Below, in pieces: positions 1-64,000 of a stretch of DNA of 64,000 nucleotides (the first letter of the stretch is position 1; each line of letters starts with the position of its first letter). The notes beneath the pieces were generated by a model. It was not told the origin of the DNA and made no database searches. It was given only the letters and a program-made list of their open reading frames with translations. Made by a program: the position numbers and the translations under genes. Origin of the DNA: Leisingera thetidis (GTDB lineage Bacteria > Pseudomonadota > Alphaproteobacteria > Rhodobacterales > Rhodobacteraceae); NCBI RefSeq assembly GCF_025857195.1, contig NZ_CP109787.1, forward strand, positions 1,863,501 to 1,927,500. Direction: 5' to 3'.

Positions 1-1334
1 AGCCCGGTTCCGGGACTCACAAATTGCACGATGCCTTCAGTTCGCGGGCGCACAAGATCGGCTTTGCGGATTACCGCTATCATGCCTGCCCGGTCACGTT
101 CTGGGATCTCTATGGCGAGCAGGGCCATCCCGTGCGCACCACCGTTGCCGAGATGGGCCCCTTGCTGCTGTCCCGGCTGCTGGAGCTGAGCGAGGCTCAG
201 GAGGGGATCCTCAACATTGCCTTCCGGCTGGCCGACGAGGAAGCGCTGCCGCTTCTGGACCTCAAGGACCTGCAGGCCCTGCTGGTCTGGATCGGCGAGA
301 ACCGCGCCCAGCTGTCGCTGCGCTACGGCAACGTCTCACCCGCGTCGATCGGCGCCATCCAGCGCCGTCTGCTGGTGCTGGAGAACCAAGGCGGAGCTGG
401 TCTGTTCGGAGAACCCGCGCTGGCGCTCAGCGATCTGATGCGCTGTGACGCTGCAGGCAAGGGCATGGTCAATATCCTGGCGGCGGACAAGCTGATGGCC
501 GCACCGGGACTCTATTCGACTTTCCTCTTGTGGCTGCTCAGCGAGCTGTTCGAGGAACTGCCCGAGGTGGGCGATCCGGACAAGCCGCGGCTGGTGTTCT
601 TCTTTGACGAGGCGCATTTGCTATTCGAAGACGCGCCCAAGGCGCTGGTCGACAAGGTCGAGCAGGTGGCCCGGCTGATCCGCTCCAAAGGGGTAGGGAT
701 CTATTTCATCACCCAGAACCCGGCGGATGTGCCGGAGGATATCCTGGGTCAGCTCGGCAACCGCATCCAGCACGCGCTGCGCGCCTTTACGGCCAAGGAC
801 CGCAAGAATCTGAAACTGGCCGCGGAGACCTACCGCGAAAACCCGCGGTTCCCGACCGAAGAGGCCATCCGGGAAGTTGGCGTCGGCGAGGCGGTCACCT
901 CCATGCTGCAGAAAAAGGGCGTGCCGGGCGTGGTGGAGCGCACCCTGATCCGTCCGCCGAGTTCTCAGCTGGGGCCAATCACGGCGGCAGAACGGTCTGC
1001 CATGCTGAAGGCCTCTGACATGGCGGGCAAATACGACAAGCCGCTGGACCGGCGTTCGGCTTATGAGATCCTGGGGCAGCGGGCCCTGGCTGCGGCACAG
1101 CAGGCTGAAGCTGCCGAAACAGAGGCGGAGCAGGCGCCGCAGCCGATGGCGCGGGAATTCAACGCCGCGCGCCGGTACTCCGGGGCACGGGTCAGCCGGT
1201 CGACCTCAAAGGCCCACCGTCAAAGGGATAGTTTCACTTCCGCAATGTCCGAGGCGGTTATCAAGGAACTGAAAGGCACCACCGGCCGCCGTATCGTCCG
1301 CGGCATTCTTGGCAGCCTGTTCAAGGGGCGCTGA
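1..1334 (+). CDS. HerA/YjgR-type ATPase (DUF853), 5'-truncated by window edge
   Basis: The reading frame is open to the left edge, so the true start lies outside the window; about 443 codons are visible. The protein matches the C-terminal part of the DUF853 family (E. coli YjgR, about 500 residues), HerA-like hexameric P-loop ATPases. The Walker A region is therefore off-window. A Walker B strand with acidic pair is visible (RLVFFFDEAHLLF), followed by a sensor-like segment (GVGIYFITQNPADVPEDIL) typical of HerA/VirB4-type motors. The C-terminal ~60 residues are Ala/Glu/Gln-rich and basic, as is usual for the family. The cellular role of YjgR-like proteins is not settled; a DNA- or nucleic-acid-translocating ATPase is inferred. 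A terminator hairpin follows directly. Confidence 0.85.
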   Translation, partial: PGSGTHKLHDAFSSRAHKIGFADYRYHACPVTFWDLYGEQGHPVRTTVAEMGPLLLSRLLELSEAQEGILNIAFRLADEEALPLLDLKDLQALLVWIGENRAQLSLRYGNVSPASIGAIQRRLLVLENQGGAGLFGEPALALSDLMRCDAAGKGMVNILAADKLMAAPGLYSTFLLWLLSELFEELPEVGDPDKPRLVFFFDEAHLLFEDAPKALVDKVEQVARLIRSKGVGIYFITQNPADVPEDILGQLGNRIQHALRAFTAKDRKNLKLAAETYRENPRFPTEEAIREVGVGEAVTSMLQKKGVPGVVERTLIRPPSSQLGPITAAERSAMLKASDMAGKYDKPLDRRSAYEILGQRALAAAQQAEAAETEAEQAPQPMAREFNAARRYSGARVSRSTSKAHRQRDSFTSAMSEAVIKELKGTTGRRIVRGILGSLFKGR

Positions 1335-1344
1335 TCCAATTAGG

Positions 1345-1376
1345 ACGGCGGCCGCCAATGCTCAGCCGCCGTTTTT
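1345..1376 (+). terminator. Rho-independent terminator after the HerA-type gene
   Basis: ACGGCGGC (1345-1352) pairs with GCCGCCGT (1365-1372), and T residues run through 1372-1376. It starts 11 bases after the stop codon of the upstream gene. The right arm overlaps the last codons of the convergent lipoprotein gene. Confidence 0.75.
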
Positions 1377-1610
1377 CTGGCGCAGGCCTTCGTTCCTGCA
1401 GATGGCATCAGCCTGCTCGACGCTCATGCTGTCCGGGCGCAGAATGGAGCGGTCCCACAAGACCCGGTCTTTCGTGTACAGCTGACAGACGACAACCCCT
1501 GCGCTGGTTTGGATCTGCACCGGCTCGGTTTCGTAATTTTCCGGGCTGACACAACCGCCCAGCGCTGTCGCAAAACCTGCGAAAATCAGAATCTTGTGGT
1601 TGATTACCAT
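1362..1610 (-). CDS. Small outer-membrane-type lipoprotein, function unknown
   Basis: An 82-residue protein with a classic lipoprotein signal: basic N-terminus (MVINHK), hydrophobic stretch ILIFAGFATA, then lipobox LGGC with Cys at residue 19, followed by SPE. The residue after Cys is Ser, which by the E. coli +2 rule favours outer-membrane sorting (inference for this organism). The mature part is about 64 residues with two further Cys (VVCQLY, AICRNE) that could pair. An AGGTGA ribosome-binding site sits about 7 bases before the ATG. I do not recognise a named family. It converges on the HerA-type gene and is followed upstream by the liv operon terminator, so it is probably transcribed alone. 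Confidence 0.75.
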   Translation of the reverse strand: MVINHKILIFAGFATALGGCVSPENYETEPVQIQTSAGVVVCQLYTKDRVLWDRSILRPDSMSVEQADAICRNEGLRQKNGG

Positions 1611-1721
1611 AGCTGTCTCACCTCAATCTGTTACTTTCCGGCTATCACATAGGTGGAAATAAGTCATTAAAGACCGTGGGTTCCGCGCGTGCCCCCGCGC
1701 ATTCCCCCCTATGCCCTCCCG

Positions 1722-1755
1722 AAAAAACTGCCGCTCAGAATTTTCCGAGCGGCAG
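1722..1755 (-). terminator. Rho-independent terminator of the liv operon
   Basis: On the minus strand, CTGCCGCTC (1755-1747) pairs with GAGCGGCAG (1736-1728) across a 10-base loop, followed by six T residues (1727-1722). It lies 45 bases beyond the livM stop codon. Confidence 0.85.
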
Positions 1756-1799
1756 GCTTTCGTTTCAGTTTTTTGGCTGCTTGCGCGCTAGCATATGCA

Positions 1800-3122
1800 T
1801 CACTTCTCCGGAATCAGCCCGCGCGGGCTGAATCTCAGCACCAGCAGAAGGATCAGCCCCATGGTGAACAAACGCATGTGCGAGGCACTTTCCAGCAAGT
1901 GGGATTTCAGTGGGCTGCCTTCGGCCATGCCGGAGGTGACAACCTCCATCAGCAGAATGCCCATCGGCTCCACCTTGATCCAGAAGAACCAGATCAGCAT
2001 GCCGCCCAGAACCGCGCCGAAGTTGTTGCCGGAACCGCCCACGATCACCATCACCCAGATGAGGAAGGTAAAGCGCAGCGGGTTGTAAGTGCCCGGCGTC
2101 AGCTGGCTGTCCAGCGTGGTCATCATGGCCCCGGCAATGCCGCAGATCGCAGAGCCCAGCACGAAGATCTGCAAATGGCGGCGGGTGACATCCTTGCCCA
2201 TGGCTTCGGCGGCGACCTCATTGTCGCGGATCGCGCGCATCATCCGGCCCCAGGGGCTTTTCAACGCCATCTGCGCCATCCACAAAATCACCAGCAGCAC
2301 CGCGGCGAACATCACCGCATAGCCCGCCTTTACATAAACGGTCGAGGCGGTGACCGGGTCCATGCCCCAGCTGGCAGCGCGCTCCACAAAGGACAGATCG
2401 TTTTGCAGATCCACCTCATAGGGCAGCGGACGGGGCAGGCCGACCACGTTCTTCACGCCGCGCGACAGCCAGTCCTCGTTCTTGAGCACCGCGATGATGA
2501 TCTCTGCAATCCCCAGCGTGGCAATTGCCAGATAGTCCGAGCGCAGGCCCAGAGCCGTCTTGCCGATCAGCCAGGCAGCTCCAGCCGCCAGCAGACCGCC
2601 CGCGGGCCAGGCCAGCAGCACCGGCAGGTCGAGGCCGCCGATATTGCCTTGCAGCGCCGGGTTGATCGCCTCGACGCGGCCCACTGCCGGGTCGAAAATG
2701 GCCCGGTAAACGAAAAAGCCCGAGGCCATAACAGCCAGCAGCACCAGCGTTCTTGCTTTCCCCGCGGGCATGTTCCTGGTGATCATCACCGCAGCCACAA
2801 CCGTCAGCGCGCCCAGAACCAGCGCCATCAGGATGCCGATCCCGCCCGAGGACCAGGCCTCGGGGATCACCGGAGTCGAGGTCAGCACCACGGCCAGCCC
2901 GCCAAGCGCGGTAAAGCCCATGATGCCGACGTTGAACAGGCCGGCAAAGCCCCACTGTATATTCACGCCGATCGCCATGATGGCCGAGATCAGCCCCATG
3001 TTCAGGATCACCAGCGCCGAGTTCCAGGAGCCGGAGAAGAACAGGAAATCCGTGGCACCTTCCAGCAGGATCAGCACGCCGACAAAGACAAAGAGAAGGG
3101 AATGTTTCATGGTGTCGCTCAT
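1800..3122 (-). CDS. livM: Branched-chain amino acid ABC transporter permease (LivM type)
   Basis: A 440-residue multi-spanning inner-membrane permease of the BPD_transp_2 family. Hydrophobic helices run through most of the chain, with the family's cytoplasmic EAA-like loop around residues 280-310 (GRMMRAIRDNEVAAEAMGKD) that contacts the ATPases. The start was chosen because its ATG overlaps the livH stop (ATGA), giving translational coupling. At 440 residues it is somewhat longer than many LivM proteins because of an extended first third with additional hydrophobic segments and a periplasmic loop (about 110-170). It is the last gene of the operon before a strong terminator. The exact substrate (branched-chain amino acids, other amino acids, amides, urea) cannot be read from sequence. 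Confidence 0.9.
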   Translation of the reverse strand: MSDTMKHSLLFVFVGVLILLEGATDFLFFSGSWNSALVILNMGLISAIMAIGVNIQWGFAGLFNVGIMGFTALGGLAVVLTSTPVIPEAWSSGGIGILMALVLGALTVVAAVMITRNMPAGKARTLVLLAVMASGFFVYRAIFDPAVGRVEAINPALQGNIGGLDLPVLLAWPAGGLLAAGAAWLIGKTALGLRSDYLAIATLGIAEIIIAVLKNEDWLSRGVKNVVGLPRPLPYEVDLQNDLSFVERAASWGMDPVTASTVYVKAGYAVMFAAVLLVILWMAQMALKSPWGRMMRAIRDNEVAAEAMGKDVTRRHLQIFVLGSAICGIAGAMMTTLDSQLTPGTYNPLRFTFLIWVMVIVGGSGNNFGAVLGGMLIWFFWIKVEPMGILLMEVVTSGMAEGSPLKSHLLESASHMRLFTMGLILLLVLRFSPRGLIPEK

Positions 3123-4129
3123 ACCGCTTTCCCTTTGAAGAGGCCGGTGGGCTTGAACAGGAGGACGACAACCAGGATCGCAAAGGAAACCGCGAACTTG
3201 TAGTCGGTGCTGAGGAGCTGAACCAGCCCGTCGGGGGCCAGGCTGTCGGGCAGCCCGTAGGTCAGTACTTTTTTCCAGGCATAGGTGATTGTCACCTCGG
3301 AGAAGGCGATGATGAACCCGCCGGCAATCGCGCCCAGCGGATTGCCGAGACCGCCGACGATGGCCGAGGCGAAGATCGGCAGCAGAAGCTGGAAATAGGT
3401 GAAGGGTTTGAATGACTTGTCGAGGCCGTAAAGCACCCCGGCAATGGTCGCCAGCGCCGCGACGATCATCCAGGTGTACATCACCACCCGTTCCGGATTG
3501 ATGCCCGAGAGCAGCGCCAGATCCTCGTTGTCCGAATAGGCGCGCATCGACTTGCCGGTGCGGGTCTTGTTGAGGAACCAGAACAGCAGCGCCACCACGA
3601 TCACCGCGGTGATCACCGTCAGCGCCTCGGTGGTCTTGATGGCCAGGCCTTCCTGCAGCCCGGTCAGTTCCTTGAAGGTCCGCGCCGAAATCACGAAACG
3701 TTCGCCATCGGTAAAACGCTGATCGCCGGGACCGATGATGAAACGCACGATGCCGTTCATGATGAACATCACCCCGAGCGAAACCATGACGAAGATCACC
3801 GGCTTCGCCTTTTGCTGCCGGTAAAACCTATAGACGGTCCGGTCAGTGAACAGCGCGAGGCCGATGGTGCCCAGAATGCCAAACGGCAGCGCCAGCAGCG
3901 CCGTCGGCAGCGGGCCTGCACTCAGACCCATCGCCTGGAACCACCAGGTGAAGAGGATCGTCACCATCGCGCCGAACGCCATGGTGTCGCCATGGGCAAA
4001 GTTCGAGAACCGCAGGATCCCGTAGATCAGCGTCACCCCCAGCGCGCCAAGCGCCAGCTGGCTGCCATAGGCCAGCCCGGGGACAACAACATAGTTGGTA
4101 AGCGCCACAAGGGCGTTGAGAAGATCCAT
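3119..4129 (-). CDS. livH: Branched-chain amino acid ABC transporter permease (LivH type)
   Basis: A permease of the LivH/BPD_transp_2 family, about 336 residues from the chosen start (MDLLNALVALTNYVVVPG). The N-terminal segment includes the family signature region LIYGILRFSNFAHGD, and a conserved loop around residues 195-215 (KTRTGKSMRAYSDNEDLALL) corresponds to the ATPase-docking loop. A longer start six codons upstream (4147) is possible. The 4129 start is preferred because homologous LivH proteins begin there, an AAAAGG ribosome-binding site is correctly spaced, and its A is shared with the stop codon of the preceding small gene (TAATG). It forms the membrane channel with LivM. Confidence 0.9.
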   Translation of the reverse strand: MDLLNALVALTNYVVVPGLAYGSQLALGALGVTLIYGILRFSNFAHGDTMAFGAMVTILFTWWFQAMGLSAGPLPTALLALPFGILGTIGLALFTDRTVYRFYRQQKAKPVIFVMVSLGVMFIMNGIVRFIIGPGDQRFTDGERFVISARTFKELTGLQEGLAIKTTEALTVITAVIVVALLFWFLNKTRTGKSMRAYSDNEDLALLSGINPERVVMYTWMIVAALATIAGVLYGLDKSFKPFTYFQLLLPIFASAIVGGLGNPLGAIAGGFIIAFSEVTITYAWKKVLTYGLPDSLAPDGLVQLLSTDYKFAVSFAILVVVLLFKPTGLFKGKAV

Positions 4130-4548
4130 TAGAACACCTTTTCGCAAGGTCCAGTGAACACGCGCCTTGCTTGCTCGTATTCCGTGTATCGTCGAGGCTG
4201 GGTCCAGAGCGTCGCCGAAAACTCATTTTCTTTGTTTGTTGTCAAAAACAAGGATCGGTGAGATGCTTCGTCTTCACTACGCGCCGTAAGCATTTTCTGC
4301 GGGGACTTGATTGTCCATTCGGCTCCAGACACGTCGATCTTGTCCAGTACTTGGCCAGCTTCGGAAACGTGCTCGACGGCGAAAATTCCAAAATTTGTTT
4401 CAACTTTTTGCGGCGGTTGCCCCGAAAATTCCAAGCTGAGGCTCTCGTTTGCACATACAGTTTCGGCTGTACAAACTTCTTTGAGCAGACAGGGCTCGGC
4501 TGAAACACCAGAAGACAGCGCGAGGTATATTGGTATAGCGATCTTCAT
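4129..4548 (-). CDS. Small secreted four-cysteine protein inside the liv operon, unknown function
   Basis: A 139-residue protein with a short signal peptide (MKIAIPIYLALSSGVSA, probable cleavage before EPC) and four Cys in the mature chain (residues 20, 26, 32 and 135), suggesting two disulfides in the periplasm. The body is predicted to be beta-rich and hydrophilic. Its ATG is three bases after the livF stop and its TAA overlaps the livH ATG by one base, so it is cotranslated as part of the liv operon. Base composition is visibly more AT-rich than the flanking liv genes, hinting at acquisition or relaxed codon use. I do not recognise a family. A role as an accessory periplasmic protein of the transporter is only inference from position. 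Confidence 0.7.
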   Translation of the reverse strand: MKIAIPIYLALSSGVSAEPCLLKEVCTAETVCANESLSLEFSGQPPQKVETNFGIFAVEHVSEAGQVLDKIDVSGAEWTIKSPQKMLTARSEDEASHRSLFLTTNKENEFSATLWTQPRRYTEYEQARRVFTGPCEKVF

Positions 4549-4551
4549 ACC

Positions 4552-5268
4552 TCACCCCCCCAAGAACGACTTGCGCACTTCGGGATCGGCCAGCAGCTCC
4601 TTGCCGGTGCCGGTATAGGCATTGCGCCCCTGCACCAGAACATAGCCTTTGTCCGCGATCTCAAGCGCTTGCTTGGCGTTCTGCTCCACCATCAGGATCG
4701 GCAGCCCGGTGCGGGCGACCTCGATGATGCGGTCGAACAGCTCATCCATCACGATAGGGGAAACACCTGCGGTGGGTTCGTCCAGCATCAGAACCTTGGG
4801 CTTGGTCATCAGCGCGCGGCCCACGGCCACTTGCTGGCGCTGACCGCCGGACAGCTCGCCTGCCGGCTGGTTGCGCTTTTCCTTCAGGATCGGGAACAGG
4901 TGATAGACCTGCTCCATCGTGTCCGCAAAATCATCGGTGCGGATGAAGGCGCCCATCTCCAGGTTTTCCTCCACCGTCATCGAGGTGAAGATATTGCTGG
5001 TCTGCGGCACAAACCCCATGCCCTTGACAACCCGGTCCTGCGGGCTGAGCGCGGTGATATCCTCACCGCCGAGCCGCACCGATCCGGAGCGCACGTTCAG
5101 CATCCCGAACACCGCCTTCATGGCGGTGGACTTGCCGGCCCCGTTCGGGCCGACGATCACGGCGATTTCGCCGGGGTTCACGGCGATGGTGCAGTCATGC
5201 AGGATATCCGGCCCCTTGCCGTACCCGCCTGTCATGCCGTCGCCAATCAAAAAGGGTTCAGACATCAA
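4552..5268 (-). CDS. livF: Branched-chain amino acid ABC transporter ATP-binding protein (LivF type)
   Basis: A 238-residue ABC ATPase of the LivF subfamily. Walker A is GPNGAGKST (about residues 39-47), the signature is LSGGQRQQVA, Walker B is VLMLDEPTAG, and the H-loop region is replaced by the LivF-typical ILMVEQNAKQAL (Gln after Glu, rather than the usual His switch context seen in LivG). Length is normal for LivF. Together with LivG it forms the heterodimeric motor on the cytoplasmic face of the LivHM channel. The stop codon is three bases before the start of the embedded small secreted protein. Confidence 0.92.
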   Translation of the reverse strand: MMSEPFLIGDGMTGGYGKGPDILHDCTIAVNPGEIAVIVGPNGAGKSTAMKAVFGMLNVRSGSVRLGGEDITALSPQDRVVKGMGFVPQTSNIFTSMTVEENLEMGAFIRTDDFADTMEQVYHLFPILKEKRNQPAGELSGGQRQQVAVGRALMTKPKVLMLDEPTAGVSPIVMDELFDRIIEVARTGLPILMVEQNAKQALEIADKGYVLVQGRNAYTGTGKELLADPEVRKSFLGG

Positions 5269-5341
5269 AGGCCTCCCTTGTTCATCTGGCTGAAAATATC
5301 CCGGGGGTTCGGGGGCTGGCCCTCAACGCTCACCGTGCCGC

Positions 5342-6130
5342 TCATCCTGCGGTTTCCAGCTTGTCTTTGTTCTTCAGGCCGGTGCCCAGATAGGCTTCGA
5401 TCACCTGCTCATTCGCCTTGATCTCATCCAGGGTGCCTTCGGCCAGCTTCTTGCCCTCGGCCATGCAGATCACCGGGTCGCACAGGCGGTCGATGAATTC
5501 CATGTCGTGCTCGATCACCACAAAGGTATAGCCGCGCTCTTCATTCAGGCGCTTGATGGCATCGGCAATGGTGTAAAGCAGGGTGCGGTTCACGCCGGCG
5601 CCGACCTCGTCCAGAAAGACGATCTTGGCGTCCACCATCATGGTGCGGCCCAGTTCCAGCAGCTTTTTCTGGCCGCCCGAGATCTCGCCCGCCTTCAGAT
5701 CGGCGATATGGCTGATGGTCAGGAATTCCAGCACCTCATCCGCCTTGGCGCGCAGCGCGCGTTCCTCTTCGGCGATCCGCTTGCGGCCGAACCAGGTGTT
5801 CCACAGCGACTCGCCCGATTGCGCGCCCGGCACCATCATCAGGTTTTCCCGGCAGGTCATCGAGGAGAACTCATGCGCGATCTGGAAGGTGCGCAGCAGC
5901 CCCTTGTGGAACAGCTGGTGCGGGGGCAGGCCGGTGATATCTTCGCCGTCCATGGTGACACGGCCGGAGGTCGGCGGCAGAACACCCGCGATTACATTGA
6001 ACAAAGTGGTCTTGCCGGCGCCGTTCGGGCCGATCAAACCGGTTATGGAGCCCTTAGCGATTTCCAGCGAAGCGCCGTCCACCGCTTGGAACCCGCCGAA
6101 GTGCTTATGCAAGTCCTCGACGACGATCAT
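5342..6130 (-). CDS. livG: Branched-chain amino acid ABC transporter ATP-binding protein (LivG type)
   Basis: A 262-residue ABC ATPase of the LivG subfamily. Walker A is GPNGAGKTT, the signature is ISGGQKKLLE, Walker B is IVFLDEVGAG, and the H-loop is VVIEHDMEF. The segment between Walker A and the signature carries the LivG-type insertion (about residues 95-130). 'EVGAGVN' replaces the more common 'EPxAGLN' after Walker B; the catalytic Glu is retained. Separated from livF by 73 bases and from livK by about 98 bases, which allows transcript processing between the binding-protein gene and the rest. Confidence 0.92.
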   Translation of the reverse strand: MIVVEDLHKHFGGFQAVDGASLEIAKGSITGLIGPNGAGKTTLFNVIAGVLPPTSGRVTMDGEDITGLPPHQLFHKGLLRTFQIAHEFSSMTCRENLMMVPGAQSGESLWNTWFGRKRIAEEERALRAKADEVLEFLTISHIADLKAGEISGGQKKLLELGRTMMVDAKIVFLDEVGAGVNRTLLYTIADAIKRLNEERGYTFVVIEHDMEFIDRLCDPVICMAEGKKLAEGTLDEIKANEQVIEAYLGTGLKNKDKLETAG

Positions 6131-6228
6131 GTCATTTCATCCCCTGCCGCAGTTTTGCGGCGTTTTTAAATTTGGAACAGCCCGGGCGGAACCCGGGCTG
6201 ATCTTTCGCGTGTCTTTTCAGTTTCTTA

Positions 6229-7422
6229 TCAGCGGAACTTGACGGTTTCGATTTTTCCGCCCTGAACTTCGACTTCACGGTAGGAGCCAGCGCTCTCACC
6301 GGGGCCGATCAGCTCAACGCCGGTCGCGCCCTGATAGTCGATCTCACCGCCGGCGGCGAGAATTTCCAGTGCCTTGCCCAGCTCGCCGGGGTTGATCGGC
6401 TCGCCGGGGGCATTGGCAACGTCAAGGATCTTGCCCATGTAATCTGCCGCGTCAGTGGAGTTGGCAGCCTGCATGGCCAGCAGGAACAACGCAGCTGCGT
6501 CATAGGATTCCGGGGCATAGGCCGACGTGCCGTCAAAGCCCGCTTCCTTGGCCATTTCAGCGAAGATCTTGGACCCTTCGCTGTCCGATCCCGCAATCTG
6601 GCCAAACGAGCCATCAAGGTCCGGGCCGACGTTTGCGGGCAGGGAGTCGCCAATCATGCCGTCAGGCAGCCCGAATTTGTCAAAGGCACCGCTGTCGAGC
6701 GCGCCTTGAATGATGCCCAGACCGCCCTGATCCAAATAGCCGGCCACGACCAGAACGTCGCCGCCAGCCGAGGCCAGGGACCCGACTTCGGCGGAATAGT
6801 CGCCTTTGCCGTCTTCGTGGGCCGCAACGATTGTGACTGTGCCGCCGGAGGCTTCAAACGCGGATTGAATGGAATCCGCAAGGCCCTTGCCATAGTCGTT
6901 GTTGGTATAGGTCAAGGCGATCGAGGACACGCCGCGCTCGTTCAGGACGTCGGCCATGATCTGGCCTTGGCGCGCATCAGACGGGGTCGTGCGGAAGAAC
7001 AGGCCGTTGTCTTCCATCGTGCTCAGCCCGGGCGAGCTGGCCGACGGCGAAATCATCACCATGCCGTTCGGAATAGCCACATTCTGCAGAACTGCGCCTG
7101 TCACCCCCGAGCAGTCACCGCCGACAATGCCGTTCACGCCTTCAGAAATGATCTTCTCAGCGTTTGCCACAGCCAGACCGTTGTCGACGCAGCCGTTGTC
7201 GGCACGCACGGAGGTGACTGTTGCGCTGTCCAGCAGCTTGCCGGACTTGGTGACTTCTTCCATGGCCAGTTCCGCGCCGCTGGCCATTGCAGGCGTCAGC
7301 GATTCAATCGGGCCGGTGAATCCGAACAGAATTCCCAGTTTCACTTCCTTGGCGTGGCCGCCGGCATATGCGGTGCCAGCCGTCAGCGCAGCGGCCGCGG
7401 TGGCCATCAGCAGTTTCTTCAT
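6229..7422 (-). CDS. livK: ABC transporter periplasmic substrate-binding protein (LivK/Leu-Ile-Val type)
   Basis: A 397-residue periplasmic binding protein of the Peripla_BP_6 class. The signal peptide is MKKLLMATAAAALTAGTAYA, cleaved before GGHAKEVKLG. The internal start at 7422 was chosen over an upstream one because it opens directly on the signal peptide and has a GGGAG ribosome-binding site. Family features include the early strand KLGILFGFTGP and a disulfide-capable Cys pair (DNGCVDNG and GGDCSGV). It is the first gene of the operon and likely the most expressed. Just upstream (7442-7455) lies the inverted repeat GAACA-AAAA-TGTTC, a possible operator. Ligand specificity is not deducible. 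Confidence 0.92.
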   Translation of the reverse strand: MKKLLMATAAAALTAGTAYAGGHAKEVKLGILFGFTGPIESLTPAMASGAELAMEEVTKSGKLLDSATVTSVRADNGCVDNGLAVANAEKIISEGVNGIVGGDCSGVTGAVLQNVAIPNGMVMISPSASSPGLSTMEDNGLFFRTTPSDARQGQIMADVLNERGVSSIALTYTNNDYGKGLADSIQSAFEASGGTVTIVAAHEDGKGDYSAEVGSLASAGGDVLVVAGYLDQGGLGIIQGALDSGAFDKFGLPDGMIGDSLPANVGPDLDGSFGQIAGSDSEGSKIFAEMAKEAGFDGTSAYAPESYDAAALFLLAMQAANSTDAADYMGKILDVANAPGEPINPGELGKALEILAAGGEIDYQGATGVELIGPGESAGSYREVEVQGGKIETVKFR

Positions 7423-7611
7423 TTGAAAACTCCCATTGTTGGAACAAAAATGTTCACATCGGACCCTAGGCAAGCCGGTTGAAAAAGGAAAGTCCTATTG
7501 AACCGGAACAGTTTTCCTAAGGCCGCTTGGTCCAGGCTGCGCGTCTTCAGGATCCCCGGATGCAGCGCCGGCGCGGATTTACCGTGGAATCAGCAGAAGG
7601 AAAAGACCTCC

Positions 7612-8715
7612 ATGTTGCAGTTTATCCGCCGTCTGGCAGCCGCCGTGACTCTCCTGCCGGTTTTCTCGCCTGCGCTGGCTGAAAATCTCGCAACCAGCCA
7701 GGGAGAGCTTAGCCTGACCCGTGTGGCGGGAGGGTTCGATGTGCCCTGGGCGTTTGGCTTCCTGCCGGATGGCGGTGTGCTGGTGACCGAGCGTGGCGGG
7801 CACCTGTTTCATGTCCGCGGCGGACAAAAGAAACGGGTCAGCGGCACCCCTGAGGTGGCCGCCGAAGGGCAGGGCGGGCTGCTCGATGTGATGGTGCCGC
7901 GGGACTTTGCCCAAAGCCGGGAAGTGTTTCTCACCTATGCAAAACGCCAGGGGCGCGGGGCGGGCACGGCGCTGGCCGCCGGGCAGCTCAACCCGGACAA
8001 CACCAGGCTGGTCAATGTCAGGGTGTTGTTCGAAGCCGCCCCCGGCGCGCGGGGCGGCCGGCATTTCGGCGCCCGCGTGGTCGAGGCGCGGGACGGCACC
8101 CTGTTTCTCTCGCTGGGCGAGCGCGGCGACCGCCCCAGCGCGCAGGACCTGCGGCTGCATCAGGGATCAGTGGTGCGGATCAACCGTGATGGCACGGTCC
8201 CTGCCAGCAATCCGTTCATCGGCACGCAGGGCGCCCAGCCGGAGATCTGGTCCTACGGGCACCGCAATCCGCAAGGCATGGCGCTGGATCTGCAAGGCAA
8301 CCTCTGGGTCGCAGAACACGGCGCCAAAGGCGGCGATGAGGTCAACCGGGTCCGCAAGGGCGCCAATTACGGCTGGCCGGTGATCTCCTACGGGCGCCAT
8401 TACTCCGGCGCCCGGATCGGCGAGGGCTCCGCGAAACCTGGCATGGAACAGCCGGAGTGGTACTGGGACCCCTCCATCGCACCGTCCGGCATGATGATCT
8501 ACTCCGGCAGGATGTGGCCTGCGTGGCGTGGCGATATTTTTGTGGGCTCGCTCAAGTTCGACTACATTTCCCGCCTGTCCGGAACCGCTCTCAAGGAGGT
8601 GGAGCAATTGCGCAGCGGCGAGACCGGCCGCATCCGCGACGTGCAGGAGGCACCGGACGGCAGCATTTGGTTTGCTTCGGAAACAGAGGGCGCAATATTC
8701 CGGCTGGCCCGGTAG
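7612..8715 (+). CDS. PQQ-dependent soluble aldose sugar dehydrogenase (GSDH family)
   Basis: A 367-residue secreted six-bladed beta-propeller of the glucose/sorbosone dehydrogenase family (E. coli YliI type), which oxidises aldose sugars with pyrroloquinoline quinone in the periplasm. The start at 7612 gives a proper signal peptide (MLQFIRRLAAAVTLLPVFSPALA, cleaved before ENLA) and follows an AGAAGG ribosome-binding site; an upstream TTG start would bury it. Family landmarks are VPWAFGFLPDGGVLVTERGG near the N-terminus, the middle segment EIWSYGHRNPQGMALD (PQQ-contacting His/Arg region), and GANYGWPVISYGRHYSG. No PQQ biosynthesis genes are in the window. It is divergent from livK and convergent with the GlxA-type regulator gene. 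Confidence 0.88.
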   Translation: MLQFIRRLAAAVTLLPVFSPALAENLATSQGELSLTRVAGGFDVPWAFGFLPDGGVLVTERGGHLFHVRGGQKKRVSGTPEVAAEGQGGLLDVMVPRDFAQSREVFLTYAKRQGRGAGTALAAGQLNPDNTRLVNVRVLFEAAPGARGGRHFGARVVEARDGTLFLSLGERGDRPSAQDLRLHQGSVVRINRDGTVPASNPFIGTQGAQPEIWSYGHRNPQGMALDLQGNLWVAEHGAKGGDEVNRVRKGANYGWPVISYGRHYSGARIGEGSAKPGMEQPEWYWDPSIAPSGMMIYSGRMWPAWRGDIFVGSLKFDYISRLSGTALKEVEQLRSGETGRIRDVQEAPDGSIWFASETEGAIFRLAR

Positions 8716-8725
8716 AACGCTCCCT

Positions 8726-9730
8726 TCAGGCCTTGTAGGTGGCCGCCTTGCTGCCGCGTTCGCGGTAGGGCGTCGTGTCGTAATGCGCCCGGTAGCATTT
8801 GGAGAAATGCGACGGCGAGGCAAAGCCGCAGGCCAAGGCCACGTTGATCACGCTCATGTCGGTCTGCATCAGCAGGTTGCGCGCCTTCTGCAGCCGCAGT
8901 TCCATGTAATAGCGCTTGGGCGAGCGGTTCAGGTAGCGCCGGAACAGGCGCTCCAGCTGGCGGGTCGACATGCCGACGTCCTGCGCCAGCACCGACGGGC
9001 TGATCGGTTCCTCGATATTGGCCTCCATCATCTGGATCACCATCGACAGCTTGGGATGGCGCACCCCGATGCGGGTCGGGATTGACAGCCGCTGGGTGTC
9101 CTGGTCGGTGCGGATCGAGGAATAGATCAGCTGATCCGCCACCGCATTGGCCAGCTCCTCGCCGTGGTCATTGGCAATCAGCTTGAGCATCAGGTCGATC
9201 GAGGAGGTGCCGCCGGCGGTGGACACCCGGTTGCCGTCGATCACGAACACCGATTTGGTCAGGTCGACCTCGTCGAACTCCTCGGCAAAGCTGTCGGCGT
9301 TTTCCCAGTGGATTGTGGCGCGCTTGCCGTCCAGCAGCCCGGCCTTGGCCAGTGTATAGGACGCGGTGCACAGCCCGCCCACGGTCAGCCCCTTGCGGGC
9401 CTCGCGGCGCAGCCAGGCCAAAAGCTTCTTGGTGGTGGCCTCCTGCACGTCGATGCCGGAGCACAGCATCACCACGTCATCGCGGCGCAGCTCGACCAGG
9501 TCGTCGTCCAGATGGAAGGTGGTGCCGGCAGAGCAGGTTACGTTTTCGCCGCCTTCGCCGATCAGGGTCCAGGAATACGTGTCCGCGCCGTTCATCCGGT
9601 TGGCGATCCGCAGGCATTCGACAGCCGATGCAAAAGACAGCATCGTGAACTTGTCGAGCAGCACGAATACGAACCTCTTCGGCTGGCCGGCGTCTACTCC
9701 AGAATCAGCAGGCTTGCGTGTGGTCTGCAT
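8726..9730 (-). CDS. GlxA-family AraC-type transcriptional regulator (DJ-1/PfpI plus HTH)
   Basis: A 334-residue regulator with two domains: an N-terminal DJ-1/PfpI class-I amidotransferase-like fold (about residues 18-190, with the nucleophile-elbow region VGGLCTASYTLAKAG around Cys 121) and a C-terminal double helix-turn-helix AraC/XylS domain (about 220-325; MSTRQLERLFRRYL and VINVALACGFASPSHFSKCY). This layout is that of GlxA/GbdR/CdhR regulators, which often control choline, glycine betaine, carnitine or arginine catabolism in proteobacteria. A GAAGGA ribosome-binding site precedes the ATG. No obvious target operon is adjacent; the divergent neighbour encodes DAHP synthase. Confidence 0.88.
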   Translation of the reverse strand: MQTTRKPADSGVDAGQPKRFVFVLLDKFTMLSFASAVECLRIANRMNGADTYSWTLIGEGGENVTCSAGTTFHLDDDLVELRRDDVVMLCSGIDVQEATTKKLLAWLRREARKGLTVGGLCTASYTLAKAGLLDGKRATIHWENADSFAEEFDEVDLTKSVFVIDGNRVSTAGGTSSIDLMLKLIANDHGEELANAVADQLIYSSIRTDQDTQRLSIPTRIGVRHPKLSMVIQMMEANIEEPISPSVLAQDVGMSTRQLERLFRRYLNRSPKRYYMELRLQKARNLLMQTDMSVINVALACGFASPSHFSKCYRAHYDTTPYRERGSKAATYKA

Positions 9731-9913
9731 GGCGCGCGTCCTTCAAGAAACAAGTCGGGCCGCGGCAGCACGCTCCGCGGCAGGTCCGGAAACCGTGCTC
9801 ACAGCTTGGAGCCGGGGTCAAGAGCACGCAATTCTAAACTGGCCACCCCGGTGCGGATTTTGTATAGAGAGCACCCATTATACCTAAAAGCCCCCTTGAG
9901 CGGAGTTAAAGTC

Positions 9914-11284
9914 ATGAGCGAATGGCAAAAATCGGACTGGCGCCAGAAGCCGCGGGTTCAAATGCCGGACTACACCGATGCAGCAGCGCTGAATGCTGTC
10001 GAGGCTCAGCTTTCCAAGTATCCTCCGCTGGTTTTTGCCGGCGAGGCGCGCCGTCTCAAGCAGCATTTGGGCGCTGCGGGGCGCGGCGAAGCTTTCCTGC
10101 TGCAAGGCGGTGATTGTGCCGAAAGCTTTGACCAGTTCAGCGCCGATGGCATCCGCGACACCTTCAAGGTGATGCTGCAGATGGCAATGGTGCTGACCTA
10201 CGGCGCCAAGGTGCCGGTGGTGAAGCTGGGCCGCATGGCCGGCCAATTCGCCAAACCGCGCAGCGCACCGACTGAAACCCTGGATGGCGTGGAGCTGCCC
10301 AGCTACCGCGGTGACATCATCAACGAGCTGGCCTTCACCGCGGAGGCCCGCATCCCGAATCCGCAGAAAATGCTGCAGGCCTACACCCAGGCGGCGGCCA
10401 CAGTGAACCTGCTGCGGGCGTTTTCGACCGGCGGCTTTGCCGACATGAGCCGGGTTCATGCCTGGACACTTGGCTTCACCGATGAACAGGAAGTTCAGAA
10501 GTACAGCGAGATTGCCAACCGCATTCAGGATTCCATCGATTTCATGAGTGCGGCGGGAATCACCGCCGAAACCACTCATGAATTCTCCACCGTGGAATTC
10601 TACACCAGTCACGAAGGCTTGCTGCTGGAGTACGAAGAGGCGCTGACACGGCTCGATTCAACCTCCGGCAAATGGCTTGCCGGCTCCGGCCACATGATCT
10701 GGATCGGCGACCGCACCCGCCAGCCCGACGGCGCCCACGTGGAATTCTGCCGCGGCGTGCTGAACCCGATCGGCCTGAAATGCGGCCCGACGACCACAGC
10801 CGAGGATCTGAAGGTGCTGATGTCGCGGCTGAATCCGGACAACGAACAGGGCAAGCTGACCCTGATCGCCCGCTTCGGCGCCGGCAAGGCGGGCGAGCAT
10901 CTGCCGCGGCTGATCCAGGCCGTGAAGGAAGAGGGTGCCAATGTCACCTGGGTCTGCGATCCGATGCATGGCAACACCATCAAGTCCTCCACCGGCTACA
11001 AGACCCGCCCCTTCGACAGCGTGCTGCGCGAGGTGCGCGACTTCTTCGGCGTCCACAAGGCCGAGGGCACCGTCCCCGGCGGCGTGCATTTCGAGATGAC
11101 AGGCCAGGATGTGACCGAATGCACCGGCGGTGTGCGCGCGGTGACTGACGAGGACCTGAGCGACCGCTACCACACCGCCTGCGACCCGCGCCTGAACGCA
11201 AGCCAGTCGCTGGAACTGGCCTTCCTCGTGGCGGAGGAACTGTCCGCTCTTCGTGCGGCTCAATCCGCCCGCGAGGCTGGCTGA
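9914..11284 (+). CDS. aroG: 3-Deoxy-7-phosphoheptulonate synthase, class II
   Basis: A 456-residue class II (plant/mycobacterial type) DAHP synthase, which condenses phosphoenolpyruvate and erythrose 4-phosphate at the entry to the shikimate pathway. The conserved metal-site segment FLLQGGDCAESF (Cys 68) is present, followed by the PEP-binding region with VVKLGRMAGQFAKPRS, and late motifs WVCDPMHGNT and HFEMTGQDVTECTGG supply the other metal ligands. Length matches the family. The ATG at 9914 was chosen by the homologous N-terminus and a GGAG ribosome-binding site. It lies divergent from the GlxA-type regulator gene with a 183-base shared upstream region. Confidence 0.95.
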   Translation: MSEWQKSDWRQKPRVQMPDYTDAAALNAVEAQLSKYPPLVFAGEARRLKQHLGAAGRGEAFLLQGGDCAESFDQFSADGIRDTFKVMLQMAMVLTYGAKVPVVKLGRMAGQFAKPRSAPTETLDGVELPSYRGDIINELAFTAEARIPNPQKMLQAYTQAAATVNLLRAFSTGGFADMSRVHAWTLGFTDEQEVQKYSEIANRIQDSIDFMSAAGITAETTHEFSTVEFYTSHEGLLLEYEEALTRLDSTSGKWLAGSGHMIWIGDRTRQPDGAHVEFCRGVLNPIGLKCGPTTTAEDLKVLMSRLNPDNEQGKLTLIARFGAGKAGEHLPRLIQAVKEEGANVTWVCDPMHGNTIKSSTGYKTRPFDSVLREVRDFFGVHKAEGTVPGGVHFEMTGQDVTECTGGVRAVTDEDLSDRYHTACDPRLNASQSLELAFLVAEELSALRAAQSAREAG

Positions 11285-11330
11285 CGCCGGGAAGGGCCGC
11301 AGGTTCGCGGCCTGCCGTTTCTTCAAACAG

Positions 11331-11365
11331 AAAAAAGGCGCCCCGGGGTTTCTCCCTCGGGGCGC
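11331..11365 (-). terminator. Rho-independent terminator, mainly for the minus strand
   Basis: GCGCCCCG (11338-11345) pairs with CGGGGCGC (11358-11365), with an extra GGG/CCC inside. Read on the minus strand it is followed by six T residues (11336-11331), so it ends the PAS_5 gene transcript; on the plus strand it may also stop aroG read-through. Confidence 0.75.
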
Positions 11366-11371
11366 AGTCAA

Positions 11372-11398
11372 TTCAAGTGCTATGACCTTGTACTTGAA
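11372..11398. repeat. Inverted repeat TTCAAGT-N13-ACTTGAA
   Basis: TTCAAGT at 11372-11378 and ACTTGAA at 11392-11398 form a perfect 7-bp inverted repeat with a 13-base spacer in the convergent region between aroG and the PAS_5 gene. It could be a second weak hairpin or a protein site; no T run follows on the plus strand beyond AAAAG. Confidence 0.45.
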
Positions 11399-11439
11399 AA
11401 GATAATTTCCCGCCGCGGGCGGCCTGGCGCGGATGGCGC

Positions 11440-12267
11440 TCAGTCGCGGCTGACCACCAGGCGCAAATGCGCAGCGCCTTTGGGCTTGGCCGGTGCGGCC
11501 CCGGATGCCTCTGCCGTTGCCGCGGGTCTGCCCGCCCGGCTGCGCTCCAGCAGCGCTTTGGCTTCTTCGATCAGGGAGCGCTCCGGCTGGAACCGCGCCT
11601 GGGTTTCGGCAAAGCCCGGGTTGGGATGGTTCACGTCGCGGCGCTCGTCCTTGGCGGCGGGGCGCGGCTTGGCCTTGAAGCCGGCGGAACCGGGCGCCTT
11701 ACCGACGGCGCGCATCTCAATCGAGGAGATCGAAAACCGCTGCGAGGTGGAGGAGGCGGTGCTTTCATCCGCCACCAGCACTCCCAGGACCCGGCTGATA
11801 TCCCCCAGATCACTGCGCAGCGGCAGCAGGAGCATTCTCGCCTCGCGCGGCGTGCGCTGGCGCGGGGCCTCGATTTGCAGCTCCAGCTCCACAATGGCGG
11901 GTGTTTCGAACATGTGCTCCATCGCTGCGCTCAGCTGCTTGCGCGCCTCGGTGGTGAAGAACGCCGTCACCGGCATGCCGCGCACTTCCATTCCGGCCAT
12001 CTCATTGATCAGCGACCCTGCCAGCCGGAAGCGGGCGATGCCCGGTGCGATCCGTTCGAGAATGAAAGTGTTGCTCAGGATGTTCTCCAGGCCGCGAGGA
12101 TCGATTTGCGAGCGGCTCGGCACATCGTCGCCGCGGCGCAGCGCCGTCCAGTAGGCCTCCGCCTGGCGCAGCGGCGACCGCGTCCCGCCTTTGCGGAAAT
12201 GGTTCATGGAAACAACTTTGTCTTGACCCGTCGTCGCTTCAGTTCCGCTGCGGCTGCCAAACATCAT
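11440..12267 (-). CDS. PAS_5-family PAS domain protein
   Basis: A 275-residue cytoplasmic protein. Residues about 25-160 match the PAS_5 family common in alphaproteobacteria (RQAEAYWTALRRGDDVPSRSQIDPRGLE, then FRLAGSLINEMAGMEVRGMPV). No output domain (kinase, GGDEF or HTH) is attached; the C-terminal 110 residues are low-complexity, rich in Ala, Lys, Arg and Glu, and probably disordered. PAS_5 proteins resemble the PAS part of some Caulobacter and rhizobial regulators, but their ligand and target are not known. A GGGGA ribosome-binding site precedes two consecutive ATG codons; either may be used. Confidence 0.8.
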   Translation of the reverse strand: MMFGSRSGTEATTGQDKVVSMNHFRKGGTRSPLRQAEAYWTALRRGDDVPSRSQIDPRGLENILSNTFILERIAPGIARFRLAGSLINEMAGMEVRGMPVTAFFTTEARKQLSAAMEHMFETPAIVELELQIEAPRQRTPREARMLLLPLRSDLGDISRVLGVLVADESTASSTSQRFSISSIEMRAVGKAPGSAGFKAKPRPAAKDERRDVNHPNPGFAETQARFQPERSLIEEAKALLERSRAGRPAATAEASGAAPAKPKGAAHLRLVVSRD

Positions 12268-12507
12268 CTCATTATCCCCTGCAATGCCGGATATCCCGTC
12301 CGTCCTGTGCAGCTCCTTGCTGCATTAAGACTTAGGGCCGGATTGGTTACCCTGAAGTTAAGATGACACAATCTAATTCAAATTTGGACTACTTCTTTAA
12401 GCAATGGTTAACGCGATGGGCGGGCCGCGTTTATGCGATTGCGCTTGCACCCTATACTTTCGAGACAGTAGAGCTGATCAATCACCAGAGATAAGAGGGC
12501 ATCCCGC

Positions 12508-13404
12508 ATGACCATCCGCAGCATGACCGCCTTTGCCTCAGCGCAGGGCAGCTCCGAACAGCACAGCTGGAGCTGGGAGCTCCGCTCGGTCAATGCTAAG
12601 GGCCTGGATCTTCGCTTAAGGGTGCCGGACTGGCTGGAAGGCCTTGAAAACCATACCCGTTCGGCGCTGGCCAAGGCGCTGGCGCGGGGCAATGTCTCGC
12701 TCACCCTGCGGATTTCCCGCATCGAAGACAGTGCCGGACAGGTGCAGATCAACGGTGCCGTGCTGCAATCGGTGATCAAGGCCCTGGGCGAGGCGCAGTC
12801 GGTCGCCAGGCAGAACCGGGTCGACATCCGCCCGGCCTCCGCTGCTGAGGTCCTCGGCTTCAAGGGGGTGCTGGAACAGTCCGCAGGCGACGACGATCCG
12901 GCGCCGCTGGTCAAGGCACTGAGCAAGGAACTGGAAACCCTTGTGGCGGAATTCGTGCAGATGCGCGAGGCCGAGGGCGCTGCGCTTGCCCAAATCCTTA
13001 ACGCCCAGCTGAAGCAGGTGGCGGCGCTGACCGCCCAGGCCGGGCAGCGTGCCGAAGAGCGCAGGGAGAAGATGGCGGAGACGTTCAAGGCCAATCTGGC
13101 CCGGGTGCTGGACAATGCCGATGGCGCCGATCCGGACCGGGTGGCACAAGAACTGGCGCTGATCGCCGTGAAGGCCGATGTGACCGAGGAGTTGGACCGG
13201 CTTGGCGCCCATGTCACCGCGGCCCGCGACCTGCTGGCCAAGGGCGGGGCGGTAGGGCGCAAGCTCGACTTCCTGATGCAGGAATTCAACCGCGAGGCCA
13301 ACACGCTCTGTTCAAAAGCCCAGCACAGCGCCTTGACGGCGGTGGGGCTTGAGCTGAAAACCGTGATCGACCAGATGCGCGAGCAGGTGCAGAACATAGA
13401 ATAA
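12508..13404 (+). CDS. yicC: YicC/YloC-family endoribonuclease
   Basis: A 298-residue member of the YicC family (YicC_N plus DUF1732 domains), beginning with the family's typical MTIRSMTAFA and ending with the conserved C-terminal block GRKLDFLMQEFNREANTLCSKA. YicC of E. coli is an RNase that helps degrade the sRNA RyhB. The middle (about 110-230) is helical and Glu/Lys-rich. The gene is upstream of gmk with a 15-base gap, a conserved pairing across bacteria. A TATACT hexamer at 12453-12458 is a possible -10 element. Confidence 0.92.
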   Translation: MTIRSMTAFASAQGSSEQHSWSWELRSVNAKGLDLRLRVPDWLEGLENHTRSALAKALARGNVSLTLRISRIEDSAGQVQINGAVLQSVIKALGEAQSVARQNRVDIRPASAAEVLGFKGVLEQSAGDDDPAPLVKALSKELETLVAEFVQMREAEGAALAQILNAQLKQVAALTAQAGQRAEERREKMAETFKANLARVLDNADGADPDRVAQELALIAVKADVTEELDRLGAHVTAARDLLAKGGAVGRKLDFLMQEFNREANTLCSKAQHSALTAVGLELKTVIDQMREQVQNIE

Positions 13405-13419
13405 GAAAAGGAGTGCCAG

Positions 13420-14061
13420 ATGGCGGACCGCCGCGGCCTTTTGATCATCCTCTCATCGCCTTCGGGCGCCGGCAAATCCACGCTGGCCCGGCGGCTGATG
13501 GCCTGGGACCCGGGGCTCAAGTTCTCGGTGTCGGCCACCACCCGCGCGCCGCGCCCGGGCGAGGAGCACGGACGCGAGTACTACTTCATGTCCGAGGACG
13601 AATTCCGCCAGAAGGTGGCGGAAGGCGGCATGCTGGAGCACGCCCACGTGTTCGGCAACTTCTACGGTTCTCCGGCCGGTCCGGTGAAGGACACCATCGA
13701 GGCGGGCCAGGATGTTCTGTTCGACGTCGATTGGCAGGGCGAAATCCAGATCCGCAATTCGGACCTGGGCAAGCACGCGCTGTCGATCTTCATCCTGCCG
13801 CCCTCGATCCCCGAACTGCGCCGCCGCCTGGAAACCCGCGCCCAGGACAGCGACGAAGTGATCGGCAAACGGATGCAGAAAAGCTGGGATGAGATCAGCC
13901 ACTGGGGCTATTACGATTACGTTCTGGTCAACGACGACCTGGACGAGACCGAAGCCCGGCTGAAGACCATTGTCGAGGCCGAACGGATGCGCCGGATCCA
14001 GCAGCCCAAGCTGCAGGAGCATGTGCGCGCCCTGCAAACCCAATTCGAGGAACAGTCATGA
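13420..14061 (+). CDS. gmk: Guanylate kinase
   Basis: A 213-residue guanylate kinase, converting GMP plus ATP to GDP plus ADP in the cytoplasm. The P-loop is [10 protein letters not shown] (about residues 12-21), the GMP-binding segment is [20 protein letters not shown], and the Walker B-like strand is [10 protein letters not shown]. The lid region [15 protein letters not shown] carries the conserved Arg residues. Length is standard. The stop codon overlaps the start of the next gene by four bases (ATGA), indicating coupling to the gamma carbonic anhydrase gene. Confidence 0.96.
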
Positions 14062-14579
14062 CTCTCTTTGCCCTTGGGGACAGCCAACCGCGGATCCACG
14101 ACGACACCTGGGTCGCCCCTGATGCCAATCTGATTGGCAAAGTGGTGATGGAGGCGGGCTCTTCTGTCTGGTTCGGCGTTACCATCCGCGCCGACCACGA
14201 GGAAATCCGCATCTGCGAAGGCTCCAACGTGCAGGAAAATGTGGTGATGCACATCGACGCGGGCTATCCTCTGACCATCGGCAGGAACTGCACCATCGGC
14301 CACAAGGCAATGCTGCATGGCTGCACCATCGGGGAGAATACCCTGGTAGGCATGGGGGCAACGATCCTGAATGGCGCCAGGATCGGCAGGAACTGCCTGA
14401 TCGGCGCCGGTGCTCTGATCACCGAGAACAAGGAAATCCCCGACAACTCTCTGGTCATGGGCAGCCCCGGCAAGGTGGTGCGGGAGGTCGACGCCGCGCT
14501 GGCCGAAAAGCTCACCCGGAGCGCGCTGCTCTACCAGGATAACATGCGCCGTTTCCGGGCGGAGCTGAAACCGCTGTAA
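14058..14579 (+). CDS. Gamma-class carbonic anhydrase family protein (left-handed beta-helix)
   Basis: A 173-residue protein of hexapeptide-repeat LbH fold (YrdA/CaiE/PaaY group). Isoleucine- and glycine-rich hexapeptide turns run from about residue 20 to 140. The three zinc-ligand histidines of gamma carbonic anhydrases are present at His 65 (VVMHIDAG), His 82 (TIGHKAM) and His 87 (AMLHGC). The C-terminal helix (about 145-173) is as usual. Catalytic carbonic anhydrase activity varies in this family, so the biochemical role is uncertain. Coupled to gmk by a four-base overlap. Confidence 0.9.
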
Positions 14580-14681
14580 CGGGTCTGGCCCCTGAACATT
14601 TTGCGCGGCCTGAACGGTTGCTGCCACATCAGGTTTACATGGCAGCGCTAGGCAGGCCGGACATTCAACTGCGGGGATCTG

Positions 14682-15722
14682 ATGACGACGGAGCTGATCG
14701 ACGGATTTCTGGCCGCCATTCCGCGGCCTGCGGTGCTGGTGGACCAGACGGAGCGGTTCATCGCGGTAAATGCTGAGGCGGCAACGCTGCTGGGGCAGGG
14801 AGTGAAGGGGCGCCATTTCGCCACCATCCTGCGCCAGCCCAGCGTCGCCACCGCCATCGAAGGCTGCCTGCGCGACCGCGAGTCCCGCACCGCCCGGCAC
14901 CTCGCCAACGACGGCGCACAGGACACAACCTTTGCCGTCACCCTGCGTTATGTGCCCGGAATCGGTGCGGTCGGCGGCGGCGCGGTGCTGGCCTGTTTCG
15001 ACGATGTGACCGAACGCGAGCAGGCCGGCCAGATGCGGCGCGATTTTGTCGCCAATGTCAGCCACGAGCTGCGCACACCGCTGACCGCACTGATCGGATT
15101 CATCGATACCCTGCGCGGCCCGGCCAAGGACGACGCCCCGGCCCGGGACCGGTTCCTGTCGATCATGGAGGGTGAGGCCAGCCGCATGAACCGCCTGGTG
15201 GGAGATCTCTTGTCCCTGAACCGGGTGGAAAGCGAGGAGCGGGTGCGGCCCAAGGAGAAAGTCGATCTGACCGGCCATCTGGCGTCGACTCTCAAGACGC
15301 TGCTGCCGGTGGCCGAGGCCCGTGGCGTTGCTGTGAAGCTGGACGCGCCGCAAGAGGGCATCACGGTCACCGGCGACGCGGACCAGCTCCGGCAGGTGTT
15401 CCTCAACCTGGTGGAAAACGCGGTGAAATACGGCGGCGACGAAGTCCAGGTGGTGCTGAGTTTCTCCGGCCGGGATCCGGCGGTGCGCGCGCCTGCCGCC
15501 CGCGTCCAGGTGATCGACAACGGACCGGGCATCGACCCTGTCCACCTGCCGCGGCTGACCGAGCGCTTCTACCGCGCCGACAGCCACCGTTCGCGCGAGA
15601 TGGGCGGCACTGGTCTGGGCCTGGCAATTGTAAAACACATCATCAACCGCCACCGCGGGCGGCTGCGGGTCGAAAGCGAATTGGGCCAAGGCTCTGTTTT
15701 CACTGTGATACTGCCAGAGTAG
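14682..15722 (+). CDS. phoR: Phosphate regulon sensor histidine kinase PhoR, without membrane anchor
   Basis: A 346-residue histidine kinase: PAS domain (about residues 8-110), DHp/HisKA with H-box FVANVSHELRTPLTALIGF (phosphorylated His 128), and a HATPase domain with N-box VFLNLVENAVKYGG, DNGPGIDP and GGTGLGLAIVKHI. Neither end contains a transmembrane helix, and an in-frame TAG at 14649-14651 with no start codon between it and the ATG other than weak ones rules out a long N-terminal anchor. In E. coli PhoR, two membrane helices and a charged region precede the PAS domain. The position directly upstream of pstSCAB-phoU-phoB makes PhoR the clear call. Confidence 0.92.
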   Translation: MTTELIDGFLAAIPRPAVLVDQTERFIAVNAEAATLLGQGVKGRHFATILRQPSVATAIEGCLRDRESRTARHLANDGAQDTTFAVTLRYVPGIGAVGGGAVLACFDDVTEREQAGQMRRDFVANVSHELRTPLTALIGFIDTLRGPAKDDAPARDRFLSIMEGEASRMNRLVGDLLSLNRVESEERVRPKEKVDLTGHLASTLKTLLPVAEARGVAVKLDAPQEGITVTGDADQLRQVFLNLVENAVKYGGDEVQVVLSFSGRDPAVRAPAARVQVIDNGPGIDPVHLPRLTERFYRADSHRSREMGGTGLGLAIVKHIINRHRGRLRVESELGQGSVFTVILPE

Positions 15723-15745
15723 ACGCCGGCCGCATGACCTTTGCA

Positions 15746-15783
15746 AGCAAGCCGCCGCCGGAATTTCCCGGCGGCGGCTTGCT
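15746..15783 (+). terminator. Strong hairpin after phoR
   Basis: AGCAAGCCGCCGCCGG (15746-15761) and its complement (15768-15783) form a perfect 16-bp stem with a six-base loop. No clean T run follows, but TCTCTTTTCT begins eight bases later. It separates phoR transcription from the phosphate-controlled pstS promoter. Confidence 0.7.
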
Positions 15784-15817
15784 GATTCATGTCTCTTTTC
15801 TGCTGCCTGAACCCGGT

Positions 15818-15846
15818 TTGTCATGAAGCTGTTACACTGGTGTCAC
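15818..15846 (+). promoter_or_regulatory. Pho box, three direct-repeat units, upstream of pstS
   Basis: Three 7-bp units spaced exactly 11 bp apart: TTGTCAT (15818-15824), CTGTTAC (15829-15835), GTGTCAC (15840-15846), with 4-bp A/C/G spacers. This matches the CTGTCAT-type direct repeats bound by PhoB. Its end lies 84 bp before the pstS start codon. Confidence 0.85.
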
Positions 15847-15929
15847 AAAAGCCTCATCAGCGGCCTCTAGGTGATGACCCAAGATCATCGAGGGGGTGAT
15901 CGAACCTTGAAATCTCATGGAGACAAAAG

Positions 15930-16970
15930 ATGTCCTTTGTGAAACTGACCGCTTCCGCCCTGGCAATTTCCGCCGTATCCGCCACCACAGCCGCCGCGCG
16001 CGACCAGGTGCAGGTTGCCGGTTCGTCGACTGTTCTGCCCTATGCCTCGATCGTGGCAGAAGCCTTTGGCGAGAACTTCGACTTCCCGACCCCGGTTGTG
16101 GAGTCCGGCGGCTCCTCCGCGGGCCTCAAGCGGTTCTGCGAGGGCGTCGGCGAGAACACCATCGACGTCGCCAATGCCTCGCGCCAGATCAAGGAAAAGG
16201 AAATCGCCGCCTGTGCCGAAAACGGCGTGACCGACATCATCGAGGTCCGCATCGGCTATGACGGTATTGTCTTTGCCTCCGACATCAACGCCAACGGTTT
16301 TGAATTCACGCCCTCCGACTGGTTCCTGGCACTGTCCGACAAGATCGTTGCTGACGGTCAGCTGGTGGATAACCCGAACACCACCTGGGCCGATGTGAGC
16401 CCGGATTTCCCGGCTGTTGACATCCAGGCCTTTGTGCCGGGCACCAAGCATGGCACCCGCGAAGTGTTCGAAGACAAGGTGATCCTGGCGGGCTGCGAAG
16501 CCACCGGCGCCTTTGACGCTTTCAAGGAAGCCAACGGCGGCGACAAGAAAGCAGCCGAGAAAGCCTGTATCGCCCTGCGCACCGACGGCAAGTCGGTCGA
16601 CATCGACGGCGACTACACCGAGACCCTGGCCAGGATTGAATCCAACAAGGACGGCATCGGCGTCTTTGGCCTGGCGTTCTACGAAAACAACACCGACAAG
16701 CTGCAGGTTGCCACCATGTCCGGCGTTGTCCCCTCGACCGAAAGCATCGCAACCGGTGAGTACCCGGTCTCCCGCCCGCTGTTCTTCTACGTGAAGAAAG
16801 CCCACATCGGCGTGATCCCGGGCCTGAAGGAATATGCCGAGTTCTTTGTGGCTGACGAAGTCGCAGGCGAAGATGGGCCGCTGGCGGAATACGGCCTGGT
16901 GGCTGATCCGGAACTGGCCGACACCCAGGAAACCGTCGCCAGCGAAGCTGTCATGGGCGGCAACTCCTAA
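15930..16970 (+). CDS. pstS: Phosphate ABC transporter periplasmic binding protein
   Basis: A 346-residue PstS protein. The signal peptide is MSFVKLTASALAISAVSATTAAA, followed by the mature strand VQVAGSSTVLPYASI; the SST loop binds phosphate. A second phosphate-contact segment, ESGGSSAGLKRFCEG, and the late region PGTKHGTREVFED are also typical. Many alphaproteobacterial PstS proteins have this type, including the GIGVFGLAFYENN segment. It captures inorganic phosphate for PstCAB. The Pho box upstream predicts induction by PhoB under phosphate limitation. A hairpin lies between pstS and pstC, which may raise pstS mRNA relative to downstream genes. Confidence 0.95.
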   Translation: MSFVKLTASALAISAVSATTAAARDQVQVAGSSTVLPYASIVAEAFGENFDFPTPVVESGGSSAGLKRFCEGVGENTIDVANASRQIKEKEIAACAENGVTDIIEVRIGYDGIVFASDINANGFEFTPSDWFLALSDKIVADGQLVDNPNTTWADVSPDFPAVDIQAFVPGTKHGTREVFEDKVILAGCEATGAFDAFKEANGGDKKAAEKACIALRTDGKSVDIDGDYTETLARIESNKDGIGVFGLAFYENNTDKLQVATMSGVVPSTESIATGEYPVSRPLFFYVKKAHIGVIPGLKEYAEFFVADEVAGEDGPLAEYGLVADPELADTQETVASEAVMGGNS

Positions 16971-16993
16971 GCCTTTGCCCTAACGTGAGTTTT

Positions 16994-17019
16994 GCCGGGG
17001 CGGATCCTTCTGCCCCGGC
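16994..17019 (+). terminator. Intercistronic hairpin between pstS and pstC
   Basis: GCCGGGGC (16994-17001) pairs with GCCCCGGC (17012-17019), loop of ten bases that can partly extend the stem. There is no T run, only CTGTTTCTTC. More likely a partial terminator or 3'-end stabiliser that makes pstS mRNA more abundant than pstCAB mRNA, than a full stop. Confidence 0.5.
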
Positions 17020-17079
17020 CCTGTTTCTTCCGGTCCCCGACACCGTTTCCCTTTCCGTCACCGCCTAACGGAGCCCTCC

Positions 17080-18552
17080 ATGCCCACTTTCTGGCTCGTT
17101 GCTCTCCTGCTTGCGCTGTCCGCAGCGGGTTTCTACCTAGGGCGCAGCCGCGCGCTCAGAACCGCCGGGGGCGATGTAAAAGACCTGCATTCGCTGCCCT
17201 CCTACTATGGCTATTGCGTCGCGCTGGCGTCGTTTGTGCCCGCCATCGCGGTGCTGGCGATCTGGCTGCTGGCACAGCCGCTGGTCATCGAGAACCGCGT
17301 GTCCGGCATGATCCCGGCTGAGGCGGTTCCGGAAAACGCGACCCTCGGCCTGGTGATGAGCGACGTGCGCCGGGTTGCCGAAGGGCTGGATCTGGCGGTG
17401 GAGCAGGAGGTGCTGACCCGCCGTCAGGCGCGCGAAGCCTCCAGTGGCGAGCAGGACCTGCGCGCCCTCTTGGGCGAGGTGGGTGTCGCCCTCGGCTCGG
17501 ATGTGCGGCCGGAGGTGTTGACCGCGGCCCAGACCTACCGCAACCTGTCGCATACCGGCAAAACTGCAATGACCGTCGTTGTTGCGCTGCTGGCGCTTGG
17601 CGGCTTTGCCTGGGCCTACAGCCGCACCCACAAGGATTTCCGCGCCCGCAACGTGGTCGAGCGCGGCGTTCTGGCGCTGCTGATCCTCGCCGCTTCGCTG
17701 GCGATCCTGACCACGGTCGGCATCGTCCTGTCGATGCTGTTCGAGACCAGGAACTTCTTCGGCCTGCACAGCTGGACCGACTTCTTCTTTGGCAGCACCT
17801 GGGCGCCGAACTTCCGCGGCGGCAGTGACCTGTCGATCCTGCCGCTCTTGTGGGGCACGCTCTACATCTCCTTCATCGCGCTGCTGGTGGCGGTGCCTGT
17901 GGGGCTGTTTGCGGCTATCTACCTGTCCGAATACGCCAGCAACGCGGTGCGCGCCTTTGCCAAGCCGCTTTTGGAGATCCTCGCGGGCATCCCGACCATT
18001 GTCTACGGCCTGTTTGCGCTGCTGACCGTCGGTCCGGCGCTGGCCAATCTCTTTGCCAAGGGCGGTCTGCTGGGCGTGGAATGGATGGCAGGCGCCACTT
18101 CGGTGCTGACCGCGGGGCTGGTGATGGGCATCATGCTGATCCCCTTCGTGTCCTCGCTGTCCGACGACATCATCAACGCGGTGCCGCAGGCGATGCGCGA
18201 CGGCTCGCTGGGCCTGGGCGCCACCAAATCCGAAACCGTGCGCCAGGTGGTGATGCCGGCGGCGCTGCCGGGGATCGTCGGCGCGGTGCTGCTGGCCGCC
18301 TCGCGCGCCATCGGCGAGACCATGATCGTGGTGATGGGGGCAGGGGCAATTGCCAAGTTCTCCGCCAATCCGCTGGAGTCGATGACCACCATCACCACCC
18401 GCATCGTCAGCCAGCTGACTGGCGACACCGATTTTGCCAGCCCCGAAACGCTGGTTGCCTTTGCCCTGGGCCTGACCCTGTTTGTCCTGACCCTCGGCCT
18501 GAACGTCCTGGCGCTGTTTATCGTGCGCAAATACCGGGAGCAGTACGAATAA
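17080..18552 (+). CDS. pstC: Phosphate ABC transporter permease PstC
   Basis: A 490-residue inner-membrane permease. An N-terminal extension with two hydrophobic segments (about residues 1-17 and 45-72) and a soluble helical loop to about 160 precedes the standard six-helix PstC core (about 165-485). The core holds the EAA loop SLGLGATKSETVRQVVMPAALPG that docks on PstB. This long form is common in Rhodobacterales. The stop TAA shares one base with the pstA ATG. Confidence 0.93.
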   Translation: MPTFWLVALLLALSAAGFYLGRSRALRTAGGDVKDLHSLPSYYGYCVALASFVPAIAVLAIWLLAQPLVIENRVSGMIPAEAVPENATLGLVMSDVRRVAEGLDLAVEQEVLTRRQAREASSGEQDLRALLGEVGVALGSDVRPEVLTAAQTYRNLSHTGKTAMTVVVALLALGGFAWAYSRTHKDFRARNVVERGVLALLILAASLAILTTVGIVLSMLFETRNFFGLHSWTDFFFGSTWAPNFRGGSDLSILPLLWGTLYISFIALLVAVPVGLFAAIYLSEYASNAVRAFAKPLLEILAGIPTIVYGLFALLTVGPALANLFAKGGLLGVEWMAGATSVLTAGLVMGIMLIPFVSSLSDDIINAVPQAMRDGSLGLGATKSETVRQVVMPAALPGIVGAVLLAASRAIGETMIVVMGAGAIAKFSANPLESMTTITTRIVSQLTGDTDFASPETLVAFALGLTLFVLTLGLNVLALFIVRKYREQYE

Positions 18553-19910
18553 TGACTGACCTCAGCCAAACCCCTGCAAGTGCCGCGCCCCGAAGACACG
18601 GCGGCTCGCTGCTGCAGCAGACCGCACACACCAAGAAGCGGAACGCCGCCGAGAAACGCTTTCGCGCCTATGGTGTTGCTGCGATCGCGGCCGGCCTGGT
18701 CATGCTGGTCATCCTGGTGACCACCATCGTCGGCAGGGGCACCGGTGCCTTCCAGCAGACTTTTGTGACGCTGAATGTGGAGCTGGTGGAAGCCAAGCTC
18801 GACAAGAAGGGCAGCCGCAACATCGAGGATATCAAGAAGGTCACCACCTTCGGCTACGCCCCGATCATCAAGGGCGCGATGGAGGCCGCAGTTGCAGAGC
18901 TGGGCATCGAGACCGGGCTCAAATCCAAGGAGCTGGCTGGCATCCTGTCCAAGGACGTCGCCGCCCAGCTGCGCGATTTCGTGATCGCCAACCCTGATAA
19001 AATCGGTCAGACGGTAGAGTTCCGCTTCCTCGCCTCCAGCCGGGTCGACGGTTACCTGAAGGGGCGCGTGACCCGCGGCAGCATCGTCAACGACAAGAAC
19101 ATATCCGCCGAACAGCTTGATCTTGTTGATGCATTGGCCGCCGCCGGGGTGCTGGAGAAGACCTTCAACCTCGATTTTATCACCGGTGCAGATGCCTCCG
19201 ACGCCCGCCCCGAAGCGGCCGGCATGGGGGTCTCGATGCTGGGCTCGCTGTTCATGATGCTGGTGGTGCTGGCGCTGGCGCTGCCGATTGGCGTCGCCGC
19301 CTCGATCTATCTGGAGGAATTCGCACCGCAAAACTGGCTCACCGACATGATCGAGGTGAATATCTCCAACCTCGCCGCGGTGCCGTCGATCGTGTTCGGT
19401 ATTCTCGGCCTCGCGGTGTTCATCAACTACATGCACCTGCCGACCTCGGCGCCGCTGGTGGGCGGGCTGGTGCTGACGCTGATGACGCTGCCGACCATCA
19501 TCATCTCCACCCGCGCCTCGCTGAAATCGGTGCCGCCGTCGATCCGCGACGCGGCCCTCGGGGTGGGGGCATCGAAAATGCAAGCGGTGTTCCACCACGT
19601 GCTGCCGCTGGCCGCGCCCGGCATTCTGACCGGCACCATCATCGGCCTGGCGCAGGCGCTGGGGGAAACCGCGCCGCTCTTGCTGATCGGCATGGTCGGC
19701 TTCATCGCCTCCAACCCGCCGGAGAGCCTGGCCGACGGCCTGCTGGCCCCGAACTCGGCGATGCCCGCGCAGATCTACGAATGGGCCAAACGCGCCGACC
19801 CGGCCTTCTACGAGCGCGCCTGGGGCGGCATCATCATCCTTCTCATCTTCCTGGTGACCATGAACACCCTCGCGGTGATCCTGCGCCGCCGCTTTGAACG
19901 CCGCTGGTAA
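18552..19910 (+). CDS. pstA: Phosphate ABC transporter permease PstA
   Basis: A 452-residue permease. The first ~190 residues form the DUF3333-type N-terminal extension (one membrane helix near 42-60, then a helical periplasmic part), and the PstA core with its helices spans about 210-445. The EAA loop is AALGVGASKMQAVFHHVLPLAAPG. The start at 18552 was chosen because its ATG overlaps the pstC stop (TAATG) and fits the homologous N-terminus; longer readings upstream run through pstC in another frame. It pairs with PstC to form the phosphate channel. Confidence 0.93.
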   Translation: MTDLSQTPASAAPRRHGGSLLQQTAHTKKRNAAEKRFRAYGVAAIAAGLVMLVILVTTIVGRGTGAFQQTFVTLNVELVEAKLDKKGSRNIEDIKKVTTFGYAPIIKGAMEAAVAELGIETGLKSKELAGILSKDVAAQLRDFVIANPDKIGQTVEFRFLASSRVDGYLKGRVTRGSIVNDKNISAEQLDLVDALAAAGVLEKTFNLDFITGADASDARPEAAGMGVSMLGSLFMMLVVLALALPIGVAASIYLEEFAPQNWLTDMIEVNISNLAAVPSIVFGILGLAVFINYMHLPTSAPLVGGLVLTLMTLPTIIISTRASLKSVPPSIRDAALGVGASKMQAVFHHVLPLAAPGILTGTIIGLAQALGETAPLLLIGMVGFIASNPPESLADGLLAPNSAMPAQIYEWAKRADPAFYERAWGGIIILLIFLVTMNTLAVILRRRFERRW

Positions 19911-19925
19911 AAGGGGCATAGTGCA

Positions 19926-20723
19926 ATGAACGACATGACCTTGATGGATAACACCGTGGACACACAGAACATCAAAATCGCCGCCAAGGACGTGAACGTC
20001 TACTACGGCGACAGCCACGCGATCAAAGACGTGAATGTCGAGATCGAGGACAAGACCGTCACCGCCTTCATCGGCCCTTCGGGCTGCGGCAAGTCGACCT
20101 TCCTGCGCTGCCTGAACCGGATGAACGACACCATCGGCACCTGCCGCGTAAAGGGCGACATCCTGCTGGATGGCGAGGACATCTATGACAAGCGCGTCGA
20201 CCCGGTGCAGCTGCGCGCCAAGGTTGGCATGGTGTTCCAGAAGCCGAACCCGTTCCCCAAGTCGATCTATGACAATGTGGCTTATGGCCCGCGCATCCAC
20301 GGTCTAGCGAGGAACAAGGTGGAACTGGATGAAATTGTTGAAAAATCCCTGCGCCGCGGTGCCATCTGGGATGAGGTGAAGGACCGCCTGGAAGCCCCCG
20401 GCACCGGTCTCTCCGGCGGCCAGCAGCAGCGCCTGTGCATCGCCCGCGCCGTCGCCACCGAACCCGAAGTCTTGCTGATGGACGAACCCTGCTCGGCGCT
20501 GGATCCAATCGCCACCGCCCAGGTGGAGGAACTGATCGACGAACTGCGCAGCCGCTACTCGGTGGTGATTGTCACCCACTCGATGCAGCAGGCCGCCCGG
20601 GTCAGCCAGAAAACCGCCTTTTTCCATCTTGGAAACCTGGTGGAATTCGGTCTCACCGGCCAGATCTTCACCAACCCCGAAGATCCGCGCACCGAAAGCT
20701 ACATCACCGGCCGGATCGGCTGA
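19926..20723 (+). CDS. pstB: Phosphate ABC transporter ATP-binding protein
   Basis: A 265-residue ABC ATPase of the PstB family. Walker A is [10 protein letters not shown]-loop region [24 protein letters not shown] (a PstB hallmark), signature [10 protein letters not shown], Walker [14 protein letters not shown], and H-loop [15 protein letters not shown]. It drives phosphate import and is also needed for signalling of phosphate sufficiency to PhoR. Fifteen bases separate it from pstA. Several ATG codons lie near the N-terminus; the first is used here. Confidence 0.96.
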
Positions 20724-20740
20724 TTTCAAGGAAAATCAAC

Positions 20741-21451
20741 ATGGCTGAACAGCATATTGCATCCGCTTTCGACCGCGACCTGGAGGCCATCCAGGCCCGG
20801 ATCATGAAAATGGGCGGCCTGGTCGAGGACGCCATCCGCGAAGCCGCCCGCGCTCTGGAAACCCGGGATGAGGAACTGGCGCTGACCGTGCGCCAGGGTG
20901 ACAAGGCAATCGACGGGCTCGAAGAACTGATCAACGAGGAAACCGCCCGCCTGATCGCACTGCGCGCGCCTGCGGCGTCGGATCTGCGGCTGGTGCTCTC
21001 GGTGATGAAGATCGCCGGCAACCTGGAACGCATTGGCGACTATGCAAAAAACATGGCCAAGCGCACCGGCGTCCTGGCCCAGGGCCCCAACACCAGCGAA
21101 GGCGCCGCGGCGCTGCGCCGGATGGCGCGCGAGGTGGAGCGGATGCTCAAGGATGCGCTGGATTCCTACATCCAGCGCGACGTGGAACTGGCCCGCGACG
21201 TGATCGAGCGCGACCGCGATGTGGACCAGATGTACAACGCCCTGTTCCGCGAATTCCTGACCCACATGATGGAGGATCCGCGCAACATTTCGGCCTGTAT
21301 GCACTTGCATTTCATCGCAAAAAACACCGAACGCATGGGCGACCACGTGACCTCCATTGCCGAACAGGTGATCTATCTGGTGACCGGCGAAAAGCCGGAG
21401 GAAGACCGCAAGAAAGCCGACACAACCTCGACCACGCCGCAGGAGATCTGA
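20741..21451 (+). CDS. phoU: Phosphate signalling complex protein PhoU
   Basis: A 236-residue all-helical protein with two tandem PhoU repeats, each a three-helix bundle with metal-binding acidic motifs (EERIGDYAKN-like NLERIGDYAKN in the first repeat and NTERMGDHVTSIAE in the second). PhoU links the Pst transporter to PhoR and keeps the regulon off when phosphate is plentiful. The ATG at 20741 was chosen because it begins the family N-terminus MAEQHIASAFDRDL; it is 17 bases after pstB. Only three bases separate it from phoB. Confidence 0.95.
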   Translation: MAEQHIASAFDRDLEAIQARIMKMGGLVEDAIREAARALETRDEELALTVRQGDKAIDGLEELINEETARLIALRAPAASDLRLVLSVMKIAGNLERIGDYAKNMAKRTGVLAQGPNTSEGAAALRRMAREVERMLKDALDSYIQRDVELARDVIERDRDVDQMYNALFREFLTHMMEDPRNISACMHLHFIAKNTERMGDHVTSIAEQVIYLVTGEKPEEDRKKADTTSTTPQEI

Positions 21452-21454
21452 CCG

Positions 21455-22144
21455 ATGGCTGCCGATCAGCCCACCGTTCTGGTGGTTGAAGACGAAATGG
21501 CCCAGCGGGAAGTGCTGGCCTACAACCTCGAGGCCGACGGCTTCCGAGTGCTGCGCGCCGAACATGGCGAGGAAGCGCTGCTGGTGGTCGAGGAGGACAT
21601 GCCCGACATCATCATCCTCGACTGGATGATGCCCAACCTAAGCGGCATCGAAGTCTGCCGCCGGCTCAAGACACGCGCGGAAACCCGCAATATTCCGGTC
21701 ATCATGCTGTCGGCGCGCTCCGAGGAGGTTGACAAGGTGCGCGGGCTGGAAACCGGGGCCGACGATTATGTGGTGAAACCCTATTCGGTGATCGAGCTGA
21801 TGGCCCGGGTGCGTACCCAGCTGCGGCGGGTGCGGCCCTCCACCGTGGGGGTGCGGCTGGAATATGACGATATCGTGCTGGATGCGGAAACCCACAAGGT
21901 CAGCCGCGCGGAAAATCCGCTGAAACTGGGCCCCACCGAGTTCCGCCTGCTCTCCACCTTCATGGAGAAGCCAGGCCGGGTGTGGAGCCGCGAGCAACTG
22001 CTGGACCGGGTCTGGGGCCGCGACATCTATGTCGACACCCGCACCGTCGATGTTCACATCGGCCGGCTGCGCAAGGCGCTGACCCAGTTCGGCGGCAACG
22101 ACCCGGTACGCACCGTGCGCGGTGCGGGCTACGCGCTCGGCTGA
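21455..22144 (+). CDS. phoB: Phosphate regulon response regulator
   Basis: A 229-residue OmpR/PhoB-type response regulator. The receiver domain spans about 6-122, with phosphorylated Asp 56 in IIILDWMMPN, acidic pocket VVEDE, and the conserved Lys in DDYVVKPYS. The winged-helix DNA-binding domain covers about 133-227 (WSREQLLDRVWGRDIYVDTRTVDVHIGRLRKAL contains the recognition helix region). It should bind the Pho box upstream of pstS. Ends the pho-pst operon before a terminator. Confidence 0.95.
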   Translation: MAADQPTVLVVEDEMAQREVLAYNLEADGFRVLRAEHGEEALLVVEEDMPDIIILDWMMPNLSGIEVCRRLKTRAETRNIPVIMLSARSEEVDKVRGLETGADDYVVKPYSVIELMARVRTQLRRVRPSTVGVRLEYDDIVLDAETHKVSRAENPLKLGPTEFRLLSTFMEKPGRVWSREQLLDRVWGRDIYVDTRTVDVHIGRLRKALTQFGGNDPVRTVRGAGYALG

Positions 22145-22154
22145 AGCGGCATCA

Positions 22155-22202
22155 GGGGGAGTCAGGCAGTGCGCAGGGGTTGCACGCCTGTCCCCCCGTT
22201 TT
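22155..22202 (+). terminator. Terminator of the pst-phoU-phoB operon
   Basis: GGGGG (22155-22159) with CCCCC (22192-22196), AGGC with GCCT, and GTGC with GCAC form a long imperfect stem followed by GTTTT (22198-22202). It lies just after the phoB stop and before the end of the convergent LysR gene. Confidence 0.6.
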
Positions 22203-22213
22203 GCTCTTGCCAC

Positions 22214-23125
22214 TCAGCGCGGCAGCGGATCTTCCGGCTGCGCTTTCCCCGCCAGCCAGCCGCGGAATTTCAGCAGCGCAGGCGCCTGTGATTTCCGCTC
22301 CCGCCAGACCAGGTAATAGGCGCCGGCTGACTCCAGCGGCTCGGGGTGAAGCGCCACCAGACGTCCTGTCGCCAGGTCCTGTTCCACCAGGTAATCCGGC
22401 ATCAGCGCCACCCCAAGCCCATGCAGAGCGGCCTGCGAGATGGTTGCGAATTGGTCATAGATCGTGCCGCTCAAACCATCTCCGGCGGCGATGCCGTGCC
22501 GGTCGAACCAGTCGCGCCAGGCGGTGGTCCGGGTTTGGATATGCAGCAGCGGCAGCTTGAAAATGTCCTTGGGACCTGCGACTGTCCGGCCATCCAGAAG
22601 CTGTGGCGCACAGACCGGCAGCAGCTGTTCGTGCTTGAGCAGCAGCGATTGCGTGCCCGGCCACTCTGCATTGCCAAAATGAATTGCAGCATCAAAGGGT
22701 TCGGTGGCGAAGTTGAATGGCTCAAGCCGGGTGGCCATGTTGATCGTCACATCCGGATGCAGCCGGGCGAACTCCGGCAGCCGCGGCATCAGCCAGCGCA
22801 TGCCGAACGCCGGAAGAATGGCCAGATTGAGCGTCCCGGCCAGCGGAGCGGCCTGCAAACGCAGCGTTGATTGCACGATCTGGTTCAATGCCTGGCGGAT
22901 TTCTGCGGCGTAATCCTGCGCCTCCGTTGTCAGCGCCAGCCGCTTCTGGTCGCGCTGCACCAGTTCCATCCCCAATTGCCGCTCGAGCGTTTGCAGCTGG
23001 CGGCTGACGGCGCCTTGCGTCAGGGCCAGTTCATCGGCGGCGGCTGAGGCGCTGCCAAGCCGGTCCAGCGCCTCCAGTGCGCGCAGGGAGGAGATCGAGG
23101 GCAAGAATTTGCGTGGCACAGTCAT
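22214..23125 (-). CDS. LysR-family regulator (GcvA-like), probable regulator of gcdH
   Basis: A 303-residue LysR-type regulator. The N-terminal winged HTH (about 8-67: SSLRALEALDRLGSASAAADELALTQGAVSRQLQTLE) has the pattern of the GcvA subgroup, and the rest is a LysR substrate-binding domain. The start at 23125 (MTVPRKFLPS) was chosen by subgroup N-terminus; a GTG start at 23179 is possible but its GGGAGG sits too close. The gene is divergent from glutaryl-CoA dehydrogenase; LysR genes in this position are known as gcdR in other proteobacteria, so control of gcdH by glutarate or a related CoA ester is inferred. Confidence 0.87.
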   Translation of the reverse strand: MTVPRKFLPSISSLRALEALDRLGSASAAADELALTQGAVSRQLQTLERQLGMELVQRDQKRLALTTEAQDYAAEIRQALNQIVQSTLRLQAAPLAGTLNLAILPAFGMRWLMPRLPEFARLHPDVTINMATRLEPFNFATEPFDAAIHFGNAEWPGTQSLLLKHEQLLPVCAPQLLDGRTVAGPKDIFKLPLLHIQTRTTAWRDWFDRHGIAAGDGLSGTIYDQFATISQAALHGLGVALMPDYLVEQDLATGRLVALHPEPLESAGAYYLVWRERKSQAPALLKFRGWLAGKAQPEDPLPR

Positions 23126-23224
23126 GTATGAGTGTTTGTCATGCTTTGTTGCCAAAGTCTCGCTGTTTTTTCCGTTCACCTCCCGTTAGGGTTTGCTTAA
23201 TTCGCGAACCACTGAGGTGACAAG

Positions 23225-24445
23225 ATGACCGACAAACCCGCCCTGCGCGCCAAGGATGCCCCGGATCTGGGCCGTTTTAACTGGGAAGACCCGCTGCGGC
23301 TGGAAGACCAACTGACTGAGGATGAGCGGATGATCTCCGCCTCGGCCCGCGCATATGCCCGGGAAAAACTTCAGCCGCGCGTGCTAAATGCTTATGAAAA
23401 CGAGGAAACCGACCCGGAAATCTTCCGCGAGATGGGGGAAATGGGCCTCCTTGGCACCACCATCCCAGAGGAGTACGGCGGGCTGGGCGGCGGTTATGTC
23501 TCCTATGGCCTGGTTGCCCGCGAGGTGGAGCGGGTCGACAGCGGCTACCGTTCGATGATGTCGGTGCAAAGCTCGCTGGTGATGTATCCCATCTATGCAT
23601 ATGGCAGTGAAGCGCAGCGCCAGAAATACCTGCCGAAACTGGCCACCGGCGAATGGATCGGCTGCTTCGGGCTGACCGAGCCGGACGCAGGTTCCGACCC
23701 TGCCAGCATGAAGACCCGGGCAGAGAAAACCGAGGGTGGCTATAAGCTTACGGGATCCAAGATGTGGATCTCGAATGCGCCGATCGCCGATGTCTTTGTC
23801 GTTTGGGCCAAATCCGAAGCCCATGGCGGCAAGATCCGCGGCTTTGTGCTGGACAAGGGCCTGAAAGGCCTGAGCGCGCCGAAAATTCAGAACAAGGCAA
23901 GTCTGCGTGCTTCAATCACCGGCGAGATCGTGATGAAGGGCGTTGAGGTTGGCGAAGATGCGCTGCTGCCGCATGTCGAGGGGCTGAAAGGGCCGTTTGG
24001 CTGCTTGAACCGCGCCCGCTACGGCATCAGCTGGGGCGCGATGGGGGCGGCTGAAGCCTGCTGGCACGCGGCGCGCCAGTATGGTTTGGACCGCGTTCAG
24101 TTCGGCCGTCCGCTGGCAAACACACAGCTGTTCCAGTTGAAACTGGCGAATATGCAGACAGAAATCACATTGGGCTTGCAGGCAAGCTTGCGGGTCGGCC
24201 GGCTGATGGATGAGGCCAATGCTGCACCAGAGATGATTTCCATCATCAAGCGTAACAATTGCGGCAAGGCGCTGGAGATTGCCCGGATGGCGCGCGACAT
24301 GCACGGCGGCAATGGCATCAGCCTCGAGTTCGACGTGATCCGCCACATGGTGAACCTTGAAACGGTGAACACCTATGAAGGCACGCACGACGTTCATGCG
24401 CTGATCCTGGGCAGGGCTCAGACCGGATTGCAGGCGTTCTTCTGA
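23225..24445 (+). CDS. gcdH: Glutaryl-CoA dehydrogenase
   Basis: A 406-residue acyl-CoA dehydrogenase with strong similarity to glutaryl-CoA dehydrogenase, which oxidises and decarboxylates glutaryl-CoA to crotonyl-CoA in lysine, hydroxylysine and tryptophan breakdown. Typical blocks are [21 protein letters not shown] [32 protein letters not shown] (FAD/substrate loop), [16 protein letters not shown], and the catalytic Glu in [20 protein letters not shown]. The conserved Arg near the substrate carboxylate lies in [17 protein letters not shown]. Ribosome-binding site GAGGTGA. It is transcribed alone and ends in a hairpin. Confidence 0.93.
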
Positions 24446-24453
24446 AGGGGCAC

Positions 24454-24486
24454 TGCAGCACAGGACAGTGTCTTGTGCTGCATTTC
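24454..24486 (+). terminator. Terminator-like hairpin after gcdH
   Basis: TGCAGCACA (24454-24462) pairs with TGTGCTGCA (24474-24482); the stem continues inward through GGAC/GTCT with one G-T pair, leaving a three-base loop, and TTT follows. It begins nine bases after the stop codon. Confidence 0.7.
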
Positions 24487-25127
24487 CGCATTTCGGATTT
24501 GCATTCCTGCAGCTGGGGCCGGGTCTGAGGTTTTGCAAAGACTTGCACGAGCAAGGATCTGAAAAATGCCTCGATTATGGATCCAAAACGCTTAATCCGC
24601 GACGGCCGGGCACGGGCGGAATCAACTAGAAAGCCTCAGGCTGCTATTCAGAATAGTTAATCGGGTTTCAGATTCGCTTGCACGCCAGCAGGAACTGGCG
24701 GGCATTTAGAGCGCAAGCACTGCAAAAATTCATACCAAGGCTGCTGGTCCCGCATTGCCTGCGCGTAGTGCAATCTTGTCGGGATGCTCATTGGAGCGAA
24801 CTCCCGGAAGTGCAATGCACTGCGTTTTCGCAAAATCGTATTGCGTATATCCCGGGGCAAAACTGCAAAGCTCCGCGTCAAGGGGGCTCAGAGTTTTGCA
24901 TAAGTTCTCGTCTTAACAATAGGTTACCATGGGCGTTGAGGTAGGGGAAGCTGTCTTTTGCACTTTTTCAAACTTTGGAACGCAATTGGGACGCCCGGGG
25001 AAGGAACGCCCAATCCACTGCTTGCTGCGAGCCTGGCATGTGTGCAGGGCGTTTGATCAGCGTCGCAGCGGAGGTGCGGCGTCTCCGGCAGGCCGGGCAG
25101 AGGGGCGAAACCATGTGCCGCCAAAGG
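24487..25127. other. Long intergenic region with structured elements, no convincing gene
   Basis: About 640 bases without a credible coding sequence: possible frames are short, basic and lack ribosome-binding sites. The region is AT-richer than the flanking genes. Visible structure: the palindrome CTATTC-A-GAATAG at 24644-24656; a nested stem in which GCTTGC (24676-24681) pairs with GCAAGC (24713-24718) around CGCCAG/CTGGCG (24683-24688 and 24695-24700); and scattered TTGATCA-like words near 25040 and 25165. An untranslated RNA or degraded gene could sit here; sequence alone does not decide. Confidence 0.4.
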
Positions 25128-25160
25128 AAAAACAACGGGCCGGAGATGACCGGCCCGTTG
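25128..25160 (-). terminator. Rho-independent terminator of the MttB-type gene
   Basis: On the minus strand CAACGGGCCGG (25160-25150) pairs with CCGGCCCGTTG (25043+90 = 25143-25133), a perfect 11-bp stem with a six-base loop, followed by GTTTTTCC-type T residues (25132-25128 region). It is 18 bases beyond the stop codon. Confidence 0.85.
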
Positions 25161-25177
25161 CGATTGATCAAAGGCGT

Positions 25178-26728
25178 TTAAGCCGGGAGGTGAATGTTGA
25201 ACTTTTCCCGGATTGCCATGTCGGTTGCGGCATCGAACCGGGCGGCGGCGCGCTGGGACAGGATCTGCTCCTTTTTCGCAACCGCCTTTTGGATCAGGTC
25301 GGGTTTGTCGCGTTCTGCCCATTCCTTGGGAGAGGTCCGGTCTCCCAATTCAGGGTAGACATAGTCCACCTGCATCCGGCTGAGGGTCTGATCCGTCCCC
25401 AGGTAATGTCCCGGCCCGCCAAGGCAGGTCGCGCGCATTTGGTCCAGCGCCAGGGTCTCGTCATTCACCTCGATGCCGCGGACACAGCGTTGCGCCTGGC
25501 CAAGCAGATCATTGTCCAGGATCAGCGACTCAAGGCAGAAGCCCAGCAGCGAGGCATGCATGCCGGCTGCTTCATAAACCATGTTGAGACCGGAAAGCCC
25601 GGCCATGACGGCAGAACACATCTGCTCCCAGCCTGCCTGCATGTCGGGCAGTTTGGAGTCTGACGCGCCGCCAGCCGCACCGCCTGGCAGGTTGTAGAAT
25701 TTGTGCATCTGGGCACAGCCTGCGGTCAGCAGCGCCTGTTCGCCAGACCCCACGGACATGGCGCCCGTGCGCAGATCCAGGCCAAAGGGCCAGGTGCCGA
25801 AAATCGCGGGGGCGCCAGGCTTTACGGCGTTTACATAAACCAGGCCGGCCAGGCATTCGGCCACCGCCTGGGTAATGGCTCCGGCGATGGTGGAAGGGGC
25901 AGTGGCGCCAGCCATGCCCGCCGACAGCAGCAGCACCGGCATGCCGCCCTTGATGCATTCCTCCATCACTTCGCAGGATTCGGTCGCGAATTTCATCGGC
26001 GGAACCACAAAGCAGTTGGAGTTGGACACGAAAGGACGTTCGCGCCACTTGTCCTCGCCGCCAGCAATCATGTGCAAAAGCTCCAGGCCAGGTTTCACGA
26101 ACCCGGGTTCCGTGAAGGAGACGCCCACATGTTTGGTTGTGCCGGCCGTGGTGGCGTAGATGGAGTTCAGATCCATTTCGCAATTGTCGGCGATGTCGCG
26201 GCAGACCATCGGGCGCTGGACAAAGTGGATGTTGTCCAGCTGGTCGCAGATGCGGGCGGCATCGTGCAGATCCTGCACGGTGGAGTCGCGGTATTCGCGG
26301 CCATGCACGTCCACAACGCTTACCGCAGCGCCTGCGGTGCCGTAATGCACGCGGCCGCCAGACAGCTGAAGATCTGTTTTGCCGTCGCGGCTGAACAGCG
26401 TGACGGAGCGGTTGGCCTTGGCGATGGTGTCCTCGACAAGGGCGCGGGGGAAGCGGATGCGGCCGTCGTCGCCGGGGATGCAGCCCGCCGCGGTCAGGTA
26501 GTCGATACCGCTTTGCGGGGCGTCAGCGAGGCCGATCTCTTCCAGAGCTGTCAGCGCGGCTTCGTGGATTTTCTCCATGTCAGCCTGGCTCAGCACCTTC
26601 AGAGCAGTGGATTCCATGCCGGGACGGACCGGACGAAGGTGTTCTGGCAGTGCGGCAGCGCGGGCGGCACGGCGTGCATTCCGGCCGCCACTGCGGGTGG
26701 CACGGGACGGGGAGGCTTGATCGTTCAT
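25178..26728 (-). CDS. MttB-family methyltransferase (non-pyrrolysine), likely quaternary-amine demethylation
   Basis: A 516-residue protein of the trimethylamine methyltransferase (MttB) superfamily, a TIM-barrel. The reading frame has no internal TAG, so it is one of the non-pyrrolysine members, of which MtgB acts on glycine betaine; many such genes occur in Roseobacter-group genomes. The first ~45 residues are a basic, disordered extension (SRATRSGGRNARRAARAAAL). The barrel includes HYGTAGAAVSVVD, TAGTTKHVGVSFTEPG, CFVVPPMKFATESCEVMEE and LGGPGHYLGTDQTL. The start at 26728 follows an AAAGG site. No corrinoid protein or methyl-THF transferase lies beside it, so the partner must be elsewhere. 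Substrate is not known. Confidence 0.85.
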   Translation of the reverse strand: MNDQASPSRATRSGGRNARRAARAAALPEHLRPVRPGMESTALKVLSQADMEKIHEAALTALEEIGLADAPQSGIDYLTAAGCIPGDDGRIRFPRALVEDTIAKANRSVTLFSRDGKTDLQLSGGRVHYGTAGAAVSVVDVHGREYRDSTVQDLHDAARICDQLDNIHFVQRPMVCRDIADNCEMDLNSIYATTAGTTKHVGVSFTEPGFVKPGLELLHMIAGGEDKWRERPFVSNSNCFVVPPMKFATESCEVMEECIKGGMPVLLLSAGMAGATAPSTIAGAITQAVAECLAGLVYVNAVKPGAPAIFGTWPFGLDLRTGAMSVGSGEQALLTAGCAQMHKFYNLPGGAAGGASDSKLPDMQAGWEQMCSAVMAGLSGLNMVYEAAGMHASLLGFCLESLILDNDLLGQAQRCVRGIEVNDETLALDQMRATCLGGPGHYLGTDQTLSRMQVDYVYPELGDRTSPKEWAERDKPDLIQKAVAKKEQILSQRAAARFDAATDMAIREKFNIHLPA

Positions 26729-27167
26729 GTTGAGCCTTTCAGGAGGTGTGAGTGGAAATTTCCGGAATTTCAACTCAGTGCGGCCGCCCCCTGGCGGCAC
26801 GGCCTCGGGCCGCACCAATGGTGCGGTGGATGAGGCTGACGAAGCTGCGTTCTCCCTGCATGCGGACTCCTGTTTCTTTCACCGCAAAATGGCATGCTTG
26901 CGCGTCGATTCTAGCACATAAACGACTGCGGTGAAAAAAACGACATATTTTTCATTCGCGGGTGTTGCCCGGGCAGGCGGCCGCTCGCGCCGCGGATCAC
27001 TAAAATCCGATTAGTTTTAATGGTTTAATCTCTATTTTTTACGCTGTGCGGCGCTCTCCGTTGTTGGCAAGCTGGCTGGAGGAACCAAATATTAAGCATT
27101 AATTGCGATACTGGTGTCCTTGGGGATGACGCGCTGAAACGGCGCATTTCGAAGAAGGCAAAGCCAC
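26729..27167. other. Intergenic region between divergent MttB-type and beta-barrel genes
   Basis: About 440 bases holding two opposing promoter regions. Its left half carries a 10-bp inverted repeat with a 40-base spacer (listed separately). Its right half (about 26935-27095) is strongly AT-rich, with runs such as ATTAGTTTTAATGGTTTAATC and TATTTTTTACG, fitting promoter DNA for the beta-barrel gene. I see no credible coding frame; the short readings here lack good start contexts. Confidence 0.5.
26876..26935. promoter_or_regulatory. 10-bp inverted repeat upstream of the MttB-type gene
   Basis: TTTCACCGCA (26876-26885) and its exact complement TGCGGTGAAA (26926-26935) flank 40 bases, about 150 bp before the MttB-type start. 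Arms this long are unlikely by chance in a short region; a looped operator or paired half-sites is possible. Confidence 0.4.
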
Positions 27168-27683
27168 ATGCCGCTGGTTAGGAAGACCAAACTTTCTTTG
27201 ACTTTCGCTGCAGCTTTCGCGGTGTCCATTGCACAGTGCCAAATGGCACAGGCAGAAGATTGGGGGCAGCCGCTCACGGCCGATGCGGCGGAGGTTTGGA
27301 GCGGGGCATTCAGCGGCGGGACGCGCTCTTTTCAATTGGCCTACGGCCGCGAGTTCGGCGGTGTTTTTCTTGGAGGTTCGGTGGCGGCGGGACAAACGGG
27401 TTTGCTGACGCGTGCGGTTCAGGCGGATGAAACCCATCAGCTGCGGCTCCAGGCCGGATACGAATTTGGACAGGCTGCCGGCTTTGTGACTTTTGGCGGC
27501 GTGCAGGCTGAAGCTGCCGGCGGCGCACGGCAGGGGCCGGTTATCGGGCTGGGTATGCGCGTCTCGCTCAACCGCGCGCTGCAATTGACCGGAGAGCTGC
27601 TGCATCATGAGGCCGGGCCAAAAGACGGCAGCGCCAGCCCGCGCGGGGAAACCCTGTCGCTGAGTGCAGCTTTCCGGTTTTAA
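27168..27683 (+). CDS. Small outer-membrane beta-barrel-like protein
   Basis: A 171-residue exported protein. The signal peptide (MPLVRKTKLSLTFAAAFAVSIAQCQMAQA) is cleaved before EDWGQ. The mature ~140 residues alternate polar and hydrophobic residues with repeated Gly/aromatic turns (AYGREFGGVFLGGSVA, AGYEFGQAAGFVTFGG) and end in SAAFRF with a terminal Phe, the signature of an outer-membrane barrel recognised by BamA. Size suggests about eight strands. It resembles the next gene in length and ending, suggesting tandem paralogues with strong divergence. Start chosen at the signal peptide; GAAGAAGGC lies upstream as a ribosome-binding region. Confidence 0.8.
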   Translation: MPLVRKTKLSLTFAAAFAVSIAQCQMAQAEDWGQPLTADAAEVWSGAFSGGTRSFQLAYGREFGGVFLGGSVAAGQTGLLTRAVQADETHQLRLQAGYEFGQAAGFVTFGGVQAEAAGGARQGPVIGLGMRVSLNRALQLTGELLHHEAGPKDGSASPRGETLSLSAAFRF

Positions 27684-27927
27684 TCCGCCTTTCCACGTTC
27701 TTGACTGTGCCGGCAGCCGCTAGGCGCAGCTGCGCCGGAATTCAATGGGCGGGCAGAATTCCGCCTGCGGATTCCGGCGGAAAGGCGCAGGCGCCGGGCA
27801 GCTTTCGGCCAGACGCTGCCAATTCGGGGAGCGTGGGCCGTGCGGCTCTGGAAGTTCCCGTCAGGAATCCTTTTGTAGCGTTCAACGGCGCACAGCTTGC
27901 GCCGGTACTGCAAAAGGAGAAGTCTGA

Positions 27928-28509
27928 ATGACTCGTTTCGTAGCTATGACAGCCATCGCCACTGTAATGGGCAGCGCGGCCTTTGCCGGCAACATCAGTG
28001 AGCCGGTGGTTGAACCCGCGCCCGCTCCGGCGCCGGTCGTGGTGAGCAATGATGGCGGCGACTGGACCGGTTTCTACCTGGGCGGCCAGGTCGGCCAGCT
28101 GGATGCCGACGCAAGCAACGGTACATCGGGTGATGATACTGCCTATGGTATCCACGGCGGCTACAACCATGATTTCGGCCGTTTCGTACTAGGCGGCGAG
28201 CTGGATTATGACACCACCGACCTGAGCCTGGGCGGTGGTGCAACCATCGACTCGGTGGCCCGCGCCAAAGTGAAGGCCGGTTACGACTTCGGAAACGTGC
28301 TGGCTTATGTTACCGGCGGTGTGGCCGAAGCGGACAGCTCGCTCGGCAGCGAGACCGGTGAATTCTATGGTGTCGGTGTTGCCTATCAGGTGACTGATCA
28401 GTGGCAGATCGGCGGCGAAGTGCTGGAGCATGAGTTCGACCAGTTCGGTAACTCGGGCGTGGGCGCGGATGCCACGTCGGTGGCGCTGCGCGCGTCCTTC
28501 AAGTTCTAA
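27928..28509 (+). CDS. Outer-membrane beta-barrel protein (OMP_b-brl type)
   Basis: A 193-residue protein with signal peptide MTRFVAMTAIATVMGSAAFA, a Pro/Ala linker (EPAPAPAPVV, about residues 28-38), and an eight-stranded barrel starting with the family's DWTGFYLGGQVG. Strands alternate with acidic turns (ELDYDTTDLSLGGG, AKVKAGYDFGNVLAYVTGGVAEAD), and the chain ends LRASFKF with terminal Phe. This is the pattern of the small surface barrels of alphaproteobacteria (Omp25/31-like group). A clean AAAAGGAG ribosome-binding site precedes the ATG, implying high expression. Two hairpins follow the stop. Confidence 0.87.
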   Translation: MTRFVAMTAIATVMGSAAFAGNISEPVVEPAPAPAPVVVSNDGGDWTGFYLGGQVGQLDADASNGTSGDDTAYGIHGGYNHDFGRFVLGGELDYDTTDLSLGGGATIDSVARAKVKAGYDFGNVLAYVTGGVAEADSSLGSETGEFYGVGVAYQVTDQWQIGGEVLEHEFDQFGNSGVGADATSVALRASFKF

Positions 28510-28524
28510 GCCTGACACAGGCGC

Positions 28525-28552
28525 GGGCGCGGCAGCCTGTTCTGCCGCGCCC
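28525..28552 (+). terminator. Hairpin after the beta-barrel gene
   Basis: GGGCGCGGCAG (28525-28535) pairs with CTGCCGCGCCC (28542-28552) around a six-base loop. No T run follows; it probably acts with the second hairpin just downstream. Confidence 0.55.
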
Positions 28553-28555
28553 CCA

Positions 28556-28595
28556 GCCGCCCGGTCCGTACCCAAGGCGGACGGGGCGGCCTTTT
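28556..28595 (+). terminator. Rho-independent terminator before the cysS operon
   Basis: GCCGCCC (28556-28562) with GGGCGGC (28584-28590), one mismatch, then GTCCG (28564-28568) with CGGAC (28578-28582); CTTTT follows, then GCCTTTTT. It isolates the cysS leader from upstream transcription. Confidence 0.8.
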
Positions 28596-28617
28596 GCCTT
28601 TTTCGGCGGCGAACCGC

Positions 28618-28646
28618 TTGGCGGGATTTTCCAGCCGTGCTATGCA
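28618..28646 (+). promoter_or_regulatory. Possible sigma-70 promoter for the cysS leader
   Basis: TTGGCG (28618-28623) and TATGCA (28641-28646) are separated by exactly 17 bases. The match to consensus is moderate (4/6 and 3/6). Transcription would be expected to start six to seven bases after the -10, i.e. at or next to the A of the leader ATG (28653). Confidence 0.4.
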
Positions 28647-28652
28647 GCTCTC

Positions 28653-28697
28653 ATGAACCGTAAATGCACCGCCATCATCTGCTGCATTACCTGCTGA
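28653..28697 (+). CDS. Putative cysteine-rich leader peptide of the cysS-cimA operon
   Basis: A 14-codon ORF, MNRKCTAIICCITC, then TGA. It has four Cys (all TGC), three Ile and two Thr in 14 residues, ending 115 bases before the cysS start. No Shine-Dalgarno site precedes it, but a possible promoter puts the transcript start at the ATG itself, so it could be translated leaderless, as described for the Sinorhizobium trpL leader ORF. Codons 13-15 lie in the left arm of hairpin CCTGCTG/CAGCGGG (28690-28696 and 28703-28709), whose right arm overlaps GCGGGCT (28705-28711), which can instead pair with AGCCCGC (28748-28754). Ribosome stalling at scarce Cys-tRNA could switch between these. Function is inference; a chance ORF remains possible. 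Confidence 0.5.
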   Translation: MNRKCTAIICCITC

Positions 28698-28754
28698 CAT
28701 AACAGCGGGCTGGTTTCTGTCGTTTTCATTTCCCTGACAAGTTGCTAAGCCCGC
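28690..28754 (+). promoter_or_regulatory. Two mutually exclusive hairpins between leader peptide and cysS
   Basis: Hairpin A: CCTGCTG (28690-28696) with CAGCGGG (28703-28709), one G-T pair, loop ACATAA. Hairpin B: GCGGGCT (28705-28711) with AGCCCGC (28748-28754). They share 28705-28709, so only one can form. Neither has a textbook T run; the nearest is CGTTTTCATTT at 28721-28731. An attenuator is inferred, not shown. Confidence 0.4.
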
Positions 28755-28812
28755 GCTGCGCGCAATGGGTGATGCCGGCCGAATTGAGCCGGGCATGGGA
28801 AAGGAACCGGGC

Positions 28813-30195
28813 ATGGGAACCAAGGACATAAAGATCAAGCTGCACAATACAAAGACCCGCAGGAAAGAGGTCTTTGAGCCGATCGAGGCCAGCAACGTGC
28901 GGATGTATGTCTGCGGCCCCACCGTCTATGACCGGGCGCATCTGGGCAATGCCCGGCCGGTGGTGGTGTTCGATGTTCTTTACCGGCTTCTGCGCGAAGT
29001 TTATGGCGTAAATCAAGTGGTTTACGCCCGGAACTTCACCGACGTTGACGACAAGATCAACGCCCGCGCCGCCGAGAGCGGGCGCCCGATCGGAGATATT
29101 ACTGCCGAGACCACCCAGTGGTTCCTGGACGACACGGGCGAGCTTGGCGCGCTTGAGCCCAGCCACATGCCGCGCGCCACCGAATACATCCCGCAGATGG
29201 TGGCAATGATCGAGGATCTGATCGCCAAGGGCCATGCCTATGCGGCCGAGGGCCATGTGCTGTTTGCAGTTGACAGCTGGAAGCAGCTCTATGGCAATCT
29301 GTCGGGCCGCTCCGTCGATGACATGATCGCCGGCGCAAGAGTTGAAGTGGCGCCTTACAAGAAGAATCCGATGGATTTTGTGCTGTGGAAACCCTCCACC
29401 GAGGATCTGCCGGGCTGGGACAGCCCCTGGGGCCGCGGGCGGCCGGGCTGGCATATCGAATGCTCGGCGATGTCCTATGAGCTTCTGGGCGAGACCTTTG
29501 ACATTCACGGTGGCGGTAACGACCTGATGTTCCCGCATCACGAGAATGAAATTGCGCAAAGCTGCTGCGCCCATCCGGAGGGGGAGTTTGCACGTTTCTG
29601 GCTGCACAACGAGATGCTCCAGGTGGAAGGCAAGAAGATGTCCAAATCGCTGGGCAACTTCTTCACCGTGCGCGACCTGCTGGACCAGGGCTATCCCGGC
29701 GAGGTGATCCGGCTGGTGTTCCTGCAGACCCATTACCGCAAGCCGATGGACTGGACCGACAAGAAGGCCAAGGAGGCCGAGGCGACGCTGCGCAAGTGGC
29801 GGGCGCTGACCGCGGGCATCGAGCCCGCGTCCAGCGCTGCTGCCGCGGTCCTGGGGGCACTGGCGGATGACCTTAATTCCGCTGGCGCCATCGCCGAGCT
29901 GCACAAGCTGGCGGCAGCCGGGGATGCGGCCGGGCTGCTGGCTTCGGCCCGAATGCTGGGGCTGTTGACGGCAGAGATGGGCGCTTGGGCAACGGGACCT
30001 TCCATCGACCTTTCGGCCTTTGCGGAAAAGCTCTTCGAAACACGCCAGAAGGCAATGGAAAGCAAAGATTTTTCCGAAGTCGACAGAATGAAGGCAGCCT
30101 TTGTGGAGGCCGGTTTGGAAGTGCGGATGAGCAAGGCCGGTGTCGAACTGGTGCCGGGCGCCGGTTTCGATCCGGCCAAGCTGGAGGCGCTTTGA
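28813..30195 (+). CDS. cysS: Cysteinyl-tRNA synthetase
   Basis: A 460-residue class I synthetase charging tRNA-Cys. The zinc Cys in [10 protein letters not shown], the HIGH-type motif [12 protein letters not shown] (HLGN), the second zinc cluster [10 protein letters not shown] with [20 protein letters not shown], and the KMSKSLGN signature are all present. Start choice: ATG codons at 28765, 28795 and 28813 are in frame. The last is preferred because it begins the conserved strand ([10 protein letters not shown]) and has AAAGGAA at correct spacing. The stop TGA shares its A with the cimA ATG, so the two are coupled. A cysteine-rich leader ORF precedes it. Confidence 0.95.
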
Positions 30196-31829
30196 TGGCC
30201 AGGGAACGCCTCTACCTCTACGACACCACCCTGCGGGATGGGCAGCAGACCCAGGGGGTGCAATTCTCGACCGCGGAAAAAAAGCAGATCGCCCAGGCGC
30301 TGGACGGCCTGGGAGTCGATTACATTGAGGGAGGCTGGCCAGGCGCCAATCCGACCGACAGCGCGTTTTTCGCGGAAGCGCCAATGACCCGTGCCACGAT
30401 GACCGCCTTTGGCATGACCAAGCGGGCCGGGCGCTCCGCCGGGAATGACGACGTTCTGGCGGCGGTGATGAATGCGGGCACTGCGGCGGTCTGCCTGGTC
30501 GGTAAAAGCCACGACTACCACGTGACCGAAGCGCTGGGGATCACGCTGGAGGAAAACCTCGGCAACATCCGCGCGTCGGTCGCCCATATCGTGGCGCAGG
30601 GGCGCGAGGCGCTGTTTGACGCCGAGCATTTCTTTGACGGCTACAAGGATAATCCGGACTATGCGCTGGCGGCCTGCCGCGCCGCACTGGAGGCCGGGGC
30701 GCGCTGGGTTGTGTTGTGCGATACCAATGGCGGCGCGCTGCCGTCGGAAGTCAAGCGGATCGTCTCTGAGGTGATCTCAGCAGGCATTCCGGGTGAGAAA
30801 CTTGGCATACACACTCATAACGACACGGAAAATGCTGTTGCCTGCTCATTGGCGGCGGTGGAGTCCGGGGCACGGCAGATCCAAGGCACGCTGAATGGGC
30901 TGGGCGAGCGCTGCGGCAATGCCAACCTGACCGCGCTGATTCCGACGCTGCTGCTGAAGGAACCTTATGCCAGCCAGTTCGAAACCGGAGTGAGCCAGAA
31001 GGCCTTGGCCGGACTGACCCGGATCAGCCGGATGCTGGACGACATCCTGAACCGGGTTCCGGTGCGGCAGGCGGCCTATGTGGGGGCTTCGGCCTTTGCC
31101 CATAAGGCGGGGCTGCATGCCAGTGCGATCCTCAAAGATCCCTCGACCTATGAGCACATTGAGCCGCATAAGGTCGGCAATGCGCGGGTTATCCCGATGT
31201 CCAACCAGGCGGGCCAGTCGAACCTGCGCAAGCGGCTGACGGATGCAGGCCTGAGCGTTGAAAAAGGCAACCCGGCACTGGTGCGGATCCTAAAACGGAT
31301 CAAACGGCGGGAAACCGACGGGTACTCCTACGATACTGCACAGGCTTCGTTTGAGCTGCTGGCGCGCGAAGAGCTGGGCCAGCTGCCGGAGTTCTTTGAG
31401 GTCAAGCGCTACAAGGTCACCGTGGAACGGCGCAAGAACAAGTACAACCGGATGGTCAGCCTGTCCGAGGCGGTTGTCGTGGTAAAAGTTGATGGGGAAA
31501 AACGGCTGTCGGTCAGTGAGTCGCTGGATGACACCGGCAGTGACCGCGGCCCGGTCAACGCGCTGGCGCGGGCGCTGAGCAAGGATCTGGGGCGCTACTC
31601 CGTCCAGCTGGAGGATATGCGGCTGGTCGATTTCAAGGTGCGCATCACCCAGGGCGGCACCGAGGCTGTAACCCGGGTGATCATTGATAGCGAGGACAGC
31701 CAGGGCCACCGCTGGTCCACCGTTGGCGTCAGTGCGAACATCATCGACGCTTCCTTTGAGGCGCTGCTGGATGCGATCCGCTGGAAACTGATCCACGATG
31801 CCGGGGCCGGGCAGGCCGATGCAGTTTGA
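30195..31829 (+). CDS. cimA: (R)-Citramalate synthase
   Basis: A 544-residue member of the LeuA/homocitrate synthase DRE-TIM family, of the CimA type: pyruvate plus acetyl-CoA gives citramalate, the first step of the threonine-independent route to 2-oxobutanoate and isoleucine. Seen are YDTTLRDGQQTQGVQFS at the N-terminus (catalytic Arg/Asp), the metal-binding GIHTHNDTENAVA, and GTLNGLGERCGNANL. The C-terminal ~130 residues form the LeuA dimer regulatory domain, where isoleucine feedback would act. The start (TGATG overlap with cysS) fits [16 protein letters not shown]. The gene for the following squalene-synthase-like protein overlaps it by 11 bases. Confidence 0.92.
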   Translation: MARERLYLYDTTLRDGQQTQGVQFSTAEKKQIAQALDGLGVDYIEGGWPGANPTDSAFFAEAPMTRATMTAFGMTKRAGRSAGNDDVLAAVMNAGTAAVCLVGKSHDYHVTEALGITLEENLGNIRASVAHIVAQGREALFDAEHFFDGYKDNPDYALAACRAALEAGARWVVLCDTNGGALPSEVKRIVSEVISAGIPGEKLGIHTHNDTENAVACSLAAVESGARQIQGTLNGLGERCGNANLTALIPTLLLKEPYASQFETGVSQKALAGLTRISRMLDDILNRVPVRQAAYVGASAFAHKAGLHASAILKDPSTYEHIEPHKVGNARVIPMSNQAGQSNLRKRLTDAGLSVEKGNPALVRILKRIKRRETDGYSYDTAQASFELLAREELGQLPEFFEVKRYKVTVERRKNKYNRMVSLSEAVVVVKVDGEKRLSVSESLDDTGSDRGPVNALARALSKDLGRYSVQLEDMRLVDFKVRITQGGTEAVTRVIIDSEDSQGHRWSTVGVSANIIDASFEALLDAIRWKLIHDAGAGQADAV

Positions 31830-32595
31830 CGCAGACCTGACCGCTTGCGCGGAACTGGTGCAGAAAGGCGACCCGGACAGGTTTCTGGCCACCATGGCGG
31901 CACCGGCCGAGGCGCGGCCGCTGCTGTTTGTGCTTTATGCCTTCAATATCGAACTGGCACGCGCGCCCTGGGCCAGCCAGGAGAGCATGATTGCCGAAAT
32001 GCGGGTGCAATGGTGGCGTGACGTTGGGGCTGAAATTGCCGCGGGCAGACCAGTCCGCCGCCATTTCGTGGCAACCCCCCTGGCGCGGATGCTCAAGCCG
32101 GAGCTGGCTGGCTGCATTGACGGTATGGCCGAAGCGCGGCGCTGGGATATTTATAAGGACGGCTTTGAAGATGAGGCCGCCTTCGACAGCTATATCGACC
32201 GGACCAGCGGATCGCTCATGTGGATGGCGGCGGCGTCGCTTGGGCCTGCGGAGGAGGCCGTGGTACGCGGCTTTGCTTATGGTGCGGGCATCGCCGGCTG
32301 GTTGCGGGCGATACCCGGGCTGGAGGCCCAGAAACGGATACCGCTAGTAGATGGCACCCTGGAGGGTGTGCAGGCTTTGGCGCGCAAGGGATTGGAAAAT
32401 ATCGAAAAAGCAAGACGGAACTCCAGATCGGTTTCCAAGCAGGCGCGTGTGGCTCTGTTGTCCGGATGGCAGGCTGAGGCTCTTCTGAAGCAGGTGATCT
32501 GGCAGCCCGAGCGGGTCGCTCAAGGCACGCTCGGACAAAGCGAATTCCGGCGAAGGACCGGGTTGATGTGGAGGGCTGCCTCCGGGCGCTGGTAG
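31819..32595 (+). CDS. Squalene/phytoene synthase-like protein without catalytic Asp motifs (NDUFAF6-like)
   Basis: A 258-residue all-alpha protein with the trans-isoprenyl diphosphate synthase fold pattern (RPLLFVLYAFNIELA, MRVQWWRDV, RTSGSLMWMAA). The two Asp-rich magnesium motifs of true squalene/phytoene synthases are missing: where DDxxD is expected the sequence reads NIELARAPWASQE, and the second site reads GWLRAIPGLEAQKRIPL. This matches the NDUFAF6-like group, implicated in complex I assembly in mitochondria, rather than a terpene enzyme. The start at 31819 lies within the end of cimA, giving an 11-base overlap. A bidirectional terminator follows. Confidence 0.82.
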   Translation: MQFDADLTACAELVQKGDPDRFLATMAAPAEARPLLFVLYAFNIELARAPWASQESMIAEMRVQWWRDVGAEIAAGRPVRRHFVATPLARMLKPELAGCIDGMAEARRWDIYKDGFEDEAAFDSYIDRTSGSLMWMAAASLGPAEEAVVRGFAYGAGIAGWLRAIPGLEAQKRIPLVDGTLEGVQALARKGLENIEKARRNSRSVSKQARVALLSGWQAEALLKQVIWQPERVAQGTLGQSEFRRRTGLMWRAASGRW

Positions 32596-32604
32596 GACTG
32601 CCGC

Positions 32605-32640
32605 AATGACACAGGCGCCCGTCGCGGCGCCTGTGTCATT
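32605..32640. terminator. Bidirectional terminator between convergent genes
   Basis: AATGACACAGGCGCC (32605-32619) and its complement GGCGCCTGTGTCATT (32626-32640) form a perfect 15-bp stem with loop CGTCGC. It lies between the squalene-synthase-like gene and the MFS gene on opposite strands. Confidence 0.75.
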
Positions 32641-32651
32641 ATCGGGGGGGC

Positions 32652-33869
32652 TCAGACTGTCCTGGGACGCAGCACCAGCCATAGCAGCGCGCCGCCTGCC
32701 AGAACCAGGAACGGGGCCATCGCCATGTTCACCGCGCTCCAGCCGTCCACCGGGCTGCCGCCGGAGCAATTCATCAGACCGCCCGACGCCAGCGAGGCCA
32801 TGGTCACCCCGCCAAAGACCAAAAGGTCGTTCAGGCCCTGCATCCGGCCGCGCTCATAGCTTTGATGAGCGCCGGCCAGCATTGTGGTGGCGCCGATGAA
32901 GCCGAAGTTCCAGCCCACGCCCAACAGAACCAGAGCGGCAAAGAAGTTCTCCAGGTCAACGCCTTGCAGCGCGACTGCACCAGCGCCGGCAAGAATCACC
33001 AGGCCTGCAGCGACGATCTTTTCCACGCCGAACCGGGCAATCAGATGGCCTGTGAAAAATGAGGGCACATACATCGCCAGCACGTGCGACGTGACCACAT
33101 CCGCGGCATTGCCTTCGCTATAGCCGCAGCCGACCACTGCCAGCGGCGTGGAGGTCATCACCAGGTTCATCAGCGCGTAAGAGACCATGGCGCAGATCAC
33201 TGCAACGGCAATAACCGGCGTCTTCAGAAGCTCAAGGCGGCTGCGGCCCTTGGGGCTGTCTGCGCTGGGAGCGGGCGGTTTGGGGATGTCCAGAAACAGG
33301 AACAGCGCGGCCCCGAACACGTTGAGTGCGATCACCGCCAGATAAGTGCCCAGGAACGGAATAACAAAGGCTTGGCTGGTCGCCTTTACAATCTGCGGGC
33401 CGATAACAGCAGCGGCCAGCCCGCCCGCCATCACGTAGGAAATTGCCTTGGGCCGAAACGCCTCGGATGCGGTATCGGCGGCCGCAAAGCGGTAAAAGCC
33501 ATGCGCGCTCATGTAAACACCAGTGAGCAGGCTGCCGAGCAGAAAAACAGGGAAAGAGCCGAGGTACAGCCCGTAAGCGCCGACCAGCCCGCCAACGGCA
33601 CCGAAGGCGGCGCCGGCAAAGAAGCCGGCCCGGCGGCCCCAGCGCTGCATGATGGCTGAAACCGGCGTGGCTGCCAGCATCGAACCGCCCACGATCAGCG
33701 AGATCGGCAGCGTCGCAAAGCAAGGGTTTGACGCCAGGGATTGGCCCGCCAGACCGCCAACGATGAAAATCATCGGCATCTGCGCCCCGAGAATCGCTTG
33801 GGCCAGCACCAGGATGGCGACGTTTTTCTTGGCGACCGCATCGCCGGGGGTGGTCATGGTCATGCTCAT
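32652..33869 (-). CDS. MFS transporter, unknown substrate
   Basis: A 405-residue inner-membrane protein of the major facilitator superfamily, with about twelve hydrophobic helices. The loop between helices 2 and 3 reads SAIMQRWGRRAGFFAGAAFG, a form of the family motif GxxxDRxGRR lacking the Asp. A central cytoplasmic loop with KPPAPSADSPKGRSR (about 190-210) splits the two halves. Substrate and direction cannot be inferred; no linked catabolic or resistance gene stands beside it. It is divergent from the AlkA-type glycosylase gene. Confidence 0.85.
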   Translation of the reverse strand: MSMTMTTPGDAVAKKNVAILVLAQAILGAQMPMIFIVGGLAGQSLASNPCFATLPISLIVGGSMLAATPVSAIMQRWGRRAGFFAGAAFGAVGGLVGAYGLYLGSFPVFLLGSLLTGVYMSAHGFYRFAAADTASEAFRPKAISYVMAGGLAAAVIGPQIVKATSQAFVIPFLGTYLAVIALNVFGAALFLFLDIPKPPAPSADSPKGRSRLELLKTPVIAVAVICAMVSYALMNLVMTSTPLAVVGCGYSEGNAADVVTSHVLAMYVPSFFTGHLIARFGVEKIVAAGLVILAGAGAVALQGVDLENFFAALVLLGVGWNFGFIGATTMLAGAHQSYERGRMQGLNDLLVFGGVTMASLASGGLMNCSGGSPVDGWSAVNMAMAPFLVLAGGALLWLVLRPRTV

Positions 33870-33964
33870 ATGGGATGCGTAGCGGTGAACCCGGGACGGG
33901 GCAAGCCAGCCAGGCAGGCCCTTCGATCACGGTTTCTTTCAACAGCGGCCAATCAGGGGGTGAC

Positions 33965-34624
33965 GTGGCGTCAGAAGTGCAGACCTTGCGTCCGGGCGCG
34001 GGCCGGATCATTCAGCATGACGCCTGCGTGACCGAAGGCGCCAATTGGCTGGCCGAACGGGACAGCCGGTTCGCCCGTGCGCTGGAACTGACCGGGCCGC
34101 TGCCCCTGCGCCGCAAGCCCGACGGGTTTGCCGAATTGCTGAGCGCGATTGTCAGTCAGCAGGTGAGCGTGGCCTCGGCCAATGCGATCTGGAAACGGAT
34201 GAAGGAGGCAAGGCTCACCGGTCCGCGCAAGATCCTGCGGGCTGCGGATGAGGAACTGCGCGCCGCCGGCCTCAGCCGTCAGAAAATCCGCTATGCCCGA
34301 GCGCTGGCGGAGGCTCGCATCGACTATAAGGCTTTGCGGGATGCGCCTGATGAGGAGGTGATTGCCACGCTGGTGCAAGTGCCGGGGATCGGTGTCTGGA
34401 CGGCGGAGATTTATGCGATGTTTTCGCTGGGCCGTGCCGATGTGTTCGCCCATGGCGATCTGGCCCTGCAGGAAGCGGCACGGGTGCTGTTCTGCTTGCC
34501 CGCCCGCCCAAATGAACGCGAACTGCGGCAAATGGCCGATGCCTGGTCGCCCTGGCGGTCGGTTGCGGCGCGCATCCTCTGGGCCTATTACCGGGTGGCG
34601 AAGGACAGGGAAGGAATCCGATGA
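33965..34624 (+). CDS. DNA-3-methyladenine glycosylase II (AlkA/HhH-GPD type)
   Basis: A 219-residue HhH-GPD base-excision glycosylase that removes alkylated bases from DNA. The helix-hairpin-helix is LVQVPGIGVWTAEIYAMFSL (about 137-155), followed by the catalytic Asp 165 in VFAHGDLALQ. The early core LLSAIVSQQVSVASANAIWKRM is typical. The N-terminal regulatory domain of E. coli AlkA is absent, as in the short form common in alphaproteobacteria. The GTG start at 33965 with GGGGG upstream was chosen; a longer reading from 33875 would add an unlikely tail. The gene overlaps the downstream esterase gene by four bases (ATGA). Confidence 0.88.
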   Translation: MASEVQTLRPGAGRIIQHDACVTEGANWLAERDSRFARALELTGPLPLRRKPDGFAELLSAIVSQQVSVASANAIWKRMKEARLTGPRKILRAADEELRAAGLSRQKIRYARALAEARIDYKALRDAPDEEVIATLVQVPGIGVWTAEIYAMFSLGRADVFAHGDLALQEAARVLFCLPARPNERELRQMADAWSPWRSVAARILWAYYRVAKDREGIR

Positions 34625-35286
34625 CTCGTGTACTCAATGCCGGCAGGAAAGAACCTGTTTCCGGCGATATCCGTTCGATTGTTGTGTTCCTGCATGGCTA
34701 CGGAGCAAACGGGGCTGACCTGCTGGGGCTGGCCGACCCTCTCGGCGAGCATCTGCCGGATACGCTGTTTGTTGCTCCGGATGCGCCAGAGGCCTGTGCC
34801 GGAGCCCCGTTCGGCTTTCAGTGGTTTCCGATTCCCTGGATCGACAACTCATCCGAAGAAGAAAGCATGCGCGGCATGCAGGCGGCTGTCGAGGATCTGA
34901 ATGCTTTCCTTGATGCGCTGATGGTCGATGAAGATGTGCTGCCCGAGCAGGTGGTCCTGTTCGGCTTTTCGCAGGGCACGATGATGAGCCTGCATGTGGC
35001 TCCGCGGCGCGAAGACCCGGTGGCGGGAATTGTTGCTTTCTCGGGGCGGCTGCTGGCGCCGGAACTGCTGAAGGACGAACTGGTGTCCAAAATGCCTGTT
35101 CTGCTGGTGCATGGAGATCAGGATGATGTGGTGCCGGTGCAATCGCTGCCCGAGGCTGCCGAAGCGCTGCAGGAAGCGGGATTTCAGGACGTTTTTGCCC
35201 ATATCCAGAAGGGCACCGCGCACGGCATTGCGCCTGACGGGCTGAGCGTTGCGCTTGCCTTCATGCGGGACAAGCTCAGCCTTTGA
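34621..35286 (+). CDS. Carboxylesterase/phospholipase, alpha/beta-hydrolase (YpfH-like)
   Basis: A 221-residue cytoplasmic alpha/beta-hydrolase of the Abhydrolase_2 family (carboxylesterase/acyl-protein thioesterase group). The oxyanion strand is VVFLHGYGANG, the nucleophile Ser 117 sits in GFSQGTM, the acid in VHGDQDDVVP and the His in GTAHGIAP. Size is normal. It is coupled to the glycosylase gene by an ATGA overlap, a pairing whose logic is not clear. Substrate is unknown. Confidence 0.9.
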   Translation: MTRVLNAGRKEPVSGDIRSIVVFLHGYGANGADLLGLADPLGEHLPDTLFVAPDAPEACAGAPFGFQWFPIPWIDNSSEEESMRGMQAAVEDLNAFLDALMVDEDVLPEQVVLFGFSQGTMMSLHVAPRREDPVAGIVAFSGRLLAPELLKDELVSKMPVLLVHGDQDDVVPVQSLPEAAEALQEAGFQDVFAHIQKGTAHGIAPDGLSVALAFMRDKLSL

Positions 35287-35307
35287 TGAAAGGTGCGGCG
35301 CCGGATT

Positions 35308-35730
35308 TCACCCGTCCCACAGGCGGGGTTCGGCGATCTCGACGGAATTTCCGGCAGGGTCGCGGAAATAGATCGATCGCGCACCGCTGGGCCAATCGAA
35401 CTCCGCTTCTATTCCGATCCCCGCAGTCGCCAGCCGGCTGCGCATCCGCAACAGGTCCTCGCGGTGCTGGGCAAAACAGACGTGCCCGGGTCCATGGGCG
35501 CCATGCGGCGGCACCGGCAGCCGCGGGTTCCCAGGGGGCTTGATGGTCTGCAACGGGTTGAACAGCAGCAGAACCGAGGCGCCGCAGCGGAAAAACACGT
35601 GCCTTCCGCCGACCCGCTGAATGCACTCCAACCCCAGTATCCGGCCATAAAAATCTTCGGCCGCATCCAGGTCCTCCGCGTATAGGGAGGCTTCGAGAAT
35701 GGCTTGGGGTGCAGTGGCTTGCGGCAGCAT
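35308..35730 (-). CDS. VOC-family (glyoxalase/bleomycin resistance) protein
   Basis: A 140-residue single-unit vicinal oxygen chelate protein: ILEASLYAEDLDAAEDFYGRILGLE is the typical first beta-alpha-beta module, and GHVCFAQH and IYFRDPAGNSVEIAEPRLW supply the metal-ligand positions (His, Glu) of the second. Function within the superfamily (isomerase, dioxygenase, resistance protein) is not readable. It lies upstream of no obvious partner; the rluE gene is 12 bases beyond its start on the same strand, so the two may be cotranscribed. Confidence 0.87.
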   Translation of the reverse strand: MLPQATAPQAILEASLYAEDLDAAEDFYGRILGLECIQRVGGRHVFFRCGASVLLLFNPLQTIKPPGNPRLPVPPHGAHGPGHVCFAQHREDLLRMRSRLATAGIGIEAEFDWPSGARSIYFRDPAGNSVEIAEPRLWDG

Positions 35731-35742
35731 GTCCTTAGGCTA

Positions 35743-36396
35743 TCAGCGCCGCCGCGGTCTGTCACCCGGGGGTTTGCGGGCTGCTGCCGCCTTGGGTTTG
35801 CGCGGTGGTTTGAGCGACGGTTTCGGCGGGCCGGGAATCCGCGGCGGCTCAACATCCTGCCACGCGCCCTGCGCCAATCCATCCAGCGTCCAGGCACCGA
35901 TGCTGTAGCGGATCAGCCGCAAGGTGGGATGGCCCACCGCGGCTGTCATTCGCCGCACCTGGCGGTTGCGGCCCTCGCGGATGGTCAGTTCGATCCAGCT
36001 GTCGGGCACGGTTTTTCGGACCCGCACCGGCGGGGTGCGCGCCCAGAGCCCCGGCGGCTCGTCCATGCGGCTGACCTTGGCCGGGCGGGTCATGCCGTCC
36101 TTAAGCTCGACACCTTTGGCCAGGCTTTCCAGTGCTGCGGCATCCGGGATGCCTTCGACCTGCACCCAATATGTCTTGTCCATCTTGTGCTTGGGGTCGC
36201 TGATCCAGGCCTGCAGGCGGCCGCTGTCGGTCAGCAGCATCAGCCCTTCGCTGTCGCGGTCCAGCCGTCCGGCGGGATAGACGCCGGGGCAGTCGATATA
36301 GCGGCTGAGCGTGAGACGCGGGCTGTCCTCGCTGCCGCGATCGGTGAATTGCGGCAGCACGTCATAAGGTTTGTTGAAGCGGATCAAAAGGGTCAT
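35743..36396 (-). CDS. rluE: 23S rRNA pseudouridine synthase RluE-type
   Basis: A 217-residue RsuA-family pseudouridine synthase. It lacks the N-terminal S4 domain and has the catalytic block [20 protein letters not shown] (catalytic Asp in GRLDRDSEG), then KTYWVQVEG and [11 protein letters not shown], as in RluE, which modifies U2457 of E. coli 23S rRNA. The start at 36396 ([14 protein letters not shown]) was chosen over an in-frame codon 24 residues earlier because the fold begins there. The C-terminal 30 residues are very basic ([18 protein letters not shown]), fitting RNA binding. Confidence 0.9.
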
Positions 36397-36625
36397 GCTC
36401 CGGCAATAGTTGCGCAGGCGCGCGGGGGCAAGGGCGCCGCAGGCGGGCCGCCTGTGGATAACTGTCACCGGCCTGTCACGGAATCACGCCAGAATTCTCG
36501 CGACATATTGTGGATCATGGGGGCTTGCCAGCTGCCAACCACGATATATAGTCAAAGTTAGGCTGGGGCGGGTTCCCCGCTCTGGTTCCGGAAAACGGAA
36601 GGTCAGGGCGAGGAAGACGTTCACG

Positions 36626-37210
36626 ATGGATGGTGATTTCAGGGCAGAGTTTGTCAGATCTCCAGGGGCGCTGAAACAGCATCCCGCGCTGGTGCTGAAT
36701 GCGGACTACCGGCCTTTATCCTATTACCCGTTGTCCTTGTGGTCGTGGCAGGATGCGGTGAAGGCGGCCTGGCTTGACCGGGTGGCTATCGTGGCCGAAT
36801 ACGACGAGGTTGTTCACAGTCCGAGCACCGAGATCCGAATACCCTCCGTGGTGGTTCTGAAAGATTATGTAAGACCTCAAAAGCGCGTGGCCTTCACGCG
36901 CTTTAATTTGTTCTTGAGGGATGAGTTCCGCTGCCAGTACTGCGGCAGCAAGGGAGACCTGACGTTCGACCATGTTGTGCCGCGCGCAGCCGGCGGGGTC
37001 ACCAGCTGGGAAAACGTGGTTGCGGCCTGCAGCCCGTGCAACCTCAAGAAGGGATCCAAGTCGCTGCACCGGGCCGGCATGTCCTTGCGCAAGCCGCCGC
37101 GCCGTCCGGGTGCAGAAGAGCTGCGCAACACCGGGCGCAAGTTCCCGCCCAACCATCTTCACGAAAGCTGGATGGACTTCCTGTATTGGGATACCGAACT
37201 GGACGCTTGA
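36626..37210 (+). CDS. HNH endonuclease-domain protein
   Basis: A 194-residue protein with an HNH nuclease module at about 95-150: two zinc-type Cys pairs (CQYCG and CSPCN) flank LTFDHVVPRAAGGVTSWENVVAAC, holding the catalytic His and Asn. The N-terminal ~90 residues (LVLNADYRPLSYYPLSLWSWQDAVKAAW) are conserved in this common bacterial group, often annotated simply as HNH endonuclease; its DNA target and role are not known. It is not beside a restriction methylase or phage genes. The start was chosen at MDGDFRAEF after GAGGAAG. Confidence 0.88.
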   Translation: MDGDFRAEFVRSPGALKQHPALVLNADYRPLSYYPLSLWSWQDAVKAAWLDRVAIVAEYDEVVHSPSTEIRIPSVVVLKDYVRPQKRVAFTRFNLFLRDEFRCQYCGSKGDLTFDHVVPRAAGGVTSWENVVAACSPCNLKKGSKSLHRAGMSLRKPPRRPGAEELRNTGRKFPPNHLHESWMDFLYWDTELDA

Positions 37211-37409
37211 GCCAAACGGTTCAACTGTCTGAAAGATAAGGTTTCCGGCCTCTTTGCCTGTGTGCCTGTCCCCAAAGGGAACAGCTGCTCAGATCCCCAT
37301 GAACAGTGCCGGCAGGCGCCGCTGAATGCGGCAAGCAGACTAGGAGGCCGGAGGTGCCGGCGGCCTCTGTTGAGCGGGCCGCCTTTGCATAGTGTGCTGG
37401 CGTAGTGTG

Positions 37410-38456
37410 TCAGGGTTTGGCGCGCTGAAGCATGCCGAAGAGATCGCGCGGATCGTCCGGATCGGCGAGCATGTCCAGGTCGATGAAATAGTCGGTGCCC
37501 TTGATGCGGTCGCGGATGTAGCGCAGCGCCGAAAAATCCTCGATTGCAAAGCCGACGCTGTCAAACAGGGTGATCTGCCGGTCGCCGGTGCGGCCCTGCT
37601 TTTGACCGGTGATGACTTCCCACAACTCGGTGATGGCAAAGTCCTCCGGCATCTGCTGGATCTCGCCCTCGATCCGGGTTTGCGGCGGGTATTCGACAAA
37701 GACGTCGGAGCGCGTGAGAATCCCCGCGGCCAGTTCGGTCTTGCCGGGGCAATCACCGCCGATTGCGTTGATGTGCACGCCGCTGCCGACCATGTTGTCG
37801 GTCAGGATGGTGGCATTCTGCTTATCCGCGGTGCAAGTGGTGAGGATCTGCGCGCCTTCGATGGCCTCTTCCGGGGTTTTGCACGGGACAATTTCAAGCC
37901 CCAGCCCCTGAAGATTGCGGGCGCATTTTTCAGTCGCCGCAGCGTCTTTATCATAAAGCCGTACGGATTTCAGGCCGATGATTGCCTTCATCGCCAGTGT
38001 CTGGAATTCGGACTGCGCCCCATTGCCGATCATCGCCATCGTGGTCGCGCCCTTGGGCGCCAGATACTTGGCGGCCATTGCTGAAGTTGCGGCCGTGCGC
38101 AGCGCCGTGAGCATGGTCATCTCGGTCAGCAGCACCGGGTATCCGGTGTAGACATCCGCCAATAGGCCAAATGCAGTCACGGTCTGCAGGCCTTCCGAGG
38201 TGTTCTTGGGGTGGCCATTCACATATTTGAAGCCGTAAGCCTCGCCATCCGAGGTTGGCATCAGCTCGATCACGCCAACGTCCGAATGGCTGGCAACGCG
38301 CGGGGTCTTGTCAAACAGCTCCCAGCGCTTGAAATCCTCTTCGACATACTCTGCCAGATCCCGCAGCATCTGCTCGATCCCGGTGTGATGAATGAGGCGC
38401 ATCATGTTGTCGACGCTGACAAAAGGCACCAGCGCCTTGTCCGAAGGCTGTGTCAT
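37410..38456 (-). CDS. ocd: Ornithine cyclodeaminase
   Basis: A 348-residue mu-crystallin/ornithine cyclodeaminase family protein, converting ornithine to proline and ammonia with bound NAD. The Rossmann NAD site is MAMIGNGAQSEFQ, the substrate Lys/Arg region is GYPVLLTEMTMLTALRTAATSA, and INAIGGDCPGKTEL is the family's typical active-site loop containing the catalytic Asp. The length equals characterised bacterial enzymes. It is last in a three-gene minus-strand operon (arginase, ctlX, ocd), each joined by four-base overlaps, which makes the ornithine assignment firm. Confidence 0.93.
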   Translation of the reverse strand: MTQPSDKALVPFVSVDNMMRLIHHTGIEQMLRDLAEYVEEDFKRWELFDKTPRVASHSDVGVIELMPTSDGEAYGFKYVNGHPKNTSEGLQTVTAFGLLADVYTGYPVLLTEMTMLTALRTAATSAMAAKYLAPKGATTMAMIGNGAQSEFQTLAMKAIIGLKSVRLYDKDAAATEKCARNLQGLGLEIVPCKTPEEAIEGAQILTTCTADKQNATILTDNMVGSGVHINAIGGDCPGKTELAAGILTRSDVFVEYPPQTRIEGEIQQMPEDFAITELWEVITGQKQGRTGDRQITLFDSVGFAIEDFSALRYIRDRIKGTDYFIDLDMLADPDDPRDLFGMLQRAKP

Positions 38457-39382
38457 GCGGATATCCTTTCACGGGGGCTGAGGTGGATGCCTGCGAGCAT
38501 GCAGCGCACCGACCCGCCGGCGGTTTCGATGGTGGGAATTGTCAGCGGCAGCGGCTCTGCGCTTTGTTCGATGACCGCAATCTGATCGGGCCGCAGCGCT
38601 TGCAGCGCCTTGACGGAAAGAGCCAGAAGGCGCTTGCGGCCGGTGAGTTCCAGCGCATTGCCGGCAAAACCGGCGATCTGTTCCGGCGTGAGGTCAATGA
38701 CCCGGCGCCCGGTTTCCTCCAGCCGCGCGGCAACTTCGGCGCGGCGGTTGGGATCGACAATCATGTCGAGGCAGATCAGCGCAAATTCGGTGCCGATGCC
38801 CATCAGAACATTGGTGTGGTAGACGTCGCGGCCTGCATCATCTTTGGCCTCGAATACCATGGGCTCAAAGTTGAAATGGGTGCAGAAGCGTTCCAGCAGG
38901 ACCGGATCGGCCCGGTTGGATTTCACCGCATAGGCGATGCGGGTGATATGGTCCAGCACCATCGCCCCGGTGCCTTCCAGCGACAGCCCGTCCTGTTCCA
39001 AGCCGGAATAGTCGATCACATCCTGAACCCGGTACACCCGTTTCAGCATTTCTATCACGTCCCAGCGCCGTTCCTTGCGCCGGTTGCCGGCGAACATCGG
39101 ATAGACCGCAACATGCCCGCCGGCATGGGTGGAAAACCAGTTGTTGGGAAATACGCTGTCCGGGGTTTCGGTGCCGGTGTCGTCAAACACATGAACAGCC
39201 ACACCGGCTCCGCGCAGCGTTTCCACAGCGCTGTCAAATTCAGACAGAGCCTGCGCCGCGGTCGGTGCGGATGACGCATCTGCCAAGGATTGAAAGGCGT
39301 TATCGCCCTTTGTCTCAGGATTCGGACGGAAGTGATGCGGCCGGACCATCACCACCGCAGAAGGGGCTTGCAGGCTGGTCAC
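38453..39382 (-). CDS. ctlX: Citrulline ureidase / amidinotransferase-fold hydrolase (CtlX type)
   Basis: A 309-residue member of the guanidine-group-modifying superfamily (pentein fold: arginine deiminase, DDAH). VVMVRPHHFRPNPETKGDNAFQ-like opening (read as MVRPHHFRPNPET), VFPNNWFSTHAGGHVAVYPM, and the C-terminal ETAGGSVRCMLAGIHL with the nucleophilic Cys match CtlX, described as hydrolysing citrulline to ornithine, CO2 and ammonia. Adjacent residues include the catalytic His in FCTHFNFEPM/HTNVLMG. Coupled to arginase and ocd by four-base overlaps, so it fits conversion of citrulline into the same ornithine pool. Dimethylarginine hydrolase activity is the main alternative. Confidence 0.85.
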   Translation of the reverse strand: MTSLQAPSAVVMVRPHHFRPNPETKGDNAFQSLADASSAPTAAQALSEFDSAVETLRGAGVAVHVFDDTGTETPDSVFPNNWFSTHAGGHVAVYPMFAGNRRKERRWDVIEMLKRVYRVQDVIDYSGLEQDGLSLEGTGAMVLDHITRIAYAVKSNRADPVLLERFCTHFNFEPMVFEAKDDAGRDVYHTNVLMGIGTEFALICLDMIVDPNRRAEVAARLEETGRRVIDLTPEQIAGFAGNALELTGRKRLLALSVKALQALRPDQIAVIEQSAEPLPLTIPTIETAGGSVRCMLAGIHLSPRERISA

Positions 39383-40305
39383 TGAAAGCTCCGCGTCGGG
39401 CGGTCAAAGACGCGGCGTCCAAGGGCGGAGGCGCAGAGGTCCACCATCAGATGCGCAGTGCGGCCGCGCTCGTCCAGGAAGGGGTTCAGTTCCACCAGGT
39501 CCAGAGAGGTCATCAGGCCGGAATCATGCAGGATTTCGCAGACCAGATGCGCCTCGCGCACTGTGGCGCCGCCGGGCACCGTGGTGCCCACCGCCGGGGC
39601 TACCGAGGGGTCCAGAAAATCCACATCAAGCGACACATGCAGCATGCCATTCGCCTGCGCAACTTGTTCCAGGAACCGGTTCAGCGGCCCGGCAATGCCG
39701 TTTTCGTCAATGTGGCGCATATCGTGGGTGAGGATTCTGCTGCCCTCCAGAGCAAGCCTTTCCTGAGCATCGACTGAGCGCAGCCCAATCATGCAGACAT
39801 TCTCCTGCGGCACCGGGTTAACCACCTCCGGAAAGCCTTGGAACCCATTGCGCCCGGTAAAATATCCAACCGGCGTGCCATGCAGGTTGCCGCTGTCAGT
39901 TGTTTCCGGCGTGTGGAAATCGGTATGCGCGTCCAGCCACAGGACAAACTGCGGGCGGCCTGTCTTGGCGGCGTAGTTTGCGGCGCCAGCCACCGATCCC
40001 AGCGACAGCGAGTGATCGCCGCCCAGGAAAACCGGCAGGCCGCACTCCAGCGCGTCCTCTGCCGCCTGGGCCAGGCGCGAGGTCCAGCCGATGGTCTCGT
40101 TGCGGGCAAAGAGAAGCCCGTCGTTGCGGTCCGGCGCATGGGTGTCCGGCGCCAGGTTGCCGAGATCCTCAACGGTGTGGCCAAGGCTTTCCATGGCGGC
40201 GGCAAGCCCGGCAGTGCGGTAAGCGTCAGGACCCATCAGACAGCCGGCCCTGCGCTTGCCGCTGTCGACTGGGGCGCCAATGAGGATGCAATGTTGCGAT
40301 GTCAC
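39379..40305 (-). CDS. rocF: Arginase
   Basis: A 308-residue ureohydrolase, cleaving arginine to ornithine and urea. The manganese-binding motifs are GGDHSLSLGS, WLDAHTDFHTPE and SLDVDFLDPSVAP. TDSGNLHGTPVGYFTG is the arginase-specific loop with the substrate-contacting residues, which favours arginase over agmatinase. The start is GTG at 40305, with an AGAGG site. First gene of the operon; the divergent Lrp-type regulator gene lies about 110 bases away and probably activates it in response to arginine. Confidence 0.93.
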   Translation of the reverse strand: MTSQHCILIGAPVDSGKRRAGCLMGPDAYRTAGLAAAMESLGHTVEDLGNLAPDTHAPDRNDGLLFARNETIGWTSRLAQAAEDALECGLPVFLGGDHSLSLGSVAGAANYAAKTGRPQFVLWLDAHTDFHTPETTDSGNLHGTPVGYFTGRNGFQGFPEVVNPVPQENVCMIGLRSVDAQERLALEGSRILTHDMRHIDENGIAGPLNRFLEQVAQANGMLHVSLDVDFLDPSVAPAVGTTVPGGATVREAHLVCEILHDSGLMTSLDLVELNPFLDERGRTAHLMVDLCASALGRRVFDRPTRSFQ

Positions 40306-40417
40306 TGTTCTGGCCTCTTGAAAAATCAGCTTTCTTACTAGAAACCTCCGAAATGAGGTGGATTCCAGCTGACATTTTGCGCATGTTGGTTGCTGATTGA
40401 TCGTATCGAGGGGTTAA

Positions 40418-40843
40418 ATGGACAATACGGATGAGCGCCTGGTGTCAGCGCTGCGGCACAACGCGCGGGCATCGCTGTCGGATCTGGCGCTGGAGCTGAA
40501 CCTGTCGCGCACCACGGTGCGGGCGCGCATCGAGCGGCTGCAGGCGCGCGGGGACATTCTGGGCTTTACCGTGGTTTTGAAGGAAGATGTGCTGCGCGAT
40601 CCGGTGCGCGGTCTGATGCTGATCGGGATCGAGGGCCGCGGCACCAGCCGGATCACCCGGCAATTGCAGGGGCTGCCCGAGGTGCGGGCGATTCACACGA
40701 CCAACGGACGCTGGGACCTGATTGTGGAGCTGGGAACCGAGACGCTGGAGACCCTGGACACCGCCCTTGCCAAAATCCGCACATTCGAAGGCGTGGTGAG
40801 CAGCGAAACCAATCTGCTTCTGGCAACCAAAAAGGACACCTGA
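40418..40843 (+). CDS. Lrp/AsnC-family regulator of the arginine operon
   Basis: A 141-residue Lrp/AsnC protein: an N-terminal HTH (about 3-60; NARASLSDLALELNLSRTTVRARIERLQ) and a RAM ligand-binding domain (about 65-140). Length is at the lower end of the family. The gene is divergent from arginase-ctlX-ocd with a short shared upstream region, the layout of arginine- or proline-responsive activators such as PutR and ArgR-type Lrp proteins; the effector (arginine, ornithine) is inferred. Confidence 0.9.
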   Translation: MDNTDERLVSALRHNARASLSDLALELNLSRTTVRARIERLQARGDILGFTVVLKEDVLRDPVRGLMLIGIEGRGTSRITRQLQGLPEVRAIHTTNGRWDLIVELGTETLETLDTALAKIRTFEGVVSSETNLLLATKKDT

Positions 40844-40905
40844 GTTCAGCGCTGGTTTGCAATGCGGCCAGCAGGTTCGCGGCCGCATCCCGGCTTGCCA
40901 GCGGG

Positions 40906-41373
40906 TTAGCCCTGCTTGCGGGCATGGTTGGCGGCCGCAATCCAGATCAGCGCCAGGCCAAAGGAGGCAATTGCATTCCAGCTGGCCATGGACAGGGAAA
41001 ACAATTCCCACGGCACCTCATCGCAGCGCACCAGCGGTGCCGCCATGATCTGCTCCAACAGCTGATCGGAAGACAAACCTTCAATCGGGCCGGAGGTGCA
41101 GGTGGAGGGGCCTTCCCACCAGCCGCGCTCGACGCCGGTATGAAAGGTCCCGATGGCCGCGGTCGCAAGCGCCGCAAGCGCCCCCAGATACGGCAGCAGC
41201 GCGCCGGGAATGAACAGGGCCAGGATGCCGATGCCGGCGGCAGCCGCATGCGGGTAGCGCTGCCAGTAGCACAGTTTGCAGGGCGCCATTTCGCCAATAT
41301 ACTGGAACCCCAGCGCCCCAAGCAGCAGCGCAGCCGAGCCGCAGGCGGCAATTGCAATTAGAAACCGGTGCAT
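40906..41373 (-). CDS. dsbB: Disulfide bond formation protein DsbB
   Basis: A 155-residue four-helix inner-membrane quinone oxidoreductase that reoxidises DsbA. The first redox pair is Cys 32 and Cys 35 (MAPCKLCYWQRYPH), and the second periplasmic loop carries Cys residues at STCTSGP and LVRCDEVPW. Length is normal. The three bases between it and the upstream YqaA-type gene suggest cotranscription. It serves periplasmic disulfide formation, perhaps including the four-Cys protein in the liv operon. Confidence 0.9.
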   Translation of the reverse strand: MHRFLIAIAACGSAALLLGALGFQYIGEMAPCKLCYWQRYPHAAAAGIGILALFIPGALLPYLGALAALATAAIGTFHTGVERGWWEGPSTCTSGPIEGLSSDQLLEQIMAAPLVRCDEVPWELFSLSMASWNAIASFGLALIWIAAANHARKQG

Positions 41374-41375
41374 GA

Positions 41376-41954
41376 TCAGATGAACCTCACCAAAAGAAAG
41401 CCGCCGAACAGGATCACCATGAAGGCGGAGAATACCAGTCCCAGGCGTTGTTCAATAAAGTTGCGGATCGGGGCTCCGAATTGCCAGAGCAGACCTGCGA
41501 CGATGAAAAAGCGCAATGCGCGTGCAAGGATAGAGGTGGCAATGAACGTGCCGATCGGCATTCCGGTCCAACCTGACATGATGGTGATCACCTTGTACGG
41601 GAACGGCGTGATCCCGGCGCCCAGCACCGCCCAGAAACCGAAGCCGTTGAAGCGGGTGTTGAACTCTTCCATGGCGCCGCCTTTGCCCATCGCCTCCAGC
41701 ACCGGCTGGCCTATGCTGTCATAAAAGAACGCGCCAATTGCATAACCAAGAATGCCGCCTGCCACGGACGCTGCCAGCGCCACCAGCGCAACCAGCCAGG
41801 CGCGGGACGGGCGGGCCAGGATCATCGGGATCATCAGCACGTCCGGCGGAATCGGAAACACCGAACTTTCCACAAAGGCCACAGCGGCCAGGCACCAAAG
41901 CGCTTTCGGGTGGTCAGCCAGGGCCATCGTCCGGCCGTATAGCGGTTTCAGCAT
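41376..41954 (-). CDS. YqaA/VTT-family (DedA-like) membrane protein
   Basis: A 192-residue inner-membrane protein of the VTT/SNARE-associated (DedA superfamily) group, close to E. coli YqaA. Hydrophobic segments are at about 30-50, 55-80, 120-140, 145-165 and 170-190, with the family loop FVESSVFPIPPDVLMIPM and the glycine-rich GAGITPFPYKVITIMSG re-entrant segment. DedA relatives are linked to lipid carrier recycling and membrane energetics; the YqaA role itself is open. The start at 41954 was chosen over one 15 codons upstream because it has the usual N-terminus MLKPLYG. Three bases upstream of dsbB. Confidence 0.85.
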   Translation of the reverse strand: MLKPLYGRTMALADHPKALWCLAAVAFVESSVFPIPPDVLMIPMILARPSRAWLVALVALAASVAGGILGYAIGAFFYDSIGQPVLEAMGKGGAMEEFNTRFNGFGFWAVLGAGITPFPYKVITIMSGWTGMPIGTFIATSILARALRFFIVAGLLWQFGAPIRNFIEQRLGLVFSAFMVILFGGFLLVRFI

Positions 41955-42118
41955 TCTGCGCCCTGCGTCCTCAACGGCAATTGCACAGGGAGGTGGCATG
42001 CGGACCGCGCCCCGTCAACCGTTGCTGCCGGTGAAAGTGCCACAGGTTGAAAATTCACCCGATGAGAACCGATTTGCCTCTGGACCTCGGTGGCTCGCTT
42101 GGCTAGGAACAGGACGTG

Positions 42119-42204
42119 GCCCAAGTGGCGGAATGGTAGACGCAGGGGATTCAAAATCCCCCGATGGCAACATCGTGAGAGTTCGAGTCTCTCCTTGGGC
42201 ACCA
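42119..42204 (+). tRNA. tRNA-Leu (anticodon CAA)
   Basis: An 86-nt class II tRNA including encoded CCA. Acceptor GCCCAAG (42119-42125) pairs with CTTGGGC (42194-42200); the D-arm is GGCGGAATGGTAGACGC; anticodon stem GGGGA/TCCCC encloses TTCAAAA with anticodon CAA at 42152-42154; a long variable arm (CGATGGCAACATCG) is typical for Leu; T-arm GAGAGTTCGAGTCTCTC. Followed by TTTTT. Confidence 0.95.
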
Positions 42205-42259
42205 GGTTTTTCCGCATTCAATCAATCACTTCCAGTGTTATGCTGAACTGCTTCCGGCG

Positions 42260-43306
42260 TCAGGCCCAGGTCTGGTTCAGAACGCGAAGCCAGTTGCCGT
42301 GGCAAAGCTTTTGCATCAGCGCCTTATTATACCCGCGTGCTCTCATCGCGTCACGCAATGCAGGCAGACCCGCGATATCCCTGATTTCCGCCGGCACGGT
42401 GGCACAGTCAAAGTCGGAGCCAAATCCAACCCGGTCTTCGCCGATCTCTTCCATCAGGTAATCGAGATGCTCAACCATGCGGGCGATGGGCGTTTCCTCA
42501 TCCATTCGCCCGTCCTCGCGGAGAAAGGCAACCGCAAAGTTCAGGCCCACCATGCCGTCACTGTCACGGATTGCGTGCAATTGCCGGCCGGTCAGGTTGC
42601 GGCTGTGCGGGCACAGCGCATGTGCATTGGAATGAGTGGCGACAAGAGGTTTCGAACTGTTGCGGGCAACGTCCCAGAAACCGGCCTCATTCAGGTGGGA
42701 AAGGTCGATCATCACCCCGAGGTCATTGCATTTTTTCACCAGGCGGATGCCGTCGGGCGTCAGGCCGGGTCCTGTGTCGGGACTGGCGGGAAAACGGAAC
42801 GGCACGCCATAGCCGAAAATCGTCGGACGGCTCCAGACCGGGCCCAGGGACCGCAGGCCGACCGCATACAGGACATCCAGCATGTGAAAACCCGGATCGA
42901 TTGCCTCTGCGCCTTCCATGTGCATCACCGCGGCAATGGTGCCGTTGTTCATGGCGCTGCGGATGCCGGCCGTGCTGCGGCAGATATCAACTGCGCCCTG
43001 TGCATCGAGGCTGATCAGGATCGACGCTTGGGCCAGTGCAATCCGCGCGGCGCGCGGCCAGCCTACCGCAGGTGGCAGCGGCAGATCATAACTCTCTGCC
43101 ATCATCTCCGCCATGAAGGAGGCGCCGCCTTCATCCGGCACGTAAATGGCAAAGAAGCCGCCGGCAAAACCGCCCGCCTTGGCCTTGTCCAGATCGATGT
43201 GATGGCCGCCGTCCCCCAGGAACCCGGAGGCATCAGCGGCAACAGTGCCGGACTGGATCTGCAGCAGCAGATCATTGTGGCCGTCAAAAACCAGCGGGTG
43301 CTGCAT
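42260..43306 (-). CDS. Membrane dipeptidase-family metallopeptidase (M19)
   Basis: A 348-residue peptidase of the renal dipeptidase family (amidohydrolase TIM-barrel). Zinc ligands are the His/Asp of VFDGHNDLL, the Glu in MHMEGAEAI, the His in DLSHLNEAGF and ATHSNAHAL. The catalytic Asp lies near FGSDFDCATVP. There is no signal peptide, so it is cytoplasmic. It is the third gene in a minus-strand operon after mtnA and a class II aldolase gene, with small gaps (29 bases). Members also cleave D-amino-acid dipeptides or act as other hydrolases, so the substrate is open. Confidence 0.88.
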   Translation of the reverse strand: MQHPLVFDGHNDLLLQIQSGTVAADASGFLGDGGHHIDLDKAKAGGFAGGFFAIYVPDEGGASFMAEMMAESYDLPLPPAVGWPRAARIALAQASILISLDAQGAVDICRSTAGIRSAMNNGTIAAVMHMEGAEAIDPGFHMLDVLYAVGLRSLGPVWSRPTIFGYGVPFRFPASPDTGPGLTPDGIRLVKKCNDLGVMIDLSHLNEAGFWDVARNSSKPLVATHSNAHALCPHSRNLTGRQLHAIRDSDGMVGLNFAVAFLREDGRMDEETPIARMVEHLDYLMEEIGEDRVGFGSDFDCATVPAEIRDIAGLPALRDAMRARGYNKALMQKLCHGNWLRVLNQTWA

Positions 43307-43335
43307 CCAGGCTGTCCTTTTGCGTCGTTACAACA

Positions 43336-44001
43336 TCAGCGGCTGTCTTTCAGCCCGTAGTCAGCAAATGCAGCGATGACCTCGGCCATTTCAGCGTCAC
43401 TCAGGACGTGCGGTTTTCCGAGGGTGAGGCTTGTTGCATAACCCTTTGCCAGTGTTTCCAATTCCACCATGCGCCAAAGGGCGCGGGGCAGGCTCTCGCC
43501 GGTTGCAACCGCACCGTGGTTGGCCATCAGGCAAGCACTGCGCTCCTGCAGGGCGCGGGTGATGTTGCCTGACAGCTGACGGCTGCCAAACAGCGCGTAA
43601 TCCGCGACCGGGACATCGCTGCCGCCAAAGGCGGCAACCATATAGTGGCAGGCGGGGATCACCTGGCGGTTCATTGCCAAGGCGCTGCAGTAGACGGGAT
43701 GGGCATGAACAACGGCATTGACCGCAGGCTTGGCCTGCAGGATCGCCAGGTGAAAGGGCCATTCGGTCGATGGCTTCAGCTGACCGCCCGGCGGGGCGCT
43801 GCCGTCGAGCGGCATTTGCACCAAATCCTCCGGCGTCATCTTGCCGTAAGCCACGCCTGATGGGGTGATCAGCATCTGATCACCGGCCCGCACCGAGATA
43901 TTGCCCGAGGTGCCCTGGTTGATGCCGGAGGCATTCATCTCAAGGCAGGCGTCGATCACCGCCTGCCGAAGTTCTATGCTGTCCTGATAGGGAGATGTCA
44001 C
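43336..44001 (-). CDS. ald2: Class II aldolase, likely 5-methylthioribulose-1-phosphate aldolase (Ald2 type)
   Basis: A 221-residue class II aldolase/adducin-family protein. It has the family phosphate-binding GTSGNISVRAGDQMLITPSG, the zinc His pair in VVHAHPVYCSA and the third His in LMANHGAVATG, and a catalytic Glu/Asp in KPSTEWPFHLAIL. Enzymes of this size next to mtnA in Rhodospirillum rubrum and some E. coli strains cleave 5-methylthioribulose 1-phosphate or 5-deoxyribulose 1-phosphate to dihydroxyacetone phosphate and an aldehyde (DHAP shunt). MtnB dehydratase and L-fuculose-phosphate aldolase are the alternatives. Start is GTG; its ribosome-binding site is weak and lies just 15 bases after the mtnA stop. 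Confidence 0.82.
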   Translation of the reverse strand: MTSPYQDSIELRQAVIDACLEMNASGINQGTSGNISVRAGDQMLITPSGVAYGKMTPEDLVQMPLDGSAPPGGQLKPSTEWPFHLAILQAKPAVNAVVHAHPVYCSALAMNRQVIPACHYMVAAFGGSDVPVADYALFGSRQLSGNITRALQERSACLMANHGAVATGESLPRALWRMVELETLAKGYATSLTLGKPHVLSDAEMAEVIAAFADYGLKDSR

Positions 44002-44016
44002 TGGCGGGACCCCGGC

Positions 44017-45123
44017 TCAGGCGGATTCAGCGGCGGCCATTTCCGGGAACAGCCCGGCCAGGCCTTCCTCGGAGGCTTCGCAGATGCCGCGTTCGGTGAT
44101 CAGCCCGGTCACCAGCCGGTTCGGAGTCACGTCAAAGGCCGGGTTGCCGCCGGGGGTGCCATCGGGGGTGACCTGCACGACGCCGATTTCACCGCTCTCC
44201 GTCTTGCCCTGCACATGGGTGATCTCGCGGGCGCTGCGCTCTTCGATCGGGATTTCGGCAACCCCGTCCAAGACGGTCCAGTCGATGGTTGGCGAGGGCA
44301 GGGCGACATAGAAGGGCACGCCGTTGTCCTTGGCGGCCAGCGCCTTGAGATAGGTGCCGATCTTGTTGCAGACGTCGCCGCGGCGGGTGGTGCGGTCGGT
44401 GCCGGTGATCACCAGGTCGACCTGGCCGTGCTGCATCAGGTGGCCGCCGGCATTGTCGGTGATGTAGCTGTGGCTGATGCCGTGGCTGCCCAGCTCCCAG
44501 GAGGTCAGCGCGCCCTGGTTGCGCGGCCGGGTTTCGTCCACCCAGACATGGATCGGGATGCCGGCGTCATGGGCCTGGTACATCGGGCTGGTGGCGGTGC
44601 CCCAGTCAACCGTGGCAATCCAGCCGGCATTGCAGTGGGTCAGCAGCCGGACCGGTTCCCCGGCGGGTTTCCGGGCAGCGATTTGCCTGATTAGCTCCAG
44701 CCCGTGCGAGCCGATGCTGCGGTTGATGCCGACATCTTCGTCAGCAATTTCATGGGCCAGCGACAGCGCAGCTGCCGCCCGCTCGCTTTCGGCCAGGGGC
44801 CGCAAGCGGTTGCGGCAGCGGTCCAGCGCCCAGCGCAGGTTGATGGCAGTGGGCCGGGTGGCGTTCAGGAAGCTCCAGGCCTGGTCCATCGCCGGGTCCG
44901 ACGGGTCCAGCCGCATCGCCAGCGCCATGCCATACGCTGCAGTCGCGCCGATCAGCGGCGCGCCGCGCACCCGCATTTCGACAATTGCGTCGGCAAACTC
45001 CTGCAGTGTGTTCACCTGCTGAATGCGGAAGTCATGCGGCAGCCAGCGCTGGTCGATGATCTGCAGTGCGTCCTGGTCATGATCCCACCAGAGGGAACGG
45101 TAATGGGTGCCATTCACTTTCAT
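44017..45123 (-). CDS. mtnA: S-Methyl-5-thioribose-1-phosphate isomerase
   Basis: A 368-residue eIF2B-like isomerase, converting methylthioribose 1-phosphate to methylthioribulose 1-phosphate. The active-site Cys lies in [18 protein letters not shown] and the catalytic Asp in [36 protein letters not shown] is the family phosphate loop. The start at 45123 ([16 protein letters not shown]) was chosen because longer readings add unrelated sequence; AAGGAG precedes it at good spacing. It heads the mtnA-ald2-dipeptidase operon. No mtnK, mtnP or later MtnBCDE genes are in the window. Confidence 0.93.
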
Positions 45124-45406
45124 CGGAGAATCTCCTTCCCGTATTGATCCGGCTGTGGGTCCCGCAGGGTCCGGCACGTGCCGGGCTGGGTCCCGGTTTT
45201 CCTGAAATGCGCGCCGCACGCAAGCTTTGGATGCGGCCGGACGCCTGTAAGGCACAGTCTTTTGCGCCGGAAATATTGCAGCGCAGCCTGAGCTGCTTGC
45301 AGATGGCACCCCTGCAGTATTCAATGCAGGCAATCTTTTTTGGACAGGGGCAAGGTGCCGGCTGGCAGGCTGCCCGGATTTTTCTGGCAAATTGAAAGGC
45401 TCGGAA

Positions 45407-46555
45407 ATGAAGCGGTATTGGAACAGGGGTCTTGCCGGAAAGGCCGGGCTTGCAGTGATCGCAGCGATAGGTTTTGCAGCACCCGGCGCAGCGCTGGCAC
45501 AGCAAGGGGCAGCGCCAAAGGTTTCAGTGGCTGAGGCTGTGATCAAGCCGGTCAAGGATACCGCGGCATTCATCGGGCGGGGCGAGGCCATCGACAAGGC
45601 CGATATCATGGCGCGGGTCAGCGGCTATCTGGAGGAGGTGCTGGTGCAGGACGGTGCAGAGGTCCAGAAGGGCGATCTGCTGTTCCGCATCGAACGCAGC
45701 GCCTATGAGGCAGTGCTGGAAAGCCGCCGGGCGGAACTGGCCCAGGCGGAAGCCAATTTGGAGCTTGCTTCGCTGGATCTGGCCCGCAAGCAGGAGTTGT
45801 TCGAACGCGGCTCGGTGCCCGAGGCCGACCGCGACACCGCCCGTGCCAACGAATTGGTGGCCGAGGCTCAGGTGCGTGCCGCGCAGGCTGCGATCCGGCA
45901 GGCGGAATTGGATTTGAGCTATACTGCGGTACACGCGCCGTTCTCCGGCCGGTTGGGTCGTATCGAGGTGAGTACCGGCGATGTTGTCAGCCCCAGCGGC
46001 TCGGCTCTGGTCAATATCGTGCGGGAGGCGCCGGTCTATGTATCCTTCTCGCTGAACGAGAAACAATTTGTCGAAATCCTGCAGCAGCTTGAGGCCGAAG
46101 GCATCGACCGCGCCGATACCGGAACCGCGCCGGAAGTGTTTGTCGTGCTGCCCAATGGCGAGGAGCTGGAAGAAAAAGGCCGCATCGCCTTTGCCGGCAA
46201 CCGGGTTGACCCGGCCACCGGTGCCGTCACCGTTCGGGCAAAATTCGAAAACGGTCACCGGTTGATCCTGGATGGTGCGTTCCTAACGGTTGGCCTGCAA
46301 TCGCAGGAGGCCGTCGACCGGATCATCATCAGCCAGGCCGCGATCCAGCGCGACCAGCAGGGGCCGTTTGTGCTGGTGGTGGATGATCAGAACCAGGTGC
46401 AGCAGCGCTATATCGTGACCGGCGACGTTCAGGGCACCGGCATCATTGTTCTGGACGGGCTGGTCCAGGGGGAAACCGTTGTGGTTCAAGGCCTGCAGAA
46501 GATCCGTCCCGGCGTCGAGGTGGATCCGGTGCCGGCCGCGCAGGCTGGAGACTAA
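45407..46555 (+). CDS. RND efflux pump periplasmic adaptor (AcrA/MexE family)
   Basis: A 382-residue membrane-fusion protein. The N-terminal basic region and hydrophobic segment ([19 protein letters not shown]) form a signal peptide. A lipoyl half-domain ([26 protein letters not shown]), a coiled-coil hairpin (about 90-170), the second lipoyl half ([23 protein letters not shown]) and beta-barrel/membrane-proximal parts follow in order. The ATG at 45407 was chosen with GAAAGGC upstream; a TTG at 45392 is less likely. It lies three bases before the pump gene; no outer-membrane TolC-type gene is adjacent. Confidence 0.9.
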
Positions 46556-46558
46556 GCG

Positions 46559-49500
46559 ATGTTCTCTTCCATCTTCATCTCGCGCCCCAAATTCGCGATT
46601 GTCATCTCCCTGGTGCTGACGGTCATGGGGGTGATCGGCTATTTCGCGCTGCCCGTGGCGCAGTTCCCGGAAATCACCCCGCCAGTGGTGAATGTCACTG
46701 CCAGCTACCCCGGCGCCAATGCCGAAACCGTTGAAAAGAGCGTCGCGGCGCCGATCGAGGCGCAGGTCAACGGGGTGGACGGGATGCTCTACATGTCCTC
46801 CAACTCAGCCGACAATGGCAGCTACTCGCTGTCGGTTACGTTCGAGGTCGGCACCGACCCGGACATTGCCTCGGTCAACGTGCAGAACCGGGTGGCGCAG
46901 GCCGTGGCCGCGCTGCCCGCTGAAGTCACCGCCAATGGGGTGGTAACGCAGAAGAGCTCCTCCAACATGCTGCTGGTGACGGCGCTGACGTCGCCCGATG
47001 GCTCATATGACAATGTGTTCCTGTCGAACTATGCCGCGATCAACATCAAGGACGCGCTGGCGCGGGTCCAGGGTGTCGGCAAGGCGGATATTCTGACCAA
47101 TTTCGAATACGCCATGCGGGTCTGGCTGGACCCGAACAAGATGGCGGGCCTTGGCATCTCGCCCGGGGATGTGATCAACGCGGTGCGCGAACAGAATATC
47201 GAGGTCTCGGCGGGGCAGGTGGGCGCACCGCCGGTGCCCGGCGATCAGGTGTTCCAGTACACGATCAAATCCAAAGGCCGGCTGACCGAAGTCAGCGAAT
47301 TCGAGAATATCGTGATCCGCACCGGTGACGGCGGCAGTACCGTCCGGCTGAGCGATATCGCGCGGGTGGAACTGGGCGCCTCGAACTACAGCTCCTCCGG
47401 CTATTACGACGGCGTGCCGGCCACCATTCTGGCCGTCTACCAGGCGCCGGGCGCCAATGCGCTGGCGGTGTCCGAAGCGGTGCTGGCAGAGATGGAACGG
47501 CTGGCGCAGGACTTCCCCGAGGACGTGTCCTATTCCGTGCCTTTCAACACCACGGATTTTGTCGAGCAATCGCTGAATGACGTGATCTCCACCCTGATGA
47601 TGACCTTTGCGCTGGTGATCTCGGTGGTGTTCATCTTCCTGGGTTCCTTGCGGGCAACCATCATTCCGGCGGTGGCCATCCCGGTGTCGCTGATCGGCAC
47701 TTTTGCGTTCCTGCTGGCGCTTGGCATGTCGCTCAACACCATCTCGCTGTTTGCGCTGGTGCTGGCGATCGGCATCGTGGTGGATGACGCCATCGTGGTG
47801 GTGGAGAACGTCGAACGGATCATCGCCGAAGAAGGGCTGCCCCCGGCTGAGGCAACCCGCAAGGCGATGGGCCAGATCACCGGCCCGGTCATCGCGACCA
47901 CGCTGGTTCTGCTGGCGGTGTTTGTGCCGGTCACCTTCATGCCCGGGATCACCGGACGGCTTTACTCGCAATTTGCGGTGACGATTTCGGTCGCGGTGGT
48001 CATCTCCTCGGTCAATGCACTGACCCTGTCGCCTGCGCTATGCGCCATCGTGCTCAAGGCGCGCTCCGGGCCGCCCAAGGGGCTGGTGGCGATGTTCGAG
48101 TCCATGATCGGCGGCGTGCGGACCGGTTATCTGAGCATCGTCACGCGCCTCTTGCGGCTGCCGGTGATCGGACTGGCCATCATCGCCGCCGTTGCCCTGG
48201 GGGTTGGCGGCATCTTCACTTCCACGTCCAAAGGATTCCTGCCGGCCGAGGACAACGGTTATCTGTTTGTCGATGTCCAGCTGCCTGATGCGGCGGCACT
48301 GGGGCGGACCGAGACCGTGACCACACGGATTGACGCGCAGATCCGGCAGATCCCCGGCGTGCGGGGCACCGTTCTGGTCAACGGATTCAGCCTGCTGAAC
48401 GGCGCCGGTGCCAACGGCGCGATGATCATCGCCAACCTGGCTCCCTGGGATGAACGGCAGACCGGGGCGCTGCACCCCAATGCCATCCTTGGCCAGATCT
48501 ACGGCATCGCCAATGGCGAGGCGGCGGCCAGCATCGTTGCCTTCAACCCGCCGCCGATCTCCGGCCTGGGCATGTCTGCAGGCGTCGAAATGGCGGTGCA
48601 GCAGACCGCGGGCGGCACCCCGCAAGACCTGGCGCAGTCGGTCGGCTCGCTGGTCTATTCCGCCAACCAGCGGCCTGAGATTGCCCAGTCCTACACCACT
48701 TTCCGGGCCAATGTTCCACAGGTGTTTGTCGATCTGGACCGGGAAAAGGCCAAGACGCTGAACGTGCCGATCGCCGAGGTGTTCCAGACCATGCAGGCTT
48801 ATCTGGGCTCGTACTATGTCAACGATTTCAACCTGTTCGGACGTGTTTACAAGGTGATGCTGCAGGCCGAGGGCTCTTACCGCGACAAGATCGAGGATAT
48901 CGGCGGCCTCTATGTGCGGGCGCAGTCGGGGGAGATGGTGCCGCTGTCCACCCTGATCGACGTCGAGAACGTGCTGGGGCCGGTGCTGCTGAAACGCCAC
49001 AACATCTTCCGCTCGGCAACCGTGACCGCCGTACCGGCGCCCGGCCTGTCGACCGGCGACGCGATCCGGGTGCTGCAGGAGGAGGCCGCCACGGCGCTGC
49101 CGCCGGGTTATGCCTTTGAATGGACCGGCACCGCCCAGCAGCAGCTGGACTCAGCCGGGCTGGTGACGGTAATCCTGGCGATGGCGGTGCTGTTCGGCTA
49201 CCTGTTCCTGGTGGCGCAGTACGAAAGCTGGACCATGCCGGTGGCGATCCTGCTGTCGGTGATCGTCGCCTTGTTCGGCGCCGTCGCGGCGGTGGCCATC
49301 GCAGGCAATGACATCAACCTCTATACCCAGATCGGGATGATCATGCTGATCGGCCTGGCGTCGAAGAACGCCATCCTGATCGTCGAATTTGCAATGGAGC
49401 AGCGCGCGGCGGGTCTGAGCATCCGCGACGCCGCGCAGGAGGCGGCCAAGCAGCGGTTCCGCGCGGTGATGATGACCGCGCTGTCCTTCCTGCTGGGGGT

Positions 49501-49684
49501 GGTGCCGCTGATGGTTGCCTCCGGCGCCGGGGCTGCCAGCCAGCGCGCCATCGGCATCGCGGTGTTTGGCGGCATGCTGGCGGCAACCGTGGTTGGCGTG
49601 ATTGTGGTGCCGGTGCTTTACGCGATGATGCAGGGCCTGCGCGAACGCGTCAAAGGCGCGCCGGCAGCCAGCCCGGCGGAATGA
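46559..49684 (+). CDS. RND multidrug efflux permease (HAE1/AcrB family)
   Basis: A 1041-residue inner-membrane trimeric RND pump. The twelve-helix pattern with two large periplasmic loops is complete, length equal to AcrB. The proton-relay Asp pair is in [19 protein letters not shown] (TM4), and the matching TM10 Lys region is [18 protein letters not shown]-terminal [19 protein letters not shown] and the hinge [21 protein letters not shown] are typical. Exports hydrophobic compounds driven by the proton gradient; substrates unknown. A hairpin follows (49695-49718). Confidence 0.94.
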
Positions 49685-49694
49685 TTGAACCGGC

Positions 49695-49718
49695 CCCGCG
49701 GGCGGCTCTGCCCGCGGG
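49695..49718. terminator. Hairpin after the RND operon
   Basis: CCCGCGGGC (49695-49703) pairs with GCCCGCGGG (49710-49718), nine bp, loop of six bases. No T run on either side, so termination strength is uncertain. Confidence 0.5.
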
Positions 49719-49744
49719 ACCGCAGAGGCTCGGATGCCTGGAGG

Positions 49745-49957
49745 TCAGGACTGGCGCGCCCGCAAGCCGCGCTCATGGGCGGCGGTCAGGATCAGGTCCC
49801 ATTTCCGCGGCGTGCAGCGGAATTCCGGCTCCACATCGCAGGTCAGCGGCGCGATGGTCTCGCGGGGGATTTTGCGGGCCTCGGCGGAGACACAGCGCTC
49901 CAAGGCCCAAAAGTCCGTCAAGGACGGGTTGTCATAAATCACTTGGCTCAGCAGCAT
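49745..49957 (-). CDS. Small hypothetical protein, unknown
   Basis: A 70-residue possible protein: MLLSQVIYDNPSLTDFWALE at the start, two Cys (ERCVSAEA, LTCDVEPEFRC) and a basic C-terminus (HERGLRARQS). A GGGAG site sits about nine bases before the ATG, and the amino acid composition is balanced rather than the Arg/Ala/Pro-rich composition of shadow frames, which favours a real gene. I recognise no family. It is convergent with the RND pump gene and stands alone. Confidence 0.45.
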   Translation of the reverse strand: MLLSQVIYDNPSLTDFWALERCVSAEARKIPRETIAPLTCDVEPEFRCTPRKWDLILTAAHERGLRARQS

Positions 49958-50462
49958 TGCCGCAAGCTCCCTGTCAATGTTATCCGCGGCGTTGGTTTTT
50001 TGAACCGTGGATCAATTTTTTATGCGGTGCTTATTAGCGTCATCACGCGGATTTGTCACCAGCGTGTTTTCCGGACAGCGGTAAAACTGCGCAATTCCGC
50101 CGCAGCGCCCGGCGCATGGACTTGCGGCGCTGAAGAAACCGGGCCGCAGGAAGAATCGCGCTGCGGTTGGCTTTCCTTTCAAGAAAAAACTTTGCGCAGA
50201 GCTGCCGGAAAATCCGCCGGCCTGACGGGGAAAAGTAGCTAACCTGCGTCAAAATCATGAAAAAAGCAGGCTGAAGGGGTGCGGCAATAAATAGCACCCT
50301 TGACTTGCTGGGGTGCCGGTGAAACCCTTCTGCGCGTGCAAAATAGACTGCATGCGCCATGTCCGGAGGCTGAAATTTCTGGCCGTGCAACGAATGCAAT
50401 ACTGCTTTCGCTGCCGTCCGGGCCTGGCTGCAAATCATAAGACAAGTGGGAGAGACTTGATC
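49958..50462. other. Intergenic region before the TAXI-TRAP operon
   Basis: About 505 bases with no convincing gene. AT-rich runs occur near 49990-50035 (GTTTTTTG, ATCAATTTTTTATG) and TTGACT at 50300-50310 could be part of a promoter for the TRAP operon, but its -10 partner is not clear. CTTTCCTTTCAAGAAAAAAC-type stretches near 50170 could belong to a promoter or a short RNA. I see no repeat or stem long enough to annotate. Confidence 0.4.
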
Positions 50463-51428
50463 ATGAAACACACCAAGCTGGCGATCGGTGCATTGGTGGC
50501 CGCGGCCTTTACGGCTCCGGCGGCATCTGCGCAGGAATTCATCACCATCGGCACTGGCGGCGTGACCGGCGTGTATTACCCGACCGGCGGCGCCATCTGC
50601 CGTCTGGTGAACAAGGGCCGCAAGGAGCATGGCTTCAAATGCGCCGTCGAATCCACCGGCGGCTCGGTCTACAACATTAACACCATCCGTGAAGGCGAGC
50701 TGCAGTTCGGCGTGGCCCAGTCCGACTGGCAGTACCATGCCTATAACGGCTCCTCCAAATTCGAGGAAGCGGGCCCGTTCGAAGGCCTGCGCGCCGTTTT
50801 CTCGGTTCACCCGGAACCGTTCACTGTGGTGGCCCGCGCCGACGCCGGCATTTCGAACTTTGACGACCTCAAGGGCAAGCGCGTGAACATCGGCAACCCG
50901 GGCTCCGGCCAGCGCGGCACCATGGAAGTGCTGATGGAAGCCAAGGGCTGGGGCATGGAAGATTTCGCCCTGGCAACCGAGCTGAAGGCGGCGGAACAGT
51001 CGGCAGCGCTGTGCGACAACCAGATCGACGCGATGATCTATACCGTCGGCCACCCGTCCGGGTCGATCCAGGAAGCCACCACCGCCTGTGACTCGGTGCT
51101 GGTGACGGTGGACGGCGCAGAGGTTGAAAAACTGGTCGGCGACAATTCCTTCTACCGCACCGCCACCATTCCGGGTGGCATGTACCGCGGGTCGGACAAC
51201 GACACCCAGACATTTGGTGTGGGCGCCACTTTCGTGACCTCGGCTGACGTGTCCGATGATGCCGTGTATGCGGTTGTCAGCTCGGTCTTCGAAAACTTCG
51301 AGGCGTTCCAGAAGCTGCACCCGGCCTTTGCCAACCTGAAGCCGGAAGAGATGATCGCAGATGGCCTGTCGGCGCCGCTGCACCCTGGCGCCGCCAAATA
51401 CTACAAGGAAAAAGGCTGGATCGAATAA
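50463..51428 (+). CDS. TAXI-family TRAP transporter substrate-binding protein
   Basis: A 321-residue periplasmic protein. Signal peptide MKHTKLAIGALVAAAFTAPAASA precedes QEFITIGTGGVTGVYYPTGG, the hallmark opening of TAXI proteins (TRAP-associated extracytoplasmic immunogenic). ESTGGSVYNINTIREGELQFGVAQSDW forms the ligand-site segment. TAXI systems carry glutamate, glutamine or 2-oxoglutarate-like ligands in known cases, but specificity here is unknown. A GGGAGAG site precedes the ATG. The gene is separated from the fused permease gene by 113 bases, which include GGGGCGCATCGGGCGCCCCGTTTTC, a probable partial terminator. Confidence 0.93.
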   Translation: MKHTKLAIGALVAAAFTAPAASAQEFITIGTGGVTGVYYPTGGAICRLVNKGRKEHGFKCAVESTGGSVYNINTIREGELQFGVAQSDWQYHAYNGSSKFEEAGPFEGLRAVFSVHPEPFTVVARADAGISNFDDLKGKRVNIGNPGSGQRGTMEVLMEAKGWGMEDFALATELKAAEQSAALCDNQIDAMIYTVGHPSGSIQEATTACDSVLVTVDGAEVEKLVGDNSFYRTATIPGGMYRGSDNDTQTFGVGATFVTSADVSDDAVYAVVSSVFENFEAFQKLHPAFANLKPEEMIADGLSAPLHPGAAKYYKEKGWIE

Positions 51429-51541
51429 TCCGGCGGATTTCAGAACGGGGCGCATCGGGCGCCCCGTTTTCGCCTGCGGCCAAGGCCCGGGCATAAAAGT
51501 TTCAGGCCGCGGAGAAACAGCGGCCTCAGGGGAGATTATCC

Positions 51542-54151
51542 ATGGCATCCGATGCTCAGGGAAATCGGCCGCTCAGCGAAGAAGAGCTTCAGGAACTGGT
51601 CGCGTCCTCAGACGCCGGCGCCCGCAGCCCGGTGGGGAGTGTGGGACTGTTCCTGGCAATTGTCGCAGTCATCTGGTCTGTTTTCCAAGTCGTGCTGGCC
51701 TCGCCGCTGGCCAACCTGCTGCTGCCCGGCAGCGTGATCAACAATTCCCGGCAAATCCATTTGGCTTTTGCCATATTCCTGGCCTATGCCGCCTATCCGG
51801 CGCTGAAATCCAGCCCGCGTAACTTTATTCCGGTGCAGGACTGGGTTTTTGCGCTGGCCGGAACTGCGATCGCTATGTACGGCTATGTTTTCTATCAGAA
51901 AATCGTCGATTCCGGCGGTCTTGCCGATGACATGGACAAATGGTTTGCACTGGCGGGCCTTGTCCTGCTGTTCGAGGCTGCGCGCCGCGCCCTGGGCCCG
52001 GCGATGGCGATCATCGCGACCATCTTCCTTCTCTATGTGTTCTTCGGCTCATCCGACTACGTGCCCGAAGTCATCCGCTGGAAAGGCGCCAGCCTGAAAA
52101 AGGCGATGAGCCATATGTGGATCACCTCCGAGGGCGTGTTCGGCATTGCCCTGGGGGTTTCGACCAAATTCGTTTTCCTCTTTGTTCTGTTCGGTGCCCT
52201 GCTGGATAAGGCGGGGGCCGGCAATTACTTCATCAAGATGGCCTTCGGCGCGCTTGGCCACCTGCGCGGCGGCCCGGCCAAGGCGGCGGTGGTCGGCTCT
52301 GCTGCAACCGGCCTGATTTCCGGGTCGTCGATTGCCAATGTGGTCACCACCGGCACCTTCACCATCCCGCTGATGAAGCGGGTGGGCTTCACGTCGGAGC
52401 AGGCAGGCTCGGTTGAGGTTGCGTCCTCGGTGAACGGCCAGATCATGCCGCCGGTGATGGGCGCTGCGGCCTTCCTGATGGTGGAATATGTGGGCATCTC
52501 CTACGTCGAGGTGATCACCCATGCCTTCCTGCCGGCAGCGATTTCCTACATCGCGCTGGTCTATATCGTGCATCTGGAGGCGGTGAAGCGGAACATGCCG
52601 ACGCTGGGCAACCGGGTGGTGTCGATGGGCCGCACGATTGGCGGCATGGCGCTGTTCTTCGCGGGCTTCGCGGCGCTCTGCTATGGTGTCCAGTATCCGG
52701 TGAAATGGATAGTCTCGGCGATGCCGGACGCCTCCGGGCTGACGCTGTCGGCCCTGGTTGTGGCGGCCTATGCTGCGCTGCTGTGGCTGGCCGCCGGTGT
52801 GGAGGACCTGGTGCCGGACGACCCCAATGCCGAGGAAGTCGAACTGCCGGTGGTGGCGGAGATCTACAAGGCAGGTCTGCATTACCTGCTGCCGATCATC
52901 GTGCTCGTCTACTTCCTGATGATCGAACAGAAATCTCCGGGGCTGTCGGCGTTCTGGGCGACAGCGCTTCTGTTCGTGATCCTGCTGACGCAGAAGCCGC
53001 TCAAGGCGATTTTCCGCGGCCAGAGCGGCATGGCCAATGCCTTCATGGAAGGTGTCTCCGATCTGTGGAACGGTCTGATCGACGGCGCGCGCAACATGAT
53101 CGGCATCGCGCTGGCCACCGCCACTGCCGGCGTGATCGTCGGCACCGTGACGCTGACCGGTGTCGGGCAGGTGATGTCGGAACTGGTGGAGTTTGTTTCG
53201 GGCGGCAACCTGATTCTGATGCTGATAATGGTCGGCCTGTTGTCGCTGGTGCTGGGCATGGGGCTGCCAACCACCGCCAACTACATCGTCGTCAGCTCGC
53301 TGATGGCCGGTGTGGTGGTGGAGCTGGGCGCCCAGTCCGGGCTGATCGTGCCGCTGATTGCCGTGCATCTGTTCGTGTTCTACTTCGGGATCATGGCCGA
53401 TGTGACGCCGCCTGTGGGGCTCGCCAGCTTTGCCGCCGCGGCGGTGTCGGGCGGCGACGCGATCCGCACCGGCTTCACCGCTTTCTTCTACTCCTTGCGG
53501 ACCGTGGCGCTGCCGTTTGTGTTCATCTTCAACACCGATCTTCTGCTGATCGATGTGAACTGGATACAAGGCATCCTTGTTGCCATTTCGGCCACCATCG
53601 CGATCCTGGTCTTTACCGCCGGCACAATGGGATATTTCGTCAGCCGCAACCGGATTTATGAAAGCGTCCTGCTGATCTTTGCCGCCTTCGCGCTGTTCCG
53701 GCCGGATTTCTTCATGGACCGGGTGATGCCGCCCTATGCCGAGGTGCCGCCGGCCCAGCTGGTTCAGGCACTGGATGAGGCAGAGCCGGGGGCGGAGTTC
53801 AGGATCACGGTCGAAGGCCTTGATTTCGATACCTCCGAACTCAAGAACACAACGATGATCCTGACCGCCGATGGCGCGGGCGGCCAGCAGGCAGTGGATG
53901 CCTATGGCTTGCTGCTGCTGGAAGAAGATGGCGTGGTCAAACTGGATGAGCCGATGTTCGGCTCGCCAGCCGCACCCAAACTGGAGAGCTTTGACTTCTA
54001 CGCCGATGAACCGGTGCGGATTTCTGCGATCCAGGCCCCGGCCAGCCAGCTGCCCAAGGAGCTGATGTTCCTCCCGGCACTGCTGCTGGTGGCGCTGGTC
54101 GCATTGCTGCAGCGCGGCCGCGCACGTGAACAGGAAGGAGTACCGGCATGA
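51542..54151 (+). CDS. TRAP transporter permease, 4TM/12TM fusion with C-terminal extension
   Basis: An 869-residue inner-membrane protein in which the small DctQ-like and the large DctM-like subunits are fused, as is normal for TAXI systems. The DctQ-like part spans about 30-170, and the DctM-like part about 180-690, with its signature LVLGMGLPTTANYIVVSS and the repeated ATGLISGSSIANVVTTGTF/VASSVNGQIMPPVMGAA. The last ~170 residues (about 690-869) form a DUF3394-type extension with a predicted soluble part and two flanking hydrophobic helices. Driven by an ion gradient. The downstream universal stress protein gene overlaps by four bases. Confidence 0.92.
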   Translation: MASDAQGNRPLSEEELQELVASSDAGARSPVGSVGLFLAIVAVIWSVFQVVLASPLANLLLPGSVINNSRQIHLAFAIFLAYAAYPALKSSPRNFIPVQDWVFALAGTAIAMYGYVFYQKIVDSGGLADDMDKWFALAGLVLLFEAARRALGPAMAIIATIFLLYVFFGSSDYVPEVIRWKGASLKKAMSHMWITSEGVFGIALGVSTKFVFLFVLFGALLDKAGAGNYFIKMAFGALGHLRGGPAKAAVVGSAATGLISGSSIANVVTTGTFTIPLMKRVGFTSEQAGSVEVASSVNGQIMPPVMGAAAFLMVEYVGISYVEVITHAFLPAAISYIALVYIVHLEAVKRNMPTLGNRVVSMGRTIGGMALFFAGFAALCYGVQYPVKWIVSAMPDASGLTLSALVVAAYAALLWLAAGVEDLVPDDPNAEEVELPVVAEIYKAGLHYLLPIIVLVYFLMIEQKSPGLSAFWATALLFVILLTQKPLKAIFRGQSGMANAFMEGVSDLWNGLIDGARNMIGIALATATAGVIVGTVTLTGVGQVMSELVEFVSGGNLILMLIMVGLLSLVLGMGLPTTANYIVVSSLMAGVVVELGAQSGLIVPLIAVHLFVFYFGIMADVTPPVGLASFAAAAVSGGDAIRTGFTAFFYSLRTVALPFVFIFNTDLLLIDVNWIQGILVAISATIAILVFTAGTMGYFVSRNRIYESVLLIFAAFALFRPDFFMDRVMPPYAEVPPAQLVQALDEAEPGAEFRITVEGLDFDTSELKNTTMILTADGAGGQQAVDAYGLLLLEEDGVVKLDEPMFGSPAAPKLESFDFYADEPVRISAIQAPASQLPKELMFLPALLLVALVALLQRGRAREQEGVPA

Positions 54152-54579
54152 GCAAGCCCGTTCTTTGCGCCCTTGAGCTGAGCGATCAGGCGTCCGATGA
54201 AAAAGTGCTGGCCCAGGCTGCACGGCTTGCGGACCTTGAGGGGGCCCAGCTGGATGTGGTCAACGTCCTGCCGGACTTCGGCGAAAGCTGGGTTTCGGGC
54301 TTTTTCGAGGAGCACCACCACCAGAAGGCGGTGAAAGACACCACCCGGCGATTGGAGGATCTTTGCAAAAAAGTTCTGGGCACAGAGCGCAATGCCAAAG
54401 TGCGCCATCTGGTGGCCACCGGAACGGCCTATCAGGAGATCCTAAAAGTTGCGGAAAAAGCCGGCAGCGGATTGATTGTCATAGGCGCCCACAAGCCGGA
54501 TCTGAAGGATTACTTGCTGGGGCCGAATGCCGCCCGGGTGATCCGGCATTCGGACTGTTCGGTCTTTGTTGTCCGCTGA
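54148..54579 (+). CDS. Universal stress protein (UspA/TeaD-like)
   Basis: A 143-residue single-domain Usp with the Rossmann-like alpha/beta fold. It begins PVLCALELSDQASDEKVL and ends with GAHKPDLKDYLLGPNAARVIRHSDCSVFVV, whose G-x2-G-x9-G-type loop is the ATP-binding pattern (less standard than in UspA). It overlaps the TRAP permease stop by ATGA. In Halomonas the TRAP system TeaABC has an Usp (TeaD) encoded beside it that binds ATP and tunes transport, and the same arrangement is inferred here. Confidence 0.9.
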   Translation: MSKPVLCALELSDQASDEKVLAQAARLADLEGAQLDVVNVLPDFGESWVSGFFEEHHHQKAVKDTTRRLEDLCKKVLGTERNAKVRHLVATGTAYQEILKVAEKAGSGLIVIGAHKPDLKDYLLGPNAARVIRHSDCSVFVVR

Positions 54580-54583
54580 CAAT

Positions 54584-54611
54584 AATAAGGGCGCCTGCGG
54601 GCGCCCTTATT
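54584..54611. terminator. Bidirectional terminator after the TRAP-usp operon
   Basis: AATAAGGGCGC (54584-54594) pairs with GCGCCCTTATT (54601-54611), 11 bp, loop CTGCGG, followed by TTCG. It lies between the convergent usp and lipocalin-like genes and overlaps the latter's last codons. Confidence 0.75.
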
Positions 54612-55656
54612 CGTATCCGGTCATTTCCAGATAGCCCTTGCCGCTGTGAGTGCCGGTGACAGACACTGGCCCCTCCCAGTAGGGAAACGAGGTCCCCATC
54701 CAGCTTTGCGGATTAAGCGCCTGTATTTCAATAGAAACACCCTTGTCAGGCAGGACGGCTTTCCAGCGGATCGGAATCTCGCGGCCCTGTACGTCAGTGG
54801 TCTCCAACGGCTCGGCCCGGAACGCCCCCGGCGGCAGCGGCTCGGCCGCGCCATCCTCCGGGATCCAGGTGCCTGATGAAAAATCTCCGCTTTCCCCGCG
54901 CAGCACAAACCCCATCAGCTTGTCGCCGCTGTCAAAGCGGAGCGAGAACCAGTCCCAGCCGCTTTGATCCCCGGCCAGCGGATGGCTCGACCATTCCCGA
55001 TCCAGCCAGCCATGGCCAGTGACCTCAACCGGCCCGTCCGGAAAATGGAGTGTGCCCGACACCCGGTAATGCGGCTGGGAGTAATAATAGCTGGCCTGGC
55101 CGCTGGCGGATTTCACGGAATAACCGTCCTCGCCATGCAGCACCATGGGCCCGTCTGCGGCGAGCTCAAGAGCATAGGAAAACGCGTTGCCGGCGGCGGT
55201 CAGCTGCAAAGTCTCAAGCGCGTCTCCGGTGGCGCGCATCTGCCAATTGCCGATCCAGGCCTCAAACGGCTCGGGCATGACCCCAGCCTGGCCAGTACCG
55301 CCGCGGGCGATCCGTTCGGCATACAGATGCTGGTCCGCGGCCGTCACCGCCGCATGGGCCATCCAGATCTGCGGGCTCTGCCAGCCCTCGGCCTCGCCCG
55401 GTGCCAGAGCGGAGCGGAACAGGGTCCATTGGATGCCGTAGTCCCGTCCGTCGCCGCCTTCAAGATTGGCAGTCAAGTACCACCATTCAATGCGGAAATC
55501 CGGATGAGGGCCATGATCATCCGGGAACGACAGCCGGTGGCCGCGCTGAGGCAGGGCAAACCCCTCAGCCTCGGTTCCCAGCCCGGCATAGCCCTGCGGA
55601 TGCACCACCGTGCCCCAGGTGGCGAGGAGAAGCGGGAACAGGGAACTAGCGTTCAT
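54607..55656 (-). CDS. CrtC/lipocalin-like secreted protein (AttH type)
   Basis: A 349-residue protein of the CrtC/lipocalin-like group (hydroxyneurosporene synthase-related; Agrobacterium AttH). The N-terminus MNASSLFPLLLATWGTVVHPQG is a weak signal peptide; the N-terminal half begins DDHGPHPDFRIEWWYLTANLEG, the family's most conserved block, and a second domain spans about 200-349 (GHGWLDREWSSHPLAGDQSGWDWFSLRF). Proteins like this accompany lipoprotein/FtsX-type ABC systems in many Proteobacteria. The start at 55656 was chosen because it lies inside the permease stop region with an 11-base overlap; a start 38 codons earlier would lie in the permease gene. Confidence 0.85.
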   Translation of the reverse strand: MNASSLFPLLLATWGTVVHPQGYAGLGTEAEGFALPQRGHRLSFPDDHGPHPDFRIEWWYLTANLEGGDGRDYGIQWTLFRSALAPGEAEGWQSPQIWMAHAAVTAADQHLYAERIARGGTGQAGVMPEPFEAWIGNWQMRATGDALETLQLTAAGNAFSYALELAADGPMVLHGEDGYSVKSASGQASYYYSQPHYRVSGTLHFPDGPVEVTGHGWLDREWSSHPLAGDQSGWDWFSLRFDSGDKLMGFVLRGESGDFSSGTWIPEDGAAEPLPPGAFRAEPLETTDVQGREIPIRWKAVLPDKGVSIEIQALNPQSWMGTSFPYWEGPVSVTGTHSGKGYLEMTGYE

Positions 55657-58063
55657 TGGCAAACACCTTGAGCAAATCTGCAGGGTCCAGGCGGCTGAGC
55701 CGCCGCGCAGGCAGGGCGGCGGCCACCACAGCGGCCAGCAGTGCCAGCAGGAACAGGCGCAGCCAATCACCGGGAAACAGGTGCATGGGCAGCCGCCAGC
55801 CGAACGCCTCGACGTTGATGACGGCCAGCAGTGCCCATGCCAGCACCAGTCCGAGCGGCAGCGCCAGAACCGCTGTGATGGCCGCCAGCAGCAGGCTGCG
55901 CAGCAGCTCGGCGCCGGCCAGCTGGCGGCGGGTCAGCCCCATTGCCCAGACTGGCGCCAATTGCGGCAGCCGATGGCTCCACAATGTCAACAGGCTGGTC
56001 AGCATGGCAAAGCCGGCTACGCCCAGCGTCAGCAGGTTGAGCGCCGCCGTGATGACAAATGTGCGGTCGAAAACAGCCAGCGACCGGGCTTTGATCCTGG
56101 CCTGGTCGATGATGTTTTCCCTAGGAATTTCAAACCTTTCTCGGATGGCGCTAATGAGTTCAGGCACGTTTTCCGGCGGCAGCCGCAGCCCGAACTGGCG
56201 GTGGGGAATGTCCGGCGCGCGGATAAGCAGCTCTTGCAATGAAACGATTGCCTGGCCGTTCGGGTTGCCATAGTCGGAATAGATCCCGCCGATTGTCAGC
56301 TCCCAGCCGGCTGCCAGCTGAAATTTTCCGCCGGGTGCCAGACCGTGGCGGCGGGCGAACTGTTCATTGATCAGCAGAGCTTCCCCGTTGGCCACTTGGT
56401 CCCACACATCCGGCCGGGCTTCCAGCAGCGGCCAGTTCTGCCGGTAGGTCTCATCATCGACCACCCCGTAAATCCGTAAGGGCGCGCCTTTGTAGCGGAT
56501 GTCGCTGCGGCGGATCGGCAGGACCGTGATCCCGTGTTCCGTCAGCCAGGTTTCAAGCTCGGCCCCTTGGAGATCACTGCTGGCGGTGACGTAGACCTCG
56601 GCGGACAGCCGCTGGTCGAGCCAGCCAATGAAGGTGAGCCTGAAGCTGGAAACCATTGTCCCAACGCCGATATTTGTTGCGAGGGCCAGCAGCAGCGCCA
56701 TCAGGGCCAGCGACATTCCCGGCAATTGCGCACGGGTATCGGCCCAAAGCCATTCCGCAAAAGGGTTTTGCGCGAACCGTGCGCCAAGGCGGAGCCCGCA
56801 GGCAATCAGCAGGGGCAGCAGCAGGGCTGCCCCCAGCATCAGGCCGCCAAGAAATACAAACCCCGAGACCAACCCTTGAAACGTCATCAGAACGGCAACC
56901 CCGGCCAGGATGCAGGCCAAGCCGGCGGCGGCAGAGTATAAATGCACCCGGCCGGCCTGCTGTCCGCGGGCATGGGTTGCCGGGGCCGCAAGCAATGGCA
57001 TCCGTCCCAGCGCATAGAGCGCCTGCGCCCCGGCAAGAAATGTGCCGCCAAGCGCCATGGCCAGCCCGGATGCCGCCCAGCCCGGGCGCAAGGACAGGCT
57101 GCCGTCCACGGGGGCGCCGTAAAGCCCGGCAAGTGTTGCGCTGACATCGGGTAACAGCGCCGCCGCCACGAAATAGCCACCCGCCAACCCGGCCGTGCCG
57201 CCAGCCAGGGCGATAGCGGCCAGTTCCGCGGCAAACACCCCAGCCAGCACCCGCATCGGTACTCCAAGACCGCGCAAGGTCCGGATCAGCCCCCGGCGCT
57301 GTTCCAGGCTGAGCGTTATGGTCCCCTGAACGATGAACAGGCCGACGGCAAAGGACAAAAGCCCGAAGGCTGTCAGGTTGAGGTGGAAGCTGTCGGTGAG
57401 CCGCGCGGTATCATCCGATGCAGTGCCGGCCGGAAGCCGGGCGAGGGCGGGCGCAAGCTGCTGCAGCGGTTTCAGCCCGGGGATCTGATCAGGCAGGATC
57501 AACAGGTAGCTCAGCCTGTCCGGCTGTCTCAGCAAGCGGCTGGCCAGGCTGATGTCAGCCACAAGCACACCGCGGGGCAGTGACGCAGTGCGGGTCACCG
57601 GGTGCCGGTTTTGAAGGGCAGCAAGCGTGGCGGCAGTTTCCGGATGGGCAAAAATCCGGCCCGGCGGAAGCAACGCATCCAATGGCGGCGCGCCTTCCTT
57701 CCCGGCGGCCTCTTCCAGGGCTGGCACCAGCGGGTGGCTGAGAAGGTCGATCCCCATTATATCAAAGCTTTGCCGCCCGAACCTGACCGTTCCCTCCAGC
57801 ACCGGCGCAAGCTGCCAGCCGGCCCGGCGCAGGGCGGCGTACTGGCGGAGAGAGATGGACCCGTTGGCGGGAACCAGCCGGTCGGCGCCTGCGGTGCCAA
57901 GCTGTTCCGCGGCGCGGGCGTAGCTGGCGCGGGCTTCACCGTTGATCGCCTGAACCGCGGACCACAGCCCGGTGGCCAGCGCCAGGCCGATCATGACCGT
58001 CGCCAGCTGCAGCGGATGGCGCCGCCAATGGGACAGAATGGCTCCCAGCGCCGCGCGGATCAT
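55646..58063 (-). CDS. ABC transporter permease, FtsX/MacB-like (AttFG-type fusion)
   Basis: An 805-residue FtsX-family permease, with hydrophobic segments near both ends (about 20-40, 250-330 in a cluster, 380-430, 670-800) and large periplasmic domains, as in MacB-like or LolC-like ten-helix permeases. The C-terminal block GVAGFAMLTSLLTLWSHRLPQLAPVWAMGLTRRQL contains the FtsX motif, and a final basic PARRLSRLDPADLLKVFANER is typical. It overlaps the ATPase gene by four bases and the lipocalin-like gene by 11, forming one operon. Function by analogy to Agrobacterium attEFGH, whose substrate is not known. Confidence 0.88.
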   Translation of the reverse strand: MIRAALGAILSHWRRHPLQLATVMIGLALATGLWSAVQAINGEARASYARAAEQLGTAGADRLVPANGSISLRQYAALRRAGWQLAPVLEGTVRFGRQSFDIMGIDLLSHPLVPALEEAAGKEGAPPLDALLPPGRIFAHPETAATLAALQNRHPVTRTASLPRGVLVADISLASRLLRQPDRLSYLLILPDQIPGLKPLQQLAPALARLPAGTASDDTARLTDSFHLNLTAFGLLSFAVGLFIVQGTITLSLEQRRGLIRTLRGLGVPMRVLAGVFAAELAAIALAGGTAGLAGGYFVAAALLPDVSATLAGLYGAPVDGSLSLRPGWAASGLAMALGGTFLAGAQALYALGRMPLLAAPATHARGQQAGRVHLYSAAAGLACILAGVAVLMTFQGLVSGFVFLGGLMLGAALLLPLLIACGLRLGARFAQNPFAEWLWADTRAQLPGMSLALMALLLALATNIGVGTMVSSFRLTFIGWLDQRLSAEVYVTASSDLQGAELETWLTEHGITVLPIRRSDIRYKGAPLRIYGVVDDETYRQNWPLLEARPDVWDQVANGEALLINEQFARRHGLAPGGKFQLAAGWELTIGGIYSDYGNPNGQAIVSLQELLIRAPDIPHRQFGLRLPPENVPELISAIRERFEIPRENIIDQARIKARSLAVFDRTFVITAALNLLTLGVAGFAMLTSLLTLWSHRLPQLAPVWAMGLTRRQLAGAELLRSLLLAAITAVLALPLGLVLAWALLAVINVEAFGWRLPMHLFPGDWLRLFLLALLAAVVAAALPARRLSRLDPADLLKVFANER

Positions 58064-58716
58064 GCGGCCTGGCCGTGCTGCAGATGCAGGCGCCGGTCCA
58101 GCATCCGGGCGATGGCAGCGGAGTGCGTGACGAGAAACAGCGCCGTGCCGCTTTCACGGACCAGCTCCAGCATCAGCGCCATCACTGCCGCGCTGGCTGT
58201 CTCATCCAGGTTGCCGGTCGGTTCATCCGCCAGCAGCAGCTTGGGGCGCAGGGCCAGCGCCCGTGCAATGGCCACCCGCTGCTGCTGGCCGCCCGATAGC
58301 TGCTCGGGATACCGGTCCAGCAAATCCGACAGTCCGAGGCGATCTGTCAGCTGGCGCCCCCAATCCGCGTCCCACCTGCCGCCCAGCCGCGCGTGAAGCG
58401 AAACATTCTGCCGCACAGGAAGTGAAGGTATCAGGTTGAACTGCTGGAAAATAAGAGACACGTCGCGGCGTCTGAGGGCGGCGCGCTGCCGGTCGCCCAG
58501 CTTGGACAGGGCGGTTCCCGCGATCTCGACCTCGCCGCTGTCGAAATGATCCAGCGCCCCAGCCAGATGAAGCAGCGTGCTTTTCCCGGAGCCGCTGTCA
58601 CCGGTCAGCGCCAGACTGGCCCCGGCCTCCAGATCCAGCGACACTCCGCGCAGAACCGCGGTCTCCGCTGTCTGTCCGGAGTAGGCCTTGGCGACGTTGC
58701 GGATCGTCAGAACCAT
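58060..58716 (-). CDS. ABC transporter ATP-binding protein (LolD/MacB-type)
   Basis: A 218-residue ABC ATPase of the LolD/FtsE group. Walker A is GDSGSGKST, Q-loop IFQQFNLIPSL, signature [10 protein letters not shown], Walker B LLLADEPTGNLD and H-loop LVTHSAAIA. It couples to the FtsX-like permease next to it (four-base overlap). First gene of the three-gene operon; the upstream neighbour on the opposite strand is a K+ channel gene. Confidence 0.92.
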   Translation of the reverse strand: MVLTIRNVAKAYSGQTAETAVLRGVSLDLEAGASLALTGDSGSGKSTLLHLAGALDHFDSGEVEIAGTALSKLGDRQRAALRRRDVSLIFQQFNLIPSLPVRQNVSLHARLGGRWDADWGRQLTDRLGLSDLLDRYPEQLSGGQQQRVAIARALALRPKLLLADEPTGNLDETASAAVMALMLELVRESGTALFLVTHSAAIARMLDRRLHLQHGQAA

Positions 58717-58898
58717 CCTTCAGAAACCTCCGGTGCTTTTGTGTTCATTCCCCGCAAATGCACTCAATACCTCTGGTCAGGGGTTGTCCAGTGGCGCAGG
58801 GTGCAGATGGCCTGCGCATTCCAGATTGTGCCGGGCTGTACCGATTTCTAAGCTGCTGCTGCAACTTGCAATGGCTTCAAGAGGACAGGAGAGCAGAG

Positions 58899-59348
58899 AT
58901 GACCCTGTGGAACCAGCTGCTGTGGGGCTCAGTCTATTTGAGCATCTGCCTGATCCTTGAGATCACGGTCCTTGTCTGGTGTGCGGCTGTGCTGAACAGA
59001 CTGTCCGGGCGGTTTTCCAAACCATACCGCCCCTGGCAGATCGGCCTGATGCTGGTGGCGGCGATCTTCACCATCCTTGGCGGCCATACCACGCAGGTCT
59101 GGATCTGGTCGGCGGCCTTTGTTCTGGTTGGCGCGATAGCGGACTGGAACACATCCGTTTATTTCTCCCTGGCAACCTATACCACGCTCGGCTACGGCGA
59201 TGTGGTTCTGGGCCCGGCGCTGAGGATCTTTGCCGCTTTTGCCGCGGTGACCGGCCTGTTCGGCTTCGGAATCAGCACGGCGTTTCTGGTCAGCGCAATG
59301 GGGCGCCTGTTTTCCCTGAACGAAGGCAGGTTCAGCGTCCGAAGCTAA
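58899..59348 (+). CDS. Two-helix potassium channel-type protein (Ion_trans_2)
   Basis: A 149-residue membrane protein. An N-terminal helix (about 8-33), a second (about 46-68, IGLMLVAAIFTILGGHT), then the pore region with selectivity filter TTLGYGD at about 103-109 and a final helix (FAAVTGLFGFGISTAFLVSAMG). The filter TLGYGD is typical of potassium channels. No regulatory RCK/TrkA-N domain is attached. The ATG at 58899 follows AGGAGAG; a longer upstream reading has no signal. Its stop codon overlaps the stop of the convergent cardiolipin synthase gene. Confidence 0.85.
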   Translation: MTLWNQLLWGSVYLSICLILEITVLVWCAAVLNRLSGRFSKPYRPWQIGLMLVAAIFTILGGHTTQVWIWSAAFVLVGAIADWNTSVYFSLATYTTLGYGDVVLGPALRIFAAFAAVTGLFGFGISTAFLVSAMGRLFSLNEGRFSVRS

Positions 59349-60760
59349 AGCACTGGCGACAGCAGCCGTGCCACCGGAGCCAGCAGCCGGATGGACAGTT
59401 TCTGCCGGTCCAAGGGCAGGCTGAGTTCCGTTGCGCGCCGGAAATCCCCGGCCAGCATTGCGGCAACCTCCGCAGCGGACTCCTGATCGAAGAACAGTAC
59501 CATGGTCTCGAAATTCAGCCGGAAAGACCGGTTGTCGAGATTGGCGGTTCCGGCGCCGGCAATCGTGTTATCGATGACAAAGCACTTCTGATGCATGAAG
59601 CCGCCCTGGTAACGTAGGATACGCACACCAGCGTCCCGCAGTTCGTCAAAATAGGCAAAGGAAGCCAGCCAGGGCAGGTAGTGATCAATGGTTTCCGGCA
59701 ACAGGATCCGCACATCCAGGCCGCGCAACCCGGCATGTTTCAACGCCGCAAAGACATCCTGATCCGGAACGAAATAGGGCGAGGCCAGCCAGACTCTGTG
59801 CTGCGCGGCGGTGATGGCGGAAAAATACAGCATCGATCCGTCGCCGGTACCGTCGCCAGGCCCCGTGGCGGCAATCACCGCGGGCCGGTCCTGCAAAGAC
59901 TGTTCCGATTCCCAGTTCAGCAAATCCAGGATCGGTTTCTGGGTGCGCCAGTGCCAATCCTCCGCAAAGGCAAGCTGAAGCTGCTGGACAACCGGTCCGG
60001 TGAGCCGCACATGCGTGTCCCGCCACGGCCCGAAGGCCGGGCTCAGCCCGATATATTCCTCGCCGATGTTCAATCCGCCGGTAAAGCCGATGCGGCCGTC
60101 GGCAATGACGGTCTTGCGGTGATTGCGGAAATTTATGCGCAGCCGGTGCCACGGCCCCCGCCGGACCGAGGCGTCTATCAGCTTGACGCCGGCAGCTTCC
60201 AGCGCGCGCGTGTAACCGCGGGGCAGCTTCCGGCTGCCGATGCTGTCGGTCATGAACCAGACCGTGACCCCGCGTCCGGCAGCGGCAATCAGCCTGGCCT
60301 GCAGTTGCCTGCCAAGACTGTCCGCACGCAGAATGTAATACTGCACGAGAATGTATTCACGCGCATTTTCAATGGCTTCAAAGATAGAGCTGAACGTTTC
60401 CTGACCGTTTATCAATAGCGTCATGCCGTTCCCGCGGCTGACATTCATGCCCGCAATTGCCTCAAAGGGCGCCGTGTTGACGGCCACCTCCGGCGCGTCC
60501 TGCGACCGGGCGGTGGTATAGTTGCGTGTGGGTATCACCGCTTGTTCGGCGCCGCGCCGGGCCTTCCAGTAGCCCTTGAACCGGTGATGGCCAAAGATCA
60601 TGTAGGCGGGCAGGGCGGCGACCGGCGCTGCCAGCAGAAACACAACCCAGCCAATCGCCCCCTGCGGTGTGCGCGCGGTACGGGCTGCGCTGAGCGCGGC
60701 CAGGCCTGCGGCGGTCCATGTTGCAGCCAGCGCGGCTGTGCTGAGAATGATCCAGAACAT
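59345..60760 (-). CDS. cls: Cardiolipin synthase
   Basis: A 471-residue phospholipase D-type cardiolipin synthase. Two N-terminal hydrophobic helices (about 2-60) anchor it; the first PLD motif is in NHRKTVIADGRIGFTGG, the second in MHQKCFVIDNTIAGAGTANLD. It joins two phosphatidylglycerols into cardiolipin and glycerol at the inner membrane. Length normal for ClsA-type. Convergent with the K+ channel gene, with overlapping stops (four bases). Confidence 0.93.
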   Translation of the reverse strand: MFWIILSTAALAATWTAAGLAALSAARTARTPQGAIGWVVFLLAAPVAALPAYMIFGHHRFKGYWKARRGAEQAVIPTRNYTTARSQDAPEVAVNTAPFEAIAGMNVSRGNGMTLLINGQETFSSIFEAIENAREYILVQYYILRADSLGRQLQARLIAAAGRGVTVWFMTDSIGSRKLPRGYTRALEAAGVKLIDASVRRGPWHRLRINFRNHRKTVIADGRIGFTGGLNIGEEYIGLSPAFGPWRDTHVRLTGPVVQQLQLAFAEDWHWRTQKPILDLLNWESEQSLQDRPAVIAATGPGDGTGDGSMLYFSAITAAQHRVWLASPYFVPDQDVFAALKHAGLRGLDVRILLPETIDHYLPWLASFAYFDELRDAGVRILRYQGGFMHQKCFVIDNTIAGAGTANLDNRSFRLNFETMVLFFDQESAAEVAAMLAGDFRRATELSLPLDRQKLSIRLLAPVARLLSPVL

Positions 60761-60906
60761 TCACGAGTCCCGAAAAGCTGTTCCGGACTGAGACTAGTGC
60801 CGAACAGGGCGGCCCGCCATAGCCCGGGCTGACGCAGGCGGGGGCAAATCGGGCTAAACCTGTATTGCGGCTGGCATTTCCCCTGCTGTTGTGGAACCTT
60901 GCCGCT

Positions 60907-61773
60907 ATGCCGATCCTGCCGCCCTTCCGCCTGTGGCCTGCCGCCTTGAAAACCGCCGCCTGCCGTTTCAACAGAAAGAACGGCTGGGTGATGAGCAGCC
61001 ATATCGCCATGTCGATGATGCTGGCCTTGTTCCCGTTTGTTCTGTTCACTGTGGCGCTGGCGGGCACGGTTGCCGGCATCCTGTCGCAGGATGTGGACAT
61101 GGACAGCATGACCGGGCTGGTTTTCGGGGCCTGGCCGGAACCGGTGGCCAAGCCGATTGTTGCGGAACTGGAGGCTGTGCTTCAGGCCTCCAGCACTCAG
61201 CTTGCAACCCTGGGCGGGCTTTTTGCGCTCTATTTTGCCTCTAACGGTGTCGATGCGGTCCGGGTCGCCCTGGTCCAGGCCTATCATGACACAGACACAC
61301 GGCCCTTCTGGAAATCCCGCGGCCTGTGCCTGGCGCTGGTGATACTGGGCGGTGCAGGCATCCTCGCCGCCGCTGTCTTTGAGCTGCTCCTGCCGCTCTA
61401 CGCGCGCCACCTTGCGGAACTTTTGCCGTTTGCCCAGGTGCCCGGACAATGGGAACAAGGGCTGAGCGGCATATTCGCGCTGCTGCTGCCGACCGGCGCG
61501 GTGCTCGCGTTTCATGTCGTGCTGCCTGGCCGGATACACAGGCTGCGCCGTATCCTGCCCGGCGTTGTGCTGACTCTGTTCCTATGGCTGGCTGCAGGCA
61601 GCGGCTTTGCCGTTTACGTCCGTTCCTTTGCACAATATTCAGCCACATATGCGGGCCTTGCCGGCGCCATGGCAGCCATGATCTTTCTCTACCTGAATTC
61701 TGCCATCCTGATCCTGGGGGCGGAATTCAACGGTGCGCTGATCGATGAAGCAAAGAGAATGGGGCGCAATTGA
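60907..61773 (+). CDS. YihY/BrkB-family membrane protein
   Basis: A 288-residue protein of the YihY/virulence factor BrkB family, with six hydrophobic helices in the usual order (about 35-60, 100-118, 140-162, 185-205, 220-240, 255-280). The conserved early segment NRKNGWVMSSHIAMSMMLALFPFVLF is present, as is the late YSATYAGLAGAMAAMIFLYLNSAILILGAEFNGAL. Long called RNase BN in error; function is not established. The ATG at 60907 was chosen, but its ribosome-binding site is weak; a TTG at 60865 is possible. Confidence 0.85.
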   Translation: MPILPPFRLWPAALKTAACRFNRKNGWVMSSHIAMSMMLALFPFVLFTVALAGTVAGILSQDVDMDSMTGLVFGAWPEPVAKPIVAELEAVLQASSTQLATLGGLFALYFASNGVDAVRVALVQAYHDTDTRPFWKSRGLCLALVILGGAGILAAAVFELLLPLYARHLAELLPFAQVPGQWEQGLSGIFALLLPTGAVLAFHVVLPGRIHRLRRILPGVVLTLFLWLAAGSGFAVYVRSFAQYSATYAGLAGAMAAMIFLYLNSAILILGAEFNGALIDEAKRMGRN

Positions 61774-61902
61774 ACACTGCGGATTTTCTGCAACTGTTTC
61801 CAATTGTTCAACAATAAGGCAGCACCGCCACAATTGAGCCCCGCTTCCGGCCCAATCGCCTTTTAGATCTGCAGGAAAGCAGCGGATCCAGAAGGGGCCA
61901 CC

Positions 61903-62091
61903 ATGACGAAACTGCAAAACAAGCTGCGCCACATGCGGTTGTTTGAACTGATGCGCCAGCGCGAAATGGCCAGCCACGTGAGCCGCAAGCTGCGGGTGTC
62001 CCGGCTGACCGACGGCGAAGGCGAGGAGGCGCTGCTGCTGCGCACCCAGGCGGCCCGGTCGCTGACCGCACCGCATAGCCGCCGGATCTGA
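61903..62091 (+). CDS. Small basic protein, unknown function
   Basis: A 62-residue cytoplasmic protein with a strong charge pattern: MTKLQNKLRHMRLFELMRQRE then MASHVSRKLRVSRLTDGEGE. It has about 11 Arg plus Lys against 7 acidic residues and no Cys or Trp. A helical, possibly RNA-binding nature is inferred from charge only. An AGAAGGGG ribosome-binding site precedes the ATG by seven bases, which argues that it is translated. It lies between the BrkB-type gene and the convergent rlmE gene with eight bases between stops. Confidence 0.55.
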   Translation: MTKLQNKLRHMRLFELMRQREMASHVSRKLRVSRLTDGEGEEALLLRTQAARSLTAPHSRRI

Positions 62092-62098
62092 CGGGGCT

Positions 62099-62815
62099 TC
62101 AGCCCCGGAACCCTGTTGCCACCACGAATTTCTCGGAGCTGTCCGACCGCGAGGAGGGCGGCTTCATATTCATCACCTTGGTGAATTTCTGCTTCAGCAG
62201 CTTCTGCAGTTCCCCTTCGGCGCCGCCTGCCAGAACCTTGGCAACAAAGGTTCCGCCATCCTCCAGCACGTCAAAGGCAAAATAAGCAGCGGTTTCGCAC
62301 AGAGAGATGATCCGCATGTGGTCGGTCTGCTTGTGGCCGGAACTGGCCGCCGCCATGTCGGACATCACCACATCGGCCTTGCCGCCAAGCCATTCCTTGA
62401 CCTTGTCGTCGGCGCCATCATCCATGAAGTCGAGCTGGTGGAATTCGGCACCGGCCAGCGGCTCGACCTGCTGCAGGTCCACGCCGATGATGCGGCCAAC
62501 GGCCTTGCCCTGCTTTTCGCCGAGCGCGTTGATGCGCTTGACCGCCACCTGCGCCCAGCCGCCGGGAGCGCAGCCCAGATCAACGATCCGCGCACCGGGC
62601 ACCAGAAAGCGGTATTTATCGTCCAGTTCCATGATTTTATACGCGGCACGGCCGCGGTAGCCCTCGGCCTGGGCGCGTTTGACATAGGGATCATTCAGCT
62701 GCCGCTGCAGCCAGAGGGTTGAGCTGAGCTTGCGTCCGCGTGCGGACTTCACCTTGACTTTCAGATCACGCTGTCCGCGCCCGGAAGTGTTTTTGCCAGT
62801 CGGTGTCTTTGCCAT
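62099..62815 (-). CDS. rlmE: 23S rRNA (uridine-2'-O)-methyltransferase RlmE
   Basis: A 238-residue FtsJ/RlmE methyltransferase, making Um2552 in 23S rRNA. SAM motif [14 protein letters not shown]; the K-D-K-E catalytic tetrad residues lie in [42 protein letters not shown] and RSDSSEKFV. The N-terminal ~35 residues are basic ([22 protein letters not shown]). Start uncertain: ATG codons at 62815, 62818 and 62827 are in frame; the first fits the family N-terminus. Downstream of the ppx/gppA gene by about 75 bases. Confidence 0.92.
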
Positions 62816-62890
62816 CATTGCCGCCATCTGTACCGGTGCGCGGAATCTTACAGCAATTCCGGCCCGCAAAAGTTCATATTTCCGGCCCGC

Positions 62891-64000
62891 CTAGTAGGGG
62901 CCGTCCTCCAGGACGCCGTCCGCGCTCATTTGCGCATAAAGCAGGCCCTCGCGCAGCCCGCGGTCTGCCACCGACAGCCGGTCGGTCGGCCAGCAGCGCA
63001 GCAGCGCCTGCAGGATGGCGGATCCGGACATGATCAGCGCCTGCCGGTCCTCGCCGATGCGGGGGTCGCGGCGGCGGCCCTGAGGGCCGAGTTCTAGATA
63101 ACCGCGTATCACCTTGTCAATCTGGTCGCTGGTCATCCGCAGCCCGTCGACCTTGGTGCGGTCATAGCGCTTGAGTCCCAGGTGCGACGCCGCAACGGTT
63201 GTGACCGTGCCCGAGGTGCCGACGATCTGAAACCCTGCGCGCGTCTGCTCATCCTTGTAGGGGGCGAAATCAGCCAGGTTTTCTTCGAAAAACCAGCTCA
63301 TCAGCGCAAAACGGGCGGCGTCATCCTCGACGTCGTTGAACTGGTCGCGCAAGGTGGCAACCCCCAGCGGCACCGAGATCCAGTCCACCACCTTGGCCGC
63401 TGGGAAAGGGCTTTCGGTGGAGTGAAATCCGTTGTGCAGCCGCATGATGGCGGCAGGACGGTCGCGCCGCGGCACCGAGGAGATGTCGATCCACACCAGT
63501 TCTGTCGAGCCGCCTCCGATATCCACCACCAGCAGTTGCTCAGTCATGATGGAGACCAGCGGCGCGCAGGAGATCACTGCCAGCCGCGCCTCTTCCTCCG
63601 GCTGGATGATTTCCAATGTCAGGCCGGTCTCGCGTTTCACCTGGCGGATGAAATCGCGGGCGTTCTTGGCCCGGCGGCAGGCCTCGGTTGCGACCAGCCG
63701 CATCCGTCTGACCCTGTTGCGTTTGAGCTTTTGCTGGCAGATCCGCAGCGCCTGAATGGTGCGCGCCATCGAGGACCGCGACAGCCGTCCGGTCCGCTCC
63801 AGCCCGGCGCCGAGCTGCACCGACTTGGAGAAACTGTCGACCACATGAATGCCGCTGCCCTTGGGCTGGGCGATCAGCATGCGGCAGCTATTTGTTCCCA
63901 AATCCAGCGCCGCATAAAGCGCATCAGGATCGGGACGGGCCGGTGCAGGGGTCTCAACCGCCTTGGGAAACGCGCCCGCACCTTTCGAGCGCCTGGGCGC
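62891..64000 (-). CDS. Ppx/GppA-family phosphatase, 5'-truncated by window edge
   Basis: The frame is open to the right edge, so about 369 codons are visible and the start lies outside. The N-terminal part of the ASKHA fold is seen at YAALDLGTNSCRMLIAQPKG, preceded by a Pro/Ala-rich disordered stretch. ATEACRRAKNARDFI and VVDIGGGSTELVWIDIS are the phosphate- and nucleotide-site motifs of exopolyphosphatase and guanosine pentaphosphate phosphohydrolase. Which of polyphosphate or pppGpp is the substrate cannot be told; alphaproteobacterial members are often GppA-like. Same strand as rlmE, possibly cotranscribed. Confidence 0.9.
   Translation of the reverse strand, partial: APRRSKGAGAFPKAVETPAPARPDPDALYAALDLGTNSCRMLIAQPKGSGIHVVDSFSKSVQLGAGLERTGRLSRSSMARTIQALRICQQKLKRNRVRRMRLVATEACRRAKNARDFIRQVKRETGLTLEIIQPEEEARLAVISCAPLVSIMTEQLLVVDIGGGSTELVWIDISSVPRRDRPAAIMRLHNGFHSTESPFPAAKVVDWISVPLGVATLRDQFNDVEDDAARFALMSWFFEENLADFAPYKDEQTRAGFQIVGTSGTVTTVAASHLGLKRYDRTKVDGLRMTSDQIDKVIRGYLELGPQGRRRDPRIGEDRQALIMSGSAILQALLRCWPTDRLSVADRGLREGLLYAQMSADGVLEDGPY

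Follow-up and report, generated by a model that had tools for sequence, protein, structure and literature searches.

Upstream of the cysteine–tRNA ligase gene cysS of Leisingera thetidis lies a leader that, judged by comparison between genomes, is real, conserved and functional-looking. We read it, with a probability of roughly two in three, as a ribosome-mediated attenuator of the cysS–cimA operon that senses the charging of two tRNAs, Cys-tRNA and Ile-tRNA. Comparison brings out a conserved upstream ORF (uORF), its Cys/Ile make-up, the position of its promoter, three covarying helices and an association with cimA. The features are given below in coordinates of the window, the whole stretch of DNA analysed (64,000 nucleotides).

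28618–28623, + strand: −35-like hexamer TTGGCG, assigned from sequence; T, T/G and G are conserved at about −36 to −33 from the ATG in 123 leaders
28641–28646, + strand: −10-like hexamer TATGCA, 17 nt from the −35-like hexamer and 6 nt 5′ of the ATG
28653–28697, + strand: leader peptide uORF MNRKCTAIICCITC, 14 aa, probably leaderless, with conserved Cys/Ile codons
28655–28660, + strand: predicted helix P0, 5′ strand (start-codon G plus codons 2–3), pairing with 28711–28716; covaries
28690–28709, + strand: predicted hairpin 1 (segments 1:2), the final codons and most of the stop codon lying in its 5′ arm
28705–28754, + strand: predicted alternative hairpin 2 (segments 2:3), looping out the P0 3′ strand
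28711–28716, + strand: predicted helix P0, 3′ strand, where the U/C-rich tract begins
28714–28727, + strand: U/C-rich, G-poor tract, terminator-like, interrupted; composition taken over 115 leaders anchored at GCGG[GA]
28813–30195, + strand: cysS, cysteine–tRNA ligase (NCBIfam TIGR00435, above cut-off)
30195–31829, + strand: cimA, citramalate synthase (NCBIfam TIGR00977, above cut-off)

Leader ORF and promoter-like elements

The uORF stop lies 115 nt from the cysS ATG at 28813, the distance at which the first-pass annotation had placed a Cys-rich 14-codon ORF. By itself such an ORF is weak evidence, because 2 of the 282 ATG ORFs of 10–20 codons on both strands of the window have at least four Cys; conservation carries the case. 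The other Cys-rich short ORF, MSCCLAGYTGCAVSCPALC, lies at 61514 (+).

The 17-nt spacing between TTGGCG and TATGCA would put +1 at about 28653. A sigma-70 scan does not return this pair, because it requires T at the sixth −10 position. Across 123 leaders, −35-like and −10-like elements are most marked at the same places relative to the ATG (−36 to −33 and −12/−11), with T/A favoured at −12 and A at −11, and a stricter regular expression matched both elements in 84 of the 123. Position −1 is a pyrimidine (C or T) in 119 of 123 leaders and Shine–Dalgarno-like sites occur in 5 of 123. The spaced promoter-like pair and the missing Shine–Dalgarno site, both described earlier for the window alone, recur over the larger set. 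Promoter spacing, the −1 pyrimidine and the rarity of Shine–Dalgarno-like sites fit a leaderless start at the A of the AUG.

Conservation across the family

All 21 same-genus genomes, the window's own included, carry the uORF with its CCITC ending; by eye, the 3′ half of the uORF and the next ~75 nt (~90 nt in all) are nearly invariant among them. At E ≤ 0.01, a blastn search with 136 nt gave matches in 118 of 295 family genomes, which represent 294 genera; some of these matches are short and may be due to chance. Among the best 30 of these 118 matched genomes, own included, cysS lies just 3′ of the leader at 30 of 30 loci.

For a wider comparison we assembled 141 cysS loci, 140 from separate genera plus the window's own. 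The 140 were taken by similarity rank from 282 genomes with cysS, so that the sample leans to closer relatives; listed entries of other genera that were skipped are G076, G091, G150, G200, G201, G218, G236 and G247. A strict structural pattern found the uORF in 75 of the 141 loci. A looser composition rule found it in 125, two of which (L162 and L119) were judged spurious, leaving 123. The 75 leaders were chosen by structure and the 123 by their Cys+Ile content; because of that selection, composition counts are given on the 75 where possible. The first-pass annotation had named non-conservation of the Cys codons in related genomes as one refutation; its reading withstands this check, a Cys-rich uORF being kept at the same place across the family sample.

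A model of the leader, R2, matched 126 of the 141 loci at E ≤ 0.01, all of them loci fetched around cysS. R2 was built from 56 of the 141, and 70 of the 85 remaining loci matched as well. Searched genome-wide, it matched 208 of 244 genomes sampled from the order, 198 of the 208 with a single match (hand count); every order-sample genome listed belongs to the window's family, with 16 unmatched ones outside that listing. Among 289 class genomes, searched with filters that lose weak matches, six were matched at E ≤ 0.001, four of them family members. The other two matches are weak and have no cysS in the fetched stretch; we judged them to be chance, and reject a leader outside the family on these data. 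The uORF calls and R2 differ at a few loci: L065 and L074 have a called uORF unmatched by R2, and L146, L161, L165, L167 and L173 are matched by R2 with no uORF called. In genus g305 (L309, L310, L311, L312 and L314), cimA follows cysS and the uORFs are divergent Cys/Ile ones such as MGTTICIICIASAR. Because genome-wide R2 missed these five, R2 leader counts are lower bounds.

No Rfam family matched the leader at gathering thresholds, and the surrounding 351 nt gave four weak, unrelated matches. The nearest named CysS records are those of Leisingera sp. ANG59 (93%) and ANG-M7 (91%), the window's own records perhaps being excluded from this comparison. At L137 (G238:C2) the cysS match has one in-frame TGA.

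Codons of the leader peptide

Over the 881 internal residues of the 75 structure-chosen leaders (first and last codons excluded), Ile makes up 34.5%, Cys 19.9% and Thr 12.7%, against 3.9%, 0.9% and 4.7% in CysS proteins. In the other two frames of these leaders, the eight commonest residues include neither Ile nor Cys. The most conserved codons of the uORF are the Cys/Ile codons at −5, −4 and −3 from the stop: in the 75 leaders, −3 is Ile in 73, −4 is Cys in 44 and Ile in 27, and −5 is Cys in 60. The 123 composition-chosen leaders give −3 Ile in 116, −4 Cys in 80 and Ile in 38, and −5 Cys in 90. A tandem Cys–Cys occurs in 55 of the 75. Residue order differs from leader to leader and composition is kept, as expected of tRNA sensing.

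Codon choice is skewed for both residues. TGC accounts for 319 of 350 Cys codons in the 123 leaders. Of the 304 Ile codons of the 75 leaders, 171 are ATT, where each genome's cysS would lead one to expect 58; ATT also spells the −3 Ile in 111 of 116 cases in the 123-leader set. This near-fixation at −3 makes an RNA constraint possible there.

Given the footprint of a ribosome, stalls at −5, −4 and −3 would cover segment 1 (28690–28696) and leave segment 2 free, and stalls at the Ile codons −7 to −9 would come too early to cover it. A regulatory role for these upstream Ile codons is weakened, because a ribosome stalled there would miss segment 1. The first-pass annotation had suggested that Ile or Thr might be sensed along with Cys. 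For Ile, the 34.5% share, the −3 codon and the association with cimA described below take the suggestion well beyond its original basis; Thr is enriched as well, to a lesser degree.

Linkage of the leader to cimA

We took the cysS start at ATG 28813, although the same frame is open from an ATG at 28765. In the window, cimA overlaps the cysS stop by one base. It lies 3′ of cysS on the same strand in 136 of the 141 loci, with gaps of −3 to 733 nt (median 110), counted irrespective of any intervening genes.

Over 198 loci, comprising the family sample and genus g24, 159 of the 172 with cimA carry the leader, as against 0 of the 26 without it; the other 13 cimA-bearing loci have no detectable leader. 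These counts exclude L183, at a contig end, and L303, L304, L306 and L308, which had been picked for their lack of a leader. The 26 loci without cimA comprise 22 from g24 and four from other genera. Within g24, 58 evenly drawn loci show the leader in 34 of 36 with cimA and 0 of 22 without. When the four leader-lacking picks are added to g24, 26 of its 62 loci are without cimA. At each of the 26, the window's next gene after cimA stands directly after cysS or within 440 nt of it, so cimA is missing in place.

A FastTree tree of CysS shows at least 10 changes for cimA and 17 for the leader. Six independent pairs lie on supported branches, five in agreement, one without a difference and none in disagreement (sign test, p = 0.0625); g24 alone supplies only two supported independent pairs. 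The link between leader and cimA is thus strong by count, yet few independent events stand behind it. In 21 of 22 no-cimA genomes searched, some of them incomplete, only a distant homologue (31–34% identity) was found. The sole genome found with cimA away from cysS is G065 (L375, L181). An Ile-only leader on a relocated cimA was considered and dropped, since in this single case neither cimA nor cysS is preceded by a Cys/Ile leader. Two g24 genomes have a second cysS-like gene, 53% identical (G809:C1:523040-524350 and G819:C3:246095-247396).

RNA folds

Hairpin 1 has a predicted energy of −11.2 kcal/mol, equalled by 0 of 200 shuffles, and hairpin 2 one of −18.6 kcal/mol, equalled by 1 of 200. 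The two share 28705–28709, confirming the mutual exclusion described from the window sequence. Longer stretches are no stabler than their shuffles (28653–28830, z 0.03; 28653–28728, z −1.06; 28653–28760, z −0.27). The minimum-energy fold of 28653–28728 (76 nt) contains P0 and hairpin 1 together; that of 28653–28760, which includes segment 3, contains hairpin 2 and neither hairpin 1 nor P0. As hairpin 2 wins once segment 3 is included, any termination would need to come early, ahead of the synthesis of segment 3.

Covariation was assessed by folding each of the 123 leaders' own halves against chimeras of halves from different genomes. Own pairings are better for hairpin 1 (−10.73 versus −8.95, z −11.9; reversed control z 0.4) and for hairpin 2 (−23.91 versus −22.6, z −6.3; reversed control z −1.0). 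In hairpin 2, Watson–Crick pairs flank the GCGG[GA][CT] / G[CT]CCGC core in 50 of 83 leaders, against 29.4 expected. The contiguous 1:2 helix taken alone shows no covariation (14.34 own versus 14.21 cross), and the hairpin 1 signal stems from the whole hairpin and not from the bare helix. Standard consensus folding gave little, RNAalifold finding six pairs without covariation in A1 and three weak ones in A2, which is why own and chimeric halves were compared.

P0 joins the start of the uORF to the sequence just before the U/C-rich tract. Eight of the 123 leaders have no GCGG[GA] after the stop and were left out; over the remaining 115, P0 scores 14.05 in own combinations against 11.5 (z 12.0; controls 1.8 and 1.1). 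The signal persists in 60 leaders whose starts differ at four or more of 15 nt (z 9.3; reversed control 3.0) and in 21 at six differences (z 4.1). These covariation z values are optimistic, because related genera are not independent. In 88 of 115 leaders the best helix starts at uORF nucleotide 1–3, and in 25 at the A of the AUG; its register varies, and its length is 4–9 bp in 114 of 115.

In the 10 nt that follow the P0 3′ strand, T makes up 46%, C 31% and G 8% over the 115 leaders. At 28714–28727 of the window there is no uninterrupted long T run, in keeping with the earlier remark that a clear poly-T is missing. A terminator scan lists hairpin 1 (1 found versus 0.6 expected), its U tract interrupted. 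Two other arrangements were tried and rejected: a hairpin P1 inside the uORF is unsupported (z −1.4), and for a four-segment (3:4) terminator no conserved segment 4 could be seen downstream by eye. At L075, L085, L086, L104, L137 and L163 a further GC-rich inverted repeat seems, by eye, to have been inserted after the uORF stop and before segment 2.

Proposed mechanism and alternatives

The scheme that we infer for transcript start, stalling, termination and direction of control is as follows. The transcript would begin at the AUG of a 13–15-codon leader peptide rich in Cys and Ile. With both amino acids plentiful, the ribosome would complete the peptide and depart; the 5′ end of the freed RNA (P0, usually from the G of the start codon at least) would then pair just 5′ of the U/C-rich tract, enclosing hairpin 1, and this combined fold would stop transcription 5′ of cysS. 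With Cys-tRNA or Ile-tRNA scarce, the ribosome would stall at Cys-Cys-Ile (−5 to −3), mask segment 1 and so prevent hairpin 1. Segment 2 would pair with segment 3 (28705–28754), and cysS and cimA would be expressed, the one serving Cys charging, the other starting the citramalate route to Ile. Attenuation through Cys-tRNA, and perhaps Ile, as originally suggested, is supported by these comparisons. A fuller version, which we offer tentatively and at slightly worse than even odds, is that a dual-sensor attenuator couples the tRNA synthetase gene of one amino acid to the biosynthetic gene of another through a terminator whose closing strand is the very 5′ end of a leaderless mRNA. The termination helix would then include the start-codon region of the leader peptide, and one switch would respond to translation initiation, Cys-tRNA and Ile-tRNA together.

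One step of this scheme is awkward. Segment 3 lies past the U/C-rich tract, so 2:3 pairing cannot stop intrinsic termination in time. Either the ribosome alone would prevent termination, with 2:3 pairing consolidating the open state, or the output would be Rho access or RNA stability. The latter belongs to a reading in which the sensing is the same and the folds govern Rho access, RNA cleavage or mRNA stability instead of intrinsic termination. It draws on the interruptions in the U/C-rich, G-poor tract that follows the folds, and on the covariation of a 2:3 helix whose segment 3 would go untranscribed whenever an intrinsic terminator acts. Set against this are the P0 3′ strand, which abuts the U/C-rich tract in the layout of an intrinsic terminator, and the description of uORFC-8-2 by Brewer et al. 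(PMC8632094), who likewise read a terminator; we consider such an output unlikely, though a serious competitor. The same authors' published model suggests a simpler sensor, an attenuator of cysS that responds to Cys only, with Ile codons tolerated for RNA structure and cimA a passenger. Tandem Cys codons are the obvious feature of the leader, and the ATT spelling of −3 Ile (111 of 116, looser set) could be an RNA constraint. Yet Ile outnumbers Cys, its positions shift among leaders, and a regulator of cysS only leaves unexplained why the leader is found at 0 of 26 cysS loci without cimA, all of which makes Cys-only sensing improbable.

Action in trans, by the leader RNA or its peptide, has a precedent in rnTrpL and peTrpL of Sinorhizobium, where trans roles of a leaderless trpL RNA are described (PMC7298713). 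Here the peptide keeps its composition and not its order, and the leader stays with cysS–cimA and is absent where cimA is absent, so a trans role would be additional at most; we think it very improbable as the main function. That the uORF is a chance Cys-rich frame inside a conserved promoter region could be entertained for the window alone, one other of whose 282 short ORFs has at least four Cys. It does not survive the family sample, across which codons, promoter spacing and three covarying helices are conserved: uORF conservation, leader composition and codon positions refute it. The dual-sensing attenuator remains our preferred reading.

Relation to known systems

In the thr and ilv leaders of enterobacteria, one peptide carries codons for several regulatory amino acids of one pathway. 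The leader described here differs in that its codons match two kinds of gene within one operon, one type a tRNA synthetase gene, the other a gene of biosynthesis. Leaderless Cys-rich uORFs of Mycobacterium are reportedly cysteine-responsive and act by translational coupling; they concern different genes and another phylum, and share with this leader a leaderless look and a richness in Cys.

Brewer et al. (2021, PMC8632094) describe uORFC-8-2 with 145 examples, only 5′ of cysS in Rhodobacterales, with tandem Cys codons, stems and a 3′ U run, and predict attenuation with an intrinsic terminator. The window's leader shares its place 5′ of cysS in Rhodobacterales, the AUG uORF, the tandem Cys codons and the dominance of TGC, and is very probably the same motif, judged from place and features as described there and not from their alignment. 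The tandem Cys codons of uORFC-8-2 usually stand at positions 14–15, and those of the window at codons 10–11; another choice of start codon in PMC8632094 could account for the difference. The paper also describes a third paired region forming a three-stem junction, rare and without covariation, which we infer to be P0. The Cys half of the reading is thus already predicted in print. The words isoleucine, cimA, citramalate and leaderless do not occur in the main text of PMC8632094, and within the open-access literature searched the sensing of isoleucine, the link to cimA and the 5′-end helix appear to be new.

By description, the leader also resembles the leaderless trpL attenuator of Sinorhizobium meliloti (PMC7298713), whose transcript begins with the AUG of its 14-residue leader peptide; the start is a predicted one here. 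That leader precedes trpE(G) and has reported trans roles, whereas the window's precedes cysS–cimA.

If true, the reading would mean that what was predicted as an attenuator for a single amino acid is a switch for two, one that ties cysteinyl-tRNA synthesis to isoleucine synthesis, in a large family that includes relatives of Roseobacter, Ruegeria and Phaeobacter. It would make testable why cysS and cimA stay together, and suggests a possible reason for leaderless transcription, namely that the 5′ end is needed in the closing helix of the terminator. In Roseobacter denitrificans both isoleucine routes are described as active with the cimA gene unannotated (PMC2749216), and the cysS–cimA unit suggests where to look for it.

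A match to a pyrrolysine insertion sequence elsewhere in the window

Rfam PYLIS_3, the pyrrolysine insertion sequence of mttB, matches the window at 25567–25666 (−). The match sits in a 546-codon ORF on the same strand (25178–26818). This ORF is open without read-through, and on that ground its product is probably an MttB homologue without pyrrolysine.
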